From NCBI GenBank assembly GCA_000496475.1, contig AYMW01000003.1:94475-158474 (forward strand): 64,000 nt of DNA, written 5' to 3'. This document shows positions 1 through 64,000 of this stretch, in pieces (within the stretch, counting starts at the first letter, position 1; each line of letters opens with the position of its first letter). Position numbers and translations under genes: made by a program. The DNA comes from Betaproteobacteria bacterium MOLA814 (lineage in GTDB: Bacteria; Pseudomonadota; Gammaproteobacteria; Burkholderiales; Burkholderiaceae_C). The notes under the pieces were generated by a model. The model saw only the letters and a list, made by a program, of their open reading frames with translations, ran no database searches and was not told the DNA's origin.

Positions 1-704
1 GGCCAAGCCTGTAAAGCGACCAACGCCCGCAACGTTGCCGGCTCTTGCCCGTCATCGTTTTGATCAGGGTTGTCTGCTTGTTGATCGGTGCCAGCAGGCC
101 CAGCGGTATCGCCTGCTTGCTCGTCAATGACACCTGCAGTACTGGGCAGCTGCACGCGCCACAGCCTAGCCACATACTCGCTCATGCGGTACAGCACCGC
201 ACCAGCTGGGCCTAGGCCAAACACGCCAAGCACCACAAACGCCAGCCACACGCCAAGAACGTGGCGTTGAGCCGCCAACAATGCCAAAGACAGCACACGG
301 GCTACCCAGTCAGAGCGCTGCGCCTCGGCGCCATCCACTTGCCGCCACTGCGCCAAAGCCGCCAAGGCTTCGTCTTCGCGACCAGCTTGTAAGGCGTCTC
401 TGATGCGAGAGAAGTAATGGCTAAATTGGCGAAAGCCCATGGTGAGGTACAACACGCTGACCAACCACAACCAAGCCAAAGGCCACCAGATAGCCGACAG
501 GAGCTGGTACAACAGCGCACTCAGCAAGGTCGGAACCACAACGGCCACCGACCACCACAACCACACATGCCAAGTCTTAGTGACAAAGACTTTCGAACGA
601 GCGTATAGGGCCCAATGCCTTGACCACTTGTGAAAAACGTTGTCTTCCACCAGCGGCACAAATTGTTCTAAAAGAAAAGCGGTGAGTAATGCAAAAAATA
701 ACAT
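1..704 (-). CDS. CobD/CbiB-family membrane protein (partial, runs off the left edge)
   Basis: The minus strand reads open from ATG at 704 to the window edge (about 234 codons, no stop). The translation begins MLFFALLTAFLLEQFVPL and has several hydrophobic segments and a GLGPAGAVLYRMSEYVARLW stretch typical of the CobD/CbiB family. In cobalamin synthesis CobD/CbiB is a membrane enzyme attaching the aminopropanol arm to cobyric acid. In Burkholderiales a divergent relative sits beside CoA pyrophosphatase, rplS and trmD, exactly as here, without other cob genes, so the real substrate is uncertain. The part visible near base 1 is a hydrophilic, Asp/Gln-rich loop. The start is the first ATG after upstream stops. 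Family is fairly sure, function is not. Confidence 0.75.
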   Translation of the reverse strand, partial: MLFFALLTAFLLEQFVPLVEDNVFHKWSRHWALYARSKVFVTKTWHVWLWWSVAVVVPTLLSALLYQLLSAIWWPLAWLWLVSVLYLTMGFRQFSHYFSRIRDALQAGREDEALAALAQWRQVDGAEAQRSDWVARVLSLALLAAQRHVLGVWLAFVVLGVFGLGPAGAVLYRMSEYVARLWRVQLPSTAGVIDEQAGDTAGPAGTDQQADNPDQNDDGQEPATLRALVALQAW

Positions 705-851
705 TTGACCATCATAGCGTCAGGTGGGTGAGCGCAATAACCAGCTCTCGTTGCGCTATTTTATGTTGGACAGTTTTCTGTAACCTCTTGCCACTTTGCG
801 CGTGATCGCCGACTGTTGCCAGCTTCTATCGGCTGCAGGTAACTTGTAACG

Positions 852-1547
852 CTAGCGCACAGGCGCTAACAAATACTGGTACAGGTTGCGCAGCATGCCG
901 GCAGTCGCGCCCCAAATGTAGTGCTCGTAGCCTTGCGCATCTGTGTAGGGCATGGACCACCAACACCGCTCAACGCCATCACGCACGACCATGTGGTAAC
1001 GGTGGTTGGTTGGATCTGTAATGAAAGCCAACGGCACCTCAAACACCTGCTCAACCTCGCTTGGGTCAGGCTGATAGACCACATCAGAACTTATAAAACC
1101 CACCACAGGAACAATATGGAAGCCAGTTCCCGTGCTGTACTCGCTCAACCGCCCCAGCACCTGAACGGCATGTGCAGGCACACCAATTTCTTCCTGTGCC
1201 TCTCGCAACGCGGCGTCTTCAGCGCTGCCATCAGTTGCGTCAATTTTGCCCCCTGCAAAGGCCACTTGTGCGGCGTGTTGTTTCAAATGTGCAGCGCGGC
1301 GGGTCAGTACAAGGTACACCTGTTCTCGCTCAACCAGGCCTACCAAGACGGCTGCCGGGCGCATGCGCCTTATGTCTGGCCATACTGGCTCTTGAACAAC
1401 ATCAGGCGTCCAAGCCACATGAGAGGCGAAACGTTCGCGAATGGCTTGTGCCGTTAGGCATGCGCCAGCCACAGCTGACTCGACGCGCAAGCTGGGCATA
1501 GCCGCCACATCACGGGGATTAAAACTGAGGGGTGGTTGAGTGCTCAT
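852..1547 (-). CDS. NUDIX hydrolase, CoA pyrophosphatase type
   Basis: 231 residues. The protein has the extended UPF0035/CoA-diphosphatase signature LTRRAAHLKQHAAQVAF (about residues 81-97), running directly into the Nudix box GGKIDATDGSAEDAALREAQ followed by EEIGV (about residues 99-123). The Glu residues of REAQEE are the expected metal ligands. The family cleaves CoA or acyl-CoA to 3',5'-ADP and a 4'-phosphopantetheine, using Mg or Mn in the cytoplasm. Family members usually have AFPGG; here it is AFAGG. It lies between the CobD-like gene and rplS on the same strand, an order conserved in Comamonadaceae. The rplS terminator upstream suggests it has its own promoter. Confidence 0.88.
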   Translation of the reverse strand: MSTQPPLSFNPRDVAAMPSLRVESAVAGACLTAQAIRERFASHVAWTPDVVQEPVWPDIRRMRPAAVLVGLVEREQVYLVLTRRAAHLKQHAAQVAFAGGKIDATDGSAEDAALREAQEEIGVPAHAVQVLGRLSEYSTGTGFHIVPVVGFISSDVVYQPDPSEVEQVFEVPLAFITDPTNHRYHMVVRDGVERCWWSMPYTDAQGYEHYIWGATAGMLRNLYQYLLAPVR

Positions 1548-1663
1548 AAACTGGTTGGTAGTAGCCTTAGCTTACCCAGCTAGGCGCATCAACGCCGTCA
1601 TGTAGGCAACAGCGGTCAAACAAGCCGCCAAGTAAACCCGTCATATAGAAGCGCGTAGGCAAC

Positions 1664-1699
1664 AAAAAAACCGCTTGAGGCACACAGCCTGAAGCGGTT
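1664..1699 (-). terminator. Rho-independent terminator of the rpsP-rimM-trmD-rplS operon
   Basis: Read on the minus strand, AACCGCTT (1699-1692) pairs perfectly with AAGCGGTT (1676-1669). An inner 4-bp stem follows (AGGC at 1690-1687 with GCCT at 1681-1678) and a run of seven T residues comes after the outer stem. It lies 41 bases beyond the rplS stop codon. Confidence 0.85.
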
Positions 1700-1740
1700 G
1701 ATTGCTTGGGCTGCAATGAACAGCCCAGCTAGAAAAAAGT

Positions 1741-2109
1741 TTAAGCCTTTTTCTTGAACACCAATTTTTCTTTGATGCGGGCTGATTTGCCGCTTCGGTC
1801 ACGCAGGTAGTACAACTTGGCGCGACGCACATCGCCGCGGCGTTTGACTTCAATACCAGCGATACGCGGGCTGTACAGTGGGAATGTGCGTTCAACGCCT
1901 TCACCATTGGAGATTTTGCGAACGATGAAGTTGCTGTTTAGGCCGCGGTTACGGCGGGCAATCACCACACCTTCGTAAGCCTGTACACGTTTGCGCGTGC
2001 CTTCAACCACGTTCACACTCACAATCACCGTGTCGCCTGGGGCGAATACGGGGATTACTTTGTTTAGTCTAGCAATTTCTTCTTGCTCTAGTATTGCAAT
2101 TAAGTTCAT
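1741..2109 (-). CDS. rplS: 50S ribosomal protein L19
   Basis: 122 residues. The N-terminus is [20 protein letters not shown], followed by [13 protein letters not shown], the [20 protein letters not shown] core and the L19 signature region [20 protein letters not shown]. Length and sequence match bacterial L19, which sits at the 30S-50S interface. It is the last gene of the minus-strand rpsP-rimM-trmD-rplS operon and is followed by a strong terminator. A 14-bp palindrome, CACAAGG/CCTTGTG (2141-2154), lies in the 114-base gap between trmD and rplS and might fold in the leader mRNA. A short C-terminal tail (VFKKKA) is normal for this group. Confidence 0.97.
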
Positions 2110-2223
2110 AAAGTCCTCTTAGTCGATCGTATTTGCGCTACACAAGGCCTTGTGACGCTGAATCTTGCCTATCAAGTCAGTCGTTCATCAAAGCGGCCAA
2201 ATAGAGGATCGGTCTGCCTTAGA

Positions 2224-2997
2224 TTATAGCCCGTTTAAAAACCGCTGATCCCCAGCATCCAGTAAGCCTGCTTGCTCGGCTTTGGCCAGCACATCGGGGC
2301 GTTGGGTGGCCGTGGCGCGCAAGCTTTCTTGCCTGCGGTATTGGGCAATGGCGTTGTGGTTGCCTTGCAAAAGCACATCTGGAACACGTTGGCCCAGCCA
2401 CGCTTCGGGACGGGTGTAGTGCGGACAATCAAGCAAACCATCAATGCTTGGGTTGAAGCTGTCTTGAATATGGCTTTGTTCGTCAGACAGCACACCAGGC
2501 TGTAGTCTGGCGATGGCATCTAGCAACGGAATCGCTGCCAACTCGCCACCAGACAGCACAAAGTCGCCCAAGCTCAATTGGTATGTCACGCAGCCGTCAA
2601 TAAACCGCTGATCCACGCCCTCATAACGGCCACACACCCAAATGGCGTCTTGCTCAGGCTGCGCCCAATGGGTTGCCACCGTGTGGTTAATCGTTTGCCC
2701 TTGCGGTGAAAAGAGCACAACTGGCACAGGGCAGGCGACCCCAACATCAGTCACGTCCAAGCCTCTGTCTGCCAATATGGCATTGCGTGCTTCCAGCAGG
2801 GGCTGTGCTTGCATCACCATGCCCGGCCCGCCACCGAATGGCCTGTCGTCGACACGGCGGTAGTTGCCGCTTGCAAAGTCACGCAACGGCCACAAGCGCA
2901 CATCAACCAACCCCGCCTCGAAAGCCCGGCGCGTGATGCCGTGGGTCATGGCTGGCCCAAACAGCTCTGGAAACAGCGTGATGATGTCTATACGCAT
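2224..2997 (-). CDS. trmD: tRNA (guanine-37-N1)-methyltransferase
   Basis: 257 residues. TrmD uses S-adenosylmethionine to methylate G37 next to the anticodon, preventing +1 frameshifts. Clear motifs in order are MRIDIITLFPELF at the N-terminus, FGGGPGMVMQAQPL, VVLFSPQGQTINHTVA, VCGRYEGVDQRFID and SLGDFVLSGGELAA. The last two form the trefoil-knot SAM pocket, and the Asp after the GGPGM loop region is the catalytic area. The C-terminal domain (about 170-257) contains the usual RPEAWLGQRVPDVLLQGNH stretch. It starts 12 bases after the rimM stop, so the two are translated from one mRNA. Confidence 0.97.
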   Translation of the reverse strand: MRIDIITLFPELFGPAMTHGITRRAFEAGLVDVRLWPLRDFASGNYRRVDDRPFGGGPGMVMQAQPLLEARNAILADRGLDVTDVGVACPVPVVLFSPQGQTINHTVATHWAQPEQDAIWVCGRYEGVDQRFIDGCVTYQLSLGDFVLSGGELAAIPLLDAIARLQPGVLSDEQSHIQDSFNPSIDGLLDCPHYTRPEAWLGQRVPDVLLQGNHNAIAQYRRQESLRATATQRPDVLAKAEQAGLLDAGDQRFLNGL

Positions 2998-3009
2998 GGG
3001 ACTTGGCGC

Positions 3010-3600
3010 TCAGTCGTAGTCTGGCAGCCAGTCCACGGTAATGCGTTTGTCCACCAAACTGACACCATCGATGTATTGGCCTACAAAAGGAATAAGGCGT
3101 TGCAGCTTGGGGTCGTCGGTGGGAGAGGTGGTCACGCACAGCACCGCCTGCGGACCAGTTGACAGCATTTCTTGCACCTGTCCCAACACCTCGCCTTGGC
3201 GGTTGACCACCTCGCAACCTATCAGGTCTACCCAGTAGAACTCGTCATCAGAAGTCAAGGGGGCAAATTCGGAGCGGTTAACCCACACCTCAGCACCCTT
3301 GAGCGAATGGACGTCGTCTCTGTCATCGATGCCATCGAACTGCACCACCAAACCACCAGCGTGCGTTTTGCATTGCGCAACAGCAACGCGCACTGCGCCT
3401 ACAAAACCTGTAAAGGTTTTGGCATACTGGCCAACTGGTGCGAGCAGGTACCATGTTTTTGCCGACAACAACACATCAGCGTCGCTGCTAAAGGGCTGCA
3501 ACTTGCTCCAACCTTTGACGCCCCAAGCGCCTTGCAAGCGGCCCAAAGCGATGCCATCGGTTGGTATATCAGCGGCAATTAAAGCAGTAGGCAAAGTCAT
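3010..3600 (-). CDS. rimM: 16S rRNA processing protein RimM
   Basis: 196 residues. RimM binds ribosomal protein S19 and helps maturation of the 30S head. The N-terminal beta-barrel domain carries IALGRLQGAWGVKGWSKLQP (about residues 18-37), the family signature of G-x-hydrophobic-GxWGVKG. The PRC-barrel domain follows with DEFYWVDLIGCEVVNRQGEV and ends in LIPFVGQYIDGVSLVDKRI then VDWLPDYD. Position between rpsP and trmD matches the universal order. About 99 bases separate it from rpsP, and this gap holds a terminator-like hairpin that may reduce rimM expression relative to rpsP. Confidence 0.96.
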   Translation of the reverse strand: MTLPTALIAADIPTDGIALGRLQGAWGVKGWSKLQPFSSDADVLLSAKTWYLLAPVGQYAKTFTGFVGAVRVAVAQCKTHAGGLVVQFDGIDDRDDVHSLKGAEVWVNRSEFAPLTSDDEFYWVDLIGCEVVNRQGEVLGQVQEMLSTGPQAVLCVTTSPTDDPKLQRLIPFVGQYIDGVSLVDKRITVDWLPDYD

Positions 3601-3644
3601 GGAACGGTGTGCAGGTTCGGTTGTGGGTAGTCTAAAAGAGCCGT

Positions 3645-3677
3645 AAAAAAAGCGTACACACCATGTGGTGGGTACGC
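3645..3677 (-). terminator. Terminator/attenuator-like hairpin between rpsP and rimM
   Basis: On the minus strand GCGTAC (3677-3672) pairs with GTACGC (3657-3652), with an inner CACCA/TGGTG stem, followed by a run of seven T residues (3651-3645). It follows the rpsP stop by 21 bases, yet rimM and trmD continue in the same direction. It is therefore more likely a partial terminator than an operon end. Confidence 0.6.
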
Positions 3678-3698
3678 CTTCATCATGCTGAATGGAAA

Positions 3699-3959
3699 TT
3701 ATTCAGCAGCTTTTACGGCTTTTGCACCTTGTTTGACCAAGCGAGACACAGTGTCTGAAGGCTGGGCGCCAACAGACAACCAGTGGGCTAAACGGTCTTG
3801 TGCAATGCGTAAAGGCTCTTCACCGCCCCTAGCCATCGGGTTGTAAAAACCGATCCGCTCTAGGTAGCGACCATCGCGACGGTTGCGCTTAGCGGCAGCA
3901 ACGATGTTGTAAAAAGGGCGTGCTTTGGAGCCGCCGCGAGAAAGTCGAATGACGACCAT
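3699..3959 (-). CDS. rpsP: 30S ribosomal protein S16
   Basis: 86 residues from the ATG at 3959. The protein begins [20 protein letters not shown] and contains the S16 signature [18 protein letters not shown], then [20 protein letters not shown]. The reading frame is open 26 codons further upstream, but that extension ([10 protein letters not shown]...) has no family support. S16 proteins begin at MV-IRL, so the internal ATG was chosen, with AAAGGA a few bases upstream as ribosome binding site. It is the first gene of the rpsP-rimM-trmD-rplS operon. S16 helps assemble the 5' domain of 16S rRNA. Confidence 0.97.
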
Positions 3960-4208
3960 GATTAATCCTTTGGGTGGGGCATGCCGTGACAAATAAAGTC
4001 TGCATGTTCCGTAAATTTTCAAGCGATTGAGACACACGACTGGCCACCCGGCCAGCGAAACGCCACGAAACCCAAGATTATAGGCTAATAAATGAATCAG
4101 CGCCTACTTATCAAACACCGCCGATACCTAGACCCAAAGACCAGATACATTGACTGGGCCAAACGGGCATTGCTCACATAGCGCAAGATCAGCACAAGTT
4201 CATGGACA

Positions 4209-4793
4209 ATGGATGCTGATTCTGCCGACAACACCCCCCACAAACTCCCCATCACCATGCCCGCCGTTGCCCTCACAGTTAGACCCAGCCAACCCCACGA
4301 CTTAGAGGCCATCACAGCCATTTATGGCCACCACGTGTTAACCGGCACGGGTACTTTTGAGACAGTGCCGCCAAGCTTGGCCGATATGACCCAGCGCCGA
4401 GCCGATGTGGTCGACAAGGGCCTCCCGCACCTGGTTGCATCGCTCAACGGCGAGGTACTTGGATTTGCTTATGGCAACTGGTTCAAGCCCCGCCCAGCAT
4501 ACCGCTTTAGTGCAGAGGACTCGGTTTACATTGCCCCTGATCAACAAGGCAAAGGCATTGGCAAAACCTTGATGCGCGTATTGCTAGCGCATATGCAAAC
4601 AGCTGGCATACGTCACGTCATGGCTGTGATTGGCGACTCAGACAACACAGGATCCATTGGTCTGCACAAGGCTATGGGATTTACAGAGGTTGGACGCATG
4701 CACGCTTGCGGCTGGAAGTTTGAACGTTGGCTGGACATCGTGATCATGGAGCGCGCGCTGGGTGAAGGCTGCACCACTGCGCCCAGGGCCTAG
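4209..4793 (+). CDS. GNAT-family N-acetyltransferase, phosphinothricin acetyltransferase-like
   Basis: 194 residues from the first ATG. Similarity to the family begins at LTVRPSQPHDLEAITAIYGH, so the ATG at 4257 (MPAVALTV) may be the true start; neither has a good ribosome binding site. The GTGTFETVPPS segment (about residues 46-56) is characteristic of the PAT/YwnH subgroup. The acetyl-CoA pyrophosphate-binding loop is QQGKGIGKTLM (about 116-126), and C-terminal signatures are GFTEVGRMHACGWKFERWLD. Members acetylate primary amines such as L-methionine sulfoximine or phosphinothricin; the natural substrate here is unknown. It is transcribed divergently from rpsP. Confidence 0.85.
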   Translation: MDADSADNTPHKLPITMPAVALTVRPSQPHDLEAITAIYGHHVLTGTGTFETVPPSLADMTQRRADVVDKGLPHLVASLNGEVLGFAYGNWFKPRPAYRFSAEDSVYIAPDQQGKGIGKTLMRVLLAHMQTAGIRHVMAVIGDSDNTGSIGLHKAMGFTEVGRMHACGWKFERWLDIVIMERALGEGCTTAPRA

Positions 4794-4876
4794 TTGTACA
4801 ACAAACGACTCTCGCCACCACACCGCCAGCTCGGTTCAACGCCGACACACAACACTTACGGGACACCATCAAAGCC

Positions 4877-5374
4877 ATGAACTACACCACCGGACAGATC
4901 AAATCAAAAACCGTAGCCGCCTGGTTGGCGTTTGTATTGGGCGTCTTTGGTGTCCATCGTTTCTACCTGTTTGGCTGGCGAGACATGTGGGCATGGCTGA
5001 TACCCATTCCCACAATTGCGGGTTGGATAGGCTTTATGCGGTTTAACAACATCGGCCAAGACGACACCATCGCCTGGCTTCTCACACCTGTGCTGGGCTT
5101 GTCTATCGCAGGGGCTTGTGCCACGTGCATTTTTTATACCTTGATGAAACCCCAACGCTGGCACCACGTGTACAACGCTCAGGTGCTACCAGCCCCAGAT
5201 GACACACACTCAAGCGGGCTCACCAACTGGCTGAGCATGATGGCCTTGGTGATGGCCTTGATGTTTGGCGCGGTCAGCTTCATGTCCAGCTTGGTCATGA
5301 GCTTCCAAGCCTATTTTGAGAACCAGGTACAGGCAGCCAGAGCCATCAGCCAAGGCACTGATTTAGGCAACTAA
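4877..5374 (+). CDS. TM2-domain membrane protein
   Basis: 165 residues. The N-terminal half is a TM2 domain: KSKTVAAWLAFVLGVFGVHR then FYLFGWRDMWAW, containing the family's conserved G-x-HRFYLG-type turn between two helices. A third hydrophobic segment (about 68-92) and a fourth near 118-141 (MMALVMALMFGAVSF) follow, so the protein probably crosses the inner membrane three or four times. No catalytic residue is visible and no function is established for bacterial TM2 proteins. It follows the acetyltransferase by 83 bases on the same strand and converges on the AEC transporter with only 6 bases between the stop codons. Confidence 0.75.
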   Translation: MNYTTGQIKSKTVAAWLAFVLGVFGVHRFYLFGWRDMWAWLIPIPTIAGWIGFMRFNNIGQDDTIAWLLTPVLGLSIAGACATCIFYTLMKPQRWHHVYNAQVLPAPDDTHSSGLTNWLSMMALVMALMFGAVSFMSSLVMSFQAYFENQVQAARAISQGTDLGN

Positions 5375-5380
5375 ATGGGG

Positions 5381-6349
5381 TTAAACCAACCAAGCCAAGA
5401 CGCTCATCGCCATAGGCAGGCTCACCACGCACAGCGCAGTTGACAACGTCACGCCCGTAGCCACGAGGTCTTGGTTGTGACCATAGCGCTGCGAAAACAT
5501 AAACACGTTGGCGCCACTGGGCAGCGCCGCGCACATGACCAACACAGCGCTGGCCACAGGCGGCATACCAAACAACCACGCGCTCAAACCAACCACTACA
5601 GGCAACACGACAAGCTTGATGGCGAGCATGGGCAACACCTGTACCATTTGGCTTTTACCGCCTTGGTAAAACGTGGTGGCTCCCAACATAATGAGTGCGA
5701 CTGGACTGAACGCAGACGCCAACACCTGCAGGGGTTGATCGACCACCTCGGGCATCGCCCAACCAGTTTGTGCAAACAACAAACCGCAAAAAATAGGAAT
5801 AGGAACTGGATGAATCACCGCCTGCTTGAGCGCTTTGAGTACCGCACGCATCAGGCCTGCTATTGATTGCAAGTAGGTGCCGGTTTGCGACTGATTCGGA
5901 TGCAAACTGAGCTCAGCCACCACCGTGCCTACCGTCAACAAAGTCATGGCGTGAACGGCCACAACGGTGAGCAAGGTGACCAGCCCTTCAGGACCAAACG
6001 CCAACCCGACCAAGGGGATACCAACCATGACAGTGTTAGAAAAAACGGCCCCAAGCCCCCATGTGACACTGGCTACACCCACGCCGCGCCACCACAGCAC
6101 AGCGGCAAGAACAGCCAACGTTGCGCTGAAATAAGCAGCAATAGGTACCAAGTCCAGTTGCTCTAAATGCGTTTGAGACATGGTTCGAAATAGCAGTGGC
6201 GGCATGAACAGGTAAAACACAACTTTTGACATGTCGGCAATAGACGACACATGCAACCAACCCATGCACGCAGCCCACCAGCCCAAGGCGATGAGCGCAA
6301 ATACGGGTATCAAAGCCAGCAACAGCTGGGTTTGATTCAGACTATTCAT
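5381..6349 (-). CDS. AEC-family transporter
   Basis: 322 residues with about ten hydrophobic segments, starting LLLALIPVFALIALGWWAA. The auxin efflux carrier family pattern of two five-helix repeats is visible: the first half has FYLFMPPLLFRTMSQ and SNTVMVGIPLVGLAFG, and the second has PVALIMLGATTFYQGG and AALPSGANVFMFSQRYG. The Asn-Pro/Gly-rich crossover positions (SNTVMVGIPL, LPSGANVF) are the hallmark of the family. Bacterial members export malate, malonate or other small acids, but the substrate cannot be told from sequence. It has the same orientation as msrA upstream, with 32 bases between them. Confidence 0.88.
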   Translation of the reverse strand: MNSLNQTQLLLALIPVFALIALGWWAACMGWLHVSSIADMSKVVFYLFMPPLLFRTMSQTHLEQLDLVPIAAYFSATLAVLAAVLWWRGVGVASVTWGLGAVFSNTVMVGIPLVGLAFGPEGLVTLLTVVAVHAMTLLTVGTVVAELSLHPNQSQTGTYLQSIAGLMRAVLKALKQAVIHPVPIPIFCGLLFAQTGWAMPEVVDQPLQVLASAFSPVALIMLGATTFYQGGKSQMVQVLPMLAIKLVVLPVVVGLSAWLFGMPPVASAVLVMCAALPSGANVFMFSQRYGHNQDLVATGVTLSTALCVVSLPMAMSVLAWLV

Positions 6350-6381
6350 ACAAGGAGGCCTATGAGAACAGACCTATGGAC

Positions 6382-6954
6382 TTAGGCCAAAAACTGCTGG
6401 TGTGTTTGTGTGAACTTGTCCACCTTTGGACGAATGATATAAGCGCAGTAACCGGCTGACGGGTTGTTTTCAAAATAGTTTTGATGGTAGCTCTCACCTG
6501 CCGTGTAGCCTTCTAACATGGCCACCTCTGTTGTGATCATGCCTTGCAACGCTGGCCTAGCAGACTGCAGATCGCCAATAACAGCAGTGGCCACGTCCAG
6601 TTGTCCTGGCGTGGTGCAGTAAATACCACTGCGGTATTGGGTGCCAACGTCATTGCCTTGGCGGTTAAGCGTCGTGGCATCATGCACATCAAAGAAAATA
6701 TGCAATATCTCTTGAGTGGTGATCACCGTTGGGTCAAAACTCAACACCACCACCTCAGCATGCCCAGTATTGCCCGTGCAAACTTGCTCGTAAGTGGGGT
6801 TGGGCACGTGCCCGTTGCAGTAGCCAGACTCCACGCCAACAATGCCACGCACCCGCTGGAACACCCCCTCCACGCACCAAAAACACCCCCCTCCTAGGGC
6901 AATTTGTTGGTGACCATTTGCGGCTTGTCCAAGTGTGATTTGAGTGGTGTGCAT
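6382..6954 (-). CDS. msrA: Peptide methionine (S)-S-oxide reductase
   Basis: 190 residues from the ATG at 6954; a GTG six codons upstream (6972) keeps the frame open but lacks support. The catalytic motif GGGCFWCVEGVFQRVRGI lies at about residues 21-38 with the nucleophilic Cys in GCFWC. SGYCNGHVPNPTYEQVCTG follows, then the HAEVV substrate-binding region with the acidic residue of TGHAEVVVLSFDP, and the YHQNYFENNP motif near the C-terminus. The enzyme reduces S-methionine sulfoxide in proteins with electrons from thioredoxin. The second Cys needed for recycling may be the one in AGYCAYI near the end. Cytoplasmic; no signal peptide. Confidence 0.95.
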   Translation of the reverse strand: MHTTQITLGQAANGHQQIALGGGCFWCVEGVFQRVRGIVGVESGYCNGHVPNPTYEQVCTGNTGHAEVVVLSFDPTVITTQEILHIFFDVHDATTLNRQGNDVGTQYRSGIYCTTPGQLDVATAVIGDLQSARPALQGMITTEVAMLEGYTAGESYHQNYFENNPSAGYCAYIIRPKVDKFTQTHQQFLA

Positions 6955-7054
6955 AGTGGGTTGGTGCAACACATATATGTGCTACTTGAATGAGTGTGTG
7001 TTAAAAAAATTACAAACTTGATTATTGGCTAGTTTCACTGTGCTGTGCGGGCAC

Positions 7055-7951
7055 CTACACAGGCGGCCACGTTTGCAAAAAGGCATTAAGCGCCTCATGG
7101 GCTCTGTGGCTGCGCCAAACGCAATAGGTTTGATTCACTGGTAATGCATCATCGATGGGGGCAAACACCACGCCTGGCACACCCGCACGCTCCAACGCTT
7201 TGGGCACAATAGCCACACCTTGACCTTGGGCCACCAAGCTCACCACGCTCAACCAATGGCGAAGCTCATGCCTGGCCACAGGTTCCCAACCTGCTTGAGC
7301 ACACGTTTGCGTAATCGCATCGAAATAATCTGGAGATACAGCGCGCGCCACCGACACCAACGCTGCTGGCCCAACATCGCACAACGCCACCGTGGCATCA
7401 CGCTTGGCCGAACGCAGGCGGTTGACCAACGCGTGGCTGCTGGACAAGCACAGCACGAATGGCTGACTGGCCACCAAACGACTTTCTAAACCCGTTGGCA
7501 CCAGCGTTGTGTGCACAAAGCCCACATCAATGCGGTCTTGGCGCAATGCCTCTAGCTGTTCGGCAGAGCTTGCCTCGACCAAGCTCACACTGAGTTGCGC
7601 ATAACTGGCCTGAAATGTGTGTAGTCGTTGCGGCAAACCCATTTGCAGCATGCTGCCCACAAAGCCCACACGCAAGCTGCCCGCCAAACCCTGGGCCACA
7701 TCGCGCGCGCCTCTGGCGGCTTGCTCTGCCTGCGCCAGCAAGTCTTTGGCTTTAACCAAAAAAGCATGCCCTGCCGGCGTGAGCTGAACACTGCGGCTGT
7801 CGCGGTCCAACAAGCGCGCGCCAACAGATGCTTCAAGCTGCTGGATGTTCAAACTAAGCGGCGGCTGCGAAATAGCCAAGCGCTTAGCGGCTCGTCCAAA
7901 GTGCAGCTCTTCAGCCAGCACCACAAAATAACGAAGGTGTCTGAATTCCAT
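7055..7951 (-). CDS. LysR-family transcriptional regulator
   Basis: 298 residues. The N-terminal winged helix-turn-helix is textbook LysR: MEFRHLRYFVVLAEELHFGR then AAKRLAISQPPLSLNIQQLE. The effector domain (about 90-298) opens with LRVGFVGSMLQMGLPQRL. It is divergent from glutaryl-CoA dehydrogenase with about 94 bases between the starts, an AT-rich region. LysR regulators usually control the divergent neighbour, so this one probably senses a glutarate- or lysine-pathway acyl-CoA and activates or represses gcdH. That role is inference. The start at MEFRHL is fixed by family alignment. Confidence 0.92.
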   Translation of the reverse strand: MEFRHLRYFVVLAEELHFGRAAKRLAISQPPLSLNIQQLEASVGARLLDRDSRSVQLTPAGHAFLVKAKDLLAQAEQAARGARDVAQGLAGSLRVGFVGSMLQMGLPQRLHTFQASYAQLSVSLVEASSAEQLEALRQDRIDVGFVHTTLVPTGLESRLVASQPFVLCLSSSHALVNRLRSAKRDATVALCDVGPAALVSVARAVSPDYFDAITQTCAQAGWEPVARHELRHWLSVVSLVAQGQGVAIVPKALERAGVPGVVFAPIDDALPVNQTYCVWRSHRAHEALNAFLQTWPPV

Positions 7952-8045
7952 TATTAAAAATAAATATCAATATATACCTTTTCTATATTAGACACATATC
8001 GATCTAAGCGCAACAATGGTGTTTTATACATTTAGCTGCAACACC
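7952..8045. promoter_or_regulatory. Divergent promoter region between the LysR gene and gcdH
   Basis: A 94-base AT-rich stretch separates the two start codons. TATATT at 7984-7989 could be a -10 element for gcdH, but no convincing -35 is visible, which is usual for LysR-activated promoters. A LysR site is expected here but I could not fix one T-N11-A box with confidence. Confidence 0.4.
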
Positions 8046-9233
8046 ATGAAACCCCAATTCAACTGGCAAGACCCCCTTCATCTGACAGACTCCTTGACGG
8101 ATGACGAACGCGCCATTGCCGATGCAGCGCATATTTTTTGCCAAGAAAAGTTGCAAACACGTGTGTTGATGGCCGCGCGCCACGAACACTTCGACCGCGA
8201 GATCATGAACGAGTTTGGCGAAATGGGCCTGCTGGGCTGCACCATCGACGGCTATGGATGCTCAGGACTGAACTACGTCAGTTACGGCTTGGTGGCGCGA
8301 GAAGTGGAGCGCGTAGACAGCGGCTACCGCTCAGCCATGAGCGTGCAAAGCTCGTTGGTCATGCACCCCATCCATGCATACGGCAACGAGGCGCAGCGCC
8401 AGAAATATTTACCCAAATTGGCCACCGGTGAGTGGATAGGCTGCTTTGGCCTAACGGAGCCAAACCATGGATCCGACCCAGCGAACATGGACACCAAAGC
8501 AACGCCAGTTGATGGTGGCTACATCGTCAAAGGCGCCAAAATGTGGATTACCAACTCCCCCATTGCCGATGTGTTTGTGGTGTGGGCCAAGCTGCAAGGC
8601 GTGGCGCAAGACCAGTCCGCTATTCGAGGATTTGTTCTAGAAAAAGGAATGAAAGGCTTAAGCGCCCCAAAAATTGAAGGCAAGATGAGCTTGCGCGCCA
8701 GCATCACGGGGGAAATCGTGATGGATGATGTGTTTGTTCCCGCAGAAAACATGCTGCCCAATGTGCAAGGCTTGAAAGGCCCGTTTGGTTGCTTGAACAA
8801 AGCCCGCTACGGTATCGCGTGGGGCGCATTAGGCGCAGCTGAAGACTGCTGGACGCGTGCGCGCCAATACACACTGGACCGCTCGCAGTTTGGCCGTCCC
8901 TTGGCGCAAAACCAACTCATTCAAAAGAAGCTGGCTGACATGCAAACCGAAATCACGCTAGGCTTGCACGCCTGTTTGCGTGTAGGTCGCTTGATGGACG
9001 AAGACCGCGCCGCACCTGAAATGATCAGCCTGATCAAACGCAACAGCTGCGGCAAAGCCCTAGACATCGCTCGCATGTCGCGCGACATGCATGGCGGCAA
9101 CGGCATTCATGATGAATACCACGTCATCCGCCACATGATCAACCTGGAAACTGTCAACACCTACGAAGGCACACACGATGTGCACGCGCTCATATTGGGA
9201 CGTGCTCAAACAGGGCTGCAGGCGTTTTTCTGA
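8046..9233 (+). CDS. gcdH: Glutaryl-CoA dehydrogenase
   Basis: 395 residues from the ATG at 8046 ([13 protein letters not shown]); an in-frame ATG 30 bases upstream adds residues absent from the family. The enzyme oxidises and decarboxylates glutaryl-CoA to crotonyl-CoA in lysine, tryptophan and glutarate breakdown, passing electrons to ETF. Acyl-CoA dehydrogenase motifs are present in order: [57 protein letters not shown] and [16 protein letters not shown]. The catalytic Glu lies in [16 protein letters not shown], the exact glutaryl-CoA dehydrogenase form, which separates it from other acyl-CoA dehydrogenases. It is divergent from a LysR gene that probably regulates it. Confidence 0.94.
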
Positions 9234-9372
9234 GCCACAGCGCGACGCATCAGCACAACACATGGCTGCGCAGTTAGCGGTTCAGCATTGAGGTATCGGA
9301 CCAACGCTGGGCCTTAACGTGGCAACAGGGGTTATGAACGCCGCGCCAGGACAAAGGACAACTTGGGTTATA

Positions 9373-9394
9373 TTATTGACCAATTGGTCAATAA
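9373..9394. promoter_or_regulatory. 22-bp perfect palindrome, probable TetR autoregulatory operator
   Basis: The half-site TTATTGACCAA (9373-9383) is followed immediately by its exact reverse complement TTGGTCAATAA (9384-9394). It ends 4 bases before the ATG of the TetR gene and overlaps a TATATT -10-like hexamer (9369-9374), so binding would block transcription initiation. TTGACCAA/TTGGTCAA-type operators are common for TetR repressors. Confidence 0.8.
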
Positions 9395-9398
9395 ATAC

Positions 9399-10118
9399 AT
9401 GCCTCAGTCGCCGCCCCCCAACCACTCATCCACAGCCCCCAACCAACAGACTGACACCTGTCAGTCTGCGCGGCCAACCCTCGTCACGCCCGTGCGAAGC
9501 CGTCGCAAAGACGCCAGGCCCCACGAAATTGTTGCGGCAGCATTGGCAGAATTTGTTGACAAGGGTTTCGCCGGAGCCAACGTACAAGCCATTGCCAAGC
9601 GCGCTGGCGTGTCCAAAGGCACGGTGTTTGTGTACTTTGAGACCAAACAAGATTTGTTTAAAGCTGTGGTGCGCGACAACATAGCAGCCCCGCTGAATAC
9701 CTGGCGTGATGTGACACGCAACTACCGCGGCAGCACGCGCGATTTGATCGTGCAATCCATGCACCAGTGGTGGACGGATGTGGGCTCCACGCCAGCAGCC
9801 GGCATCAGCAAACTGCTGATGCAAGAGGCGGCAAACTTTCCTGAACTGGCGCAGTTCTACCAAGATGAGGTCGTCGCGCCTGGCATGTCCAATATGCGCG
9901 ACATCTTGCAACGCGGCATAGACCTAGGGGAGTTCCGCGTCATGGACCTAGACATCACCGGTATGAATCTGTTTTCACCGCTGCTGTTCTTAGCCATGTG
10001 GCAACAAGCCATGGGAGACAAACAACCCATATGCGGGCCGGCCATTGATGCCCGGCAATTTATAGACAACCACGTCAGCTTGATGCTAGACGGCATGTGC
10101 CACAGGCCCGCAATCTAA
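9399..10118 (+). CDS. TetR-family transcriptional regulator
   Basis: 239 residues from the ATG at 9399. The frame is open 12 codons upstream, but that would put the palindromic operator inside the gene. After a hydrophilic leader of about 37 residues comes the TetR DNA-binding domain: ARPHEIVAAALAEFVDKGFA, GANVQAIAKRAGVSKGTVFV and YFETKQDLFKAVV. The C-terminal ligand domain (about 100-239) has the AefR/AcrR-like pattern LLMQEAANFPELAQFYQDEV. It lies 73 bases upstream of an RND adaptor and pump on the same strand, so it most likely represses itself and the efflux operon in response to a drug or other toxic compound. Confidence 0.92.
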   Translation: MPQSPPPNHSSTAPNQQTDTCQSARPTLVTPVRSRRKDARPHEIVAAALAEFVDKGFAGANVQAIAKRAGVSKGTVFVYFETKQDLFKAVVRDNIAAPLNTWRDVTRNYRGSTRDLIVQSMHQWWTDVGSTPAAGISKLLMQEAANFPELAQFYQDEVVAPGMSNMRDILQRGIDLGEFRVMDLDITGMNLFSPLLFLAMWQQAMGDKQPICGPAIDARQFIDNHVSLMLDGMCHRPAI

Positions 10119-10191
10119 ACGCCTGCCCAGCACCAACCGAACGCACCTTGGTTGCCCCACTTACCTCACCCTCACACCACAACACACCAAC

Positions 10192-11322
10192 ATGCGCACG
10201 TTTTTGTCATTTAAATGGGTTGTCATAGCCCTCATTGCAGCCATGCTGGTATTCGGCGTGACGCGAGCGCTGTTGGCGCGCAGCGAGCAACAAGCACAGG
10301 CGCAAATAGCAGCAGCCAAACTACAAGAACCCACGGTATTTAAGCTCAGTGCTGGCGACGTCATGACCGCTGAAAACGGCACATTAGACACCACTGTAAC
10401 TGTCAACGGCACTGTCCAAGCGCTCAATTCTGCAACATTGAAATCCAACATGGCGGGAACGGTTGAGGCGGTTTGGGTGCGCGAAGGACAAGTCGTTCAG
10501 ACAGGGCAAGCCTTGGTGCAACTAGATACCAACGACGCCCGAGCCAGAGCCACACAAGCCCAACAACAAACCAAAGCCGCAAAGGCACAATTGGCGCTGG
10601 CCGAGCGCCAGCGAAACAACAACCAAACCTTGGTAGACAAGGGCTTTATTTCGTCAACAGCTCTCGCCAGTTCAGACACCAACTTCGCAACCGCCTTGGC
10701 CAATCTAGACGCAGCCATCGCAGCACAAGGCATTGCGCAACGCGCTCTTGACGACACCACAGTGCGCGCACCGTTTGCAGGCCAAGTGACCCAGCGCTAC
10801 GTCAAAGTAGGCGAGCGCTTAGCCGTCAATGCACCAGTTATGGATGTGGTGGATGTGGCACAGCTAGAAATTGAGATTGCCCTGACCATTGCACAAGCCA
10901 ATCATGTGCGACTCGGGCAAGTGGCCCACTTACATTTAGAAAGCAGCACGCACGTTGTCAACGCAGAAGTCACGCGTATCAACGCCGCTGTTCAAGCCAG
11001 TACGAGGAGTGTGTTGACCTACTTGAGCCTGCCTCTAAACAGCGCACGCGTTGGCGAGTTTGCAACAGGTCTGCTAACCACTGGCCAAGCCACAGGTGTG
11101 TTGGTGCCCAGAGACGCAATACTGAACGACCAGCCAGTTCCGTACGTACAAGCCGTGAGCAATGGACTGGTGAAGCACATCGATGTGGCCTTACTGGCTA
11201 TGGGCCGAGTCAATGGTCAAGACTATGCCGTTGTTACCAACGTGCTGGCAGGCGACACGCTGTTAAGCGCCCGTGCTGGCATGATTGCGGCCCAAACCGC
11301 CGTGCACATTGCACAGCCATAA
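10192..11322 (+). CDS. RND efflux periplasmic adaptor (HlyD/AcrA family)
   Basis: 376 residues. One N-terminal membrane helix (WVVIALIAAMLVFGVTRALL, about residues 9-28) anchors it in the inner membrane. The biotinyl-lipoyl-like half-motif is GTVEAVWVREGQVVQTGQAL then VQLDTND; a coiled-coil hairpin of Ala/Gln-rich heptads follows (about 120-180) and the second lipoyl half is DDTTVRAPFAGQVTQRYVKV. The protein links the RND pump to the TolC-like channel across the periplasm. It is 37 bases upstream of the pump gene and shares an operon with it and the TetR regulator. Confidence 0.92.
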   Translation: MRTFLSFKWVVIALIAAMLVFGVTRALLARSEQQAQAQIAAAKLQEPTVFKLSAGDVMTAENGTLDTTVTVNGTVQALNSATLKSNMAGTVEAVWVREGQVVQTGQALVQLDTNDARARATQAQQQTKAAKAQLALAERQRNNNQTLVDKGFISSTALASSDTNFATALANLDAAIAAQGIAQRALDDTTVRAPFAGQVTQRYVKVGERLAVNAPVMDVVDVAQLEIEIALTIAQANHVRLGQVAHLHLESSTHVVNAEVTRINAAVQASTRSVLTYLSLPLNSARVGEFATGLLTTGQATGVLVPRDAILNDQPVPYVQAVSNGLVKHIDVALLAMGRVNGQDYAVVTNVLAGDTLLSARAGMIAAQTAVHIAQP

Positions 11323-11359
11323 ATCGCCTACACCGGCATACAGTTACTGAGCACACGCC

Positions 11360-14300
11360 ATGTGGTTTACCCAAGTTTCCCTGCGCAACCCCGTATTTGC
11401 CACCATGGTCATGGTGGCTATCGTCGTGCTTGGCATCTTCAGCTACCAGCGCTTGCAGATAGACCAATTCCCCTCTGTTGATTTTCCAGTGGTGGTGGTC
11501 TATACGGCCTACCCTGGCGCATCGCCAGAAATTGTGGAAACCGATGTCAGTAAGAAAATTGAAGAAGCACTCAACACAGTCTCTGGCATAAATACCATCA
11601 CATCACGCAGCTACCAAGGCACCTCTGTTGTCATCGCAGAGTTTCAATTGTCGGTTGAGAGCCGCAAAGCGGCTGAAGACGTGCGCGAAAAAATGGCACA
11701 GCTTAAGGCCTCGCTGCGCGACGACGTAGAAGAGCCACGGGTGTTGCGTTTTGACCCTGCAAGCCGCCCTATTTTCTCGCTGGCGATTATCAGTGATGCG
11801 ACCAACCCGCAGGCTTTAGACCAAGCTCAAACCACAGCTTGGGCTGACCAGGTGCTGCGCAAAAAACTAGAAAATGTGCGCGGTGTTGGCGCCGTATCCT
11901 TGGTGGGCAGTACAGAACGTGCCATCAAAGTTGAACTCAATACCAACGCCATGCGTTCGCTGGGCGTCGGCACTGAGCAAGTAATAGCAGCCATTCGCAG
12001 CGACAACCAGAACTTACCGGTTGGTGTGTTGTCCTCAGAGTCGCGAGAAACTGTTGTTCAGATACAAGCGCGTATTGAGCGCCCAGAGAACTTTGCAAAC
12101 ATCATTGTGGCCAAGCGCGGCAACACAACCATTCGCTTAAACCAAGTGGCCAACATCACCGATGGCTTACAAGACGTTGAAAGCCTTGCCTTGTACAACG
12201 GTAAGCGCACGGTGCTGCTAGAAATACAAAAAGCGCAGGACGAAAACACCATTGACATTACCGACAAGCTGAAAGCTCAGATTGAGGCACTGCGCGCAGA
12301 GTTGCCACCGGGCTTGAGCATAGAGGCCATTGGTGACAGCTCACGCCCCATTAGGGTGTCGGTCAACAACGTCAAACAGACATTGATAGAAGGCGCATTT
12401 TTAACCATTGCGATTGTGTTTTTATTTTTGAACTCATGGCGCTCGACCGTTATCACTGGCCTGACGCTGCCCATCGCGCTGATCGGCACCTTTTTATTCA
12501 TGTACCTGTTTGGGTTCACCATCAACATAATCACGTTGATGGCGTTGTCGCTGTGCGTTGGCTTGCTGATTGATGACGCTATTGTGGTACGCGAAAACAT
12601 AGTGCGCCATGTCAAGATGGGCAAAGACCCCTACACCGCGGCCATGGATGGCACACAAGAAATTGGCTTGGCCGTGCTAGCCACCACGTTGTCCATCGTG
12701 GCCGTCTTTGCGCCTATTGGGTTTATGGGCGGCATTATTGGCAAATTTTTTCATCAATTTGGCATCACCATCGTCGCGGCTGTCCTCATCTCAATGTTTG
12801 TCAGCTTCACACTAGACCCTATGCTGTCTAGCATTTGGCATGACCCAGCTATTGACGACCAAGGCAAACCATTCAAACCCAACACGCTGTACAACAAAAC
12901 CATAGGACGCGTGACACACGCATTCGATGTGTGGCAAGAAAAAATGGTTGAAGGCTATCAAGGCATATTGGCTTGGTCACTCAGGCACAAAGTCGCCACC
13001 TTGGGCGTTGCGCTGGCCACTTTTTTGGGCAGTATCGCCATGATGCCGTTGCTTGGTACGGAATTTGTGCCTAAAGCCGACTTCTCAGAAACACGTCTCA
13101 ACTTCTACACACCCGTGGGCTCTTCGTTGGAAACAACAGAGGCCAAGGTTCGCGAAGTTGAGGCCGTGGTTCGCAGCTTTCCTGAAGTCGACTACACCTT
13201 AAGCACCATCAACACAGGCAGCACACAGGGCAAGATGTACGCCAACATGTATGTGCGACTGGTTGACCGCGACCAGCGCACCCTAGGCGCCAGCGCCATG
13301 TCCGCGAGTTTACGAGAACGCTTGCGTGGCATCAGTGGTATCACGGTCACACACGTGGGCATACTCGACCCCTTCAGTGGCAACAAGCAAATTGAGCTGT
13401 CAGTCACGGGGCCGGACTTGCGCGAACTCGAGCGCGTCAGCCTGCAAGTCATGGCGCGTATAGAAGGCATACCTGGTTTGGTAGACCTAGACTCCAGCGT
13501 CAAACCCAACAAACCTACTATTGATGTCACGCTTAAGCGTGACGCCGCCAACGACTTGGGTTTGTCGGTTGGTGTTGTAGCGCACAACCTGCGCACCCTC
13601 ATTGCCGGCCAAACTGTCAGCACGTGGAGCTCACCAGACGGACAAAACCACAACGTCATCGTCAGACTGCCCGCGTCGCAACGCACCAGTATTGATGACA
13701 TCAGGCAACTGCCATTTGTAGTGGGTACCAACACCGACGGCACACCACGCGTGGTCAGCTTAGAGCAAGTGGCCAACATTGAAAGCGCCACTGGCGCCAA
13801 CCAAATTAACCGGCGCAACCTCACACGTGAAGTGGCCATTAACGCCAACGCCTATGCCCGCTCAGTAGGCGAGGTGTCTGGCGACATCCGCAAGTCGCTG
13901 GACGCCATGCAACTCCCACCCGGCTACCGCTACGAGTTTGGCGGTTCTACCAAAGACATGGCCGAGTCGTTTGGCTACGCCATCTCAGCACTGGTCCTAG
14001 CTGTGCTGTTCATTTATATGATTTTGGCCAGCCAATTTAAAAGCTTCCTACAGCCCTTGGCACTGATGAGCGCCCTGCCCTTGACCCTCATTGGTGTGGT
14101 GCTCGCCTTGTTGATGTTCCAGTCAAGTGTGTCCATGTTCTCAGTGATTGGCATTGTGATGCTGATGGGGCTTGTCACCAAAAACGCCATTTTGTTGGTG
14201 GACTTTGCCATTCGCGCCAGGGCAGGAACGCCAGACACGCCCCCCATGGGCAGGACTGAGGCTTTGCTCATGGCGGCTAAAGTACGTTTGCGCCCTATTT

Positions 14301-14536
14301 TGATGACCACATTGGCCATGATTTTTGGCATGATCCCCTTGGCATTCGCCCTGTCTGAGGGCTCTGAACAACGCGCCCCTATGGGCCAGGCTGTGATCGG
14401 TGGTGTCATTACGGCCTCACTCCTGACCCTGGTTGTGGTGCCGGTCGTCTATTGCTACATGGATGATTTGGGAGAGTGGCTGAAGCGCAAGTTCTCCTCC
14501 ACGCCAAGCAACTTGGATGTAGACGTGGCCACTTAG
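11360..14536 (+). CDS. RND-family efflux pump, inner-membrane transporter
   Basis: 1058 residues, the normal size for a hydrophobe/amphiphile exporter of the RND superfamily. It begins [19 protein letters not shown] (helix 1) and continues with the family signature [20 protein letters not shown]. The proton relay acidic pair is in helix 4, in [20 protein letters not shown] (about residues 395-414). Motif A-like [18 protein letters not shown] and the second-half helices [17 protein letters not shown] and [20 protein letters not shown] complete the twelve-helix pattern. Two large periplasmic loops form the drug-binding porter and docking domains. Partners are the adaptor upstream and probably the TolC-type protein encoded 1.2 kb downstream. 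Substrate range cannot be predicted. Confidence 0.95.
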
Positions 14537-14590
14537 TAGAATAAGACCAACTCTGCCACCCTTTTACGCATACCCTACAGATTATTAAAT

Positions 14591-15286
14591 ATGCCAGCCA
14601 TTCTCGACACAGATCAAGCGCGCTTCAACATGATCGAGCAACAAATTCGTCCGTGGGACGTATTGGACACCGACGTACTGGCTGTTTTAAATGCTGTGCC
14701 CCGCGAAGACTTTGTTCCCACAGCCCACAAAGCCTTGGCTTTTAGCGACTTAGAAATCCCACTGTTACAGCCCAGCAAACCAGGCTTGTGCATGCTCGCA
14801 CCCCGTGTGGAGGCTCGTTTGCTGCAAGATCTTGAGATCAAGGCCGGCGACACTGTACTAGAAATTGGCACTGGCTCTGGCTATATGGCAGCCCTGTTGG
14901 CCTACCGCGCCAAACGTGTCATCACCGTTGAAATCAACCAATCTATGGCTGCCAACGCACGTGACAACATTGAGCAGGCCAACATTCACAACATTGAACT
15001 GGTCCAGGCAGACGGCTCACAAATGGACACATGGGCCGCCTTTGGTCCTTTCGACGCGATTGTGCTCAGTGGCTCAGTAGCTGCAGTACCTCAAGAGTTG
15101 TTGCAACATTTAAAGCCAGGCGGGCGCTTAGCGGCTATTTGCGGCCATGAACCTGTCATGTGCGCAACTTTTGTCACCCGTGGCGAGGACAGTGCACAAG
15201 GCGCTACATTCAGCCAAACCACGCCATGGGACACCTTAGCCCCAAGGTTGCAAGGGTTTAAAGAGCCGTCGTCTTTCAAGTTCTAA
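14591..15286 (+). CDS. Protein-L-isoaspartate O-methyltransferase-like protein
   Basis: 231 residues. The SAM-binding motif I is VLEIGTGSGYMAALLAYRAK (about residues 93-112), followed by VITVEINQSMAANARDN and, further on, FDAIVLSGSVAAVPQELLQH then LKPGGRLAAI, all typical of the PCMT family. The N-terminus MIEQQIRPWDVLDTDVLAVL corresponds to the family's QIRPW start. PCMT repairs isoaspartyl residues in damaged proteins; this betaproteobacterial branch differs from E. coli Pcm and its substrate is less certain. It is the first gene of a pcm-rhodanese-tolC group that is widespread in Burkholderiales. Confidence 0.88.
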   Translation: MPAILDTDQARFNMIEQQIRPWDVLDTDVLAVLNAVPREDFVPTAHKALAFSDLEIPLLQPSKPGLCMLAPRVEARLLQDLEIKAGDTVLEIGTGSGYMAALLAYRAKRVITVEINQSMAANARDNIEQANIHNIELVQADGSQMDTWAAFGPFDAIVLSGSVAAVPQELLQHLKPGGRLAAICGHEPVMCATFVTRGEDSAQGATFSQTTPWDTLAPRLQGFKEPSSFKF

Positions 15287-15333
15287 TTGTAAAAACCATA
15301 CTGTAATGTTTACCAACGACCCGCGATGCATTC

Positions 15334-15675
15334 ATGACCCACATTGAACCCAAGCAACTCCTTGACTGGCTGGCACAACTGCCGCCTGACAGCAAGCCTG
15401 TGGTGTTAGATGTACGAGAGCCGCACGAGTTTGCGTTGGCAAGCCCCTCAGTCGATGCGCCATTCGAACTCATTCAAATGCCTATGCGCACCGTACCTCA
15501 GCTAGTAGACAGCTTGGACAAAGAGCGCCCCATCGCTTGCCTGTGCCACCATGGTTCACGCAGCATGCAAGTCGCTACATTTCTAGCCAACATGGGTCAC
15601 GACAATGTGGTCAACATCAGCGGTGGCATGGATGCATGGGCGGTTCAGTTGGACCCATCACTGGCTAGGTACTAA
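15334..15675 (+). CDS. Single-domain rhodanese-like sulfurtransferase
   Basis: 113 residues. The active-site loop is IACLCHHGSRSMQVATFL (about residues 68-85). The nucleophilic Cys begins the CxxxxR-type loop CHHGSRS, which forms the persulfide cradle. The N-terminal VVLDVREPHEFALA and C-terminal VVNISGGMDAWAVQLDPSL are the usual GlpE/PspE-like boundaries. Rhodaneses move sulfane sulfur between thiol acceptors; the physiological donor is unknown here. It lies 47 bases after the PCMT-like gene and 73 bases before the TolC-type gene, all on the plus strand and probably cotranscribed. Confidence 0.92.
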   Translation: MTHIEPKQLLDWLAQLPPDSKPVVLDVREPHEFALASPSVDAPFELIQMPMRTVPQLVDSLDKERPIACLCHHGSRSMQVATFLANMGHDNVVNISGGMDAWAVQLDPSLARY

Positions 15676-15748
15676 CCGCCACACCCGATCACTCAAGCCT
15701 AACTTGTTGGCTTTTACACTTTTTGCCCCCTTGTTAAGGATGCCCCAC

Positions 15749-17065
15749 ATGCGCCACGCAGCCACATTGTTTAAGTCAACAACCTCCTCCATAGCAGTTG
15801 GCCTGCTGATCGCCAGCCTGTCGCTGGGAGTGCAGGCCCAGAACCTGCTCAGCATGGTGGATGCCGCGCGCGCATATGATGCCATCTACTTGGGCGAAGT
15901 CGCCGCCGCGCAAGCCACACGCGCTACGGCCACGCAAGGCCGCGCAGGCGTGCTGCCTAAATTGGCATTACAAGCTCAAGCAAGCCGCTTGACGTCGCAC
16001 GGACACACAGTGCCAACCAGCTTTGTATCTACCAGCCAGCAAATTGGGTTGGTGGCCACGCAGTCGCTGTACTCTGCCACCAACCTAGCCAACTTGGGCA
16101 AAGCCAAACAAGGTGAACTGGGGGCAGACGTTCAGTTGCGCGGCGCTGAGCAATCGTTGCTGGTGCGTGTTGCGCAAGCCTACTTTGATGTGCTGACCGC
16201 GCAAGACGAGTTGACCAGTGTGCAAGCTTCTAAGACAGCTACCGCACAGCAACTAGAGGCTGCCAAACGCAACTTTGAAGTAGGCAACACCACCATCACG
16301 GATACGCGCGAAGCGCAAGCACAATTCGACAGCATCACCGCCAACGAAATAGCAAGTGAAAACAACCTGCGCGTCAAAGAACTGGCCCTGGCACAAATCA
16401 CTGGCCTGAGCCAGCCCAGCCCCAACCGCTTGGCGAGCAACGACATGCCAACGCTGCCGCAGGGCGACATGGCTGCTTGGGTCACAATTGCACAAAGCAA
16501 CAGCGTGTCTATCGCTGCTGCAAAAATTGCACTCGCCAATGCACACTTAGATGTAGACATTGCACAAGGCGGGCACAAGCCAACGCTAGACTTGAGCTTG
16601 AGCTATAACCAAAAAAGTGCCACCATCAAAGCGAATCCATCAACAACAATCGGCTTGTCTTTTAACATGCCCTTGTTTACGGGCTACGCAGTCACCAACG
16701 GCGTAGATGCTGCAGTAGCCAAAGAAACACAAGCGCGCTACAGCTTAGACAATGCCATGCGCAACACCATCAATTTGGTTAAAACGGCCTATCTGGGCTT
16801 GCAATCTGGTATCGGCCAAACCAAAGCCTTGCAAGCCGCGCTGGCGTCTAGCCAAAGTGCACTAGAAGCCAACCAATTGGGCTACGAAGTAGGTGTGCGC
16901 ATCAACATCGATGTACTCAACGCGCAAACCAATGTCTTTGCCACTCAAGCGACGCTGGCCAAGGCGCGCTTCGCCGTCTTGGTAGGCGGCCTGCAAGTTC
17001 GCCAAGCTGCTGGCACATTGACCATGGACCATGTGGTTGCACTGAACCAGTTGTTGGAGCAATAA
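15749..17065 (+). CDS. TolC-family outer-membrane efflux channel
   Basis: 438 residues from the ATG at 15749 (MRHAATLFKS), which has TAAGGA 8 bases upstream. The frame is open for 48 codons before it, overlapping the rhodanese gene, and another ATG is at 15740. A signal peptide ends about VQA-QN (residues 28-31). Two repeats of coiled-coil helices and short strands follow, with typical signatures SLLVRVAQAYFDVLTAQDEL and NLRVKELALAQITGL in the first half and the NAMRNTINLVKTAYLGLQSG region in the second. TolC trimers form the outer-membrane exit duct for type I secretion and RND pumps. It probably works with the RND pump at 10-14.5 kb. Confidence 0.92.
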   Translation: MRHAATLFKSTTSSIAVGLLIASLSLGVQAQNLLSMVDAARAYDAIYLGEVAAAQATRATATQGRAGVLPKLALQAQASRLTSHGHTVPTSFVSTSQQIGLVATQSLYSATNLANLGKAKQGELGADVQLRGAEQSLLVRVAQAYFDVLTAQDELTSVQASKTATAQQLEAAKRNFEVGNTTITDTREAQAQFDSITANEIASENNLRVKELALAQITGLSQPSPNRLASNDMPTLPQGDMAAWVTIAQSNSVSIAAAKIALANAHLDVDIAQGGHKPTLDLSLSYNQKSATIKANPSTTIGLSFNMPLFTGYAVTNGVDAAVAKETQARYSLDNAMRNTINLVKTAYLGLQSGIGQTKALQAALASSQSALEANQLGYEVGVRINIDVLNAQTNVFATQATLAKARFAVLVGGLQVRQAAGTLTMDHVVALNQLLEQ

Positions 17066-17154
17066 TTTTTTCCGAGCGTCGCTACACAAACGACTTAGAG
17101 CCACAATTACTTGGTCGTGTGTGGCCAGTTAACCGATAGCCGGTGTTGCAGCAA

Positions 17155-17184
17155 CTGCTACTGCTACTGCTACTGCTATTGCTA
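17155..17184. repeat. Hexanucleotide tandem repeat (CTGCTA), five copies, the last imperfect
   Basis: CTGCTA is repeated at 17155, 17161, 17167 and 17173, and a fifth copy TTGCTA follows at 17179. The last copy contains the stop codon of waaA on the minus strand; the rest lies downstream of it. Because each unit carries TAG on the minus strand, length changes cannot extend waaA. Confidence 0.85.
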
Positions 17185-18486
17185 CGCTGGAGAATGGGGC
17201 AGCAAACCCACCGTTCTCACAGCAGCACCACGGTGGTTTTCAATCCAAGCTTTTGCAGCTTTTGAGCGGTCTTGTAAACCTTTCTCGTTGGACACCAACT
17301 CCACAGCCATTTTCACGGCTCCTGCCATGTTCTCCACCCGAACACACGCCTGCGCTTGTATGGCTTGCTCGGTGGCTTGTACAAAATTAAAAGTGTGTGG
17401 CCCTGCCACCACCACACAGCCACAAGCTGCAGCCTCAATCAGGTTTTGACCACCCAACGGCTCAAAGCTGCCGCCCAGCACAGCCACTTGGCTCATGGCG
17501 TAATACATGGCCATCTCGCCCAGTGTGTCACCCAACCAGACCGAGCGTATGTCTGGCGCTGGCACATGGCAGCGTGTCGGGTCGGTGTGCAAACGGTCAG
17601 TGGCTTGCCATTGGCTGCGCTTGGAAACTTGCCAACCAGCTTGGCGCAACAGGCCATCCACCTCATCAACACGCTGCGGGTGCCTCGGCACCAACATCCA
17701 CTGCACCGCATCACGCTGCGCAACCGGCAGCTGCGCCACCGCTTGCAGCCACAAAACTTCCTCGCCGCTGCGGCTGCTTGCCAACATAACAATGGGCTTA
17801 TCTGTGCGTTGAGCTGCGTTGACACCTGACGCAACCTGCACATCATTGAGCTGCATATCGAACTTGATATTGCCCACAACACCCAAGACATTAGCTCCAA
17901 GAACAGCCAACCGCTGTGCGTCATCGTTGGTTTGAGCGACCACACCTGCCACAGCACCAAACGCCATATGCGACAGCGTGACCAGTCGCTGGGCTTTCTC
18001 TAACGACCGCTGCGACATGCGCGCATTCACCACAAACAAAGGCACTTGCTGCGCGACGCATGACAAACACAACTGCGGCCAAACCTCTGTTTCCATCAAC
18101 ACACCGAAGCGCGGCTTGTAGTGTTTTAGAAATCCATTCACTGCACTTGCACTGTCCCAAGGCAGCCATGTTTGCTGGTCACCGTCTCGCAACAGGTCTT
18201 TACCGGCCTGCATTCCTGTAGCTGTACCGTGGGTCAGCAGCAGCTTGGCATGTGGATGCGCCACTCGCAGTGCAGCGACGAGTGCGGCACTGGCTCGGGT
18301 CTCTCCCAACGACACCGCATGGACCCACATCCATGGATGGTGGCTGACGCTAGGCCCACTGTAACGCCCCATTCGGGCGCTCACATGCCACGCATAGCCG
18401 GGCTCCTGCCTGGCGCGTTTTGCAAGTTTTATGGGCAACACCAGTTGCAACGCACGCATGACTATCTGATAAGACAGCAACACCAA
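17182..18486 (-). CDS. waaA: 3-deoxy-D-manno-octulosonic acid (Kdo) transferase
   Basis: 434 residues from a TTG at 18486. I chose it because the first 31 residues (beginning LVLLSYQIVMRALQLVLP) align without gaps to the membrane-anchor start of E. coli WaaA up to its PAY/PGY motif. The first in-frame ATG (18459) would cut the anchor. WaaA adds Kdo from CMP-Kdo to lipid A precursor on the inner face of the inner membrane. Visible motifs are HAVSLGETRASAALV, LMETEVWPQLCLSC, the VRTVGLLPHSPA end and the nucleotide-binding region AVLGGSFEPLGGQNLIEAAA. The start lies 37 bases after the stop of the glycosyltransferase gene upstream. Confidence 0.9.
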   Translation of the reverse strand: MVLLSYQIVMRALQLVLPIKLAKRARQEPGYAWHVSARMGRYSGPSVSHHPWMWVHAVSLGETRASAALVAALRVAHPHAKLLLTHGTATGMQAGKDLLRDGDQQTWLPWDSASAVNGFLKHYKPRFGVLMETEVWPQLCLSCVAQQVPLFVVNARMSQRSLEKAQRLVTLSHMAFGAVAGVVAQTNDDAQRLAVLGANVLGVVGNIKFDMQLNDVQVASGVNAAQRTDKPIVMLASSRSGEEVLWLQAVAQLPVAQRDAVQWMLVPRHPQRVDEVDGLLRQAGWQVSKRSQWQATDRLHTDPTRCHVPAPDIRSVWLGDTLGEMAMYYAMSQVAVLGGSFEPLGGQNLIEAAACGCVVVAGPHTFNFVQATEQAIQAQACVRVENMAGAVKMAVELVSNEKGLQDRSKAAKAWIENHRGAAVRTVGLLPHSPA

Positions 18487-18523
18487 GCGTCTGCGAGCAC
18501 TTAAAAGGTAGGACACCTGCAGC

Positions 18524-19657
18524 TTAGGACGTTTGGTCGAACAACTGTTGGTACACAGTGGCAATACCAACGGCTTCATGGCTGAGTGCGAACGCTTGCG
18601 TGACATGCTGTCGCGCCGCCAAGCCCATGTCGTGCGCATGGGCCACGCCTTGGCTGAGCACGTTCTGTACGGCAAGCGAGACTGCGGGCGCGTCCTCTAG
18701 AGGCACCATGTAGCCGTTAATGCCGTCTTGTACCAACATGCTGAAGGCGCCTGTATCCGAACACACCAAGGCACACCCACATGCAGCCGCTTCAAACGGC
18801 GTTAGACCAAACGGCTCGTAACGCGGGCATGCCACACACACGGTGCAGCGCTGGTACCACACATGCACCGCACCAGCGGACACTTCACCTAAAAAGACAA
18901 TACGCCCACTCAAGCCCGCCGCATCAATGCGCTGTTGCAACTCGGCTTGATAGGCTTGGTGTTGTGGCTGCGCCAAGCCAGCAATCACGGCGGTTGCGCC
19001 GGGCAGGTTGGGCAGCGCTGCAATCATGGCATCGACAAAAATGTCGCTGCCTTTGTCGGGACGCACGCGGCCAAATACGCCAATGCCATAGTCACCGCCT
19101 AAGCCACTTTCTGCCCAAGCCTCGGCTTTGTTGGCAGGCACTGAAAAACGTGACAAATCAATGCCGTGTGGCACCACCGCAGTGGTATTGGGCACAAAGG
19201 ACGCGGCCAATGGCGTGGTGCTGATCACCGCATCCATCTTGGCAATCAGCCACCTAGGGAAACGGCCATGCAAGTGTTGCGCCGCCGATGTGAAAACCAA
19301 CTTAATCGGTAAACGCAGCACATCACGCGCCCACAGGCCAGCCATCATCTCGTGATCACGGCGCACGTGCCAAATACGAAAGGCCCGCCCTTCGGGCGCA
19401 CGCTTGGACAACCGAATCGCTTGTCTCAAGCTCATACCCTGAACACCGTTGGACAAGGGTGTGCCGCAATAAGCCAAACGCCATTGCGCCAACTGAACAG
19501 GCACCAGCGCATTAACCGTAGCCGACACCCCCGTGTAGCGTTTTTTAAGATTGAAGACAACAACCTCAGGATCAGCGTGCTGACTAGACGCTGTGTCACT
19601 GCCAGCGGTTGTCGGCGCCATGTTTGTGTCGGTATGTGTGTATGTATGTGCGGTCAT
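18524..19657 (-). CDS. Glycosyltransferase family 4 protein (probable LPS core enzyme)
   Basis: 377 residues from the ATG at 19657 (MTAHTYTHTDTN). The frame begins 4 codons earlier at a TTG with no better ribosome site. The C-terminal GT-B nucleotide-sugar domain is clear: GVFGRVRPDKGSDIFVDAM (about residues 195-213), then RIVFLGEVSAGAVHVWYQR and the retaining-enzyme E-x7-E motif in YEPFGLTPFEAAACG. The N-terminal 25 residues are Thr/Ala-rich and look disordered. It sits between the phosphomannomutase gene and waaA on the same strand, which suggests a role in lipopolysaccharide core synthesis. The sugar donor is unknown. Confidence 0.85.
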   Translation of the reverse strand: MTAHTYTHTDTNMAPTTAGSDTASSQHADPEVVVFNLKKRYTGVSATVNALVPVQLAQWRLAYCGTPLSNGVQGMSLRQAIRLSKRAPEGRAFRIWHVRRDHEMMAGLWARDVLRLPIKLVFTSAAQHLHGRFPRWLIAKMDAVISTTPLAASFVPNTTAVVPHGIDLSRFSVPANKAEAWAESGLGGDYGIGVFGRVRPDKGSDIFVDAMIAALPNLPGATAVIAGLAQPQHQAYQAELQQRIDAAGLSGRIVFLGEVSAGAVHVWYQRCTVCVACPRYEPFGLTPFEAAACGCALVCSDTGAFSMLVQDGINGYMVPLEDAPAVSLAVQNVLSQGVAHAHDMGLAARQHVTQAFALSHEAVGIATVYQQLFDQTS

Positions 19658-19674
19658 GAGAAATTCCAATTACC

Positions 19675-21075
19675 CTATCCATGCGCCGATGGTTGAACGT
19701 GCGCATTGGGCATCAGTGTGTGCAACAGATTCATAAACAAATCCTGAATGCGGCGCAATGCTTGGTCGGTGTGACCTTCAAAACGGAGCACCAACACGGG
19801 CGTGGTGTTAGAGGCCCGAATGAGGCCAAACCCATCAGGCCAATCGACGCGCAACCCATCAATGGTGCACAACTGGGCTGGACTTGTAAAGCCAACCGCA
19901 TCAGCCTGAGCGATCAACACCAACTGCTGCACCAAGGCATGCGCATCAGCGCCTGCGCAATCCACATTCAGCTCCGGCGTAGACACGCTGGTAGGCAATG
20001 CATTGAGCGTGGCGCTGGGGTCGCTTTCACGGCTCAGTATCTCCAGCAAACGCGCTGCCGCGTATGTGCCATCGTCAAAGCCAAACCAACGTTCTTTGAA
20101 AAATATATGGCCACTCATCTCACCACCCAACGGGCTGTTGAGCTCTTTCATGCGTGCTTTAACCAATGAGTGCCCAGTTTTAAACATCACGGGTTCGCCA
20201 CCGGCGGCTGTAATTTCAGGTGCCAAGCGTTGGCTGCACTTCACATCAAACACAATGGCACCACCAGGCACGCGCGACAACACATCACGCGCAAACAACA
20301 CCATTTGACGGTCTGGATAGATGTTGGTGCCGTCGGTGGTGACCACACCAAGCCGGTCACCATCGCCGTCGAACGCCAACCCCAGATCGGCGTCACCGAC
20401 CTGCACAGCAGCAATAAGATCGCGCAAGTTTTCCGGCTTGCTGGGGTCCGGGTGGTGGTTGGGAAAATTGCCATCCACTTCACTGAACAACTCCACCACC
20501 TCGCAACCCAACGCACGCAAAATGTGCGGCGCAGAGGCACCCGCCACACCATTGCCACTGTCCACCACAACTTTCAAAGGGCGAGACAACTTGATGTCGC
20601 CCACTATGCGCGATGCGTAGGCCTCAAACACATCTTGCTGGCGGATAGACCCAGGCGGTACTTGAGGCTGCTCACCGAGCTCCATCGCATCGCGAAGGCC
20701 AGTGATTTGTTCGCCATAAATGGCGTTACCCGCCATCACCATTTTGAAACCGTTGTAATTTTTAGGGTTGTGACTGCCCGTGATTTGTATGCCGCTGGTG
20801 CATAGGGTGTGGGCTGCAAAATACACCATGGGCGTGGTCACCATGCCCACGTCAATCACATCGACCCCAGCCTTCACCAACCCATCACTGAGCGCTTGCA
20901 GCAGCTCTAGACCGCTCAAACGCCCATCCCGCCCAACCGCGACCGTGTTTTCACCCAACGCTTTGGCCTGGGTGCCAAAAGCAACACCCAAAGCATGCGC
21001 GAATGCATGGGTCAGTTGCTCGGGCACAGTGCCGCGAATGTCGTAGGCCTTGAAGCAAGATGCTGGATAAGTCAT
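19675..21075 (-). CDS. Phosphomannomutase/phosphoglucomutase
   Basis: 466 residues. This is an alpha-D-phosphohexomutase with all four domains: ASCFKAYDIRGTVPEQL at the N-terminus, phosphoserine loop ITGSHNPKNYNGFKMVM (about residues 97-113), metal-binding loop LAFDGDGDRLGVVTTDG (about 234-250), sugar-binding loop LGGEMSGHIFFKERWFGFDD, and a C-terminal phosphate-binding region RASNTTPVLVLRFEG. The TGSHNP form of the active site is that of Pseudomonas AlgC-type enzymes that act on mannose and glucose phosphates. Products feed GDP-mannose, UDP-glucose or LPS core sugars. It lies 17 bases upstream of the glycosyltransferase on the same strand. Confidence 0.94.
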   Translation of the reverse strand: MTYPASCFKAYDIRGTVPEQLTHAFAHALGVAFGTQAKALGENTVAVGRDGRLSGLELLQALSDGLVKAGVDVIDVGMVTTPMVYFAAHTLCTSGIQITGSHNPKNYNGFKMVMAGNAIYGEQITGLRDAMELGEQPQVPPGSIRQQDVFEAYASRIVGDIKLSRPLKVVVDSGNGVAGASAPHILRALGCEVVELFSEVDGNFPNHHPDPSKPENLRDLIAAVQVGDADLGLAFDGDGDRLGVVTTDGTNIYPDRQMVLFARDVLSRVPGGAIVFDVKCSQRLAPEITAAGGEPVMFKTGHSLVKARMKELNSPLGGEMSGHIFFKERWFGFDDGTYAAARLLEILSRESDPSATLNALPTSVSTPELNVDCAGADAHALVQQLVLIAQADAVGFTSPAQLCTIDGLRVDWPDGFGLIRASNTTPVLVLRFEGHTDQALRRIQDLFMNLLHTLMPNAHVQPSAHG

Positions 21076-21262
21076 AAGTGCAAACTAACAAATGTGAAAT
21101 GGGGTAGCTTCTGAGCCACGTTGCCATTGTATGGACTACACAGACCCCTTTTTGAACGCTGATAGCCAAACGAATCGCAAGCTTGCACAATGTCAATGCA
21201 CGCTATGTAGCAACTCAAACCTACACTGTCCACATTCAACACGTTGTTAGCCACACCAACCG

Positions 21263-21808
21263 ATGCCCCACCCACAACGCTTACCCATCGTCACCAGCCG
21301 TCTGGGCCACCAACAAGTCGCCCGCATTGCGTCCCCGTATGGCCCTATGGTGGCTGCGGCCTGTGAAGGCGGCTTGTCCGGCTTGTGGTTTGAAGGACAG
21401 AAGCACTTCCCAGACCTGTCAGCCATGACAACAGGCGATACACAGCATCCACACCACGTCAAGCACCAACAGCTGTGGCGAACCCTAGAGGCGCAGTTAA
21501 CCGCCTATGCTGCTGGCAACCTGCAACACTTTGACTTGCCACTTCACTTGTGCACGGGGACAGCATTCGGCCAACGCGTTTGGCAGCGGCTGCTACAAGT
21601 ACCTTTCGGACACACCACCACATATGGCGAGCTTGCAACGATGGTAAACAGCGCACCGCGAGCAACCGGCGGTGCTGTTGGAAGAAACCCCATAGCCATC
21701 ATCGTGCCTTGCCACCGCGTAGTCGGCGTGAACGGCGCACTCACAGGCTATGCCGGTGGCATGCGCAACAAAACGGCATTGCTGCGCTTGGAACATTACT
21801 TTGACTGA
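21263..21808 (+). CDS. ogt: Methylated-DNA--[protein]-cysteine S-methyltransferase
   Basis: 181 residues. The suicide acceptor motif IVPCHRVVGVNGALTGYAGG (about residues 149-168) contains the alkyl-accepting Cys of PCHRV. VPFGHTTTYGELATMVNSAP then RATGGAVGRNPIAI forms the preceding helix-turn-helix with the arginine finger. A degenerate N-terminal ribonuclease H-like domain starts at VTSRLGHQQVARIASPYGP. The enzyme removes methyl groups from O6-methylguanine. It is closer to Ogt than to Ada, as no Ada domain is present. Its last 8 bases overlap the start of the EamA transporter gene, so the two are translationally coupled. Confidence 0.93.
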   Translation: MPHPQRLPIVTSRLGHQQVARIASPYGPMVAAACEGGLSGLWFEGQKHFPDLSAMTTGDTQHPHHVKHQQLWRTLEAQLTAYAAGNLQHFDLPLHLCTGTAFGQRVWQRLLQVPFGHTTTYGELATMVNSAPRATGGAVGRNPIAIIVPCHRVVGVNGALTGYAGGMRNKTALLRLEHYFD

Positions 21809-22757
21809 CAACAACGCCAACGCAACCCAAGCGGTCGCGCCCGCACAAACTTGGCTGAACAAACTCAGCCAGCGCCCGTGGTGGGCAGATCTCTTGTTGT
21901 TGAGCGCTGTGTGGGGTTCATCTTTTATGTTCACCAAAATTGCCGCTCAAGATATTGGCGCCATGCCTACGGCATTCGGCCGCGTTGCCGTGGCCGCACT
22001 GTTCTTGGTACCTTTGTTGCTGTGGAAACGCGAAACAGCCTCACTCGCCCAGCACTGGAAAAAAGCTTTTTTAATAGGCATTTTCAACTCAGGTATTCCG
22101 TTTGCCGCCTACGCCTACGCACTGCTCACCATCTCCACCAGTACAGGCGCCATCGTCAACGCGTCCACCGCCCTATTCGGGGCGGTCATTGCTTGGTTGT
22201 GGCTCAAAGACAAGCCAAGTCTCAGCCGAACAATTGGGCTGGTTCTTGGTTTTACTGGGGTCTGCTTGCTGGCCTTACAAAATGCACGCTCGGCACCCAC
22301 AGGCGACCTCACGTCACAACTCGTTGGCATGCTGGTGTGTTTGTTGGCGCCGCTGTGCTATGGCTTGTCTGCCAGCTACACCAAGCTGCACTTTTCGGGC
22401 GTACCCGCACTGGTATCGGCCACGGGCAGCCAACTGGGTGCTGCACTGTTTTTGGCACCCTTCGCGTTGTGGTTGTGGCCAGACCACGCCATGCAGTGGG
22501 GCACCATTGCCTCATTGCTGGTCATCGGCGTGGTGTGCACAGGCATGGCTTATATATTGTTTTTCCGCATTATTGAGTTGGCTGGCGCCAGCAAGGCACT
22601 CACAGTGACCTATGCGGTGCCAGTTTTTGCGGTGTTTTACGGTGTGACGTTTTTGGGTGAAACCATCACCATGCCCATGGTCTTGTGCGCTGGCGTTATT
22701 TTGGTGGGTATCAGCCTGTCAACTGGCTTACTGCGGTTGCCAGGGACCAAGGCTTAA
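21801..22757 (+). CDS. EamA-family (DMT superfamily) transporter
   Basis: 318 residues from a TTG at 21801 that overlaps the ogt stop by 8 bases. The frame is open 17 codons further upstream, inside ogt, without support. Ten hydrophobic helices are visible in two five-helix EamA repeats. The first begins WWADLLLLSAVWGSSFMFTK and the second begins after LVGMLVCLLAPLCYGLSASY. Repeat-end signatures include AFGRVAVAALFLVPLLLWKR and SKALTVTYAVPVFAVFYGVT with LGETITMPMVLCAGVILVG. The substrate (amino acid, metabolite or drug) cannot be predicted. A Lys/Gln-rich N-terminus of about 25 residues is cytoplasmic. Confidence 0.88.
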   Translation: MTDNNANATQAVAPAQTWLNKLSQRPWWADLLLLSAVWGSSFMFTKIAAQDIGAMPTAFGRVAVAALFLVPLLLWKRETASLAQHWKKAFLIGIFNSGIPFAAYAYALLTISTSTGAIVNASTALFGAVIAWLWLKDKPSLSRTIGLVLGFTGVCLLALQNARSAPTGDLTSQLVGMLVCLLAPLCYGLSASYTKLHFSGVPALVSATGSQLGAALFLAPFALWLWPDHAMQWGTIASLLVIGVVCTGMAYILFFRIIELAGASKALTVTYAVPVFAVFYGVTFLGETITMPMVLCAGVILVGISLSTGLLRLPGTKA

Positions 22758-22845
22758 ATCAGGTACACCTCAACGCTGTTGAGGTTTACTGGCGTAATAT
22801 TGCAATAGCAGTTTTGCAATTTTGCAATTTCATTAAAGTGTAGCC

Positions 22846-23352
22846 ATGACCATTTCTATGTACCAGGCCAGCGTGCCAAGAATTACCAATATGTTGAACA
22901 ACCTGGGTGCTATTTTGGACAAGGCTCAAGCACACGTAGACGCCAAGAAATTAGATGCAGCAGCACTCACCAATGCCAGACTTTTCCCAGATATGTTGGC
23001 CATGAACCGCCAAGTACACATTGCCACCGACACCGCAAAAGGCGTTGTAGCTCGCCTAGCTGGTGTTGAGATACCGGCCTATGAAGACAACGAAGTAAGT
23101 TTTGCAGACCTCAGGGCACGCGTTGACAAAACAGTTGCTTTTGTTCAAAGCTTTAGTCCGGAACAGATCGATGGTACGGAAGACAAGGCCATCGTCACCA
23201 AACGCGGGGACAAAGAAACGCACTACACAGGCATGCAATTTTTATTGGGCCATGCCATGCCAAATGTGTACTTTCATGTCACCACTGCTTACAACATCCT
23301 ACGTCACAATGGCGTTGAAATTGGCAAGCGAGACTACTTAGGTCAGCCCTAG
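22846..23352 (+). CDS. DUF1993-family protein
   Basis: 168 residues, all soluble. The family pattern is clear: MYQASVPRITNMLNNLGAIL at the N-terminus, LTNARLFPDMLAMNRQVHIA in the middle and GMQFLLGHAMPNVYFHVTTA followed by YNILRHNGVEIGKRDYLG at the end. DUF1993 proteins are all-helical and resemble the DinB/YfiT four-helix fold; no biochemical function is established. It is a single-gene unit 88 bases after the EamA gene, followed by a strong terminator at 23415-23444. Confidence 0.9.
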   Translation: MTISMYQASVPRITNMLNNLGAILDKAQAHVDAKKLDAAALTNARLFPDMLAMNRQVHIATDTAKGVVARLAGVEIPAYEDNEVSFADLRARVDKTVAFVQSFSPEQIDGTEDKAIVTKRGDKETHYTGMQFLLGHAMPNVYFHVTTAYNILRHNGVEIGKRDYLGQP

Positions 23353-23414
23353 AATTTTGCTGGATCAGCTCGATTGACCACGCAGTAAACAAGTACATTT
23401 TTTCTCGTATCTGT

Positions 23415-23444
23415 AAAAGCCTTGCTAACCAGCAAGGCTTTTTT
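23415..23444 (+). terminator. Rho-independent terminator after the DUF1993 gene
   Basis: AAAAGCCTTGCT (23415-23426) pairs perfectly with AGCAAGGCTTTT (23431-23442) across an AACC loop, and the run of T continues to 23444. The 12-bp stem and T tract make this one of the strongest terminators in the window. Confidence 0.93.
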
Positions 23445-23588
23445 CGTGCTGGAAACAGGGCAGCGTGTAGTCATAAAGTTTGGGATGTATGTAATGCAAG
23501 TGACAACTTAAAGACCAAGGCTGGGGGAAATGCCAATGAACATTTCACACGCCTGGTGTTAAATATTTAGCTTGTCTTTGTAGGAACC

Positions 23589-25154
23589 ATGACCATGTCC
23601 CAGTCCATACACCCCGCGGTTCGCCGCCAAACCATTGCCGATGCGCTGCGTCGCACCGCTATAAGACTGCCTACCAAAAAGGGCATCATCTGCGGCACCA
23701 CCACATGGACTTATGCCGAATTTGATGCGCTGGTCACACGGCTCAGCAGCGGGCTTGCAAGCATTGGCGTAGCCGAAGGCGATAAGGTGGCGGTGTTGGC
23801 GCGTAACTCGCACGGCTTTGCGGCACTGCGGTTTGCGTTAGCCAGACGCGGCGCAGTGATGGTGCCAATCAACTTCATGCTCAAGGCAGACGAGATCGCC
23901 TACATCTTGCGCCACGCAGGGGCCAAGACGTTGGCCACAGACAGTGGGCTGGCAGCGGTGGCGCAAGCGGCCAGTCAACTGGACACGCAGGTCACACAGT
24001 TCATGTGGCTACCGTCCGAAGACCCCAGCCAGCCCGTGGTGGGCATGCACAACTTTGACACGCTGGCCGCCTGCACCGATGCCATGCCAGATGTGCAATT
24101 GGGTAGCAGCGATGTGGCGCAAATTGTCTACACCAGCGGCACCGAGTCCAGCCCCAAAGGTGCTCAGCTCACGCACGATGCGGTGTTGTGGCAATACGTC
24201 AGCTGCGTCATAGACGCTGAAATTGCTGAAGCCGATGTGGCCTTGCATGCGCTGCCGCTGTACCACTGCGCTCAGTTGGATGTTTTTTTTGGCCCTGCGA
24301 TTTATATGGGTAGCACCAACATCATCACGTCCAAGCCCACGCCAGACAACCTGCTGCCCATGATTGAACAATTCGGCATCACCAGTTTTTTTGCACCACC
24401 AACGGTGTGGATTGCGCTGCTGCGCTCCCCGCTGATGGACCCAGCGCGGCTGAGCCAGTTGGCCAAGGGCTATTACGGCGCATCCATCATGCCCGTTGAG
24501 GTACTGAAAGAATTGGCGACCCGTTTGCCAAATGTGCGTTTGTGGAACCTGTATGGCCAAACAGAAATTGCGCCGCTGGCCACCCTGCTGGGTCCAGAAG
24601 ACCAGCTGCGCAAACCAGGCTCTTGCGGCAAAGCCGTGCGCAACGTTGAAACCCGCGTGGTGAATGACATGATGCAAGACGTGGCGGTAGACGAAGTGGG
24701 GGAAATTGTGCATCGCTCGCCCCATTTGATGCTGGGCTACCTGCACGACGACGAACGCACCAAGGCGGCCTTTGAAGGCGACTGGTTCCACAGTGGTGAC
24801 TTGGGCGTGATTGACGACGAAGGCTACATCACCGTAGTGGACCGCAAGAAAGACATGATCAAGACCGGCGGCGAAAACGTGGCCAGCCGAGAAGTAGAGG
24901 AAATGATTTACCGCTTGGCGCAGGTCAGTGAAGTGGCGGTGGTGGGTTTGCCCGATCCAAAATGGGTAGAGGCCGTCGCGGCGGTCATCGTTGTCAAAGT
25001 CGGTGAGACGCTGGACGAGGCCACAGTGATGGCGCATTGCGCGCAATACATGGCGGGCTTTAAGTGCCCAAAGCGTGTGATATTCACCGACACACTGCCA
25101 AAGAACCCAAGCGGTAAATTGTTAAAGCGAGAACTGCGCGAACGCTACGCATAA
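23589..25154 (+). CDS. AMP-dependent acyl-CoA synthetase (ligase 1)
   Basis: 521 residues. An ANL-superfamily enzyme that activates a carboxylic acid to acyl-AMP and then acyl-CoA. Adenylation motifs in order are QIVYTSGTESSPKGAQLTHD (P-loop, about residues 178-197), LWNLYGQTEIAPLATLLGPE (about 317-336), DWFHSGDLGVIDDEGYITVV and DRKKDMIKTGGENVASREVE, and the C-terminal catalytic Lys in PKNPSGKLLKRELRERYA. The P-loop has TES where most have TTG. Ribosome site AGGAA lies near the ATG; a second ATG is 2 codons on. It converges on ligase 2. Substrate unknown; the gene context suggests medium-chain, cyclic or isoprenoid acids. Confidence 0.93.
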   Translation: MTMSQSIHPAVRRQTIADALRRTAIRLPTKKGIICGTTTWTYAEFDALVTRLSSGLASIGVAEGDKVAVLARNSHGFAALRFALARRGAVMVPINFMLKADEIAYILRHAGAKTLATDSGLAAVAQAASQLDTQVTQFMWLPSEDPSQPVVGMHNFDTLAACTDAMPDVQLGSSDVAQIVYTSGTESSPKGAQLTHDAVLWQYVSCVIDAEIAEADVALHALPLYHCAQLDVFFGPAIYMGSTNIITSKPTPDNLLPMIEQFGITSFFAPPTVWIALLRSPLMDPARLSQLAKGYYGASIMPVEVLKELATRLPNVRLWNLYGQTEIAPLATLLGPEDQLRKPGSCGKAVRNVETRVVNDMMQDVAVDEVGEIVHRSPHLMLGYLHDDERTKAAFEGDWFHSGDLGVIDDEGYITVVDRKKDMIKTGGENVASREVEEMIYRLAQVSEVAVVGLPDPKWVEAVAAVIVVKVGETLDEATVMAHCAQYMAGFKCPKRVIFTDTLPKNPSGKLLKRELRERYA

Positions 25155-25170
25155 CCGGCGAAGTGCTGAC

Positions 25171-26721
25171 TCACACGCGGCGTGTTTGACCCACCCAAAA
25201 TGGTTCACGAATGTCTTTTTTAAGCACCTTGCCAACGGCGCTGCGCGGCAACTGCGCCCACACCTCTACCGTTTTTGGCGTCTTCATGCCGCCCAAGCGC
25301 TCACGGCAAAACGCCATGATCTCGTCAGGCGAGACAGACTCACCAGTCTTCAGCTCGACCACGGCTTTAACAGCCTCGCCCCACTTCTCGTCTGGCACAC
25401 CTATGACGGCGCAGTCTTGCACGCTGGGGTGGCTCCAAATGACCTGCTCTATCTCGGAAGGGTACAAGTTGAAACCGCCAGAAATAATCATGTCACGTTT
25501 GCGGTCAACAATATAAACAAAACCGTCTGCGTCTTTCAAGCCAACATCACCTGTGTGGTGCCAGCCAAATGTTGACGCCTGCTCCGTCGCTTCAGGGTTG
25601 TTGTAATAGCCCTTCATGACCAAGTTGCCACGGGTCACAATTTCTCCAGCCTGTTCTGGCCCGAGCAAGTTGCCTTCATCGTCCATGATCTCCACCGGCG
25701 TGAATACCGTTGGCCTACCGCAGCTTTGCAAGCGGCGCTCCAAGCTTGGGTTGCCGACCACGTCGTGGTCTTGTGGCGACAAAAATGTACACAACATGGG
25801 CGACTCAGCCTGCCCATAAGTCTGCGCCATGACTGAACCAAAAATCGCTATGGCCTCTTTCAGCTTGTTGCTGGACATGGGCGCAGCCGCGTAAATAAAG
25901 TACTTGAGCGACTGGTAATTAAACGCACGCACTTGCGGGTGAGCCAACATGGCGTAAATGACCGTAGGCGGTAAAAAGAGTGTGGTGACGCGGTGCGTTT
26001 GAATGGCTTGCATGATGGCCAGTGGGTCGGCACGCGGCACAATCACTTGTGTTGCACCCATTGCCAACAATGGAAATGCTATGCTGCCAGCCGCGTGGGT
26101 CATGGGCGCCGCAATCAGGTGCACTGGCGGCTCGTCATCGTGCATGTAAGCGCAGAAATTCGCAATCATGGTGGTGAAATTTAAATGGGTCAGCATCACC
26201 CCCTTAGACCGACCGGTGGTGCCGCCAGATGGCCAAATTGCCGCCACGTCGTCAGGTTTGGCCGGAATGTAGGGTGCAGGGGCGCTGAAGCCCTTTAGCC
26301 AGTCTTGCAACCATGGGTCATCGCCGTTGGCCCTGTCCACGCAAACAAAGCCTTTGATACCTGGCGCACCTTGACGAATCTTGTCCATGTCTTTGTCAAA
26401 GCTGCTGTGGTAGAACATCCAATCGCAATCATTGCTATCCAGTATGTAGATGTTGTCGTCTAAGGAGTTGCGGGCGTTGAGCGGCATCCATGACATACCA
26501 GCGCGCAAAATACCCAAAATACACGTGAATGCATCCATGTCGTTGGGGCTCAGCACCGCGCCTACCTGCAGCGGTTGCATGCCGTTGGCCATCAGGCCAT
26601 TGGCTATACGGTGCGTGCACTCACTGGTTTCTGTAAAGCTCAGACTGCGCGCGCCATCAATCAGGCAAGCGCCTTGGGGGTTGCGGCGCACGCCACGGTC
26701 AAAGTAATCAATCAGTCTCAT
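25171..26721 (-). CDS. AMP-dependent acyl-CoA synthetase (ligase 2)
   Basis: 516 residues from the ATG at 26721 (MRLIDYFDRGVRRNPQG), which has GGGAG 8 bases upstream; the frame is open 7 codons before it. Motifs are AAIWPSGGTTGRSKGVMLTH (P-loop with SGGTTGRSKG, about residues 160-179), AQTYGQAESPMLCTFLSPQD, WHHTGDVGLKDADGFVYIVD, RKRDMIISGGFNLYPSEIE and the catalytic-Lys end LPRSAVGKVLKKDIREPFW. It resembles long- or medium-chain fatty acid-CoA ligases of catabolic operons. It converges with ligase 1 (16 bases between stop codons) and is divergent from the MDR-family gene at 26933. Confidence 0.93.
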   Translation of the reverse strand: MRLIDYFDRGVRRNPQGACLIDGARSLSFTETSECTHRIANGLMANGMQPLQVGAVLSPNDMDAFTCILGILRAGMSWMPLNARNSLDDNIYILDSNDCDWMFYHSSFDKDMDKIRQGAPGIKGFVCVDRANGDDPWLQDWLKGFSAPAPYIPAKPDDVAAIWPSGGTTGRSKGVMLTHLNFTTMIANFCAYMHDDEPPVHLIAAPMTHAAGSIAFPLLAMGATQVIVPRADPLAIMQAIQTHRVTTLFLPPTVIYAMLAHPQVRAFNYQSLKYFIYAAAPMSSNKLKEAIAIFGSVMAQTYGQAESPMLCTFLSPQDHDVVGNPSLERRLQSCGRPTVFTPVEIMDDEGNLLGPEQAGEIVTRGNLVMKGYYNNPEATEQASTFGWHHTGDVGLKDADGFVYIVDRKRDMIISGGFNLYPSEIEQVIWSHPSVQDCAVIGVPDEKWGEAVKAVVELKTGESVSPDEIMAFCRERLGGMKTPKTVEVWAQLPRSAVGKVLKKDIREPFWVGQTRRV

Positions 26722-26932
26722 AGATAGGCTCCCAACATACATGCTGCACGGCTGTGGCTTTTACCCTCTTGTACACAACAGAGGCTTTGGCGAACACCAA
26801 CACATACTAATGTTTAAATGCGTCACCCGTATGGTCATAGTGGTCACCTTGGCGGCAACGCTGTGTTCGGGCCAGCCCTACACTCATGTGATTGATACAT
26901 AGAGGCTTTGGCCTCATTTTGAAAGTCCCCAC

Positions 26933-28063
26933 ATGACATCCCCTACCCAAGGCTTACAGCTCACCTCTACCGTTCATGACAACGGCACCTTACATATTGC
27001 GGTTCAGCACCAAACCCTCGCACAACCCGCACACGATGAGGTGGTGATTGAGGTACAGGCCACACCACTGAACCCATCAGACATAGGTCTTCTATGCGGT
27101 GCTGCAGACATGTCTACCGCAGTTAACCAGCCCGGACAACGTGCCATCAGCGCCCAGATACCAGAACGTGCCATGCCTGCCATGGCAGGACGAATGAACC
27201 AAGCCTTGCCTGTGGGCAATGAAGGTGCGGGACGCGTGGTTGCCGCCGGAAATTCTGAAGCGGCACAAGCCCTGATGGGCAAGACTGTAGCCGTCTTGGC
27301 TGGTGGCATGTATGCCCAATACCGTATCGTCAAGGCAGGCGATTGTTTGTTATTGCCCGATGGCATCACGCCAGCCCAAGGGGCTTCATGTTTTGTCAAC
27401 CCACTAACCGCGCTGGGCTTTGTGGAGACCATGAAGCGCGAGGGTCACACCGCCATGGTTCACACGGCCGCGGCGTCCAACCTAGGACAAATGCTCAACA
27501 AAATTTGTCTCGCCGATGGCATAGACCTGGTCAATATCGTTAGGCAACCTGCCCAAGCCGAATTGCTAAGAAGTCTAGGTGCCCGCTACGTGTGCGACAG
27601 CAGCGCAGCGAGCTTTATGGAGGACCTCACAGCCGCCATGATTGCCACAGGCGCCACCATTGGCTTTGATGCCACCGGCGGGGGCACGTTGACCAACCAC
27701 ATTTTGCGTGCCATGGAAGCGGCATTAAGCCAAGACGCGTCGACCTACAGCCGCTACGGCTCATCCGTTAAAAAGCAGGTGTACGTGTATGGCAACTTGG
27801 ACCTGAGCCCCACACAACTGACACGCAGCTACGGCATGGCGTGGTCTGTTGGTGGCTGGTTGGTGTTCCCATACCTGCAGCAACTGGGCGAAGACACCAA
27901 TATCGCGTTGCGCAAACGCGTTGTGGACGAACTCACCACCACATTTGCCAGCCATTACGCACAAGAAATCAGCTTGAGTGAGGTGGTGGATTTAACGCAA
28001 GCTGAGGCCTACTACCAGCGCGCAACCAGCAGCAAGTTTTTGATCAACCCCAGCAAGGGCTGA
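26933..28063 (+). CDS. MDR-superfamily (zinc-type alcohol dehydrogenase-like) oxidoreductase
   Basis: 376 residues. The N-terminal GroES-like fold shows DEVVIEVQATPLNPSDIGLL (about residues 36-55) and LPVGNEGAGRVVAAGNSEAA. The Rossmann domain starts near FVNPLTALGFVETMKREGHT with the cofactor loop VHTAAASNLGQMLNKICLAD. There are no Cys/His ligands in the catalytic-zinc positions, so this is a zinc-free quinone reductase/enoyl reductase-like member, probably NADPH-dependent. SDIGLLCGAADMSTAV is longer than in crotonyl-CoA reductases. It stands alone on the plus strand inside the acyl-CoA region and may reduce an enoyl-CoA or enone intermediate. That assignment is inference. Confidence 0.85.
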   Translation: MTSPTQGLQLTSTVHDNGTLHIAVQHQTLAQPAHDEVVIEVQATPLNPSDIGLLCGAADMSTAVNQPGQRAISAQIPERAMPAMAGRMNQALPVGNEGAGRVVAAGNSEAAQALMGKTVAVLAGGMYAQYRIVKAGDCLLLPDGITPAQGASCFVNPLTALGFVETMKREGHTAMVHTAAASNLGQMLNKICLADGIDLVNIVRQPAQAELLRSLGARYVCDSSAASFMEDLTAAMIATGATIGFDATGGGTLTNHILRAMEAALSQDASTYSRYGSSVKKQVYVYGNLDLSPTQLTRSYGMAWSVGGWLVFPYLQQLGEDTNIALRKRVVDELTTTFASHYAQEISLSEVVDLTQAEAYYQRATSSKFLINPSKG

Positions 28064-28494
28064 ACCAGGCCGCATCAAGGCAAGCCACACGCGTTCCCTC
28101 TGCAGGTGGCAGTCCAGCGCACCAGCCATGGTCACGTTTGCATGCCCCTGCCCCGAGCAACTTTGGCAGAGTTGCCGAGGGCGTCTCAGCTGTTTGACCT
28201 CGGGGCCAACGACCTGCCCTGGGTGTAGGGCTCGCTCATCGGCATAGGGGCGGTCGGTAGCGCGGGCGCCGTGCGTACGCCGGTTCAACACTGCAGCCAA
28301 ACGGGCCGACGCTGTGAACAAGCTTGGGGACACGCTGCTGGATCGGTTGTGGCATTCGCATGCTGTGCATACCGGATGTGAGCGGCTAGCCCCAAAACGC
28401 GCGAGCGCGGCCAAGTCAAACTTGGCTAACGACCATGCACCTAGCCCATTAACCTCGTAGCACCAAACCAAGTTGTCAGTTTGTTCCCAGCCAC
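28064..28494. other. 431-base gap with no intact gene; possible decayed coding sequence
   Basis: No credible gene is seen. The plus frame from ATG at about 28140 reads 28 codons ending LFDLGANDLPWV before a TAG, then continues GSLIGIGAVGSAGAV. This is protein-like, but it is followed by further stops. A 171-residue minus-strand frame (27992-28507) overlaps both neighbours and has no recognisable motif. The stretch looks like remnants of one or more genes between two convergent units (MDR gene and ligase 3). Confidence 0.4.
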
Positions 28495-30027
28495 TCAGCT
28501 TGGCCAATACCGCGCACGCACCAGTTGTTTGTAGAGCTTACCCGTTGGGTGACGAGGCAGTGCGGGCTCAAAGTCAATGCTTTTGGGACACTTGTAACCG
28601 GCCAAATGCGCTGTGCAATAGGCCAGTAGTTCTGCCACCAACGCTGGCCCGGCATCGGTTTCAACTAACAACTGCACCACTGCCTTCACATCCTCCCCAA
28701 AGTCATCGCTGGGCACGCCAATCACCGCTACATCGGCTACCGCAGGATGGCCGATGAGAATGGCTTCAATTTCTTGCGGGTAAATATTGACGCCGCCTGA
28801 GATGATCATGAAAGCACGCCTGTCTACCAGCGTCAGGTAGCCCTGGTGGTCAACTTTGCCAATGTCACCCAAGGTTGACCAGCCCAAACTGTTGCGGGTT
28901 TGGGCCGTTCGCTCAGGGTCGTTGTGGTACGTAAACTCAGGGCCTTCTGAAAAATAAACCAACCCAGTTTCACCCACCGCAAGCTCCAACCCGTCTTCGT
29001 CACAGACGTGCAGCACACCCAATGAAGCCCGCCCCACTGAGCCCGGATAAGCCAACCATTCTTGCGGCGTGATGGCACAAAAACCATTGTTTTCTGTGCC
29101 CGCGTAGTACTCATGAATGATGGGGCCCCACCACGCCAGCATGCGCTGCTTGATGGCCACCGGACATGGTGCGGCTGCATGCACTGCCATGGTCATGGAC
29201 GACAAGTCGAATCGGGTTCGCACCGCATCAGGCAGCTTCAGCATGCGCACAAACATGGTGGGCACCCACTGACTGTGGGTAATACGGTGCTGTTCGATCA
29301 ACTGCAGCGCTGCTTCAGCATCGAAATGGCCCATGACAAACACACTGCCGCCCAGCTTGATAACCGACATGCAGTGACGCAGTGGCGCTGCGTGGTACAG
29401 CGGCGCCGGCGACAGGTAACGGCTGTGGCGACCGTAATCAAACAAGGCGCCAAGCAAATCCACTAGCAATGTCGGCGTACCAACTGGTGTTGAAGGCATG
29501 GGCCATTTCACGCCCTTGGGCTTACCCGTTGTTCCCGAAGAGTACAACATGTCCAAGCCTTGTAATGGGTCTGCAATGGGAGCTGTCGATGCGTTGTCTA
29601 CAGCCGACTCCCAAGGCTCAAAACCGGGCACACGCTCGCCGACGCTGAAGCACCGCAGGTCCTGCGGCAACAGCGCCCGAAGTTGCACCAACAATGCACC
29701 CAAGTCACTGGACACGACCAGCAAGCGCGCACCGCAGTCTTTAACAATGTAGGCAATGTCTTGAGCCAGCAAGCGTGTGCTGATGGTTGTGTAGTACACA
29801 CCAGCTCTGTCGCCACCAAAGCATGCCTCCACAAGCCGGCGGTGGTTTTTCATGAGCACCGCAATATGACCGCCACTGGCCACACCGCAGCTGCGCAACA
29901 CTTGCGCAACTTGGTTGGCACGGCTGTCTAGCTGGCCAAAACTGACAGACTCCCCGGTCTCGCACATGTGAAAAGCCAGCCGGTCTTCGTCGCGAGGCTG
30001 TGGGTTCATGGGAAAGAGTAAGTTCAT
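28495..30027 (-). CDS. AMP-dependent acyl-CoA synthetase (ligase 3)
   Basis: 510 residues from the ATG at 30027 (MNLLFPMNPQ) with AGAGGG 8 bases upstream. A TTG two codons earlier also keeps the frame. Motifs are LDMLYSSGTTGKPKGVKWPM (about residues 158-177), HEYYAGTENNGFCAITPQEW, GWSTLGDIGKVDHQGYLTLV, DRRAFMIISGGVNIYPQEIE and PRHPTGKLYKQLVRARYW with the catalytic Lys. The YYAGTE and KWPM variants resemble the steroid/cyclic-acid CoA ligase branch of the ANL superfamily; that link is only an impression. It is the last gene of the five-gene minus-strand operon that begins with the P450. Confidence 0.92.
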   Translation of the reverse strand: MNLLFPMNPQPRDEDRLAFHMCETGESVSFGQLDSRANQVAQVLRSCGVASGGHIAVLMKNHRRLVEACFGGDRAGVYYTTISTRLLAQDIAYIVKDCGARLLVVSSDLGALLVQLRALLPQDLRCFSVGERVPGFEPWESAVDNASTAPIADPLQGLDMLYSSGTTGKPKGVKWPMPSTPVGTPTLLVDLLGALFDYGRHSRYLSPAPLYHAAPLRHCMSVIKLGGSVFVMGHFDAEAALQLIEQHRITHSQWVPTMFVRMLKLPDAVRTRFDLSSMTMAVHAAAPCPVAIKQRMLAWWGPIIHEYYAGTENNGFCAITPQEWLAYPGSVGRASLGVLHVCDEDGLELAVGETGLVYFSEGPEFTYHNDPERTAQTRNSLGWSTLGDIGKVDHQGYLTLVDRRAFMIISGGVNIYPQEIEAILIGHPAVADVAVIGVPSDDFGEDVKAVVQLLVETDAGPALVAELLAYCTAHLAGYKCPKSIDFEPALPRHPTGKLYKQLVRARYWPS

Positions 30028-30073
30028 GGCCAATGCCCTCTTTGGTTGCGCGTGTAATGGGGTGTATGAACGC

Positions 30074-31237
30074 TTATGGCGTCACGCCTGAGCGACGCAA
30101 GTCCTTGGCAATACGCTCCAACAGCATTTCAGTTGAACCGTCTGTGAGCGATGCAACTTGTGCGCCCGCTAGGTGGCGCATAAAAGGATATTCCTCTCGC
30201 AGACCCTCAGCCCCCATGGCGTGCATGAGTGCGGCAATGTGTCGCCCCGCCATTCGCGTAGCAAACACCTTGGCATGGGCCGCGCTGGTTTGCGCATCAA
30301 CGTTGCGGTTCAAACTGTCACAAGCCAAAGCGACCAACTGGCGAGCAGCTGCTACATCGACCGCAGCGTCGGCCAATGCCCAGCGCCAACCTTGGTGGCT
30401 ATGCAATGGCTGCCCAAAACTATGACGCTCATCGCCATAGACGTTGGCCACGCGCAAGCACTCGGCCACCATGGCACAGCACATCGATGCGACATACGTG
30501 CGCGCGCCGTTGATTGAGTTCATGGCGGCTTTAAAAGCCTGTCCTGGCGGGTACAGCAATTCGTCTGCATGTGCCTGGTAGCCCTGCAATGTAAAGCCGC
30601 CAGAGTTCAGACCGCGCGTGGCCGTGGTGTCGCTGCGTAGGCCTCGTACAAAACCGTCACGCTGCCCATCAATGACAAAGGCAGCAATGCCTTGTGCGCC
30701 CCCTCCAGGCTCGGTTTGCGCGTACAACACGATCACGTCGGCATGGGTGGCATTGATAATCCAAGCCTTGTCGCCGTCTATTTGCCAGGCGTCACCCACC
30801 CGTTGAGCGCGGGTGGTGATGGCAGAAAAATCTGAACCCACGCCTGGCTCTGTCAACGCAGTACAACCGGTGCGTCGTCCGGCCAACAAATCAGGCACGT
30901 AGCGCATGGCCAGGTCAGGTGCCCCATGGACACTGAGGTCTTGGGCAATGTTGTGCGTGTTGATCAGCGACATGGCCAAGCCAAAGTCTGCCCCAGCCAA
31001 CATGCCAGCAATGTGGCTTTTACAAGAGAATGACAGGCCTTTACCACCCAGGGGCACAGCCACCTGCAAGCCGAGCAAACCGGCATCAGACGCAGCTTTC
31101 AGCACGTCATGCGAACCGCCCACACCTTGTGCCCACTTGGCCGCATGTGGGCGAACATGCGCGTCAACAAACGCAGCTGCCGCATCGATAGAGACTTGTT
31201 CGTGTGCCGACCAAGTTGGCTGCAAGCCGTCAGACAT
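30074..31237 (-). CDS. Acyl-CoA dehydrogenase family protein
   Basis: 387 residues from the ATG at 31237, which overlaps the stop of ligase 4 by 8 bases. The frame is open 37 codons upstream, inside ligase 4. Flavin/substrate motifs are TGCTALTEPGVGSDFSAITT (about residues 121-140) and DKAWIINATHADVIVLYAQ; the C-terminal half includes GDERHSFGQPLHSHQGWRW and MGAEGLREEYPFMRHLAGAQ. At the usual catalytic site (YEGT in short- and medium-chain enzymes) the sequence is LTDGSTEMLLERIAKDL. The expected Glu is replaced by Asp, so the base may differ, as in some sterol- or branched-acid dehydrogenases. It probably forms the enoyl-CoA in the operon's pathway. Confidence 0.9.
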   Translation of the reverse strand: MSDGLQPTWSAHEQVSIDAAAAFVDAHVRPHAAKWAQGVGGSHDVLKAASDAGLLGLQVAVPLGGKGLSFSCKSHIAGMLAGADFGLAMSLINTHNIAQDLSVHGAPDLAMRYVPDLLAGRRTGCTALTEPGVGSDFSAITTRAQRVGDAWQIDGDKAWIINATHADVIVLYAQTEPGGGAQGIAAFVIDGQRDGFVRGLRSDTTATRGLNSGGFTLQGYQAHADELLYPPGQAFKAAMNSINGARTYVASMCCAMVAECLRVANVYGDERHSFGQPLHSHQGWRWALADAAVDVAAARQLVALACDSLNRNVDAQTSAAHAKVFATRMAGRHIAALMHAMGAEGLREEYPFMRHLAGAQVASLTDGSTEMLLERIAKDLRRSGVTP

Positions 31238-32786
31238 CTGTCGCACCCTCGTAAGCCAAACGCAACTCACGCTTAAGCACCTTACCCAGTGCATTGCGCG
31301 GGAACGATTCACGCCACTCCAGCGCAGTGATACGTTGGTGTTTGGCAAGGCGCTCGTTACACCACACTATTAAATCGTCACTTGGTATCTCAATACCCGT
31401 CTTACGAATGACCAACGCAAGAGGCGTCTCCCCCCACTTGGGGTGCGCAATACCAATCACTGTGCAATCCAATACGCCGGGGTGTGTGCCAATAATGGCT
31501 TCAATATCAGCAGGAAACACATTAAAACCACCAGAGATGATCATGTCTTTTTTTCTATCAACCAAGATCAAAAAACCGTCTTCGTCAAGGTAGCCAATAT
31601 CGCCAGACCTAACAAATGTACGCCCGCGCTCGTCCTTCCACACCATGGCTTCGGTCGCATCTGGGCGGCCGTGGTAACGGCTCAGCATGCCCGCGCCGTA
31701 CCCCGCAATTTCACCCACCTCACCTGCTGCCAGCACGTCACCGTCGTCATTGAGTATGCGCACATCAAAGCCCAGCACTGGTGTGCCAACGGTGTGGAAC
31801 TTGTCCTCAGGACTGCTTGGCTTGAGCATGGTTGAAAAACCCTCGCTAAAACCATACAACTCATAGAGAACGGGGCCAAACAGCGCGATGGCTTTTCGCT
31901 TGGTATCGCGGCGCAACGGCGAGCCTGCGCACAGCACCACTTCTAAATTGGTGGCAGCGTTGGTCCTGCGAGGTGGCATCTCCAACACGGCTATAAATTG
32001 GGCCGGCACCATAAAGGTGTGGGTAATGTGTTCGTTGTCTAAGGCATCTAAAAATGCGCCAGGGTCAAAGCTGGGCATCACCACGCAAGTACCGCCCGCA
32101 AACAACACAGGCAGCATCATGAGCCAAGTGCCGTTGGAGTACAACGAGGTTGTTGTGAGGGCTCGGCTGTGATCCCTAAAACCCATTTCTATGGCGTTAG
32201 ACACGGCCCAATGGCTGCGGGCTCTGTGGGCTTGAACTATGCCTTTTGGCAAGCCAGTCGTGCCAGAGCTGTAAATGATATTGAAGTCATCTTCGGGCTG
32301 GTAGGTAACTTTTGGCGTGTCTATGGAGACACCAGACAGCCAATCCTCATATGGCCGCCAACCATCGCTATACCCGTGCACCACTATCCAGTGGTCAGCC
32401 GCGACGCCTGCCAGTTGTCCCCGCTGTTGGTCAAGACGCTCTATGTACTCTGGGCTGGCGATGATGACACTGGCACCACTGTCTAACAACAGATGGCCCA
32501 TTTGATCCGCGGTTAGCAGACCAGAGATGGGCACCACGCACGCACCAGACTTCACAACGCCGAACATCACCTCAAGGATGTCGACGCTGTTGCCCATCAG
32601 CACACCGACCTTGTCGCCTTTTGCAATACCCATGGCCAGCAGTCGGTTGGCCACACGGTTCATGTTGGCGTTGAAGTCCCGCCACACGCGTCTGACGTCA
32701 CCACACACAACGGCCTCTTGCGTGGCCCTATCCCGACCATGGCGGGTAAAAATATCGGGAATGTATATGTGAGCGTGATCCAGCAT
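31230..32786 (-). CDS. AMP-dependent acyl-CoA synthetase (ligase 4)
   Basis: 518 residues. P-loop FNIIYSSGTTGLPKGIVQAH (about residues 168-187), then LYELYGFSEGFSTMLKPSSP, FVRSGDIGYLDEDGFLILVD, RKKDMIISGGFNVFPADIEA and the catalytic-Lys end FPRNALGKVLKRELRLAYEG. It overlaps the downstream acyl-CoA dehydrogenase by 8 bases and follows the thiolase by only 9 bases, so these three are tightly coupled in one operon. It is typical of ligases acting on medium-chain, aromatic or cyclic acids; the specific acid cannot be read from sequence. The start MLDHAHIYIPDIFTRHGRD agrees with the family's N-terminus. Confidence 0.93.
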   Translation of the reverse strand: MLDHAHIYIPDIFTRHGRDRATQEAVVCGDVRRVWRDFNANMNRVANRLLAMGIAKGDKVGVLMGNSVDILEVMFGVVKSGACVVPISGLLTADQMGHLLLDSGASVIIASPEYIERLDQQRGQLAGVAADHWIVVHGYSDGWRPYEDWLSGVSIDTPKVTYQPEDDFNIIYSSGTTGLPKGIVQAHRARSHWAVSNAIEMGFRDHSRALTTTSLYSNGTWLMMLPVLFAGGTCVVMPSFDPGAFLDALDNEHITHTFMVPAQFIAVLEMPPRRTNAATNLEVVLCAGSPLRRDTKRKAIALFGPVLYELYGFSEGFSTMLKPSSPEDKFHTVGTPVLGFDVRILNDDGDVLAAGEVGEIAGYGAGMLSRYHGRPDATEAMVWKDERGRTFVRSGDIGYLDEDGFLILVDRKKDMIISGGFNVFPADIEAIIGTHPGVLDCTVIGIAHPKWGETPLALVIRKTGIEIPSDDLIVWCNERLAKHQRITALEWRESFPRNALGKVLKRELRLAYEGATDV

Positions 32787-32795
32787 GGTGACTCT

Positions 32796-34055
32796 TCAGC
32801 TGCGGTGGCGTTGCAAAATTGTGATCGCGCAAGCCGCCTCGTCGAATCCGATGACGCCCCCACCGTTCTCTGCCATTGCAATGTCAGCATGTCTGGCTTG
32901 GCGCTCGCCAGCTTCGCCACGCAACTGCGTTGACAACTCATACAACATAGACAAACCCGTGGCGCCGACTGGATGTCCTTTTGAGACCAGCCCACCCGAC
33001 AAGTTGATGGGGCGCTCGCCAGCAATCGTCGTTGCGCCACTGGCCACGTAATTGCCGCCCTGACCGATTGGGCAAAAGCCCAGCATTTCGGCTTGGTACA
33101 GCTCACAAAAAGAGGTTGCATCATGAACCTCTGCCAGTTGAATGTCCTGCGGGGTCAAGCCGGCTTGTTGGTAGGCACGTTGGGCTGCAACATGGGCCAA
33201 ACTCACCTCGTCTAACGCGCGGTACTTACCGCCGGTAAGCACGCTGGCGCGAACAGCAACAGCCCGCTCTTGGACGGCCATGGGTTGCTGGCGCAGCCAC
33301 TCGCCAGAACACACCAGGGCAGCAGCAGCCCCATCTCCAATGGGCGAGCACATGCTTCTGGTCAGCGGCCAACTCACCATGCGGTCGTCTAGTGCTTGCT
33401 GCTGCGACACTTCAAACCGGTATTGCGCTTTGGGGTTAAGCGCACCCATGGCATGGTTCTTTGACGCAGCAAACGCAATTTGCTCACGGGTGCTGCCGTG
33501 ATGCTTCATGTGGTAGGCGGCTTGCATGGCGTAGGTATCCATAAACAACGTGCCACCCTCGCCGCCAGTGTCAAAAGGTTTGCCTGCCGCCTCACCAGCG
33601 GCACGGTAATAGGCACGCCATTCTTCAGGGTCACACTGATCAATGCCACCCTCAAAAATCTCCAGCGTCTTAGCGGGGTCATTGGGCACAAAGGTTTTCT
33701 CCACACCGATGGCCAAAGACACCTGCGTATGCCCACTCACAACATCACGTACGGCGCCTTGAAACGCCATACTGGCAGTTGCACAGCCGCCCTCCACATT
33801 GATCATGCCCACGCGTTCAGGAAACAAACCATCGCGTACCAATGGCGTAAAACACACTTGCCCACGTATGTTGCGCTGCCCCCAACTGCCCATACCGCAA
33901 TTGCCAAACCAAGCTTGCTCAATCTGTTCACCATCAAACAAGCCCGCATCGGCCAGCAGTTCGCTATAAACCTCTCGGGTCAGATCTTTAAAGCTGCTGC
34001 CTGGACGCTTGCCGAAGGTGGTGCAAGCGACGCCAACAATAAATGCATTGGTCAT
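32796..34055 (-). CDS. Thiolase-family protein (SCP2/lipid-transfer type)
   Basis: 419 residues from the ATG at 34055 (MTNAFIVGVACTTFGKRPGS) with AGGAAA 8 bases upstream. The nucleophilic Cys is in NVEGGCATASMAFQGAVRDV (about residues 82-101). The second active-site region is AEVHDATSFCELYQAEMLG, and the catalytic His is in SGGLVSKGHPVGATGLSMLY (about 365-384). Such SCP2-type thiolases cleave 3-ketoacyl-CoAs, or carry out retro-aldol removal of branched side chains when paired with a DUF35 partner. No DUF35 gene is visible here, which favours an ordinary thiolytic role. It is 57 bases downstream of the P450 and 9 bases upstream of ligase 4. Confidence 0.92.
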   Translation of the reverse strand: MTNAFIVGVACTTFGKRPGSSFKDLTREVYSELLADAGLFDGEQIEQAWFGNCGMGSWGQRNIRGQVCFTPLVRDGLFPERVGMINVEGGCATASMAFQGAVRDVVSGHTQVSLAIGVEKTFVPNDPAKTLEIFEGGIDQCDPEEWRAYYRAAGEAAGKPFDTGGEGGTLFMDTYAMQAAYHMKHHGSTREQIAFAASKNHAMGALNPKAQYRFEVSQQQALDDRMVSWPLTRSMCSPIGDGAAAALVCSGEWLRQQPMAVQERAVAVRASVLTGGKYRALDEVSLAHVAAQRAYQQAGLTPQDIQLAEVHDATSFCELYQAEMLGFCPIGQGGNYVASGATTIAGERPINLSGGLVSKGHPVGATGLSMLYELSTQLRGEAGERQARHADIAMAENGGGVIGFDEAACAITILQRHRS

Positions 34056-34112
34056 CAATTTTTTCCTGGTTAAACGGTTGTCGCCATACAAGCTCTCAGT
34101 TGAAACGTTGTG

Positions 34113-35342
34113 TCATGCCGTGGATAGATGTGCCACGCGCATGCTGAGGCGGGTTGGGCCTCGCATCACCATGGCGTCAAGCCAATCAATGGCTTGATCT
34201 TCTGATCCATCCAACTGCCAGTCGCCAAAACGCGCCACCATGGCTTGGAGGCACACCTGCGCTTCCAACCTGGCCAGCGGGGCACCCAGGCAAAAGTGAA
34301 TGCCTTGGCCAAAGCTTAAATGGCGGTTTGGGGTGCGTCCAATGTCCAAAGCATGTGGACGGTCAAAGACCAATGGGTCTCTGTTTGCGGCGCCCACCAT
34401 GGCAAATATACGGTCACCCTGTTTAAGATTCTTGCCGCCCCAAGACAGGTTCTCAGTGACCACTCTGGCAATGCTGTTGGACGGACCATCAAATCGTAAA
34501 AATTCTTCTACAGCGGACTTGATGAGTAGCGGCTCGTCTCGCAGGCGCTGCAACTCACTTGGGTTGGCCAACAAAGCCGCCACCGAGCTGCCAAGCAGAC
34601 TGGTTGTGGTCTCATGGCCGCCAAATAAAATCAGCAGGCACATGGCTACCAACTCGTCTTCGCCCAACTTACCCTCAGCGTCTTCGGCAGCCATCATCAT
34701 GCTGATCACATCGTCGGTGGGCTCTAAGCGGCGCTGCTCAATGTGCCCGCGCAAATAAGCGCTGAGGTGGTCGGCACCGTCACGCGCACGCTGGTATTTG
34801 TTAGGCACACCTCGCGCGGTGCCTATAAAAGTTCGCAGGCCGTCAGACCACAGCTTAATGGCCGGGAAGTCACTTCTAGGCAGACCGAGCATGTCCAAAA
34901 TGACGTAAGCAGGGAGCAACGCAGCCACATCTTCCACAAAGTCAAAAGCCACACCTGCATGGGCTTGGTCTAGCAAGTCAACCACAATGGTTTCGATACT
35001 CGGACGCATGTCCTGGACCAATTTGGGTGAAATAACAGGGTTCATCATGCGTCGCAGTCTGGTGTGATCTGGAGGCGACTTAAACACCAACCACTCATTG
35101 AGGTAGCGCATAACGCCACTCAAAATTTCGCGACGCTCGTCTTTTAATGACTCATAAAAGGGGCGCAGACGGTCTGAAGACAACTCGGGCTTGGTCATGG
35201 CCAACTTGACATCGTCATAGCGGGTAATCAACCAAGCGTCGACTGCCGGACACCAATGAACCGGGTCGTGCGCTTGCAAATGTGCCAGCGCAGGATAGGG
35301 ATTACGCCTGATGGCCGAGTCAGTTGGATCGTACAAAACCAT
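34113..35342 (-). CDS. Cytochrome P450
   Basis: 409 residues from the ATG at 35342 (MVLYDPTDSAIRRNPYPALA), which has AAGGGG 9 bases upstream and fits soluble bacterial P450s. I-helix oxygen-activating motif ILFGGHETTTSLLGSS is near residue 235; the K-helix ExxR is in AVEEFLRFDGP; the heme-thiolate loop is LSFGQGIHFCLGAPLARLEA with the ligand Cys near 350. These are CYP class I features, so ferredoxin and reductase partners are expected but none is encoded nearby. It is the first gene of the five-gene acyl-CoA operon and probably hydroxylates the substrate or an early intermediate. The frame is open 80 codons further upstream, including a hydrophobic stretch. Confidence 0.93.
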   Translation of the reverse strand: MVLYDPTDSAIRRNPYPALAHLQAHDPVHWCPAVDAWLITRYDDVKLAMTKPELSSDRLRPFYESLKDERREILSGVMRYLNEWLVFKSPPDHTRLRRMMNPVISPKLVQDMRPSIETIVVDLLDQAHAGVAFDFVEDVAALLPAYVILDMLGLPRSDFPAIKLWSDGLRTFIGTARGVPNKYQRARDGADHLSAYLRGHIEQRRLEPTDDVISMMMAAEDAEGKLGEDELVAMCLLILFGGHETTTSLLGSSVAALLANPSELQRLRDEPLLIKSAVEEFLRFDGPSNSIARVVTENLSWGGKNLKQGDRIFAMVGAANRDPLVFDRPHALDIGRTPNRHLSFGQGIHFCLGAPLARLEAQVCLQAMVARFGDWQLDGSEDQAIDWLDAMVMRGPTRLSMRVAHLSTA

Positions 35343-35683
35343 TGCAGCTTGCCCCTTGATTGCCGGTCGACTCACAAACGCCAACCATCTCAAAATACTA
35401 GCGCCATTGCTGTGCGGGGAAAGTCTTGTAAAAGACAGCAACCAGCAAACCCCAGAAACAAGTAGGGCTATTTCCATCAACATGGTCGATAGGCAACAGG
35501 CCAAACGCAAACGCCACAACCCAGCGCAGGCCTCACACAAGCTGTGGCGCAGCTTGCTCGTTTGTGCAGCCACATGACGCATAGAAGACAGGTCATTGGT
35601 AGTTGTCCTAGGTGATCAATGTGCAATGCAACCTAGACTTTGTGCATGCGCAGTATTGCTGCTGCTAACAAGGAGATTGTGAT
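35343..35683. promoter_or_regulatory. Divergent control region between the P450 operon and the Liv-type operon
   Basis: 341 bases without an established gene. The first 240 bases continue the P450 frame upstream (to ATG 35582), including a hydrophobic stretch, but no ribosome binding site precedes that ATG. The final part carries AAGGAG (35670-35675), the ribosome binding site of livG. No clear -35/-10 pair or operator stands out. Confidence 0.4.
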
Positions 35684-36463
35684 TTGGTTGTCGATAAAAC
35701 AAACGCCCTACTGCAGGTCAAGGGCATTACCGTTCGATTTGGCGGCATTACCGCATTGGATAACGTAAGTTTTGATCTGCCACGGGATAAAGTGTGCGGC
35801 TTGATTGGTCCCAACGGGGCCGGAAAAACGACGTTGTTCAACTGCCTAAGCCGTCTCTACGATTACCAGGAGGGCGACCTCCTTTTTGAAGGCCAGTCGA
35901 TCACTAAAACGCCTGTTCACCAAATGACCAACATTGGTATCGGGCGAACATTCCAAAACTTGGCTATGTTTAAAACCATGACCGTTCAACAGAACGTCAT
36001 GGTGGGCGCACACAGCAAGTCCAGCACTGGTTTCATTGGCGGCTTGCTGCCGAGCAAAAAAACCCGCTTAGAAGAACAAGACCTGCGAGACCGTGCGGAC
36101 GTCCTGATTGAGCGATTGAAGCTGAGCGATGTGGCCCACCGCGCTGTGGGTGATTTACCTTTTGGCTACCAAAAGCGCGTTGAGTTTGCCCGCGCATTGG
36201 CAGCCCAACCAACTTTGCTGCTGCTAGATGAACCAGCTGCAGGCTTGAACCACGAAGAGCTTGATGACTTGGCCGCGCTCATCCGACTGGTGAGAGACGA
36301 GATGGGCATCAGCGTTTTATTGGTTGAACACCACATGCAATTGGTAATGGCCGTCTCAGATTGGATTGTTGCCCTGAACTTTGGCAAAAAAATCGCTGAG
36401 GGCACGCCAGCAGAAATTCAAAAACACCCCGAAGTCATCCGTGCCTATTTGGGGGGCGATTAA
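35684..36463 (+). CDS. livG: ABC transporter ATP-binding protein, LivG type
   Basis: 259 residues from a TTG at 35684, chosen because AAGGAG lies 8 bases upstream and MVVDKTNALLQVKGITVRFG matches the family start. Walker A is LIGPNGAGKTTLFNCLSRLY (about residues 38-57), the signature segment DLPFGYQKRVEFARAL takes the place of LSGGQ as usual for LivG, and Walker B is LLLLDEPAAGLNHEELDDL. The LivG insert IGRTFQNLAMFKTMTVQQNV is present. It energises uptake of branched amino acids, or in catabolic operons aromatic or aliphatic acids. Being divergent from the P450/ligase operon suggests the cargo feeds that pathway. Confidence 0.94.
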   Translation: MVVDKTNALLQVKGITVRFGGITALDNVSFDLPRDKVCGLIGPNGAGKTTLFNCLSRLYDYQEGDLLFEGQSITKTPVHQMTNIGIGRTFQNLAMFKTMTVQQNVMVGAHSKSSTGFIGGLLPSKKTRLEEQDLRDRADVLIERLKLSDVAHRAVGDLPFGYQKRVEFARALAAQPTLLLLDEPAAGLNHEELDDLAALIRLVRDEMGISVLLVEHHMQLVMAVSDWIVALNFGKKIAEGTPAEIQKHPEVIRAYLGGD

Positions 36464-36466
36464 AAA

Positions 36467-37177
36467 ATGAACCTACTAGAAGTTAAAAATTTATCTGCGT
36501 GGTATGGCCCCACCCAGGCCCTATTCAATGTCAACTTTCATTTAAGCCAAGGCGGTATAACCACCATCTTGGGTGCAAACGGCGCTGGCAAAACCACCAC
36601 GTTGCGCAGCGTATGCCAAACGGCCAAAACGTCTGGCGACATATCGTTTGTTGGTCAATCCATCAGCGGCATGTCAACCGACAAAATTGTACGCATGGGT
36701 ATGGCCCACGTACCAGACGGTCGTGGCACATTCACTGGCCTAACAGTCGAGGAGAATTTGAAACTGGGTGCTTACACCCGCCGCGACAAAGACGGTGTCA
36801 GCGAGGATATAGAAAAAATATATGTGCGCTTCCCTCGTCTGCGAGAGCGTTACAGCCAACAAGCCGGCACGCTGTCTGGCGGCGAGCAACAGATGTTGGC
36901 TATCAGCCGTGCGTTGATGTTGCGTCCCAAGTTGCTGCTGCTAGATGAACCCTCTTTTGGGTTGGCGCCGCTGATTGTTCAAGAGATCTTCGAGATCATG
37001 AAAAGCATCAACCAAACCGACGGCGTCAGCATGTTGTTGGTTGAACAAAATGCGTCACTCGCGTTGAACCTAGCAGACCACGCATATCTCTTGGAGACTG
37101 GCAAAGTTGTACTGTCCGGCCCTGCCGAAGACATTCGCTCCGACGAGACTATTCGTCGCACCTATCTCGGCTATTGA
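36467..37177 (+). CDS. livF: ABC transporter ATP-binding protein, LivF type
   Basis: 236 residues. Walker A is ILGANGAGKTTTLRSVCQTA (about residues 33-52), signature AGTLSGGEQQMLAISRALML and Walker B KLLLLDEPSFGLAPLIVQE follow, then the H-loop region VSMLLVEQNASLALNLADH and the C-terminal IRRTYLGY typical of LivF. It begins 3 bases after the livG stop and pairs with LivG to form the ATPase dimer of the importer. The fine substrate is set by the periplasmic binding protein at 39041, not by this subunit. Confidence 0.95.
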   Translation: MNLLEVKNLSAWYGPTQALFNVNFHLSQGGITTILGANGAGKTTTLRSVCQTAKTSGDISFVGQSISGMSTDKIVRMGMAHVPDGRGTFTGLTVEENLKLGAYTRRDKDGVSEDIEKIYVRFPRLRERYSQQAGTLSGGEQQMLAISRALMLRPKLLLLDEPSFGLAPLIVQEIFEIMKSINQTDGVSMLLVEQNASLALNLADHAYLLETGKVVLSGPAEDIRSDETIRRTYLGY

Positions 37178-37196
37178 GTTTCAAGGATTAATTTTT

Positions 37197-38069
37197 ATGG
37201 ACGGTTTTCTTCTCCAAGTTTTTTCAGGTCTAGCCAACGGCAGCATCTATGCTGCCGTGGGTTTAGCGCTTGTTATGATTTATCAGTCGACACACCACAT
37301 CAATTTCGCCCAAGGCGAAATGGCTACATTTTCGACATTCATTTGCTGGTGGCTGATTGACAGCGGTATGTCGTACTGGCTTGCTTTCTTCCTCACCGTT
37401 GGTGTGGCCTTCATAGGTGGCGTGGTGGTTCAACGTGTCTTCATTCGACCTGTAGAGCGCAAGCCTGTGTTGATCAATGTGATTGTGTTCGTGGCCCTGC
37501 TGGTCATCTTCAATGCCATGTCAGGTTGGATTTTTGAACACACACTGAAAGCCTTTGACAGCCCATTCCCAGTGCGCAGCGCTGTGCTGCCAGAGTACAT
37601 TTCGGGACACCAACTGGGCTCCTTGGGCGTCACGCTGGCAGTGCTGTTGGTGATTTATTTGTTCTTCAGATTTACACCCATAGGCTTGGCCATGCGCGGT
37701 GCTGCGCAAAACCCAGACTCAGCCAGTTTGGTGGGCATTCGAGTGACTTGGATGTTGGCATTGGGTTGGGGCTTGGCCTCTGCCATTGGTGCGGTGGCCG
37801 GCATGATGATGGCCCCGATCATGTTTTTAGATCCAAACATGATGGCGGGCATTCTTCTGTACGGATTTGCAGCCGCTCTGTTAGGCGGCATTGACAACCC
37901 GTGGGGTGCGGTGGCTGGAGGTTTTATTGTTGGCGTATTGGAGAACCTGTTGGGTGCCTATGTGATCGGCTCTGACCTCAAGCTGACAGTAGCGTTGGTA
38001 CTCATAGTGGGCACGCTTACTCTCAAACCAAATGGATTATTTGGCCAAAAAGTCGTCACGCGCGTCTAA
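37197..38069 (+). CDS. livH: ABC transporter permease, LivH type
   Basis: 290 residues from the ATG at 37197 (MDGFLLQVFSGLANGSIYAA) with AAGGA 9 bases upstream; the frame runs 30 codons into livF. It has the LivH pattern of eight to ten membrane helices, the N-terminal signature ANGSIYAAVGLALVMIYQST then HHINFAQGEMATFSTFICWW, and the cytoplasmic ATPase-contact EAA-like loop MRGAAQNPDSASLVGIRVTW (about residues 169-188). LivH and LivM make the inner-membrane pore. It starts 19 bases after the livF stop and 18 bases precede livM. Confidence 0.95.
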   Translation: MDGFLLQVFSGLANGSIYAAVGLALVMIYQSTHHINFAQGEMATFSTFICWWLIDSGMSYWLAFFLTVGVAFIGGVVVQRVFIRPVERKPVLINVIVFVALLVIFNAMSGWIFEHTLKAFDSPFPVRSAVLPEYISGHQLGSLGVTLAVLLVIYLFFRFTPIGLAMRGAAQNPDSASLVGIRVTWMLALGWGLASAIGAVAGMMMAPIMFLDPNMMAGILLYGFAAALLGGIDNPWGAVAGGFIVGVLENLLGAYVIGSDLKLTVALVLIVGTLTLKPNGLFGQKVVTRV

Positions 38070-38087
38070 ACGCCAAAGGAATACCTC

Positions 38088-39044
38088 ATGAAACTACGCA
38101 TTCAATACGCAATTGTGCTTGGCGTGATCGCTGTGATCTTGCCTTGGCTTTTATCAGACTTTCGAGTCTTTCAACTCAACCTCATGCTGGTCTATGCCAT
38201 CGCTATTTTGGGACTTAACCTGCTCACCGGATACGGCGGTCAGATCTCTTTGGGACACGGTGCTTTTTATGCCATAGGCGCATACACAGCGGCTGTTTTA
38301 ATGGACAAAGCAGCGTTTTCTGCATACGCAACGCTGCCAATAGCTGCACTGGTGTGCTTGGTGTCAGGCGTGCTGATGGGCTTTCCAGCTTTGCGCTTGA
38401 GCGGGCATTACTTGGCGCTGGCGACCTTTGCGCTGGCCATGGCTGTGCCGCAGCTGCTGAAATACAAAGGCATTGAGGATTACACAGGCGGCGTGCAAGG
38501 CATTGTGCTCGACAAGCCACAGCCGTTGTTTGAGTTCGAGTTTTTGGGCAGAGAGTTGTCTGAAGACCGTTGGATGTATTACCTGGTACTCATCGTGTCT
38601 GTTCTTATGTTCTGGTTGGCCCACAATTTGGTGAACGGACGCATTGGCCGCGCCATTGTGGCCATCCGTGACCAACCTATTGCCGCCGGGGCCTTGGGCG
38701 TGAACCTGACGGCTGTCAAAACTATAACGTTTGGCGTGTCTGCTGCCTACACAGGTGTTGCCGGCGCTTTAGGAGCTATTGCAGTGTCGTATGTGGCACC
38801 AGACAGCTTCCACACGTTTTTATCTATTTCGTTTCTCGTTGGTGCTGTTGTGGGTGGGCTGGGAACAATTCCGGGCGCTTTGTTCGGAGCTGCTTTTATC
38901 CAGTTCGTCCCCAACGTTGCCGACGAGTTATCGAAGTCCGCGCCATGGGCAGTCTATGGTGCAATTCTGCTGGCCCTTGTGTACGTCGCTCCTGGTGGCG
39001 TCATGGGCATGATCAATAAACTCAAAAGAGGAGACTCTAAATGA
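38088..39044 (+). CDS. livM: ABC transporter permease, LivM type
   Basis: 318 residues, about ten helices. Signature regions are LNLLTGYGGQISLGHGAFYA (about residues 43-62), RLSGHYLALATFALAMAVPQ and the EAA-like loop RAIVAIRDQPIAAGALGVNL then TAVKTITFGVSAAYTGVAGA. C-terminal segments FLVGAVVGGLGTIPGALFGA and AILLALVYVAPGGVMGMINK are also normal. Its stop overlaps the start of the binding-protein gene by 4 bases (ATGA), so stoichiometry is set by translational coupling. Order here is livG-F-H-M-K, which differs from E. coli and is common in Burkholderiales catabolic clusters. Confidence 0.95.
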   Translation: MKLRIQYAIVLGVIAVILPWLLSDFRVFQLNLMLVYAIAILGLNLLTGYGGQISLGHGAFYAIGAYTAAVLMDKAAFSAYATLPIAALVCLVSGVLMGFPALRLSGHYLALATFALAMAVPQLLKYKGIEDYTGGVQGIVLDKPQPLFEFEFLGRELSEDRWMYYLVLIVSVLMFWLAHNLVNGRIGRAIVAIRDQPIAAGALGVNLTAVKTITFGVSAAYTGVAGALGAIAVSYVAPDSFHTFLSISFLVGAVVGGLGTIPGALFGAAFIQFVPNVADELSKSAPWAVYGAILLALVYVAPGGVMGMINKLKRGDSK

Positions 39045-40246
39045 ATCGTAAATTAACAGTACTGAGCTTGGCGGCAGGAATAGCCATGGCCATCAGTGCC
39101 ACTTCAGCATTCGCAGCAAAGTATGACGCAGGCGCCAGCGATACAGAGGTCAAAGTTGGAAACATCGTGCCTTACTCTGGCCCGGCATCGGCTTATGGCA
39201 ACATTGGCAAAGCCATCTCAGCCTACTTTAAAGGCGTTAACGCAAACGGTGGCATCAATGGCCGCCAGATCAATGTCATCTCGTTGGATGACGGCTACTC
39301 ACCGCCAAAAACGGTAGAGCAGGCACGCAAATTGGTTGAGCAAGAGCGGGTTTTATTTTTAGCGGCAACGCTTGGCACACCAACAAACAGTGCCATTCAC
39401 GCTTACATGAATAAAAAGAAAGTGCCACATCTTTTCGTCAACACTGGTGCACACAAGTGGGGTGACCCCACAGGTAACCCATGGACCATGGGTCTTCAGC
39501 CTGATTACCAAGTAGAAGGTAAGATTTACGCTGAGCACATCATGAAGACCAACCCCAACGCCAAAATCGCGATTCTGTACCAGAACGACGACTACGGCAA
39601 AGACTACGTCAAGGGTATGGAAGACGGCTTGGGTGACAAAATCGGCATGATCGTTGCCAAGGCCAGCTACGAGACAACAGACCCCACAGTGTCTAACCAG
39701 ATGGCGACACTCAAGGGTTCAGGCGCTGACACCTTCTTCAACGTGACCACACCCAAATGGGCTGCGCAGGCTATCAAGGGCGCTGCCGAGCTGGGATGGA
39801 AGCCAACCCACTACCTGAACTCAGTGTCATCGTCTGTCGGCTCAGTGATGGTGCCAGCAGGTGCTGAAAACGGCATTGGTATTATTTCTTCCAACTACTT
39901 CAAAGACCCTGCTGATCCAGCTTGGGCCAACGATGCAGGCTTTATTGCTTACAAGGCATGGATGGAAAAGAACATGCCCGGCGAAAACATTGCGGAAGGC
40001 TTTTTCACATCCGGCTACATCCACGCAGCGGCAATCGAGAAAACTATCGAGCAAGCTGGTGATAACCTGACACGTGCAAACATCATGAAGCAAGCAGCCA
40101 GCTTGGATTTTGCAAATGGCATGTTGTTGCCTGGCGTTCGGTTTAAGACGACTGCCACAGACTTCTTCCCAATCGAGAACAAGCAACTGATGCGCTGGGA
40201 CGGCAAGTCATGGGCATTGTTTGGTGATGTCTTAGGTCCCAAGTAA
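39041..40246 (+). CDS. Periplasmic substrate-binding protein of the Liv-type importer
   Basis: 401 residues with a signal peptide (MNRKLTVLSLAAGIAMAISA then TSAFA, cleaved before AKYD). The mature protein is a type I periplasmic binding protein (Peripla_BP_6): VKVGNIVPYSGPASAYGNIG at the N-terminal lobe, INVISLDDGYSPPKTVEQAR and KIAILYQNDDYGKDYVKGME across the hinge, ending LPGVRFKTTATDFFPIENKQ. The DDGYSPPKTVEQARKLVEQE form is seen in binding proteins for aromatic or aliphatic acids in beta- and alphaproteobacteria rather than for leucine; I infer a carboxylic acid cargo. A strong terminator follows 36 bases after the stop. Confidence 0.92.
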   Translation: MNRKLTVLSLAAGIAMAISATSAFAAKYDAGASDTEVKVGNIVPYSGPASAYGNIGKAISAYFKGVNANGGINGRQINVISLDDGYSPPKTVEQARKLVEQERVLFLAATLGTPTNSAIHAYMNKKKVPHLFVNTGAHKWGDPTGNPWTMGLQPDYQVEGKIYAEHIMKTNPNAKIAILYQNDDYGKDYVKGMEDGLGDKIGMIVAKASYETTDPTVSNQMATLKGSGADTFFNVTTPKWAAQAIKGAAELGWKPTHYLNSVSSSVGSVMVPAGAENGIGIISSNYFKDPADPAWANDAGFIAYKAWMEKNMPGENIAEGFFTSGYIHAAAIEKTIEQAGDNLTRANIMKQAASLDFANGMLLPGVRFKTTATDFFPIENKQLMRWDGKSWALFGDVLGPK

Positions 40247-40282
40247 TTGAGATCTAATGATTAACGCGCTGTAAAGCGTATT

Positions 40283-40312
40283 AAAAGCCGCCAAGTAAAA
40301 TTGGCGGCTTTT
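40283..40312 (+). terminator. Rho-independent terminator of the liv operon
   Basis: AAAAGCCGCCAA (40283-40294) pairs perfectly with TTGGCGGCTTTT (40301-40312) across a GTAAAA loop, and T residues continue to 40314. It closes the livGFHMK operon. Confidence 0.94.
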
Positions 40313-40373
40313 TTACGTCATGCGCAGTGACTTGATTGCTTAAGCGCGAACGCCCGTACAACCATATGCAGCT

Positions 40374-41144
40374 TTATGTGGATTTAGGTGGGGACTCAAA
40401 ACCACCCAAATAAAAGCGGTTGTGCGTCGGGGAAATAACGAGCTCGTTGATACAGCTTCGTGCAGGCATTTGGGCAATAAAGCCAATCGCCGCACCCATG
40501 TCCTCAACCTGAACCATCAGGTCTAACAGCTCTTGTGCTGGCGGCACAGGCCTCTTCAGCATGATGGGCGTGGCAACCTCGCCTGGCAGCACTGAACTGG
40601 CGCGTATGCCGTGACCGCACTCTTCCATATTGATAGACTCGGTGAGCGCCAACACCGCGCGTTTGGTGGCGTTGTAAGCGGGGCCTGTGAGTTTAGAAGC
40701 ATACAAACCCGCCCACGACGACACATTGATGATAAGTCCACCACCTTGCGCCCGCATAGCCGGCAATACAGCGTGCACACAGTAAAAAGAGCCGGACAAG
40801 TTGATAGCCACCACATCGTCCCAAGCGTCGGTTGTGAGCACGTCAAAGTTGCGTTTTGTAGCGTTGGTACCAGCGCTATTAACCAATATATCAATGCGCT
40901 TGTGCATGGCCAATAGGCTGTCGGCTGCCGCCTTCACAGCGTGCTTGTCAGCCACATCTAACAACTGCGCCTCAGCACTGCCCAAGGCTTGCAACGTCGC
41001 CAACGCAGTGGCGTTGGTCTGCGCGTTGCGCCCAGAAATAACCACATGCGCACCAGCCTTGACCAGGGCTGTGGCAGCTGCCAAACCAATACCACTGCCC
41101 CCGCCAGTAACCCAAGCCACTTGACCTTGAAGTGATGTTTGCAT
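40374..41144 (-). CDS. Short-chain dehydrogenase/reductase
   Basis: 256 residues from the ATG at 41144 (MQTSLQGQVAWVTGGGSGIG) preceded by AAGGAA; the frame is open 43 codons upstream without support. The cofactor loop is TGGGSGIGLAAA (TGxxxGIG, about residues 13-24), with VISGRNAQ preferring NADP(H). LVNSAGTNATKR (NNAG-like motif) and the catalytic Ser and Tyr-x3-Lys in IINVSSWAGLYASKLTGPAY then NATKRAV follow. It faces the Liv operon tail to tail. It could be a 3-hydroxyacyl-CoA or alcohol dehydrogenase of the neighbouring catabolic pathway; the exact substrate is unknown. Confidence 0.92.
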   Translation of the reverse strand: MQTSLQGQVAWVTGGGSGIGLAAATALVKAGAHVVISGRNAQTNATALATLQALGSAEAQLLDVADKHAVKAAADSLLAMHKRIDILVNSAGTNATKRNFDVLTTDAWDDVVAINLSGSFYCVHAVLPAMRAQGGGLIINVSSWAGLYASKLTGPAYNATKRAVLALTESINMEECGHGIRASSVLPGEVATPIMLKRPVPPAQELLDLMVQVEDMGAAIGFIAQMPARSCINELVISPTHNRFYLGGFESPPKST

Positions 41145-41345
41145 AGCTGTGTTTCCTTTATAAATAAAAAGCAATCTGAGCACATATGGCAAATAGGTTC
41201 TATCGTCCATGTGACATGAAGGCAAGCATGTCTTAACCGGGTGGGTTACTGACATGCACCGCGGCAACGGCACCTAAGAGACAGCAACTTAAACACAGAC
41301 CCCCTTTAATAGTTGTGACATTCACACATCACAGGAGCAACACCG

Positions 41346-41663
41346 ATGGCCATATATGAAATGCGAACCTACCAAGTTGTAGTCGGTCAGATGGCTGCGG
41401 TCGTCGATCTGTATAAAAATGAAGGCTGGCCAGCCTTACAGAATCACCCCCAAAAATTGGTTGGCTACTTTACAGGTGATATTGGTGCCATGAACCAGCT
41501 CGTGCACATATGGAAATTTGACGACGATGCAGACAGACGCGCATTTTGGGCCGGTGTGTTTGGCGACGCGGCATTCCTAGCGTTTGCCAAACAACTGCGC
41601 CCAATGCTCAGCTCTCAAGACAACAAACTCTTGGTGTCTGCGCCGTGGGGGCCGCAGCCCTGA
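41346..41663 (+). CDS. NIPSNAP-family protein
   Basis: 105 residues. MAIYEMRTYQVVVGQMAAVV and KLVGYFTGDIGAMNQLVHIW then KFDDDADRRAFWAGV give the typical NIPSNAP pattern: a ferredoxin-like dimeric alpha/beta barrel of about 100 residues. Bacterial members have no settled function; some act on or bind small hydrophobic molecules. CAGGAG lies 8 bases upstream of the ATG. It is the leftmost member of a run of small dimeric-barrel proteins (41.3-47.0 kb). It is divergent from the SDR gene, and no 11-bp heptad triad was found in front of it. Confidence 0.87.
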   Translation: MAIYEMRTYQVVVGQMAAVVDLYKNEGWPALQNHPQKLVGYFTGDIGAMNQLVHIWKFDDDADRRAFWAGVFGDAAFLAFAKQLRPMLSSQDNKLLVSAPWGPQP

Positions 41664-41957
41664 ACCTGCATTGATGTGCCATTCTTGACACAAGCAAACA
41701 ACCGACTCACTCTGACCTGTTTCGCAAGTGGTTTGCGAAACAGGTCCGGTTACACATCGAGCCAGCGCGTCGAACAGACCTGCCTCAACACGCCAGGCCT
41801 TGTCAGCTTGTTGGCGCTCGTCAGACGCCCTCTCTTCAACCACTAACACAGCGTTGCTGTGGCGATTCGCCACTGTTTGCACGCTGATGCAACCCGTGTA
41901 GGCCCGGGTTTGCGCCAGTGCACCAGCCAGCATCTGTTGTACCGAGAGTGACGCCAA
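41577..41957 (-). pseudogene. Remnant of an antibiotic-biosynthesis-monooxygenase (ABM) domain gene
   Basis: The minus frame has an ABM-like core of about 65 residues: MLAGALAQTRAYTGCISVQT (about residues 9-28), then NAVLVVEERASDERQQADK and AWRVEAGLFDALA. This matches the barrel's helix 1, strand 2 and the W-R-x-E-x-GL-D-x-LA end seen in ABM proteins. The first beta strand (about 12-15 residues) is missing: a TAA lies just upstream in frame and no good start exists. After GPVSQ the frame runs through a 14-bp hairpin and into sequence antisense to the NIPSNAP gene. I read this as a degraded gene. Its 5' part has become the promoter region of the DUF3303 gene. Confidence 0.55.
41714..41746. repeat. 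14-bp perfect inverted repeat (hairpin)
   Basis: GACCTGTTTCGCAA (41714-41727) is complementary to TTGCGAAACAGGTC (41733-41746) across a 5-base GTGGT loop. It lies 50 bases after the NIPSNAP stop and where ABM homology ends on the other strand. There is no T run on either side, so a simple intrinsic terminator is unlikely. Confidence 0.8.
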
Positions 41958-41996
41958 GCTTTTACCAATTTTTTACCAATGGGCTTCAACCATAGT
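41951..41996 (+). promoter_or_regulatory. SARP-like promoter: three heptads at 11-bp spacing (DUF3303-GYD operon)
   Basis: ACGCCAA (41951), TTACCAA (41962) and TTACCAA (41973) begin exactly 11 bp apart, each heptad separated by 4 bases. CATAGT (41991-41996), a -10-like hexamer, follows the last heptad after 11 bases. The DUF3303 gene starts 40 bases further on. The layout matches three other promoters in this region. Confidence 0.7.
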
Positions 41997-42036
41997 GAAG
42001 CTGGATATTGATATTGGCTTTTTATAAGGAATGTTT

Positions 42037-42312
42037 ATGTTGTTTACTTTTTCTTGGACCCATACACCTGCCGCGCGTGACGTAACCATCAAGCAATTCA
42101 TGGCAACTGGGGGGATGCCACCCGCGGGTATAGACATGCTGTCGCGCTACCACAATGTGGACGGGACAGGTGGATTTGCGATTTGTCAATCAACCGATGC
42201 CGCCGCCTTGGCTTCGTGGGCACTTGACTGGAACGGACTGATAGACATAAAAATTGTTCCCATCATGGACGACGAAACGATCTCGGGTGTTTTGGGACCA
42301 AGGTTTGCGTAA
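42037..42312 (+). CDS. DUF3303-family protein (dimeric alpha/beta barrel)
   Basis: 91 residues from the ATG at 42037, 6 bases after AAGGA; an in-frame ATG at 42031 is too close to that ribosome site. Family signatures are MLFTFSWTHTPAARDVTIKQ, FMATGGMPPAGIDMLSRYHN and GGFAICQSTDAAALASWALD then WNGLIDIKIVPIMDDE. DUF3303 proteins are small ferredoxin-like barrels of unknown function, related in fold to NIPSNAP, GYD and DUF1330 proteins. It is the first gene of a two-gene unit with the GYD gene 41 bases downstream. A triple-heptad promoter precedes it. Confidence 0.85.
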   Translation: MLFTFSWTHTPAARDVTIKQFMATGGMPPAGIDMLSRYHNVDGTGGFAICQSTDAAALASWALDWNGLIDIKIVPIMDDETISGVLGPRFA

Positions 42313-42353
42313 CACCGCTTTTTATTTTTGTACCTATTTTTGAGGATAAGACC

Positions 42354-42686
42354 ATGGCCGTTTACATGACAAAAGCCAAGTATTCAACCCAAGCTTTCCA
42401 GGGAATGCTCGCTAAACCCAGCGACAGAGAGCAAGCCACACGCGCGTTATTTGACGCCTTAGGTGTGTCCATTCACCACCTTTACTTTGAGATTTCAACC
42501 GGGAGTGTGATTGTCATTTCAGAAGGCACCGCCGACCAAATGGCGTGCTTGGGCATGGTCACGGGGGCAAGCGGTGCTTTCGACTCCATAGATGCCACTG
42601 AGCTGATCAGTATGAACGCCATGAGCGCTGCCATGGGCACGGCACAACGCATTGCGCAGGCATACGCTGCTCCAAATAAATCGTAA
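42354..42686 (+). CDS. GYD-domain-like protein
   Basis: 110 residues. MAVYMTKAKYSTQAFQGML (family: sense an 'x-x-W/Y-T-x-x-G' opening), REQATRALFDALGVSIHHLY and FEISTGSVIVISEGTADQMA then DATELISMNAMSAAM match the GYD fold of about 95 residues (a stress-responsive alpha/beta-barrel family), with the usual GEYD replaced by STGS. Function is unknown in bacteria. GAGGATAAG precedes the ATG. It is cotranscribed with the DUF3303 gene upstream. Confidence 0.75.
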   Translation: MAVYMTKAKYSTQAFQGMLAKPSDREQATRALFDALGVSIHHLYFEISTGSVIVISEGTADQMACLGMVTGASGAFDSIDATELISMNAMSAAMGTAQRIAQAYAAPNKS

Positions 42687-42883
42687 TGCAACATTAGGGC
42701 ATGCAGCCAAGCGCTGCATGTTCCAGGCTTGAGCAAGATCCGAAAGACCTTCGCTCAGGCTGTTTGATGTGGCTGCTTCAAACCGCTGGCCAAGCGTGAG
42801 AGGACGGCCTCACAGTCTCAAGCCTGTCAGTGGATTTTTAATCTGTGCCGCCCTTCGCCACAGCGTCAGACAGGTATGGTTGC

Positions 42884-43279
42884 TTAGAACCAAGCAGCTG
42901 AATCGGCTTGTCCACTCGAGCGCTGCATCCAAGAAAAGTACCACAGGCCATCTATCTTTTCAAAAAGAGCTGTGACGGTAAAAACGTCATCGTTTGGCTC
43001 GCCCTTGTAAGTGAACGTCGCAACTTGCGTAAAGGCCGCAAAGGCACGCTCGCCGTATACATCTAGTCGGTGAACCTTGCTCAAGCCGATAGACTGCATG
43101 ACCAATTCACCTGATGCGAACATATGTGCAAAGCCTGCCGCATCCAGTGGGTTCCCGCTCGGGCGGATGAAACGAAAATCAGGTGTCGTGCGGGTCTTAA
43201 CAACGTCGACATTCTTTCCGACAGAACTAAAATTTTTGATGAGCGCTTGGATATCATCTTCATTAATTGCTGAACTCAT
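42884..43279 (-). CDS. NTF2-like (SnoaL/DUF4440-type) protein
   Basis: 131 residues. The cone-shaped NTF2-like fold is suggested by an N-terminal helix DIQALIKNFSSVGKNVDVVK, the strand-helix pattern FRFIRPSGNPLDAAGFAHMF and the C-terminal sheet AFAAFTQVATFTYKGEPNDD then VFTVTALFEKIDGLWYFSWM. Such proteins include ketosteroid-isomerase-like enzymes and small ligand-binding proteins. No catalytic Asp/His set can be assigned, so enzymatic activity is uncertain. It is codirectional with the DABB gene at 43813 and about 219 bases downstream of it; the two may share a transcript. Confidence 0.75.
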   Translation of the reverse strand: MSSAINEDDIQALIKNFSSVGKNVDVVKTRTTPDFRFIRPSGNPLDAAGFAHMFASGELVMQSIGLSKVHRLDVYGERAFAAFTQVATFTYKGEPNDDVFTVTALFEKIDGLWYFSWMQRSSGQADSAAWF

Positions 43280-43482
43280 TGTGGATTTCCTTGATGACGC
43301 GTGAGAACGTATACGCTTTGAATAAAAAAATCAGCCGTGCACAGGCTTGCGTGTGTCAAACTTTATTCTAGAAGTAAGCGGCTCGTGGATTGTTACAAAC
43401 GCTGATTCTTGAACCTTGGCGCAGCATGCGCCATGTTGACACCACAGATCGTCACAAACTCAGCAGACCGCATACCTTTTTA

Positions 43483-43503
43483 CGTTATGCGTTATGCGTT
43501 ATG
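43483..43503. repeat. Short tandem repeat, CGTTATG x3
   Basis: Three perfect copies of the 7-mer CGTTATG run from 43483 to 43503. They overlap the stop codon (TAA on the minus strand, 43499-43501) of the DABB gene at 43499-43813. Confidence 0.85.
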
Positions 43504-43813
43504 CCAAAGACACTTCACGCGCAACATTGCTGCGAACCCAACTGCTCAGACCCGATGCAACGCCTTTGGCGTTCCAGGCTGCAAAAGCTGGATCGGCATA
43601 TATTTTTTCCATGCATGCACCATAGGCTGAGAAACTCTCAAAGCTGGCTGTAAAAACCATATTGCCCACTTCTCCAGCCGATACCGCCCACAGCGACACA
43701 TCCGCACCATGACTTCTCCAGATTGCAACAGACTCTTTAACCAACGCCATCAACTTCATCATGTCAGCACCTGGGTTTGGCTTGAAAACGACTTGCGAAA
43801 CGATACGTTGCAT
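43499..43813 (-). CDS. Small dimeric alpha/beta-barrel protein, NIPSNAP/EthD-like
   Basis: 104 residues from the ATG at 43813 (MQRIVSQVVFKPNPGADMMK), which has AGGAG 7 bases upstream; the open frame starts 23 codons earlier. It has the barrel pattern of strand, helix (LMALVKESVAIWRSHGADVS), two strands (LWAVSAGEVGNMVFTASFES) and helix (AYGACMEKIYADPAFAAWNA). It resembles the first half of the two-domain protein at 46003 (shared GADV/GARV, GE-G, SFES/SFDT and a DPAF/DPLF turn), so the two are probably paralogs. Function unknown. A triple-heptad promoter on the minus strand lies about 100 bases upstream. Confidence 0.75.
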   Translation of the reverse strand: MQRIVSQVVFKPNPGADMMKLMALVKESVAIWRSHGADVSLWAVSAGEVGNMVFTASFESFSAYGACMEKIYADPAFAAWNAKGVASGLSSWVRSNVAREVSLA

Positions 43814-43894
43814 ATAGGACTCCTGAACAATTGAGGATCGATGACCGAAGGGACAACTTGAATCACGCTGAAAAACCAACATGATTCAACTCCA

Positions 43895-43940
43895 ATTATT
43901 GTGTGCAACCATTGCCAAAACATTGCCAAAACATTGGTGC
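43895..43940 (-). promoter_or_regulatory. SARP-like promoter on the minus strand (DABB gene at 43813)
   Basis: Reading the minus strand: GCACCAA (43940-43934), TTGGCAA (43929-43923) and TTGGCAA (43918-43912) begin exactly 11 bp apart. After 11 bases comes AATAAT (43900-43895), a 5-of-6 match to the -10 consensus. The ATG is at 43813. Triad order and spacing mirror the plus-strand promoters. Confidence 0.7.
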
Positions 43941-44210
43941 TTGACGCTGTAGCGGAAAGACAGCGTGGTCCATCAATCGGCACGAATTCTCACAACGCCT
44001 GTTGACGCAACACGCTTCGTTTTCTGTCAGATAACTGCCCACTGCTGGCGCTAGAACCGACACGGCATGACCAACGGTGTGTTGCCGCTGGCCTAGAGGC
44101 TAGGGGTGGAATTGGGACCCGTGGATGTCGAAATTGTGAACCTCACCAAGCTGGCTTTTTTTGAACCAATCAAGCCCGCACCACGCAGCACCACAGCAAG
44201 CTGCGGACGT

Positions 44211-44255
44211 TCACCAATCTATTGCCAATGTTTTGGAAGTCACGGTGCTTAGCAT
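44211..44255 (+). promoter_or_regulatory. SARP-like promoter: three heptads at 11-bp spacing (cupin gene)
   Basis: TCACCAA (44211), TTGCCAA (44222) and the weaker TTGGAAG (44233) begin 11 bp apart. TAGCAT (44250-44255) follows the last after 10 bases as a possible -10 element. The cupin ATG is 30 bases downstream. The third heptad matches the consensus at only four of seven positions. Confidence 0.6.
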
Positions 44256-44284
44256 TGACATCACCTCAACCCAAGGACATAACG

Positions 44285-44659
44285 ATGACAACACTTGTAA
44301 AAAAATCTTTTGATCACCCGGACGAATTGAAGACGCCAGACAAAGTCCACGCCGCGACCATCAAATTCAATGGCGCATCCATTTCAAAGCTGACCTTGCA
44401 ACCGGGTTGGAAGTGGTCAGAAATCATGAAACCCCTGGTGGGTGGCCACAGTTGCCAAGCACCCCATGTGGGTACGCTCATCAAAGGGGTTTTGCACGTT
44501 GTTTCTGACGACGGTTCAGAAATCACGGTCCATGCGGGTGATGCTTACGTATTCGCGCCGGGTCACGATGCATGGGTCGTGGGCGATGAAGAGGTGATTG
44601 CCTACGAATTCAACACCGAAGCCAAAGACTTTGCCGTTTGGAAAAATTACAAAGCATAA
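44285..44659 (+). CDS. Small cupin-domain protein
   Basis: 124 residues from the ATG at 44285 (MTTLVKKSFDHPDELKTPDK); the frame is open 21 codons earlier without support. A single cupin barrel: the first metal-binding motif region is SKLTLQPGWKWSEIMKPLVG then GHSCQAPHVGTLIKGVLHVV, with His residues at GHS and APH, and the second motif is GDAYVFAPGHDAWVVGDEEV with a His in PGHDAW. Cupins of this type are often metal-dependent dioxygenases or sensors of small molecules; activity cannot be fixed from sequence. It is preceded by its own heptad promoter and faces the BTAD regulator tail to tail. Confidence 0.88.
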   Translation: MTTLVKKSFDHPDELKTPDKVHAATIKFNGASISKLTLQPGWKWSEIMKPLVGGHSCQAPHVGTLIKGVLHVVSDDGSEITVHAGDAYVFAPGHDAWVVGDEEVIAYEFNTEAKDFAVWKNYKA

Positions 44660-44749
44660 AAGCATTGCAAACCAACCAGCGGCGCAATCACAGAGCGGCA
44701 TGAACGAGATCAGTGCCCTTCACTGACCTGTTGTTCATGCAAGCGTGTC

Positions 44750-45514
44750 CTATCCAGCGATGGCCTGGTTGTGTAACAAGCGCCTATGCACCTCCTGCAA
44801 GCCTTCGCTGGGCGCCACCCCCAGCTCTTCGCTCAACAGGGTGCGCATCGCCTCATACAGATGCAAGGCCTCGGCCCGATTGCCTCGGCTGGCTAGGATT
44901 TTCAGCAACAAGGCACAGCTGCTTTCCCTGTAAGGGCTGGCGGCCATGGCCCGCCTTGCTGCGCGTTCAGCGGTCTGCAACTCCAGACCTCCTAAATGCA
45001 GTCCACTGGCGGCCAGACATTCATTGGCGCGCAATTGTGCATCCATCAATTTGGCGCGAACCTCTTCTACCCATGGGCCATCAAAGCCGGGCATGAAAGC
45101 TCTTGCGCTGATGTGCGCAACGGACTGGGAGGAAGCCCAGGCGCCAGCCCAGTCTTGTTGATGGACAGCCGATTCGGCACGGTGCAAACAACTCCAAACA
45201 ACATCTAAATCCACCCAAGTGGCAGGGGGAAGCATCAAGCGTACGTCTTGTTTGCCAGTTAAATAGTCTTTGCTCAACGCTTTTCGCAACTTCGCCAAAA
45301 GTGCCGCCAACGCGGTGTCTGGGTCATTTGGAGGTGCCCCATTCCACAGCAGCTTGACCATGTCGGAACGGGTCACGCTGCGGCCTTGCTGGCTCGCTAA
45401 AAATGCAAACAGTAAACGGCCTTGCCTGCCGGGCAAGTCATGTTCCAGGCGCTCGCCCATGATCCGAACCGTCAAGGCCCCACACAGATGTATCCGGGAT
45501 TCACAATCGCGCAT
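44750..45514 (-). CDS. SARP-type transcriptional regulator (winged helix + BTAD domain)
   Basis: 254 residues. The N-terminal OmpR-like winged helix is RIHLCGALTVRIMGERLEHD then LPGRQGRLLFAFLASQQGRS, VTRSDMVKLLWNGAPPNDPD and TALAALLAKLRKALSKDYLT (to about residue 90). The bacterial transcriptional activation domain (about 100-250) consists of TPR-like helices and ends LYEAMRTLLSEELGVAPSEG then LQEVHRRLL. This is the architecture of actinomycete SARP activators (AfsR, ActII-ORF4), rare in Proteobacteria. In SARPs it binds 7-bp direct repeats at 11-bp spacing near -35, which are found at four promoters here. It is divergent from the DUF1059 gene, and a TTATCAT inverted repeat lies between. Confidence 0.9.
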   Translation of the reverse strand: MRDCESRIHLCGALTVRIMGERLEHDLPGRQGRLLFAFLASQQGRSVTRSDMVKLLWNGAPPNDPDTALAALLAKLRKALSKDYLTGKQDVRLMLPPATWVDLDVVWSCLHRAESAVHQQDWAGAWASSQSVAHISARAFMPGFDGPWVEEVRAKLMDAQLRANECLAASGLHLGGLELQTAERAARRAMAASPYRESSCALLLKILASRGNRAEALHLYEAMRTLLSEELGVAPSEGLQEVHRRLLHNQAIAG

Positions 45515-45521
45515 TAGGTTA

Positions 45522-45554
45522 TTATCATTTTTATGGTCGTAAGCCCCATGATAA
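45522..45554. promoter_or_regulatory. Inverted repeat between the BTAD regulator and DUF1059 genes
   Basis: TTATCAT (45522-45528) and ATGATAA (45548-45554) are perfect 7-bp arms separated by 19 bases, in the 79-base gap between the divergent BTAD and DUF1059 genes. Its centre-to-centre spacing is 26 bp. It could be an operator for a dimeric regulator, possibly unrelated to the heptads. Confidence 0.5.
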
Positions 45555-45593
45555 GCGGATTGCGCGATGGTCTAACTTTTAAAGGGAACAGCG

Positions 45594-45755
45594 ATGAGCA
45601 AGATAATCAATTGCGATTGTGGCCTAGTGATTCAGGCACAAAGCGACGATGCCCTCGTTGAGGCAACGATGAAGCACGTCGAGCAAGACCACCCTGAGCT
45701 GGTTGGAAAAATCGGCCATGAAGACATTTTGAATTGGGCCGAAGAAGCCAGTTGA
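45594..45755 (+). CDS. DUF1059-family small zinc-finger-like protein
   Basis: 53 residues. The ATG at 45594 has AAAGGGAA 7-14 bases upstream. The sequence opens MSKIINCDCGLVIQAQ and continues DDALVEATMKHVEQDHPELV then GHEDILNWAEEAS. The CDC pair with the two His of KHVEQDH fits the DUF1059 family, which likely binds zinc with a CxC...HxxxxH set. Members are common next to small barrel proteins and cupins, but no function is known. Transcription is divergent from the BTAD regulator. An 8-bp hairpin (45762-45779) without a T run follows the stop. Confidence 0.85.
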   Translation: MSKIINCDCGLVIQAQSDDALVEATMKHVEQDHPELVGKIGHEDILNWAEEAS

Positions 45756-45761
45756 TGACCT

Positions 45762-45779
45762 AGAAAGCTTGAGCTTTCT
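45762..45779 (+). other. Short hairpin after the DUF1059 gene
   Basis: AGAAAGCT (45762-45769) pairs with AGCTTTCT (45772-45779) across a TG loop, 7 bases after the DUF1059 stop. It lacks a T run, so termination would be weak. Confidence 0.5.
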
Positions 45780-45800
45780 GCTGCGACCGGGTAGTCCATG

Positions 45801-45834
45801 GGTCTAGCTTGGTCTGGCTTGGTTTAGCTTGGTG
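45801..45834. repeat. 10-bp tandem repeat (GGTYTRGCTT), about 3.4 copies
   Basis: GGTCTAGCTT, GGTCTGGCTT and GGTTTAGCTT follow each other without gaps, and the fourth copy breaks down after GGTG. The period of one helical turn puts each copy on the same face of the DNA. It lies in the promoter-containing gap between DUF1059 and the two-domain DABB gene. Confidence 0.65.
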
Positions 45835-45910
45835 TTGGGCGCATTGCATGTTGGCCAAGGTTTGACAGGCGCCAGTGGCTGGCTGCACGGCTATGCGGCT
45901 GGCTTGGACC

Positions 45911-45956
45911 TCACCAAGTTTTTGCCAATCATTTGCCAAGGCGGTTGCACTCAAAT
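45911..45956 (+). promoter_or_regulatory. SARP-like promoter: three heptads at 11-bp spacing (DABB-DUF1330 operon)
   Basis: TCACCAA (45911), TTGCCAA (45922) and TTGCCAA (45933) begin exactly 11 bp apart. TCAAAT (45951-45956), a 4-of-6 -10-like hexamer, follows after 11 bases. The first gene starts at 46003. This triad is the clearest of the four. Confidence 0.75.
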
Positions 45957-46002
45957 GGATTGATTGATTGTTTCAACTCACGCCCATTGAAGGAGCCGCA
46001 CC

Positions 46003-46611
46003 ATGACCATCATCTCCAGAAGAATCGCCACGCCCATATCGGGCAAATCACAATTGGCACACCAACGCATCAGCGCCTTGGGCGACGCCATGACCCGGGC
46101 AGGTGCCAGGGTGCGCATTGCGCGCGTGTTGTTTGGTGAAGGCGCGGGCAGTGTTCACGTCTACGGAAGCTTTGACACCTTCAAGGACGGTACCCAAACC
46201 AGCGAAAAAATGGCCAAAGACCCCCTGTTCATTCAATTGCGCGCTGACGCCGATGCAGACAGGGCCGCCACTTGGCAAGGCCCAGAGGTTTTCCGAACTG
46301 TATACGGTGAGCCCAGCAAGTACCCTGTCATCGTGCAACGTGAATACCAAGTCGCACGGGCGCATTTGAAAGAAGCCCTTGCCTTGCTTCCCGAGATTGA
46401 GGCCTTGAGCCCGGCCACGCCCATGATGGCCGTTGTTCCTGTATTTGCGGGCGACTTGGCTCGCCTGTTGGTCGTGTACTACGCCCAGTCTCTGGACGAC
46501 ATGAGCGATTACTTGGACACCACTGGCAGCACCAAAGAGTTTCAAGCCCTGGTGTTGCGCGCGCATGCATTTGGCGAACTCAAACAGTCCCGTGTTTTGC
46601 AATTGGTCTAA
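46003..46611 (+). CDS. Two-domain dimeric alpha/beta-barrel protein
   Basis: 202 residues. The first half (about 1-105) has the barrel pattern KSQLAHQRISALGDAMTRAG then GSVHVYGSFDTFKDGTQTSE and AKDPLFIQLR, and resembles the protein at 43499-43813. The second half (about 108-202) repeats it with VIVQREYQVARAHLKEALAL and RLLVVYYAQSLDDMSDYL. A single chain with two barrels can form a fixed pseudo-dimer, as in fused EthD/monooxygenase-like proteins. No catalytic residues can be named. GAAGGAG precedes the ATG with an 11-base gap. The DUF1330 gene starts 119 bases downstream. Confidence 0.65.
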   Translation: MTIISRRIATPISGKSQLAHQRISALGDAMTRAGARVRIARVLFGEGAGSVHVYGSFDTFKDGTQTSEKMAKDPLFIQLRADADADRAATWQGPEVFRTVYGEPSKYPVIVQREYQVARAHLKEALALLPEIEALSPATPMMAVVPVFAGDLARLLVVYYAQSLDDMSDYLDTTGSTKEFQALVLRAHAFGELKQSRVLQLV

Positions 46612-46730
46612 GACACAAGGCCAATGACATGCAAGCGTTGTTCAAAAAGCAACGCCGACCTGCACGCCACCAAGCGGTTATTTCAGCTCAACCGCTGTTT
46701 GAAACAAAACGCCCTACAACAGGACACATG

Positions 46731-47021
46731 ATGAAAAAAGGATACCTCATTGCCAACATCCGAGTCACCGATGCGGACAAGTTTCAGGCATTTTCAGGCA
46801 TGGCCGGCCCAGCCATCGCGCAATATGGTGGCAAGGTTTTAGCCAGAGGCCCTGGTGCCCACAGGCACGAAGGCACCTTACATGGCACCGTGATGGTGAT
46901 TGAATTTGCAAGCCTACCCGACGCCGAGACCTTCTACTTCAGCCCCGAATACCAAGCTGCAAAAGCCGTCCGTGACACGTGCGCCGACTCCGACCTGATG
47001 CTCATTGAAGGTGCTGAGTAG
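46731..47021 (+). CDS. DUF1330-family protein
   Basis: 96 residues from the ATG at 46731 (MKKGYLIANIRVTDADKFQA), 6 bases after AGGA; the frame is open 34 codons before it. The family pattern is clear: FSGMAGPAIAQYGGKVLARG (about residues 18-37), then TVMVIEFASLPDAETFYFSP and EYQAAKAVRDTCADSDLMLI. DUF1330 proteins are small ferredoxin-like barrels of about 95 residues with no agreed function. It is the last recognisable gene of the DABB region; 3' of it lie the integrase fragment and the IS6 left end. Confidence 0.9.
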   Translation: MKKGYLIANIRVTDADKFQAFSGMAGPAIAQYGGKVLARGPGAHRHEGTLHGTVMVIEFASLPDAETFYFSPEYQAAKAVRDTCADSDLMLIEGAE

Positions 47022-47099
47022 TTTGTTAGCGCGCCGCGCAATGGCGCCGCATTGAACCAACCAGCTGCGCGCCATCAAGCGGCTACTTTGGCACATGGT

Positions 47100-47213
47100 C
47101 GATAAAACCAAACGCGTAGCGCGTAAAGACTGGTGCGAGGCAACCGACTTCAACACTTTTAAGTACAGCCCGCCTGCGTCGGACTGCTTGTAGTCTTTGT
47201 CTACAGGTTTTAG
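47100..47213 (-). pseudogene. Tyrosine integrase N-terminal (DUF4102) fragment
   Basis: Reading the minus strand from 47213: LKPVDKDYKQSDAGGLYLKV then LKS, which matches the arm-binding N-terminus of P4-like integrases (KPxDKPYKLSDGGGLYL). The fragment ends at 47213, exactly where the IS6-type left inverted repeat begins (47214), so the upstream start codon was lost when the IS inserted or recombined. After LKS the frame continues but without clear homology. No catalytic Arg/His/Tyr part was found. The tRNA-Ser gene lies 4.7 kb to the right. Confidence 0.6.
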
Positions 47214-47589
47214 GGTTCTGTCGCAATAAGCGAAACAGACAATCCAACGCATGCTTGATTTCCGCAAAAGTTCAATCAACAGCGCCCTGCGCAAGGTCCT
47301 CAAACGACTCCACTATCCGCTGGAAGTGATGCTCACATGCGTGCGCTGGTATGTGGCCTATCCGCTGAGTCTGCGTCACATTGAAGAGATGATGCGGGAA
47401 CGCGGTATTTTCGTGGATCACGCCACAGTGCACCGCTGGGCGATCAAGATGGTGCCGGTGCTGGCCGCCGTATTTCGTCGGCGCCAGCACCCCGTTGGCA
47501 AGCGTTGGCGGATGGACGAGACCTACATCAAAGTGGCCGGCCAGTGGAAGTACCTTTACCGGGTGGTTGACCGCGCTGGCGATACGGTG
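47214..47589 (+). mobile_element. Left end of an IS6-family element, truncated on the right
   Basis: GGTTCTGTCGCAATAAG (47214-47230) matches the IS6-family terminal repeat type (GGxxCTGTxGCAAA). The transposase start at 47251 is 37 bases inside, as usual for the family. Transposase homology ends at about 47589 (residue 113) and no right inverted repeat is present, so about two thirds of the element is missing. It joins directly to an HsdS C-terminal sequence. Confidence 0.7.
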
Positions 47590-47766
47590 GTAATACCAGC
47601 CCATGAGGAACAGATCGCAATTGCCAATGTTCTCTCAGACATAGACGCCGAGCTTTCTGAGCTCGAGACTCTCCGGGATAAAACCCGCAACATCAAACAA
47701 GCCATGATGCAGGAGCTGCTCACTGGCAAAACGCGTCTGATTGCCAAGGAGGGAAGCCATGTCTGA
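47251..47766 (+). CDS. Chimeric ORF: IS6 transposase N-terminus fused to HsdS C-terminus
   Basis: 171 codons in one open frame. Residues 1-113 are an IS6-family transposase N-terminus ([20 protein letters not shown], then [12 protein letters not shown] and [20 protein letters not shown], with the first Asp of the DDE triad in MDET). Residues 114-171 are the C-terminus of a type I specificity subunit ([20 protein letters not shown], then [20 protein letters not shown]). Neither half is functional by itself as drawn: the transposase lacks two catalytic acidic residues, and the HsdS part lacks both target-recognition domains. The last 8 bases (ATGTCTGA) overlap the hsdR start. Whether it is expressed is unknown, but it may still drive hsdR translation. 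Confidence 0.8.
47590..47766 (+). pseudogene. hsdS: hsdS C-terminal remnant (type I restriction specificity subunit)
   Basis: About 58 codons. The sequence [17 protein letters not shown] corresponds to the second conserved helix region of HsdS, and [12 protein letters not shown] is its common ending. Normal HsdS proteins are about 400-450 residues, so nearly 90% has been lost together with the upstream hsdM. It is in frame with the transposase fragment. Confidence 0.8.
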
Positions 47767-50700
47767 ACAAGCCCGTTCTGAGCGCAAGACGCAGAACCGC
47801 GTTTCAACCCTGTTTACTGATACGAATCGCCCTGACTGCCTTGGCTACGATCACCTGGGTGAGTGGAGCAAACGCGACAACAACCGGCCCATCGAAGCTG
47901 ACACATTGCGCAGTAATCTCAAGAAGCGTGGTTATTCCGATGCGCATATTTCTGCGGCTCTGCAGAAGATGCTGACTGCAGCAGACTCCACCGGCATCAC
48001 CCTCTATCAAGCCAGTCTGCGCACCTACCAACTGTTGCGCTACGGTGTGCCCGTGCAGATTGCAGCCGGTCAGGCCCACGAGACCGTGCATCTCATCGAT
48101 TGGGAAACGCCCGGCAACAACGACTTCGGCTTGGCCGAAGAGGTTACCTTGCGGGGTGGCTATGAACGACGGCCTGATCTGGTGGTGTACATCAATGGTA
48201 TCGCTATTGCGGTCATCGAACTGAAACGCAGCTCGGTGGAGGTAGCCGACGGTGTTCGCCAGCTCATCACCAATCAGGAAGAGATTTTTAACAAAGGCTT
48301 TTTCAGCACGGTACAGCTGGTGCTAGCGGGCAGTGACTCGCAAGGTTTGCGCTACGGTACCACCGGCACACCAGAGAAGTTCTTTGTAGAGTGGAAGGCG
48401 CGCAAAGACAAAAGCGCCACCACGTCTGAGCCGCTTGCTGAGGGTGCTCTGCTGGATAAGCCGCTGGCGCAGATGTTTGACAAGGTGCGTCTTCTGGATC
48501 TGATCCGTAACTTCATCATCTTTGATGGTGGTCAAAAGAAGGTGCCCCGCGTCCATCAGTACCTCGGCGTAAAAGCTGCCCAGGAGCGAGTGAAGCAGCA
48601 GGAAGGCGGTGTGATTTGGCACACCCAAGGCAGCGGCAAGAGCATTCTGATGGTGTTGATTGCCAAGTGGCTGCTGGAGTTTGACCCGCACGCCCGCATC
48701 CTGGTCATCACAGACCGCGATGAGCTGGACAAGCAGATCGTGGGTGTGATGAAGAATGCTGGCGTGATTGGCGAGGATGCTGCAACGCCGCGCATCACGT
48801 CTCGCGCGGAATTCGTCGAAAAGTTAGGCGCGACCACACCGCGCCTGATGTGCGCGCTGATCCACAAGTTTGATACGACCGATCTGAAGGGTGAGCCGCC
48901 CAAAGTGATGGGCCGTGTCTACGTCTTCGTAGATGAATGTCATCGCACGCAAGGTGGCGACATGAACAAGCAGATGAAGCGTTGGCTGGAAGCCGCGATC
49001 TTCATCGGCTTCACTGGCACACCACTGCTGCGTAAAGATAAGCAGACCACCCGCGAGGTATTCGGCACCTACATCCACACCTACAAGTTTGATGAGGCAG
49101 TGGCCGACAAGGTAGTGCTTGACCTGAAGTACGAAGCGCGCGATGTACCTCAGCGCCTGACGTCAAAGAAAGCGATCGATGCGTGGTTTGATCAGAAAAC
49201 CAAGGGGCTGAACAACTTTCAGCGTTCGGTTCTGCGTAAGCGCTGGGCGACGATGGAAGATCTGATGAGTGCTGGTGAGCGCAAGCAGCGCATCATCGCC
49301 GACATCATCCACGACTTTGGTGTGCAGCCGCGCCTAAACAATGACCGGGGTACAGCCATCCTGGTGGCAGCCTCCATCTACGACGCCTGTCATTACTTCC
49401 GCCTGCTTCAGAACACTTCTTTTGGCAATTACTGCGGAATCATCACCTCTTACGAGCCTAATCACAACGCGATCTCGCGCGAACCCAAGGACAGTGACGA
49501 GCGCTACAAGTTCGACACCTACACCCTGCACGTTCTGCAGAAAGACCAGACGACCAAGGACTATGAAGACAAGACTAAGCAGCGTTTCATTGACGAGCCC
49601 GCGAATCTGAAGCTGCTGATTGTGGTGAGCAAATTGCTGACCGGTTTCGATGCTCCCTCTTGCACTTACATCTATCTCGACAACGAGCTGCGCGATCACA
49701 ACCTGTTCCAGGCCATTTGCCGCACCAACCGGCTCGACGGTGACGACAAGGACTATGGCCACATCGTCGACTACAAAGAGCTGTTCGAGAAGGTGCAGGA
49801 CTCCATCGCCGTTTACACCTCGGACGAGTTGGACATCGACGATGGCGGTGACGATGGTAACGTCTCCGTAAAAAACTGGCTGAAGGAAGGCAAGGCGCAA
49901 CTTGATGCTGCCCGCGAAGCGTTGCGCTACTTATGCGAACCGGTAGCCACGCCGCGCGAGATGGAGCAGTACCTGCATTATTTCTGCGGTGATGCCAACG
50001 ATCCAGAGGCGCTGCTGAACACCGAGCCGCTGCGCATTTCGTTCTACAAGTCGGCAGCTGCGTTCCTGAGAGCCTATGCGGCAATTGCCCAGAACCTCGA
50101 AGAGGCAGGATATTCAGCGGCTGACATTGCTGCGCTCGAGAAAGAAATCGAGTTCTTCAGCGACACACGCACTGCGATCAAAAAGCATTCAGGCGAAGAG
50201 CTGGACATCAAGCCTTACGAGGCGGATATGCGCCACCTCATCAACACTTACATCCAAGCAGACCCGGCAGAGAATTTGGGCAACTTGAGCTCGCTCTCGC
50301 TGACCGAGCTGATCATTGAAACTGGCATCCACGATGCCATTGCCAAGAAGCTCAACCAGAAGGGAAAGCTGTCGAAAAATGCGATTGCTGAAGGCATCAT
50401 CAATAACGTCCGCAAAACGATTATTCGTGACCAGCTCACTGATCCGAAGTTTTACGACGAGATCTCCAAGCTTCTCGAAGACCTGATCAAGCAAAAGCGC
50501 GACGACACCACGGCCTACGAGAAGTTTCTCCAGAAGGCGGAAGAGTTGGTGAAAAAGATGGCGGCAAAGAATATGGGCAGCCATCCCCATGTACTCAACG
50601 GCCACCCAGAGGCCATCGCCCTTTTCAACAATCTGGCGAGCATTTTAGCCACAACTTTCGTTTGTCCGGCTGATGAAGACGGCAAAGCGACGCTCGCGCT

Positions 50701-50863
50701 TGAACTTGATCAGGCGATGCGAGAGCAGGCACCGGCAGGCTGGAAAGGCGACGACACCCGGGAGAAGCAGGTGCTGAATGCCTTATTCCCCCTTATGTCA
50801 CGGGATCGAGTTGCCACTCAGACTGTTTTTGAAATCATCAAGAACCAACCGGGATACCGATGA
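47759..50863 (+). CDS. hsdR: Type I restriction enzyme R subunit
   Basis: 1034 residues, full length. The ATG at 47759 has AAGGAGGG 5 bases upstream; an earlier TTG in frame is rejected. Nuclease domain PD-(D/E)x[21 protein letters not shown] then RS. Helicase motif I is [20 protein letters not shown], motif [16 protein letters not shown] (DEAH-box type DECH), motif [18 protein letters not shown], motif VI-like [20 protein letters not shown]. The protein translocates and cuts unmethylated DNA only as part of HsdR2M2S. Here hsdM is absent and hsdS is truncated, so it probably cannot act unless partners are encoded elsewhere. It overlaps the YgjP-like gene by 4 bases. Confidence 0.95.
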
Positions 50864-51576
50864 ACGAGACGATCCAACTAGGCGAGATTTCGATAACGGT
50901 GACCAGAAAGGACATCAAGAATGTCCACCTCACCGTTCACCCGCCTGATGGACGTGTGACCCTTGCTGCCCCAACCAACACACGCCTTGAAGTAGCGCGT
51001 GCCTATGCTATCTCCAAGTTGATCTGGATTCGCGAGCAGCAGAGAAAACTGGAATGTCAGGCGCGGGAAACACCACGCCAGTTCGTTGAGCGCGAGAGCC
51101 ACCACGTTTGGGGGCGGCGCTATCTGATGAAGGTGAACTACCAGGATGTAAAGCCCACCGTTGTCATCAGCAACAAGCGGATCACCTTGATTGTTCGTCC
51201 AGGTAGCAGCGCAGAAAAGCGCGCCGAAGTGATGCATGAATGGCACAAGTCGCTGCTGCATGAAGTCGTGCCGCCGCTGATTCAAAGGTGGGAGCGAAAA
51301 CTCAAGGTCAGCGTTTCAGGCTATTACCTGCAGCGGATGAAAACCAAGTGGGGTAGCTGCAATAACGCTGCAGGAAATATTCGTCTAAACACGGAGTTGG
51401 CAAAAAAACCGAAGGATTTGCTTGAGTACGTCATCGTTCATGAAATGGCTCATTTAATTGAGCCAACGCACAGCGACCGATTCATCGCAATCCTTGAAGA
51501 ACATTACCCCAGCTGGCGAGAGGCGCGCGCTGAACTCAATGAGCTTCCTCTCGCTGCATCAGTCTGGAAAGAGTGA
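50860..51576 (+). CDS. YgjP-like metallopeptidase (DUF45/M48-type)
   Basis: 238 residues; ATGA overlaps the hsdR stop. The zinc motif is [20 protein letters not shown] (HExxH with a third His in THSDRF, about residues 192-211), preceded by [20 protein letters not shown], the family's WGSC loop. N-terminal [20 protein letters not shown] is the beta-rich DUF45 lead. Such genes are common at the 3' end of type I restriction operons; their role there is not settled. It is intact and, with hsdR, forms the surviving part of a broken type I operon. Confidence 0.9.
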
Positions 51577-51894
51577 ATCAATTAGAGCAATCTAGGGGCC
51601 GCCATATAAAAACTTCATTTATTTGGTCTGCTGAAGTTAAGCGACTCAAAAAGCCCTGAAGAAAAATGAAATTTCATTCAACAAGGTTCACAGCCCGTTT
51701 TGCCGCAACCCGCAAATTCACAGCTCGGAACCAAGTCCGAAAAAGTCATGAGGTTTTGAGACAAACGGGGTTTGAGACGACTTTCCCAGGTCGCTGCCAC
51801 AGGCCGCAGTCAGGAGCCCAAAGCAAAAAGCCCCGCGTGGTGCGGGGCCTGAGGCTGCCTTTTGGCCTGCTGAGCAGGTTTGAGGTCTTTGTAC
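51577..51894. other. 318-base intergenic stretch at the edge of the restriction remnant
   Basis: It contains the terminator of the minus-strand tRNA-Ser (51825-51848). Otherwise no gene is visible. An 89-codon plus-strand frame (51666-51935) runs through the tRNA in antisense and is rejected. A GGTTTTGAGAC / GGTTTGAGAC near-repeat lies at about 51750-51776. Confidence 0.55.
51825..51848 (-). terminator. Rho-independent terminator downstream of tRNA-Ser
   Basis: On the minus strand GCCCCGC (51848-51842) pairs with GCGGGGC (51836-51830) across a 5-base loop, followed by a run of five T residues (51829-51825). It lies about 47 bases beyond the tRNA 3' end. Confidence 0.85.
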
Positions 51895-51987
51895 TGGCGG
51901 AGCAAGAGGGATTCGAACCCTCGATGAGGCTATAAACCCCATACTCCCTTAGCAGGGGAGCACCTTCGGCCACTCGGTCATCGCTCC
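51895..51987 (-). tRNA. tRNA-Ser (GCU anticodon)
   Basis: 93 bases. Acceptor stem GGAGCGA (51987-51981) pairs with TTGCTCC (51905-51899), with one G-T pair; discriminator G at 51898 and encoded CCA at 51897-51895. The anticodon stem-loop holds GCT (CTGCTAA in the loop between CCCC and GGGG-type arms). The long variable arm of class II tRNAs is present, and the T arm has GGTTCGAATCC. It decodes AGC/AGU. The 3' end faces the decayed island to the left, as expected for a tRNA used as an integration site. Confidence 0.97.
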
Positions 51988-52045
51988 AGACTGAATATTA
52001 TGCCACGAGTTGGTGAGAACTTTGGTCCCCACACCTTGGGGAAAC

Positions 52046-53326
52046 TTAAATAACGTCGGTGTGGTTGTCTTGGTCTAGGTCAAAGGCTCGGTGCAAAGCG
52101 CGTACTGCCAGCTCCATGTACTTTTCATCAATCACCACCGATATTTTGATCTCTGATGTGGAGATCATTTGAATGTTGATGCCCTCTTCGCTCAGGCTGC
52201 GAAACATCTTGCTGGCCACACCAGCGTGGCTGCGCATGCCAATACCCACCACACTAACTTTACAAATTTTGGGGTCCCCAGCGACTTGCTGCACCTTCAA
52301 CTCGCCAGCGATTTTGCTGTTGAGCAAGTCCATGGCTTTGGCGTAGTCGTTGCGGTGCACCGTGAAGCTGAAATCTGTCAAACCATCTTTACTCAGGTTT
52401 TGAATAATCATGTCGACATCGATGTTGGCCTCGGCCACGCTGCCTAGTATTTTGTAGGCAATACCGGGCGTATCGGACACGCCCAGCAATGAGATTTTAG
52501 CTTCATCGCGGTTGAATGCGATACCAGAAATAGCGGCTTGTTCCATGATGGCGGTGTCCTCAAAAGTGATCAAAGTGCCAGATCTGGCTTCTTCATTGAT
52601 GTCGATGTCCCAAGGCGTAAAGCTAGACAGCACACGCATAGGAACTTTGTATTTGCCAGCAAATTCAACCGAACGAATTTGCAAGACCTTGCTGCCAAGG
52701 CTTGCCATTTCTAGCATTTCTTCAAAACTGATGCGCGCAAGCCGACGTGCGTCTTGCACCACGCGCGGGTCGGTTGTGTAGACGCCATCGACGTCGGTGT
52801 AAATCAGGCACTCGTCTGCCTTCATGGCGGCGGCCACGGCCACTGCAGACGTGTCTGAACCGCCGCGCCCTAGCGTGGCGATGTCGTTGTGTGCGTCCAC
52901 ACCCTGAAAGCCGGTAATGATGACCACTTTGCCTTTGGCCAACTCGCCGCGCACACGCGTGTCATCTATCGACTCGATACGCGCTTTGGTATGCGTGGCA
53001 CTGGTTTTAATGGGCACCTGCCAACCGGCAAAACTGATCGCATCTATGCCCTCAGCTAGCAACGCAATGGCCAACAAGCCAACGGACACCTGCTCGCCTG
53101 TGGCGGCCAGCATGTCTAGCTCGCGGTCGAAGGCGTCGCCAGGTTTGGCGGGTGACAGCTCTTTGGCCAACGCCAACAAGCGGTTGGTTTCGCCGCTCAT
53201 GGCTGACGGCACCACAATCATTTGATTGCCGGCGCGGTGCCACTTGGCAACTCGTTTGGCAACATTGCGGATGCGCTCGGTAGACCCCATTGAGGTGCCA
53301 CCGTACTTGTGAACAATTAAAGCCAT
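52046..53326 (-). CDS. lysC: Aspartate kinase
   Basis: 426 residues from the ATG at 53326 (MALIVHKYGGTSMGSTERIR); the frame is open 4 codons before it. Kinase motifs are VHKYGGTSMGSTERIRNVAK, ITGFQGVDAHNDIATLGRGG then SDTSAVAVAAAMKADECLIY and TDVDGVYTTDPRVV. Two ACT domains follow, with EAKISLLGVSDTPGIAYKIL and ICKVSVVGIGMRSHAGVASK. This is the class regulated by lysine and/or threonine. It makes aspartyl phosphate, the first step to lysine, threonine and methionine. It is transcribed toward tRNA-Ser and follows tilS on the same strand. Confidence 0.96.
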   Translation of the reverse strand: MALIVHKYGGTSMGSTERIRNVAKRVAKWHRAGNQMIVVPSAMSGETNRLLALAKELSPAKPGDAFDRELDMLAATGEQVSVGLLAIALLAEGIDAISFAGWQVPIKTSATHTKARIESIDDTRVRGELAKGKVVIITGFQGVDAHNDIATLGRGGSDTSAVAVAAAMKADECLIYTDVDGVYTTDPRVVQDARRLARISFEEMLEMASLGSKVLQIRSVEFAGKYKVPMRVLSSFTPWDIDINEEARSGTLITFEDTAIMEQAAISGIAFNRDEAKISLLGVSDTPGIAYKILGSVAEANIDVDMIIQNLSKDGLTDFSFTVHRNDYAKAMDLLNSKIAGELKVQQVAGDPKICKVSVVGIGMRSHAGVASKMFRSLSEEGINIQMISTSEIKISVVIDEKYMELAVRALHRAFDLDQDNHTDVI

Positions 53327-53484
53327 GGTTTTATACATTGGTCACCGCGCAACAAGTGCGGCGGTGCAGGATGAAAATGGTGAGGCAATGACCTCGTTTG
53401 AAACTTCTTTTGAAATCTCTTTTTAAATATCTTTCACTGCCTCTTGTTTGATCTGACCGCGACCGGGTTGGAACAAATACAGCC

Positions 53485-54486
53485 CTAAATTATAGGGGCG
53501 CAAAAGACCAGTTGGTCACCGCTGCGCTGCACATGGCCTGCGCCTACCTTAATGTGTATGCGGTGACCTCTGGTGGTGCAGGCCTTAATTTGCTGCATCA
53601 ACTCGCGCAATTGCGCCGCACTTGGCGTGGCATCGGGTGTGTGCGACAACCAATAGCGCAGCAAATTGACGCCTTGCGCCTCGCTGCGCGCCACAAGCTG
53701 CTGCAACGCGACAATATTGGGCGGCAACCCCACACTGTGCGCGTCAGCAAGGGCACTGGCCACCAGCAAGCTCTGGGCTTGCGCCGCATGCGCGGCACTG
53801 CGGGCAGCAGCTTGGGCAATGCCTGGCAATGCTTGCTCCAAGGCAGGCAGGACCTGCGCCCTAATCCGGTTGCGCGTCAGCGTGTTATCAGCATTGCTGG
53901 GGTCGTCCACAAAACTGTGGCCACTGTGCGCTAACCACGACCTGATGTCGCCGGCTTGCACCGCCAATATAGGACGCACAAACCGCTGTGCGTGGCGCAT
54001 GAAGTCGCTGGCCATGGCGCTCAAGCCTGGCAAGCCAGCGCCACGGCTCAGTGCAATGAGAATGGTCTCTAACTGGTCTTGTGCATGCTGGGCCAGCAAC
54101 ACAACGCCACATGCATCGGCTGATGTTGCCAATTTAGCCAGTGCTTGGTAACGCGCCAAGCGGGCTTGCTCTTCCAGACTTTGACCTGGCGCAACAGCCA
54201 CCTGCAGGCGCTCAACCCGCCACGCGATGGCGTGTGTTTGACAAAAGGCAAGGCCATGTTGCTCGAACGCATGGGCTGCAGTTTGTAAGCCATGGTTAAC
54301 GTGCAGGGCTACGACACGTTCACCCCACAGGGCTTTGGCAGCCAATAGCAACGCGGTGGAGTCTGCGCCGCCGCTGTAGGCCACGCCAATCAGGGCTGAG
54401 GGCTCAAGCGAGGCTGCGTGGTGTTGCCACCAGTTTGCTAAAGACTGGACACACGGGTTATTGCCTGTAAGTGGCCGCTGCCCCAT
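53485..54486 (-). CDS. tilS: tRNA(Ile)-lysidine synthase
   Basis: 333 residues. The PP-loop GVAYSGGADSTALLLAAKAL (about residues 33-52) binds ATP, and LHVNHGLQTAAHAFEQHGLA follows; VLLAQHAQDQLETILIALSR is the second conserved active-site region. TilS converts C34 of the CAU-anticodon tRNA-Ile to lysidine, so that it reads AUA. Length is shorter than E. coli TilS (432 residues): the C-terminal domain is reduced, as in many Betaproteobacteria. It starts 18 bases after the accA stop. Confidence 0.93.
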   Translation of the reverse strand: MGQRPLTGNNPCVQSLANWWQHHAASLEPSALIGVAYSGGADSTALLLAAKALWGERVVALHVNHGLQTAAHAFEQHGLAFCQTHAIAWRVERLQVAVAPGQSLEEQARLARYQALAKLATSADACGVVLLAQHAQDQLETILIALSRGAGLPGLSAMASDFMRHAQRFVRPILAVQAGDIRSWLAHSGHSFVDDPSNADNTLTRNRIRAQVLPALEQALPGIAQAAARSAAHAAQAQSLLVASALADAHSVGLPPNIVALQQLVARSEAQGVNLLRYWLSHTPDATPSAAQLRELMQQIKACTTRGHRIHIKVGAGHVQRSGDQLVFCAPII

Positions 54487-54504
54487 ATGCCTTGCCTGTT
54501 GCGC

Positions 54505-55473
54505 TTAAGCCGCGGTATCGGTAAAGCGGCCGTAGCTGTTCAAGCGCTCGTAGCGCCGCTCAACCAGCTCCTTTGGCTTGATATCGCTGAGCAAGCGAAT
54601 CGAGTCTGTTAGCGACTTTTTAAGCACTGTCAGCATGGCCTTGTGGTCACGGTGAGCACCACCCAAGGGCTCGCTCACAATTTTGTCGATAAGGCCAAGA
54701 CTTTTGAGTCGGTTGGCCGTGATGCCCAAGGCTTCGGCTGCCACTTCGGCCTTGTCACTGGTTTTCCATAAAATGGATGCGCAGCCTTCTGGACTGATGA
54801 CGGAGTACACCGCGTATTGCAGCATCAGGACTTGATCGCCAACTGAAATAGCCAACGCGCCGCCTGAGCCCCCTTCTCCAATAATGGTGGAGATGATGGG
54901 CACTTCTAGCTGCGCCATTTCAAAAATATTGCGGCCAATGGCCTCGCTTTGTCCACGCTCTTCGGCATCAATACCGGGATAGGCGCCGGGTGTGTCTACA
55001 AAGGTAAACACAGGAATCTTGAATTTTTCAGCCAGTTTCATCAGGCGCAAGGCCTTTCGGTAGCCCTCGGGCTTGGTCATGCCGAAATTGCGCATGGTGC
55101 GTTCTTTGGTGTCACGCCCTTTTTGATGGCCCAAGACCATACAAGGCTGGCCGTTCAGGCGTGCCATGCCGCCCACAATGCTCAGGTCATCGGCAAAGTG
55201 ACGGTCACCGTGCAGCTCTACGAAGTGCGTAAACAAGCCATGGATGTAGTCCAGTGTGTAGGGACGCTCGGGATGACGTGCAATTTTAGTGACCTGCCAA
55301 GACGTGAGGTTGGCGTAAATATCTTTGGTCAGCTGTTGGCTCTTTTTAGAAATTTGCTCAATTTCCTGAGAAATATCAACCGCAGACTCAGACTGCACAT
55401 AGCGCAACTCATCCACCTTTTTTTCGAGTTCGGCAATCGGCTGCTCAAAATCTAAGAAATGTCTTTTACTCAT
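54505..55473 (-). CDS. accA: Acetyl-CoA carboxylase carboxyltransferase subunit alpha
   Basis: 322 residues. Coiled N-terminus [20 protein letters not shown], then [40 protein letters not shown] and [20 protein letters not shown] (oxyanion and biotin-binding loops), and [20 protein letters not shown]. AccA with AccD transfers carboxyl from biotin to acetyl-CoA in the first step of fatty acid synthesis. It follows the glycosylase gene and precedes tilS on the minus strand; accA-tilS-lysC is a common Burkholderiales order. Confidence 0.97.
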
Positions 55474-55537
55474 TAGCTTCCCCCTAAAGAAGTCTTGATT
55501 GTTATGTCACTACAGCGTCACTGCCACGCATACGAAT

Positions 55538-56185
55538 TTAGTAAGCCACTGGCACTGGGTCTAGCGAGCGCCAAATATACCAAGTTGCCACGCTGCTGTA
55601 TGGCGTCCACGCTCTGGCCAGGTCACGCACTTCACTGCGACTGACCTTCTCACCTGAAAAATACAGCTTACCAACACCATTCAACAAGCCTACATCGTCT
55701 AGCGGCAAGACGTCAGGACGCAATAGGTGAAACATTAAGAACATCTCAGCCGTCCACCGGCCAATCCCTCGAATGGCCACCAACTCGGTAATGATGGCCT
55801 CATCACTCATGTCAGCCCAATGTTGAACGCTGACGCGGCCTTCGTGAAAGTAGGCTGCCAAATCTTTTAAATACTCAACTTTTCGCCCGCTTAAGCCAGC
55901 AGCGCGCATGTCCACCACTTCGAGTTTGAGCACACTGTGGGGCTTCACAGCTTTCATGAGGGCGGCAAACCTGTCCCAAATGGACTGCGCCGCTTTCACT
56001 GAAATTTGCTGTCCCACCACGCTGCGCGCCAAAGTGACGAACGGATCGCCCCGGGTTTGTAACCCGGCATCAGGAAACTGCGGAACCAAACGCCGCATGA
56101 CGCGGTCTTTGCGCATCAGATGCTCGCACGCAGTGGCCCAATAAGTGGGCTGGCCAACTTGCTCGGCAGGCAGGATTGCGCTCAC
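55538..56185 (-). CDS. DNA-3-methyladenine glycosylase II-like protein
   Basis: 215 residues from a GTG at 56185 that overlaps the cysS stop (GTGA); a TTG 4 codons upstream is also possible. HhH-GPD superfamily: the helix-hairpin-helix is [20 protein letters not shown] then [12 protein letters not shown], with the catalytic Asp in [28 protein letters not shown] is the conserved substrate-pocket helix. The enzyme removes alkylated purines by flipping the base. It is of the short AlkA-like form without the N-terminal TBP-like domain of E. coli AlkA. Translationally coupled to cysS. Confidence 0.9.
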
Positions 56186-57582
56186 GCGCGCTCCCAAGTG
56201 GTCAATTGAGCGCTGTCTTTCAACACTATGCCAGCGGCCAACAACTCAGCCCGTATGGCGTCGGCTCCCGCAAAATCTTTGTTGGCCTTGGCCGCGGTGC
56301 GTTTGGCAATCAATGAGTTTATATCTAGGGCATCACCGCCAGAATTGACGCCACCTTGTAAAAACACGCTGGGCGCGCTTTGCAACAGGCCCAACACGCC
56401 GCCTAAATCTCGCAACAAGGCTGCCAAGGCAACAGAGCCTGTTTTATTCACCTCGCTGGCCAAGTCAAACAACACGGCGACCGCACCAGGTGTGCCAAAG
56501 TCGTCGTCCATGGCCGCTTTGAATGCTTGGGTGTAGGTGTTGGCCTGCCAATTGATTGCCTGTGCGGGTGTTGCCACCACGGTTGACACGTCCACCGCAG
56601 CCAACGCAGTGTACAAACGCTTGAGTGAGGCCTTGGCATCTTGTAAATGCGCGTCGCTGTAGCTCAACGCGCTGCGGTAGTGGGCGCGAATAATGAAAAA
56701 TCTGACTGTTTCAGCGTCAAATGCTTTCAGCACCTCACGGATGGTGAAAAAATTGCCCAAGCTTTTAGACATTTTTTCGTTGTCAACGCGCACAAAACCG
56801 TTGTGCATCCACACCTGGGCCATGGCTTTACCCGTCACGCCTTCGGTTTGCGCGATCTCGTTTTCATGGTGTGGGAACTGCAAGTCTGATCCGCCCCCAT
56901 GGATGTCAAATTGCTCGCCCAGGAGTGCGCAACTCATAGCCGAGCACTCAATATGCCAGCCAGGACGGCCTTGGCCGAAAGCGCTGCCCCATTTGGCATC
57001 TGCAGGCTCAAGGGGCTTGGCAGACTTCCACAACACAAAATCCAGTGGGTCTTGCTTGCCACCGACCACTGCCACGCGCTCGCCGGCGCGCAACTCGTCC
57101 ACCGACTTGCCACTCAATGCGCCGTAGTTGGGGAAGCCACGCACGGCATAGTTCACATCACCATTGCTTGCTTGGTAGGCCAGACCCTTGGTCTGCAAGC
57201 TGTCAATCATGGACAGCATCTGCGGTACATAGTCTGTGGCCCTAGGCTCAAACGTTGGGCGTTCAATGCCAAGCGCATCGGCATCAACATGCATTTCAGC
57301 AACCATTCGATTGGTAAGCTGCGAAATGGTTTCGCCGTTTTTCACAGCACGTTGAATGATTTTGTCGTCAATATCGGTGATGTTGCGGACATATGTCACC
57401 TTCAGTCCTGATGCGGTCAGCCAACGCTGCACCACATCGAATGCGACCAGCACGCGGGCATGGCCCACATGGCACAAGTCGTATACGGTCATGCCGCATA
57501 CATACAAGCTCACTGTGCCGGGCACCATGGGTGAGAAAGGCGCCACTGCGCGCTTAAGGGTGTTGTAAATAGATAAAGACAT
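56182..57582 (-). CDS. cysS: Cysteine--tRNA ligase
   Basis: 466 residues. The HIGH-type motif is [20 protein letters not shown] (HVGH, about residues 34-53) and the KMSKS motif [20 protein letters not shown]. Zinc ligands include the Cys in YVCGMTVYD, the Cys of [11 protein letters not shown] and the His of the [13 protein letters not shown] segment. It charges tRNA-Cys and is essential. The start [20 protein letters not shown] fits the family. Its stop overlaps the glycosylase start. Confidence 0.97.
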
Positions 57583-57841
57583 GACGTTGATGAAAAACTA
57601 ACGAAGCTTGTGGGCTTGTAAATGCAAAGAGCAGAGTGGACAAGACAGCCAAGAATTCTAAAGGGCTCAGACACTTGTGTGTGCATCTGATGTTTATGGC
57701 TTTTTAAAAGACCATTATGGACAAGCACTTACCCGTCGGGTGTCTGCATTGACTGGCTACAATATGTGTTGAAGTTCTAAGTTTGCCTTAGACGAGTTGC
57801 TCTTGCCATTTTTTCATCTCACACATTGCAGCGTCGCCACT

Positions 57842-58957
57842 ATGAATTTTTGCCATTTGCGCTCTACCTCCAACAACCAACCATGTGCACAGCCAGCATT
57901 TCACTGGGCTACCGCGGCCAAGCTGGGGCTCAATTGCATTGCTTTAGCTGCAGGTTTGTTACTGGCTGCACCGAATGCATGGGCCAATGGCAACTACGCA
58001 GATATCAAACAAGCGCTGTCCACCGGGGAGCCCAAGCGTGCATTGGTGCTGGTTGAAAAAGCCAAAGCCCTGCACCCTAAAGACGTTCAGCTGATGTTTT
58101 TTGAAGGTGTCATCAAGGCTCAAACAGGTGACACACGTGGCGCAATTGCGTTGTTTGAAGACATGGCCACCTCTTACCCTGAACTGCCAGAACCTCACAA
58201 CAACCTTGGCGTACTGTACGCATCTAAGGGCGAGCTTGAAAAAGCCAAAAGCGCCTTCGAGCGCGCTATTTTGACCAACCCTGCTTACGCTGCTGCCCAT
58301 AAAAACATGGCTGATGTGTACGCGGCCTTGGCCAAAAACAACTACGGTAAAGCCCTGCGGGTTGATGCAGGCAATGTGCCAGCTACAGCTCAAATGACGT
58401 TGCTGGGCAGCATCACATCTGGCGCAACACCAGGCGATAGTTTGATTATTGCTGCAGCCAAACCTGCTGCATCAGCACCCAGGCCCGAGGTTAAACCAGC
58501 CCCACCTGCTGCTGCAGATGTTGTGAAAGAGACATCGACAGAAGCTCCTGCGCAAGTCACAACGCAGGCAACTGCTGCGACCAAACCGACGGCTGAACCC
58601 GCAGCCTCGTCGTCAGTTGCATCAGAAAAGGCTGTAGAAAAACATGTAATGGCTTGGGCCAATGCCTGGGCAGCTCGAGATATGGCAGGCTATCTGGGTG
58701 CATACAGCGCACAGTTCGACCCTGGACAAAACATGTCACTGTCAGCTTGGAAGCAGCAACGACGTGAACGTATTGAGCCACGCAGCAGCATCAGCATCAA
58801 AATTGACAATTTCAGCGTTTCCATCGATGGCAAAAAAGCCACGGCTTTGTTTGCGCAAGATTACCGCTCAGACACTTTCAACGGCAAGAGCAACAAACGC
58901 TTAAACATGGTTTTAGAAGGCCAGAGCTGGTTGATTGTTAAAGAGTCTGTCCGCTGA
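57842..58957 (+). CDS. TPR-repeat exported protein with C-terminal NTF2-like domain
   Basis: 371 residues from the ATG at 57842 (MNFCHLRSTS); the frame is open 15 codons before. A signal-like hydrophobic segment GLNCIALAAGLLLAAPNAWA (about residues 31-50) precedes three TPR units: ALVLVEKAKALHPKDVQLMF, IALFEDMATSYPELPEPHNN and KSAFERAILTNPAYAAAHKN. A Pro/Ala-rich linker (about 210-270) leads to an NTF2-like domain with AWAARDMAGYLGAYSAQFDP. The next gene, an L,D-transpeptidase, ends in a similar domain. It is the first gene of a plus-strand run to ppiB, probably acting in the periplasm. Confidence 0.8.
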   Translation: MNFCHLRSTSNNQPCAQPAFHWATAAKLGLNCIALAAGLLLAAPNAWANGNYADIKQALSTGEPKRALVLVEKAKALHPKDVQLMFFEGVIKAQTGDTRGAIALFEDMATSYPELPEPHNNLGVLYASKGELEKAKSAFERAILTNPAYAAAHKNMADVYAALAKNNYGKALRVDAGNVPATAQMTLLGSITSGATPGDSLIIAAAKPAASAPRPEVKPAPPAAADVVKETSTEAPAQVTTQATAATKPTAEPAASSSVASEKAVEKHVMAWANAWAARDMAGYLGAYSAQFDPGQNMSLSAWKQQRRERIEPRSSISIKIDNFSVSIDGKKATALFAQDYRSDTFNGKSNKRLNMVLEGQSWLIVKESVR

Positions 58958-58973
58958 TTAACAGGGCGCACTT

Positions 58974-60452
58974 ATGTCGTTAATGCAAGCCCCACGCATG
59001 GCAGCTACTGCGCCACAGGACACAGATCCTGCGATAGGCATGTCTGCAGCCAAACTCAAGCGAGTCTTGTGGTGGTTAGCTGCTCTAGGGCTCATTGGCT
59101 TGGCTGTATTCATGGGCTGGGGCTCCAAGATTGACAACTCTGCCAACGCCTTAAAAACGGCTATGACCTTTGTCAATACAGACGAGAAGACCCCCGACAG
59201 GCTCGCTTGGAACCTGTCTATTGATGGTGCTATAGCCACCACATCAGCCACCACACCAACCATCGATACCACACCCAGCGCTTTAAGAAGCGCGGAATCC
59301 AGGTTAATTGCCATCTACCAGCTGCTGAGAAGCGGTGAGCGCGCCATGGCATTGAACGAGGCTGACGACCTCACCAGCGACTACCCCAATTTTCAACTCG
59401 CCCAACTGCTGTACGCAGATCTGCTTGCAGCCAGCGCCAATCAAACAATTGACCTGAGTGACCTTGCACCCAAAAACAGCGAACAAGCCATACAACTCGC
59501 AGCCTTGGTGCGCGAGTCTGAACTGCGTCTGCAAGCCTTAACGGAAGTGCCTGCGCCTGGCACATTGCCCAGTAATTTTGTGACGCTGCCGCCCTCAACC
59601 CGCAACGCTATTGCCATTGATGCGTCACGGGCCCGCTTGTATTGGTTTAAAAATATAGCCAAGCCTGGCGATCCAGCACAGATGGTTTTAACCAAAGACG
59701 CTTATATGTCTGTTGGCAAAGAAGGTGTGGGCAAGTTGGTCGAAGGTGACAACCGCACGCCGCTTGGGGTGTACTTCATCACCAGCTTGCTGCCTGGCAG
59801 CGAACTGCCAGACCTCTACGGCCGAGGCGCGTTGCCCCTCAACTACCCCAACGCCTTGGATATTTTGCGCAAAAAAACGGGCAGTGGTATTTGGCTGCAC
59901 GGCACCCCTACGGAGCAATACGTAAGATCCCCATTGGCATCTGAGGGCTGCGTGGTGCTGTCCAACCCTGATATCAGCTTGCTACTAGAGGAAGCTGACA
60001 TCAAGGAAACACCTGTAGTGATTGCCAAGTCACTCACTTGGGTGAGCGCGGCGGCCATCAGCGCGCAGCTGGCTACAACGTCCGCGTCTGCAACCGCCAC
60101 CACCCCGACAGGCACTGCCACTGACGATGCGGCGGCCAGCTTTAAAAACCAATTTGCAAACTGGCAGAACAGCCGACGCTTGCAAGATTTCGCAGCCTTG
60201 CGCGACATGTACAGCGACCAGTTTTTCCGCAGAGGCAAAGGCCTCAGTCACTGGTGGGTGACCATCAAAAACGAAGCCACCTCCACCAGTTCGCAAGACG
60301 ACATCACCGTGCTGAGCTGGCAAGACCAAGACCAAGTCATGGTGGTCAACTACGCTGACTCCGTGACACCCGACCTACGCGCCATCAAGAAACGTCAATA
60401 CTGGCGCTTAGAAGGTGATACGTGGCGCATTTTTTATGAAGGTAACGCATGA
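58974..60452 (+). CDS. L,D-transpeptidase (YkuD family) with C-terminal NTF2-like domain
   Basis: 492 residues. A membrane anchor VLWWLAALGLIGLAVFMGW lies near residues 31-49. The YkuD domain (about 200-355) has IAIDASRARLYWFKN, MSVGKEGVGKLVEGDNRTPL then GVYFITSLLPG and the catalytic GIWLHGTPTEQYVRSPLASE running on to GCVVLSN with the nucleophilic Cys and preceding His. The C-terminal part (about 375-492) is an NTF2-like domain (WQNSRRLQDFAALRDMYSDQ). L,D-transpeptidases form 3-3 cross-links in peptidoglycan or attach lipoprotein. It lies 16 bases after the TPR gene and overlaps ppiA by 4 bases. Confidence 0.9.
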   Translation: MSLMQAPRMAATAPQDTDPAIGMSAAKLKRVLWWLAALGLIGLAVFMGWGSKIDNSANALKTAMTFVNTDEKTPDRLAWNLSIDGAIATTSATTPTIDTTPSALRSAESRLIAIYQLLRSGERAMALNEADDLTSDYPNFQLAQLLYADLLAASANQTIDLSDLAPKNSEQAIQLAALVRESELRLQALTEVPAPGTLPSNFVTLPPSTRNAIAIDASRARLYWFKNIAKPGDPAQMVLTKDAYMSVGKEGVGKLVEGDNRTPLGVYFITSLLPGSELPDLYGRGALPLNYPNALDILRKKTGSGIWLHGTPTEQYVRSPLASEGCVVLSNPDISLLLEEADIKETPVVIAKSLTWVSAAAISAQLATTSASATATTPTGTATDDAAASFKNQFANWQNSRRLQDFAALRDMYSDQFFRRGKGLSHWWVTIKNEATSTSSQDDITVLSWQDQDQVMVVNYADSVTPDLRAIKKRQYWRLEGDTWRIFYEGNA

Positions 60453-61069
60453 ACAAGCTCTCGAACTCCGGCCTGGCAAAACGTGCACTGCTGGCACTTG
60501 GCGCAGCATCGCTGATGCTAGCTGGCCTGCAGGCGCAGGCTAGCGCAGACAAGCCTCGGGTGCGCTTGCAAACCAACCAAGGCGTGATTGTTATAGAACT
60601 TGAAGCCAAGGCCGCACCAAAAACAGTTGCTAATTTCGTGCAATATGTACGAGATAAACATTACGACGGCACAGTGTTTCACCGTGTCATCAGCAACTTC
60701 ATGATTCAAGGCGGTGGATTTACGCCCGAGCTACAAAAGAAACCAACGCGAGCCGGTATTGCCCACGAAGGTGCCCAGGCTTTGGCCAACGGTGCACCAC
60801 GCAACACCATTGGCACAATTGCCATGGCCCGCACACAGGATCCCAACTCTGCTTCCGCCCAATTTTTCATCAACGTGGCTGACAACGCCTTTCTTGACTA
60901 CCGCGCTCCCACCACGCAAGGCTACGGCTATGTGGTGTTTGGGCGAGTTGTTGAGGGCATGGATGTTGTGAACGCCATCAGGTCTGTTGCAACAGGTGCA
61001 TCAGGCCCATTTCCGTCCGACGTGCCCACAACGCCCGTCGTGATTCAAACCGCCACTATGGAGCAATAA
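60449..61069 (+). CDS. Periplasmic peptidyl-prolyl cis-trans isomerase (cyclophilin)
   Basis: 206 residues with signal peptide MNKLSNSGLAKRALLALGAA then SLMLAGLQAQASA (cleavage near residue 33). The cyclophilin core includes KHYDGTVFHRVISNFMIQGG (about residues 69-88) and the TIAMARTQDPNSASAQFFIN region with the active-site Arg-Phe-Gln set. It resembles PpiA. Proline isomerases of this type help fold exported proteins. It overlaps the L,D-transpeptidase (ATGA) and is 4 bases before ppiB. Confidence 0.93.
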   Translation: MNKLSNSGLAKRALLALGAASLMLAGLQAQASADKPRVRLQTNQGVIVIELEAKAAPKTVANFVQYVRDKHYDGTVFHRVISNFMIQGGGFTPELQKKPTRAGIAHEGAQALANGAPRNTIGTIAMARTQDPNSASAQFFINVADNAFLDYRAPTTQGYGYVVFGRVVEGMDVVNAIRSVATGASGPFPSDVPTTPVVIQTATMEQ

Positions 61070-61073
61070 CGCC

Positions 61074-61580
61074 ATGGCCAATCCTCAAGTAGAACTGCAC
61101 ATTGCAGACCACGGTGTCATCACCATAGAACTAGACCTCGACAATGCGCCTTTGAGCACAGAAAACTTCTTGTCTTACGTGAACAAGGGCCACTACGACG
61201 GCACCATATTCCACCGTGTCATTGACAATTTCATGGTGCAAGGTGGTGGCTTCGTGCCTGGCATGAGTCAAAAAGACTCAGACGAGACTATTCGCAACGA
61301 AGCCAACAATGGCTTGAAAAACGACAAGTACACGTTGGCAATGGCTAGAACACAAGATCCACATTCGGCCAGCGCTCAGTTCTTTATCAATGTGGCCGAC
61401 AACGGCTTTTTGAACCACACAGCACCCAGTGCGCAAGGGTGGGGCTACGCCGTGTTTGGCAAAGTGGTTTCAGGAAAAGAAATCGTTGACACATTAAAAA
61501 GCGTAGAAACTGGCCGCAGCGGCTTTCACGACGATGTGCCTAAGACGGACTTACTCCTTGAAAAAGCGGTTGCACTTTAA
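61074..61580 (+). CDS. ppiB: Cytoplasmic peptidyl-prolyl cis-trans isomerase B
   Basis: 168 residues with no signal peptide. GHYDGTIFHRVIDNFMVQGG (about residues 38-57) and YTLAMARTQDPHSASAQFFI then NVADNGFLNH form the proline-binding site of the PpiB group. It is a close paralog of the upstream periplasmic enzyme, presumably by tandem duplication long ago. It begins 4 bases after ppiA; lpxH follows 37 bases on. Confidence 0.95.
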   Translation: MANPQVELHIADHGVITIELDLDNAPLSTENFLSYVNKGHYDGTIFHRVIDNFMVQGGGFVPGMSQKDSDETIRNEANNGLKNDKYTLAMARTQDPHSASAQFFINVADNGFLNHTAPSAQGWGYAVFGKVVSGKEIVDTLKSVETGRSGFHDDVPKTDLLLEKAVAL

Positions 61581-61617
61581 AGGGCCAACTGGCTAATTGT
61601 TTCGCACGAGCCGCGTG

Positions 61618-62433
61618 ATGACCACCCACACCATCATCGCCCCGCTTGATTGGGCCACTGTTGACATGGCATCTGACCTGCATTTGCAGGCCAGCACCGC
61701 TCACACAGTGGCTGCTTGGCATCACTATTTGGCACATGCCGAATGTGATGCCTTGTTTATTTTGGGCGACTTCTTTGAATTGTGGGTGGGTGACGACGTC
61801 CTCGACACAACCCTCAGCGCCGCCTTGCCCCCCGCCCTGCAAGCCAACGCAAAACTATGGCAGCTGTGCACAGCCAAACTAAAGGCGGCCAGCAACCGCA
61901 TGCCCATTTACATGGTTGTCGGCAATCGCGACTTCTTACTAGGCCCTGCATTTTACGCAGCCAGCGGGATACAACCTTTGGGGCAAGAAACATTGCTCAA
62001 CTGGCACAGCAGGCGTTATTTGCTGGCCCACGGTGACCAATGGTGCACCGACGACCTAGCCTATCAAGCCTTTCGGGCCCAAGTGCGCAGCCCTGAATGG
62101 CAACAAGGCTTCTTGGCGCAGCCTCTAGAACAACGTCTTCAACAAGCCATGGCTATGCGCAGCCAGAGCAGCCAGCGCATGCAACACATGGGCAACTTGA
62201 ACCAATTACCAGATGTGAGCAGCGCTGCTGTCCTAGCCAGCGCCCAACGACATGAAGCCCATAGCGTCATCCATGGGCACACCCACACAGGTCAAGACCA
62301 CGCACTCAGCAACGGCGTGCATCGCCATGTCTTAAGTGACTGGGACTGCGAAACCAAACCACCACGTGCCCAGGTGCTGCGCCTGCAGCGCACGAGCCCT
62401 AGCACGACTCAACGCGTGGTTGTTACGTCATAG
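61618..62433 (+). CDS. lpxH: UDP-2,3-diacylglucosamine diphosphatase
   Basis: 271 residues from the ATG at 61618 (MTTHTIIAPLDWATVDMASD); the frame begins 7 codons earlier at a TTG. Metallophosphatase motifs are MASDLHLQ (DxH), LFILGDFFELWVGDDVLDTT, VVGNRDFLLG (GNRD), LLAHGDQWCTDD and HSVIHGHTHTGQDH (GHxH). LpxH cleaves UDP-2,3-diacylglucosamine to lipid X and UMP in lipid A synthesis, at the inner membrane. It is the last gene of the plus-strand run from the TPR gene. Confidence 0.93.
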   Translation: MTTHTIIAPLDWATVDMASDLHLQASTAHTVAAWHHYLAHAECDALFILGDFFELWVGDDVLDTTLSAALPPALQANAKLWQLCTAKLKAASNRMPIYMVVGNRDFLLGPAFYAASGIQPLGQETLLNWHSRRYLLAHGDQWCTDDLAYQAFRAQVRSPEWQQGFLAQPLEQRLQQAMAMRSQSSQRMQHMGNLNQLPDVSSAAVLASAQRHEAHSVIHGHTHTGQDHALSNGVHRHVLSDWDCETKPPRAQVLRLQRTSPSTTQRVVVTS

Positions 62434-62562
62434 TGGCAGTTGCGCCACAAGTGCCAATACATGTCGGTTGAATTCAAAACCGATACCACCTCTAAGTCGT
62501 TGGATCCAGTGCGGTTTCAACCTCTTATACAAAAATAACAAGTAAAAACAAATCTCTTATGA

Positions 62563-62590
62563 TTGACTTTCATTAGACAGTTTCTAAAAT
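62563..62590 (+). promoter_or_regulatory. Sigma-70-like promoter upstream of the lytic transglycosylase gene
   Basis: TTGACT (62563-62568) and TAAAAT (62585-62590) are separated by 16 bases. The gene starts at 62704, leaving a leader of about 105 bases. No operator is evident. Confidence 0.55.
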
Positions 62591-62703
62591 CAAACCACAT
62601 CAACAACCTTGTCTGAACCAAAGCGCATCACAGCGCAAGGTACCCCTTACCGCACCCAGCTGACTCAGTTGAGCGGGTTACATATGGGGAGACTTTAAGC
62701 TGA

Positions 62704-63696
62704 ATGACTATTCACAACCCATCGATTGCGGCGCAATCTCACCAATCCCTTGGTTTGATTGCCCGCCTTGTCAAAGCTGGTACGCCCATAGCGGCGAATT
62801 GGGTTTGGCGCATCACGCACAACGGCTTCGCCATGGCGGGGCTAGGTATCGTGTGCCTCGTTGCTTTGTTAATCAGCCAAGAAGCAGTGCGCGAACCAGC
62901 AGAAGAACAACTGCTGGATTTTTTGCAAAGTCGCCAAGAAACACGTTTGGTAGAAACCCAAACATTAGCCCCTGAGCCCAATGCCGCAGACAGGGCCAGC
63001 GTTGCCTCGCTGTCTGACTTGCCTGAACACCAAGCGATGTTAACCCGATGGATCAGCCGCCAGTACCGCGTTGCCGCCGAGCCAATGGCTGTATTGGTTG
63101 CCGAAGCCCACGTCATAGGCGAACGTATGGACATTGACCCAGCATTGTTGCTGGCCATCATGGCTGTTGAGTCACGCTTCAACCCTTTTGCACAAAGCCC
63201 AGTCGGCGCGCAAGGTCTGATGCAAGTTTTAACCCGCGTGCACCTCGATAAGTTTGAAGACTTCGGCGGCAAAATGGCCGCTTTCGACCCCATCACCAAC
63301 TTGCGCGTCGGCGCGATGGTGTTGCAGGAATGCATACGCCGTGCAGCCGGCTCAGTCGAAGGTGGGTTGAGTTACTACGTCGGCGCCGTCACAGTTGATG
63401 GCAGCTTTTATGTGAAAAAAGTCTTGCGCGTGTATGAGCGCATGCACAAGGTGTTGGCGCCCTTTGACTTGCCCAGCTACAAGCGCTCCTTAACCCTGAG
63501 TAGCGACAAGCCAGCCTTGCCTGCGGTGTCTTCACCATCTGCGCCTGTAAAACCCTTTTCTAGGCCACAAACACCGACGCAGTCGCCAAACGAGTCCACG
63601 GCAGGCACACAACTGCAGCCAAACATGGAGCCACCTGTGCATACTCAACAGACTTCATCCACCCTACTGGCACAGCAGCTACCGCCAGTACAGTAA
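62704..63696 (+). CDS. Lytic transglycosylase (SLT domain) protein, membrane-anchored
   Basis: 330 residues. An N-terminal membrane helix (GFAMAGLGIVCLVALLIS, about residues 41-58) anchors it in the inner membrane with the SLT domain outside. The catalytic Glu is in LLLAIMAVESRFNPFAQSPV then GAQGLMQVLTRVH (about residues 155-187), the ESxFNP...GxxGLMQ pattern. SYYVGAVTVDGSFYVKKVL follows. The last 60 residues are Pro/Ser/Gln-rich and probably disordered. It cleaves peptidoglycan to 1,6-anhydromuropeptides. A ZTP riboswitch begins 5 bases after its stop and belongs to the next gene. Confidence 0.9.
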   Translation: MTIHNPSIAAQSHQSLGLIARLVKAGTPIAANWVWRITHNGFAMAGLGIVCLVALLISQEAVREPAEEQLLDFLQSRQETRLVETQTLAPEPNAADRASVASLSDLPEHQAMLTRWISRQYRVAAEPMAVLVAEAHVIGERMDIDPALLLAIMAVESRFNPFAQSPVGAQGLMQVLTRVHLDKFEDFGGKMAAFDPITNLRVGAMVLQECIRRAAGSVEGGLSYYVGAVTVDGSFYVKKVLRVYERMHKVLAPFDLPSYKRSLTLSSDKPALPAVSSPSAPVKPFSRPQTPTQSPNESTAGTQLQPNMEPPVHTQQTSSTLLAQQLPPVQ

Positions 63697-63700
63697 AATT

Positions 63701-63833
63701 GTGCTTGTGCGTGACTGGCGATAAGCGAGGTGTCTGACAGACCCCTCAGACGTGGATGACCACGAGGAAGCGCACCGCGTCAACACACATGTTAATTAAA
63801 TGTGTCGGCGTGCCAAGCCGTTCGCCTGGGTCA
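63701..63833 (+). promoter_or_regulatory. ZTP (pfl) riboswitch upstream of glyA
   Basis: The 5' conserved piece is CGTGACTGGCGATAAG (63710-63725). Stem GTGCG (63707-63711) pairs with CGCAC (63771-63775). Hairpin CGTGG-ATGA-CCACG (63751-63764) is followed by GAGGAAGCG. The 3' conserved piece is CCGTTCGCCTGGGTCA (63818-63833), close to the ZTP consensus (CCG..CGCCTGGGCA). ZTP/ZMP riboswitches sense purine-folate stress and turn on folate and purine genes; glyA is a known target type. An ACACAT/ATGTGT hairpin fills the variable linker. A GTCTGA/TCAGAC hairpin (63732-63751) sits in the other linker. Confidence 0.85.
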
Positions 63834-63927
63834 ACCACTTGTTGCATCGTCGCTTCACAGCACATGCGTCGCGCTGTCCATTGATGGCGCGCAAGTGGCC
63901 AATACATTGATACCAAAGAGCCGACTC

Positions 63928-64000
63928 ATGTTTGACCGCAAGCAACTCATACAACACACAGACCCAGAACTATTTGCAGCCATTGAAGCTGAAAACCTGC
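63928..64000 (+). CDS. glyA: Serine hydroxymethyltransferase (start only)
   Basis: Only 24 codons are in the window: MFDRKQLIQHTDPELFAAIE then AENL. This matches the start of Burkholderiales GlyA (typically ...DPELFAAIEAENRRQ). GlyA makes glycine and 5,10-methylene-tetrahydrofolate from serine. The ribosome binding site is weak (AAAGAG). The ZTP riboswitch upstream supports the assignment. The gene runs off the right edge. Confidence 0.85.
   Translation, partial: MFDRKQLIQHTDPELFAAIEAENL

Follow-up and report, generated by a model that had tools for sequence, protein, structure and literature searches.

Within the window analyzed here, a 64-kb stretch of DNA from the genome of a freshwater betaproteobacterium, four promoters around the gene for a small BTAD protein each carry a triad of heptameric repeats at exact 11-bp steps. 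We consider it highly probable that this protein acts as a SARP activator on the triads, recruiting polymerase to promoters that have only a -10 element, and that its regulon is the local gene cluster. SARP-type regulators are known above all as activators of antibiotic genes in soil actinomycetes. A sequence-only reading of the window had proposed a SARP regulon in a betaproteobacterium, and this proposal is supported by the retention of the triads at related loci, by a further triad in a genome from another Burkholderiales family, and by the sequence and predicted fold of the protein.

Results

Triad 1 (ACGCCAA-N4-TTACCAA-N4-TTACCAA; positions 41951 to 41979, plus strand) stands before a gene for a DUF3303 protein, triad 2 (GCACCAA-N4-TTGGCAA-N4-TTGGCAA; 43912 to 43940, minus strand) before a small gene at 43499 to 43813, triad 3 (TCACCAA-N4-TTGCCAA-N4-TTGGAAG; 44211 to 44239, plus strand), in which the third heptad is degenerate, before a cupin gene, and triad 4 (TCACCAA-N4-TTGCCAA-N4-TTGCCAA; 45911 to 45939, plus strand) before a gene at 46003 to 46611. 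By offset scoring, a -10-like hexamer follows 11 bp past triad 1 (CATAGT, 41991 to 41996, plus strand), triad 2 (AATAAT, 43895 to 43900, minus strand), and triad 4 (TCAAAT, 45951 to 45956, plus strand) and 10 bp past triad 3 (TAGCAT, 44250 to 44255, plus strand). Re-reading of the sequence recovered all 12 heptads, with a periodicity of exactly 11 bp, and all four hexamers at the positions first reported for them. The operator consensus here is CRCCAA-N4-TTGSCAA-N4-TTGSCAA, and heptameric direct repeats at 11-bp steps are also present at related loci in three other genomes (L009, L010, and L022, described below).

The regularity of the triads around the BTAD gene is real. At up to three mismatches, the pattern put forward in the sequence-only reading has four matches in the window versus 0.07 expected from dinucleotide shuffles, and none of 100 such shuffles reached four; at up to two mismatches, its only matches in the whole 2.86-Mb genome are three of these window sites. 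Site 1, with three mismatches, is one of nine genome matches at that level. Five of the other eight were examined (all but C2:62383, C2:260808, and C3:226053), and each lies inside an ORF of more than 200 aa; these five weaker matches were rejected as further regulon members elsewhere in the genome. Because a pattern built from the sites must find them, leave-one-promoter-out and other-genome matrices were added. Each left-out site ranks second to fourth in the 64 kb under the former (scores of 23.9 to 30.1; highest unrelated site, 18.7), and a matrix built from the L010 and L022 loci alone places exactly the four sites at ranks 1 to 4 in the window. Shuffles, genome search, and independent matrices all agree, and a chance origin of the triads was rejected on these grounds. 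The broader notion that the triads are functionless 11-bp tandem repeats, produced by chance or by slippage, has almost no claim on our belief: two of the four arrays do contain perfect tandem 11-mers, but triads 3 and 4 agree in their heptads and differ in their spacers, triad 4 of Limnohabitans sp. Bal53 has a changed second spacer (tcat to ccct) between unchanged heptads 2 and 3, the -10 element keeps a fixed offset, and a further instance of the site is present in L022.

A TATAAT matrix was scored at each of 40 offsets (0 to 39) past the third heptad of seven distinct promoters, and offset 11 gave a mean log-odds score of +3.3, the sole positive value, the next best being -1.6. The same 11-bp spacing occurs in L010 and L022, and only the cupin promoter differs by 1 bp. 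A -35 hexamer sought at a spacing of 16 to 19 bp matched at best two of six positions at any promoter, as expected of promoters that depend on an activator. The repeats take the place of the -35 element, with a gap to the -10 element that is fixed at 10 to 11 bp as the heptads are delimited here; at classical SARP promoters the last heptamer is separated from the -10 element by 8 bp, a difference that counts against our preferred explanation. With the -10-like hexamer placed at -12 to -7, the heptads occupy -52 to -46, -41 to -35, and -30 to -24; the 11-bp units of heptads 2 and 3 then lie within 1 bp of those in the afs box of AfsR (-40 to -19), and heptads 1 and 2 form a 22-bp box centered at -41.5.

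Conservation is uneven among the heptads. None of the seven distinct promoters departs from the C-N-CCAA of heptad 1 (CRCCAA) or from the CAA that ends heptad 2, whereas only three keep the CAA of heptad 3. The better conservation of heptads 1 and 2 suggests that they are the high-affinity core, near -41.5, and, taken with the two-heptad elements of a paralogue cluster (see below), favors an accessory role for heptad 3. The same regulator might instead bind with another stoichiometry, as a SARP dimer on heptads 1 and 2 only, with heptad 3 decayed or of low affinity. We regard this alternative as a serious but lesser possibility: besides the conservation just described, elements in the paralogue cluster have no more than two heptads, and -41.5 is the usual center for a class II activator, but three of the four window promoters have an intact heptad 3, its 11-bp gap to the -10 element is held, and the position of heptads 2 and 3 is the one that AfsR uses (PMC10936776).

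The predicted target of triad 1 is the DUF3303 gene (42031 to 42312, plus strand; Pfam PF11746, E value of 1.4e-24), which likely shares its transcript with a gene for a GYD-domain protein (42354 to 42686, plus strand; PF08734, E value of 7e-9). Triads 2, 3, and 4 would control, respectively, the small gene on the minus strand (43499 to 43813; its start was set by comparison with L009), the cupin gene (44285 to 44659, plus strand), and a gene for a 202-aa protein (46003 to 46611, plus strand), for which a single-sequence structure model was useless (pLDDT of 37). Among the gene labels initially assigned, BTAD, DUF3303, and GYD hold above Pfam cutoffs and the cupin matches below its cutoff (Cupin_2, E value of 1e-4), whereas the label DABB, applied to the other two predicted targets, lacks Pfam support: the 43499-to-43813 product matches only NIPSNAP/DUF6854 at an E value of about 0.04, and the 202-aa protein matches nothing. 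Related loci add DsrE and DUF1059 proteins to the predicted target set. A DUF1059 gene is present in the window (45594 to 45755, plus strand; PF06348, E value of 2.2e-4), divergent from the regulator gene, and its promoter has no triad, although its counterpart in L022 has one. The window also holds two short tandem repeats, GGTCTAGCTT (3.3 copies at 45801 to 45833, between the DUF1059 gene and triad 4) and CGTTATG (3.1 copies at 43483 to 43504, at the end of the 43499-to-43813 gene), as well as an apparently truncated ORF for an IS240-type transposase (47251 to 47766) directly before type I restriction-like genes.

The regulator itself (44750 to 45514, minus strand) is a protein of 254 aa in which an N-terminal OmpR-like DNA-binding domain is followed by a BTA domain, the domain order of a SARP, as indicated by Pfam (BTAD, E value of 8.4e-19; Trans_reg_C, E value of 7.8e-5, under the gathering cutoff) and by a full-length structure model; it has no sensor domain. 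Its best sequence match in the PDB is AfsR (E value of 1.9e-14), with EmbR also among the best solved relatives. The predicted structure (pLDDT of 88) aligns to AfsR in a transcription initiation complex with a Z score of 20.6 over 245 residues (28% identity) and to EmbR with a Z score of 19.8; the next matches are unrelated TPR proteins (Z score of 13.7, approximately 140 to 150 residues aligned). By sequence and predicted fold, the BTAD protein is a SARP, with a match that extends over its full length.

We mapped the contact residues of AfsR (PMC10936776) through the 28%-identity alignment and infer from it that most of the conserved backbone contacts are kept (Q48, W74, P79, R94, and K95 as Q31, W57, P62, R77, and K78) and that both base contacts are changed, T88 to A71 (S in the paralogue) and R92 to K75 (K in all five close family members), substitutions that fit with a different heptad. 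Most of the BTA surface that contacts sigma region 4 and the alpha-CTD appears to be retained, with R240, E246, L247, and L263 of AfsR found as R224, E230, L231, and L247 and V249 as V233 (I in L022). The DNA-binding-domain residues that AfsR needs for activation through the beta-flap, R59, D71, and E76, are not conserved, which counts against our explanation. The opposite direction of regulation, in which the protein binds the triads and represses by blocking polymerase at the -35 position, strikes us as quite improbable; the sites do cover the -35 region, and the literature has an example of a SARP with a negative action, Atr32 (PMC10972967), but promoters with no -35 element would leave a repressor little to repress, and the residues for contact with sigma and the alpha-CTD are those just described as kept.

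Related loci keep the triads together with the regulator. In Limnohabitans sp. Bal53 (L009) the regulator is 91% identical, and all three triads covered by the contig are retained, before the cupin gene, the DABB-like gene (L009:2900-2928, the counterpart of triad 2), and the 202-aa gene, with heptads identical at 20 to 21 of 21 positions. Going by the 91% regulator match, the host of the window probably belongs to Limnohabitans or is closely related to it. In MAG G125 (L010; regulator 85% identical) triads are retained before the cupin gene, whose product is 91% identical, and before a DsrE gene (Pfam E value of 2.6e-12), the latter triad (L010:1718-1746) being related to triad 2. Triad 3 is thereby conserved in both genomes, and in both the flanking DNA drifts while the triads do not; orthologous clusters devoid of heptads, which the sequence-only reading had named as evidence that would speak against it, are not what these two loci show. 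L010 corresponds to JABBAS010000048.1, apparently from G125, which is placed in the same genus as the genome of the window. In G576 (L022), from another Burkholderiales family, the regulator is 48% identical and has a divergent DUF1059 gene, at the promoter of which lies the triad GCGCCAA-GGTT-TCACCAA-GGTT-TTGCTCA, followed 11 bp on by CATAAT. This triad was first spotted by eye and afterwards scored with a matrix trained without L022, under which it reached 22.9, the next site in 18 kb scoring 4.4 and being itself an overlapping register.

Could the triads be operators of another regulator encoded elsewhere, with the BTAD gene a bystander? The regulator's own promoter has no triad, but triads accompany the regulator at four loci, L022 included; genus members without the regulator have no match at up to one mismatch, triads are absent where homologues of the 202-aa protein are encoded away from the regulator, and repeats spaced by 11 bp that extend over the -35 position are the hallmark of SARP sites. 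We therefore judge a bystander role unlikely and infer that the triads are the targets of the BTAD protein. Cupin homologues, in the family sample, occur only beside the regulator. Also counting against our explanation is the small number of close family members identified for the regulator, only five, including three close relatives, which leaves L022 and part of L010 as the independent evolutionary replication. More orthologues were sought in samples of the order, class, and phylum and in a viral collection, which yielded only distant BTAD proteins besides that of G576; among the 20 plasmid matches listed, the proteins are actinomycete and approximately 24 to 31% identical. A Nonomuraea BTAD protein lying approximately 1.1 kb past a cupin homologue was set aside as coincidental, with other genes intervening.

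The Bal53 contig ends in 131-bp perfect inverted copies (L009:1-131 and 3467-3597), which by inspection resemble the ends of an IS3-like transposase gene; the module may therefore be mobile, flanked by insertion sequences in inverted orientation.

The genome of the window encodes a second small SARP, 50% identical to the first, on contig 2 (G000; L016:8038-10500), accompanied by DUF1059-like, GYD, and other small genes. Full triads were sought in this paralogue cluster and none was found, which counts against our explanation. The cluster instead has four two-heptad elements (NTGCCNA-N4-TTNNNCA), all in its two divergent intergenic regions and each oriented toward a gene or the remnant of one; the pattern, which was picked after inspection of the cluster, occurs nowhere else in the 19 kb and twice in the 64-kb window. 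These elements are suggestive only, possibly representing a diverged operator of the paralogue. One of them lies upstream of a SnoaL/DUF6841-like ORF (L016:5950-6567, minus strand) whose opening codons look like those of a DsrE gene (MKLLVHITAGTEHSTKAM), as though a deletion had left a DsrE promoter and start in place and joined them to a different gene.

Discussion

In the mechanism that we propose, the small SARP-type protein would line up along the triads on a single face of the DNA, with one protomer per 11-bp unit, and the bound regulator would bring housekeeping RNA polymerase to promoters equipped with a -10 element but no usable -35 element, the regulon being a local cluster of small proteins. 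Heptads 1 and 2 would form the core, and heptad 3 would either take a cooperatively held third protomer or tolerate variation.

AfsR of Streptomyces coelicolor resembles this system in its two-domain fold, its 11-bp repeat units, its suboptimal -10 element, and its lack of a good -35 element. The regulator described here, however, is a small SARP without NOD or TPR domains in a betaproteobacterial host, its heptads (CRCCAA and TTGSCAA) differ from the TTCAGC of AfsR, and an extra heptad is present upstream. In AfsR, mutating the downstream repeat hurts most (PMC10936776), an emphasis opposite to the core of heptads 1 and 2 proposed here. PimR, a SARP-LAL regulator of Streptomyces natalensis, has an operator of three heptamers with 4-bp spacers and a consensus, CGGCAAG, that resembles our TTGGCAA (PMC5930380), but the principal PimR operator is located upstream of the -35 box, whereas heptads 2 and 3 here cover the -35 region, and PimR has a large C-terminal half and a single target gene, pimM. 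DnrI and ActII-ORF4 are likewise small SARPs with some three-heptamer sites, and overlap with the -35 region is common to SARP sites in general (PMC10972967); these two control Streptomyces antibiotic clusters, in contrast to the small cupin-, GYD-, and DUF3303-type proteins of this betaproteobacterium. EmbR of Mycobacterium tuberculosis shares the ODB-BTA fold but has an FHA domain and only approximately 20% identity. We thus regard the regulator as a SARP by its predicted fold and operator architecture, with an apparently changed specificity and host phylum.

A 2024 review called SARPs a genus-specific family (PMC10972967), and in a 2020 survey proteobacterial matches to the SARP profile mostly lacked the HTH or BTAD domain (PMC7040171). 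Our literature search, with most subscription journals outside it, returned no proteobacterial SARP regulon and no SARP with defined operators outside Actinobacteria. Sites of three heptamers, with 4-bp spacers in PimR, were already known; what is new are predicted SARP operators outside Actinobacteria, with a changed consensus, substituted AfsR base-contact residues, and a degenerate third heptad. We see about an even chance that a wider interpretation holds, in which SARP activation, with repeats in place of the -35 element and sigma region 4 on the activator, works with proteobacterial polymerase, and in which a Burkholderiales lineage of shifted specificity uses a three-heptad operator, with an upstream-pair core at the class II position, to control small non-antibiotic proteins in a possibly mobile module. 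If our reading is correct, the small size of this proteobacterial SARP and its four clean operators would make it possible to test how SARPs read heptads and whether they can act in the absence of RbpA, CarD, or other actinobacterial factors, perhaps with RNA polymerase from E. coli; the system would also provide a first entry point to a cluster of DUF proteins.
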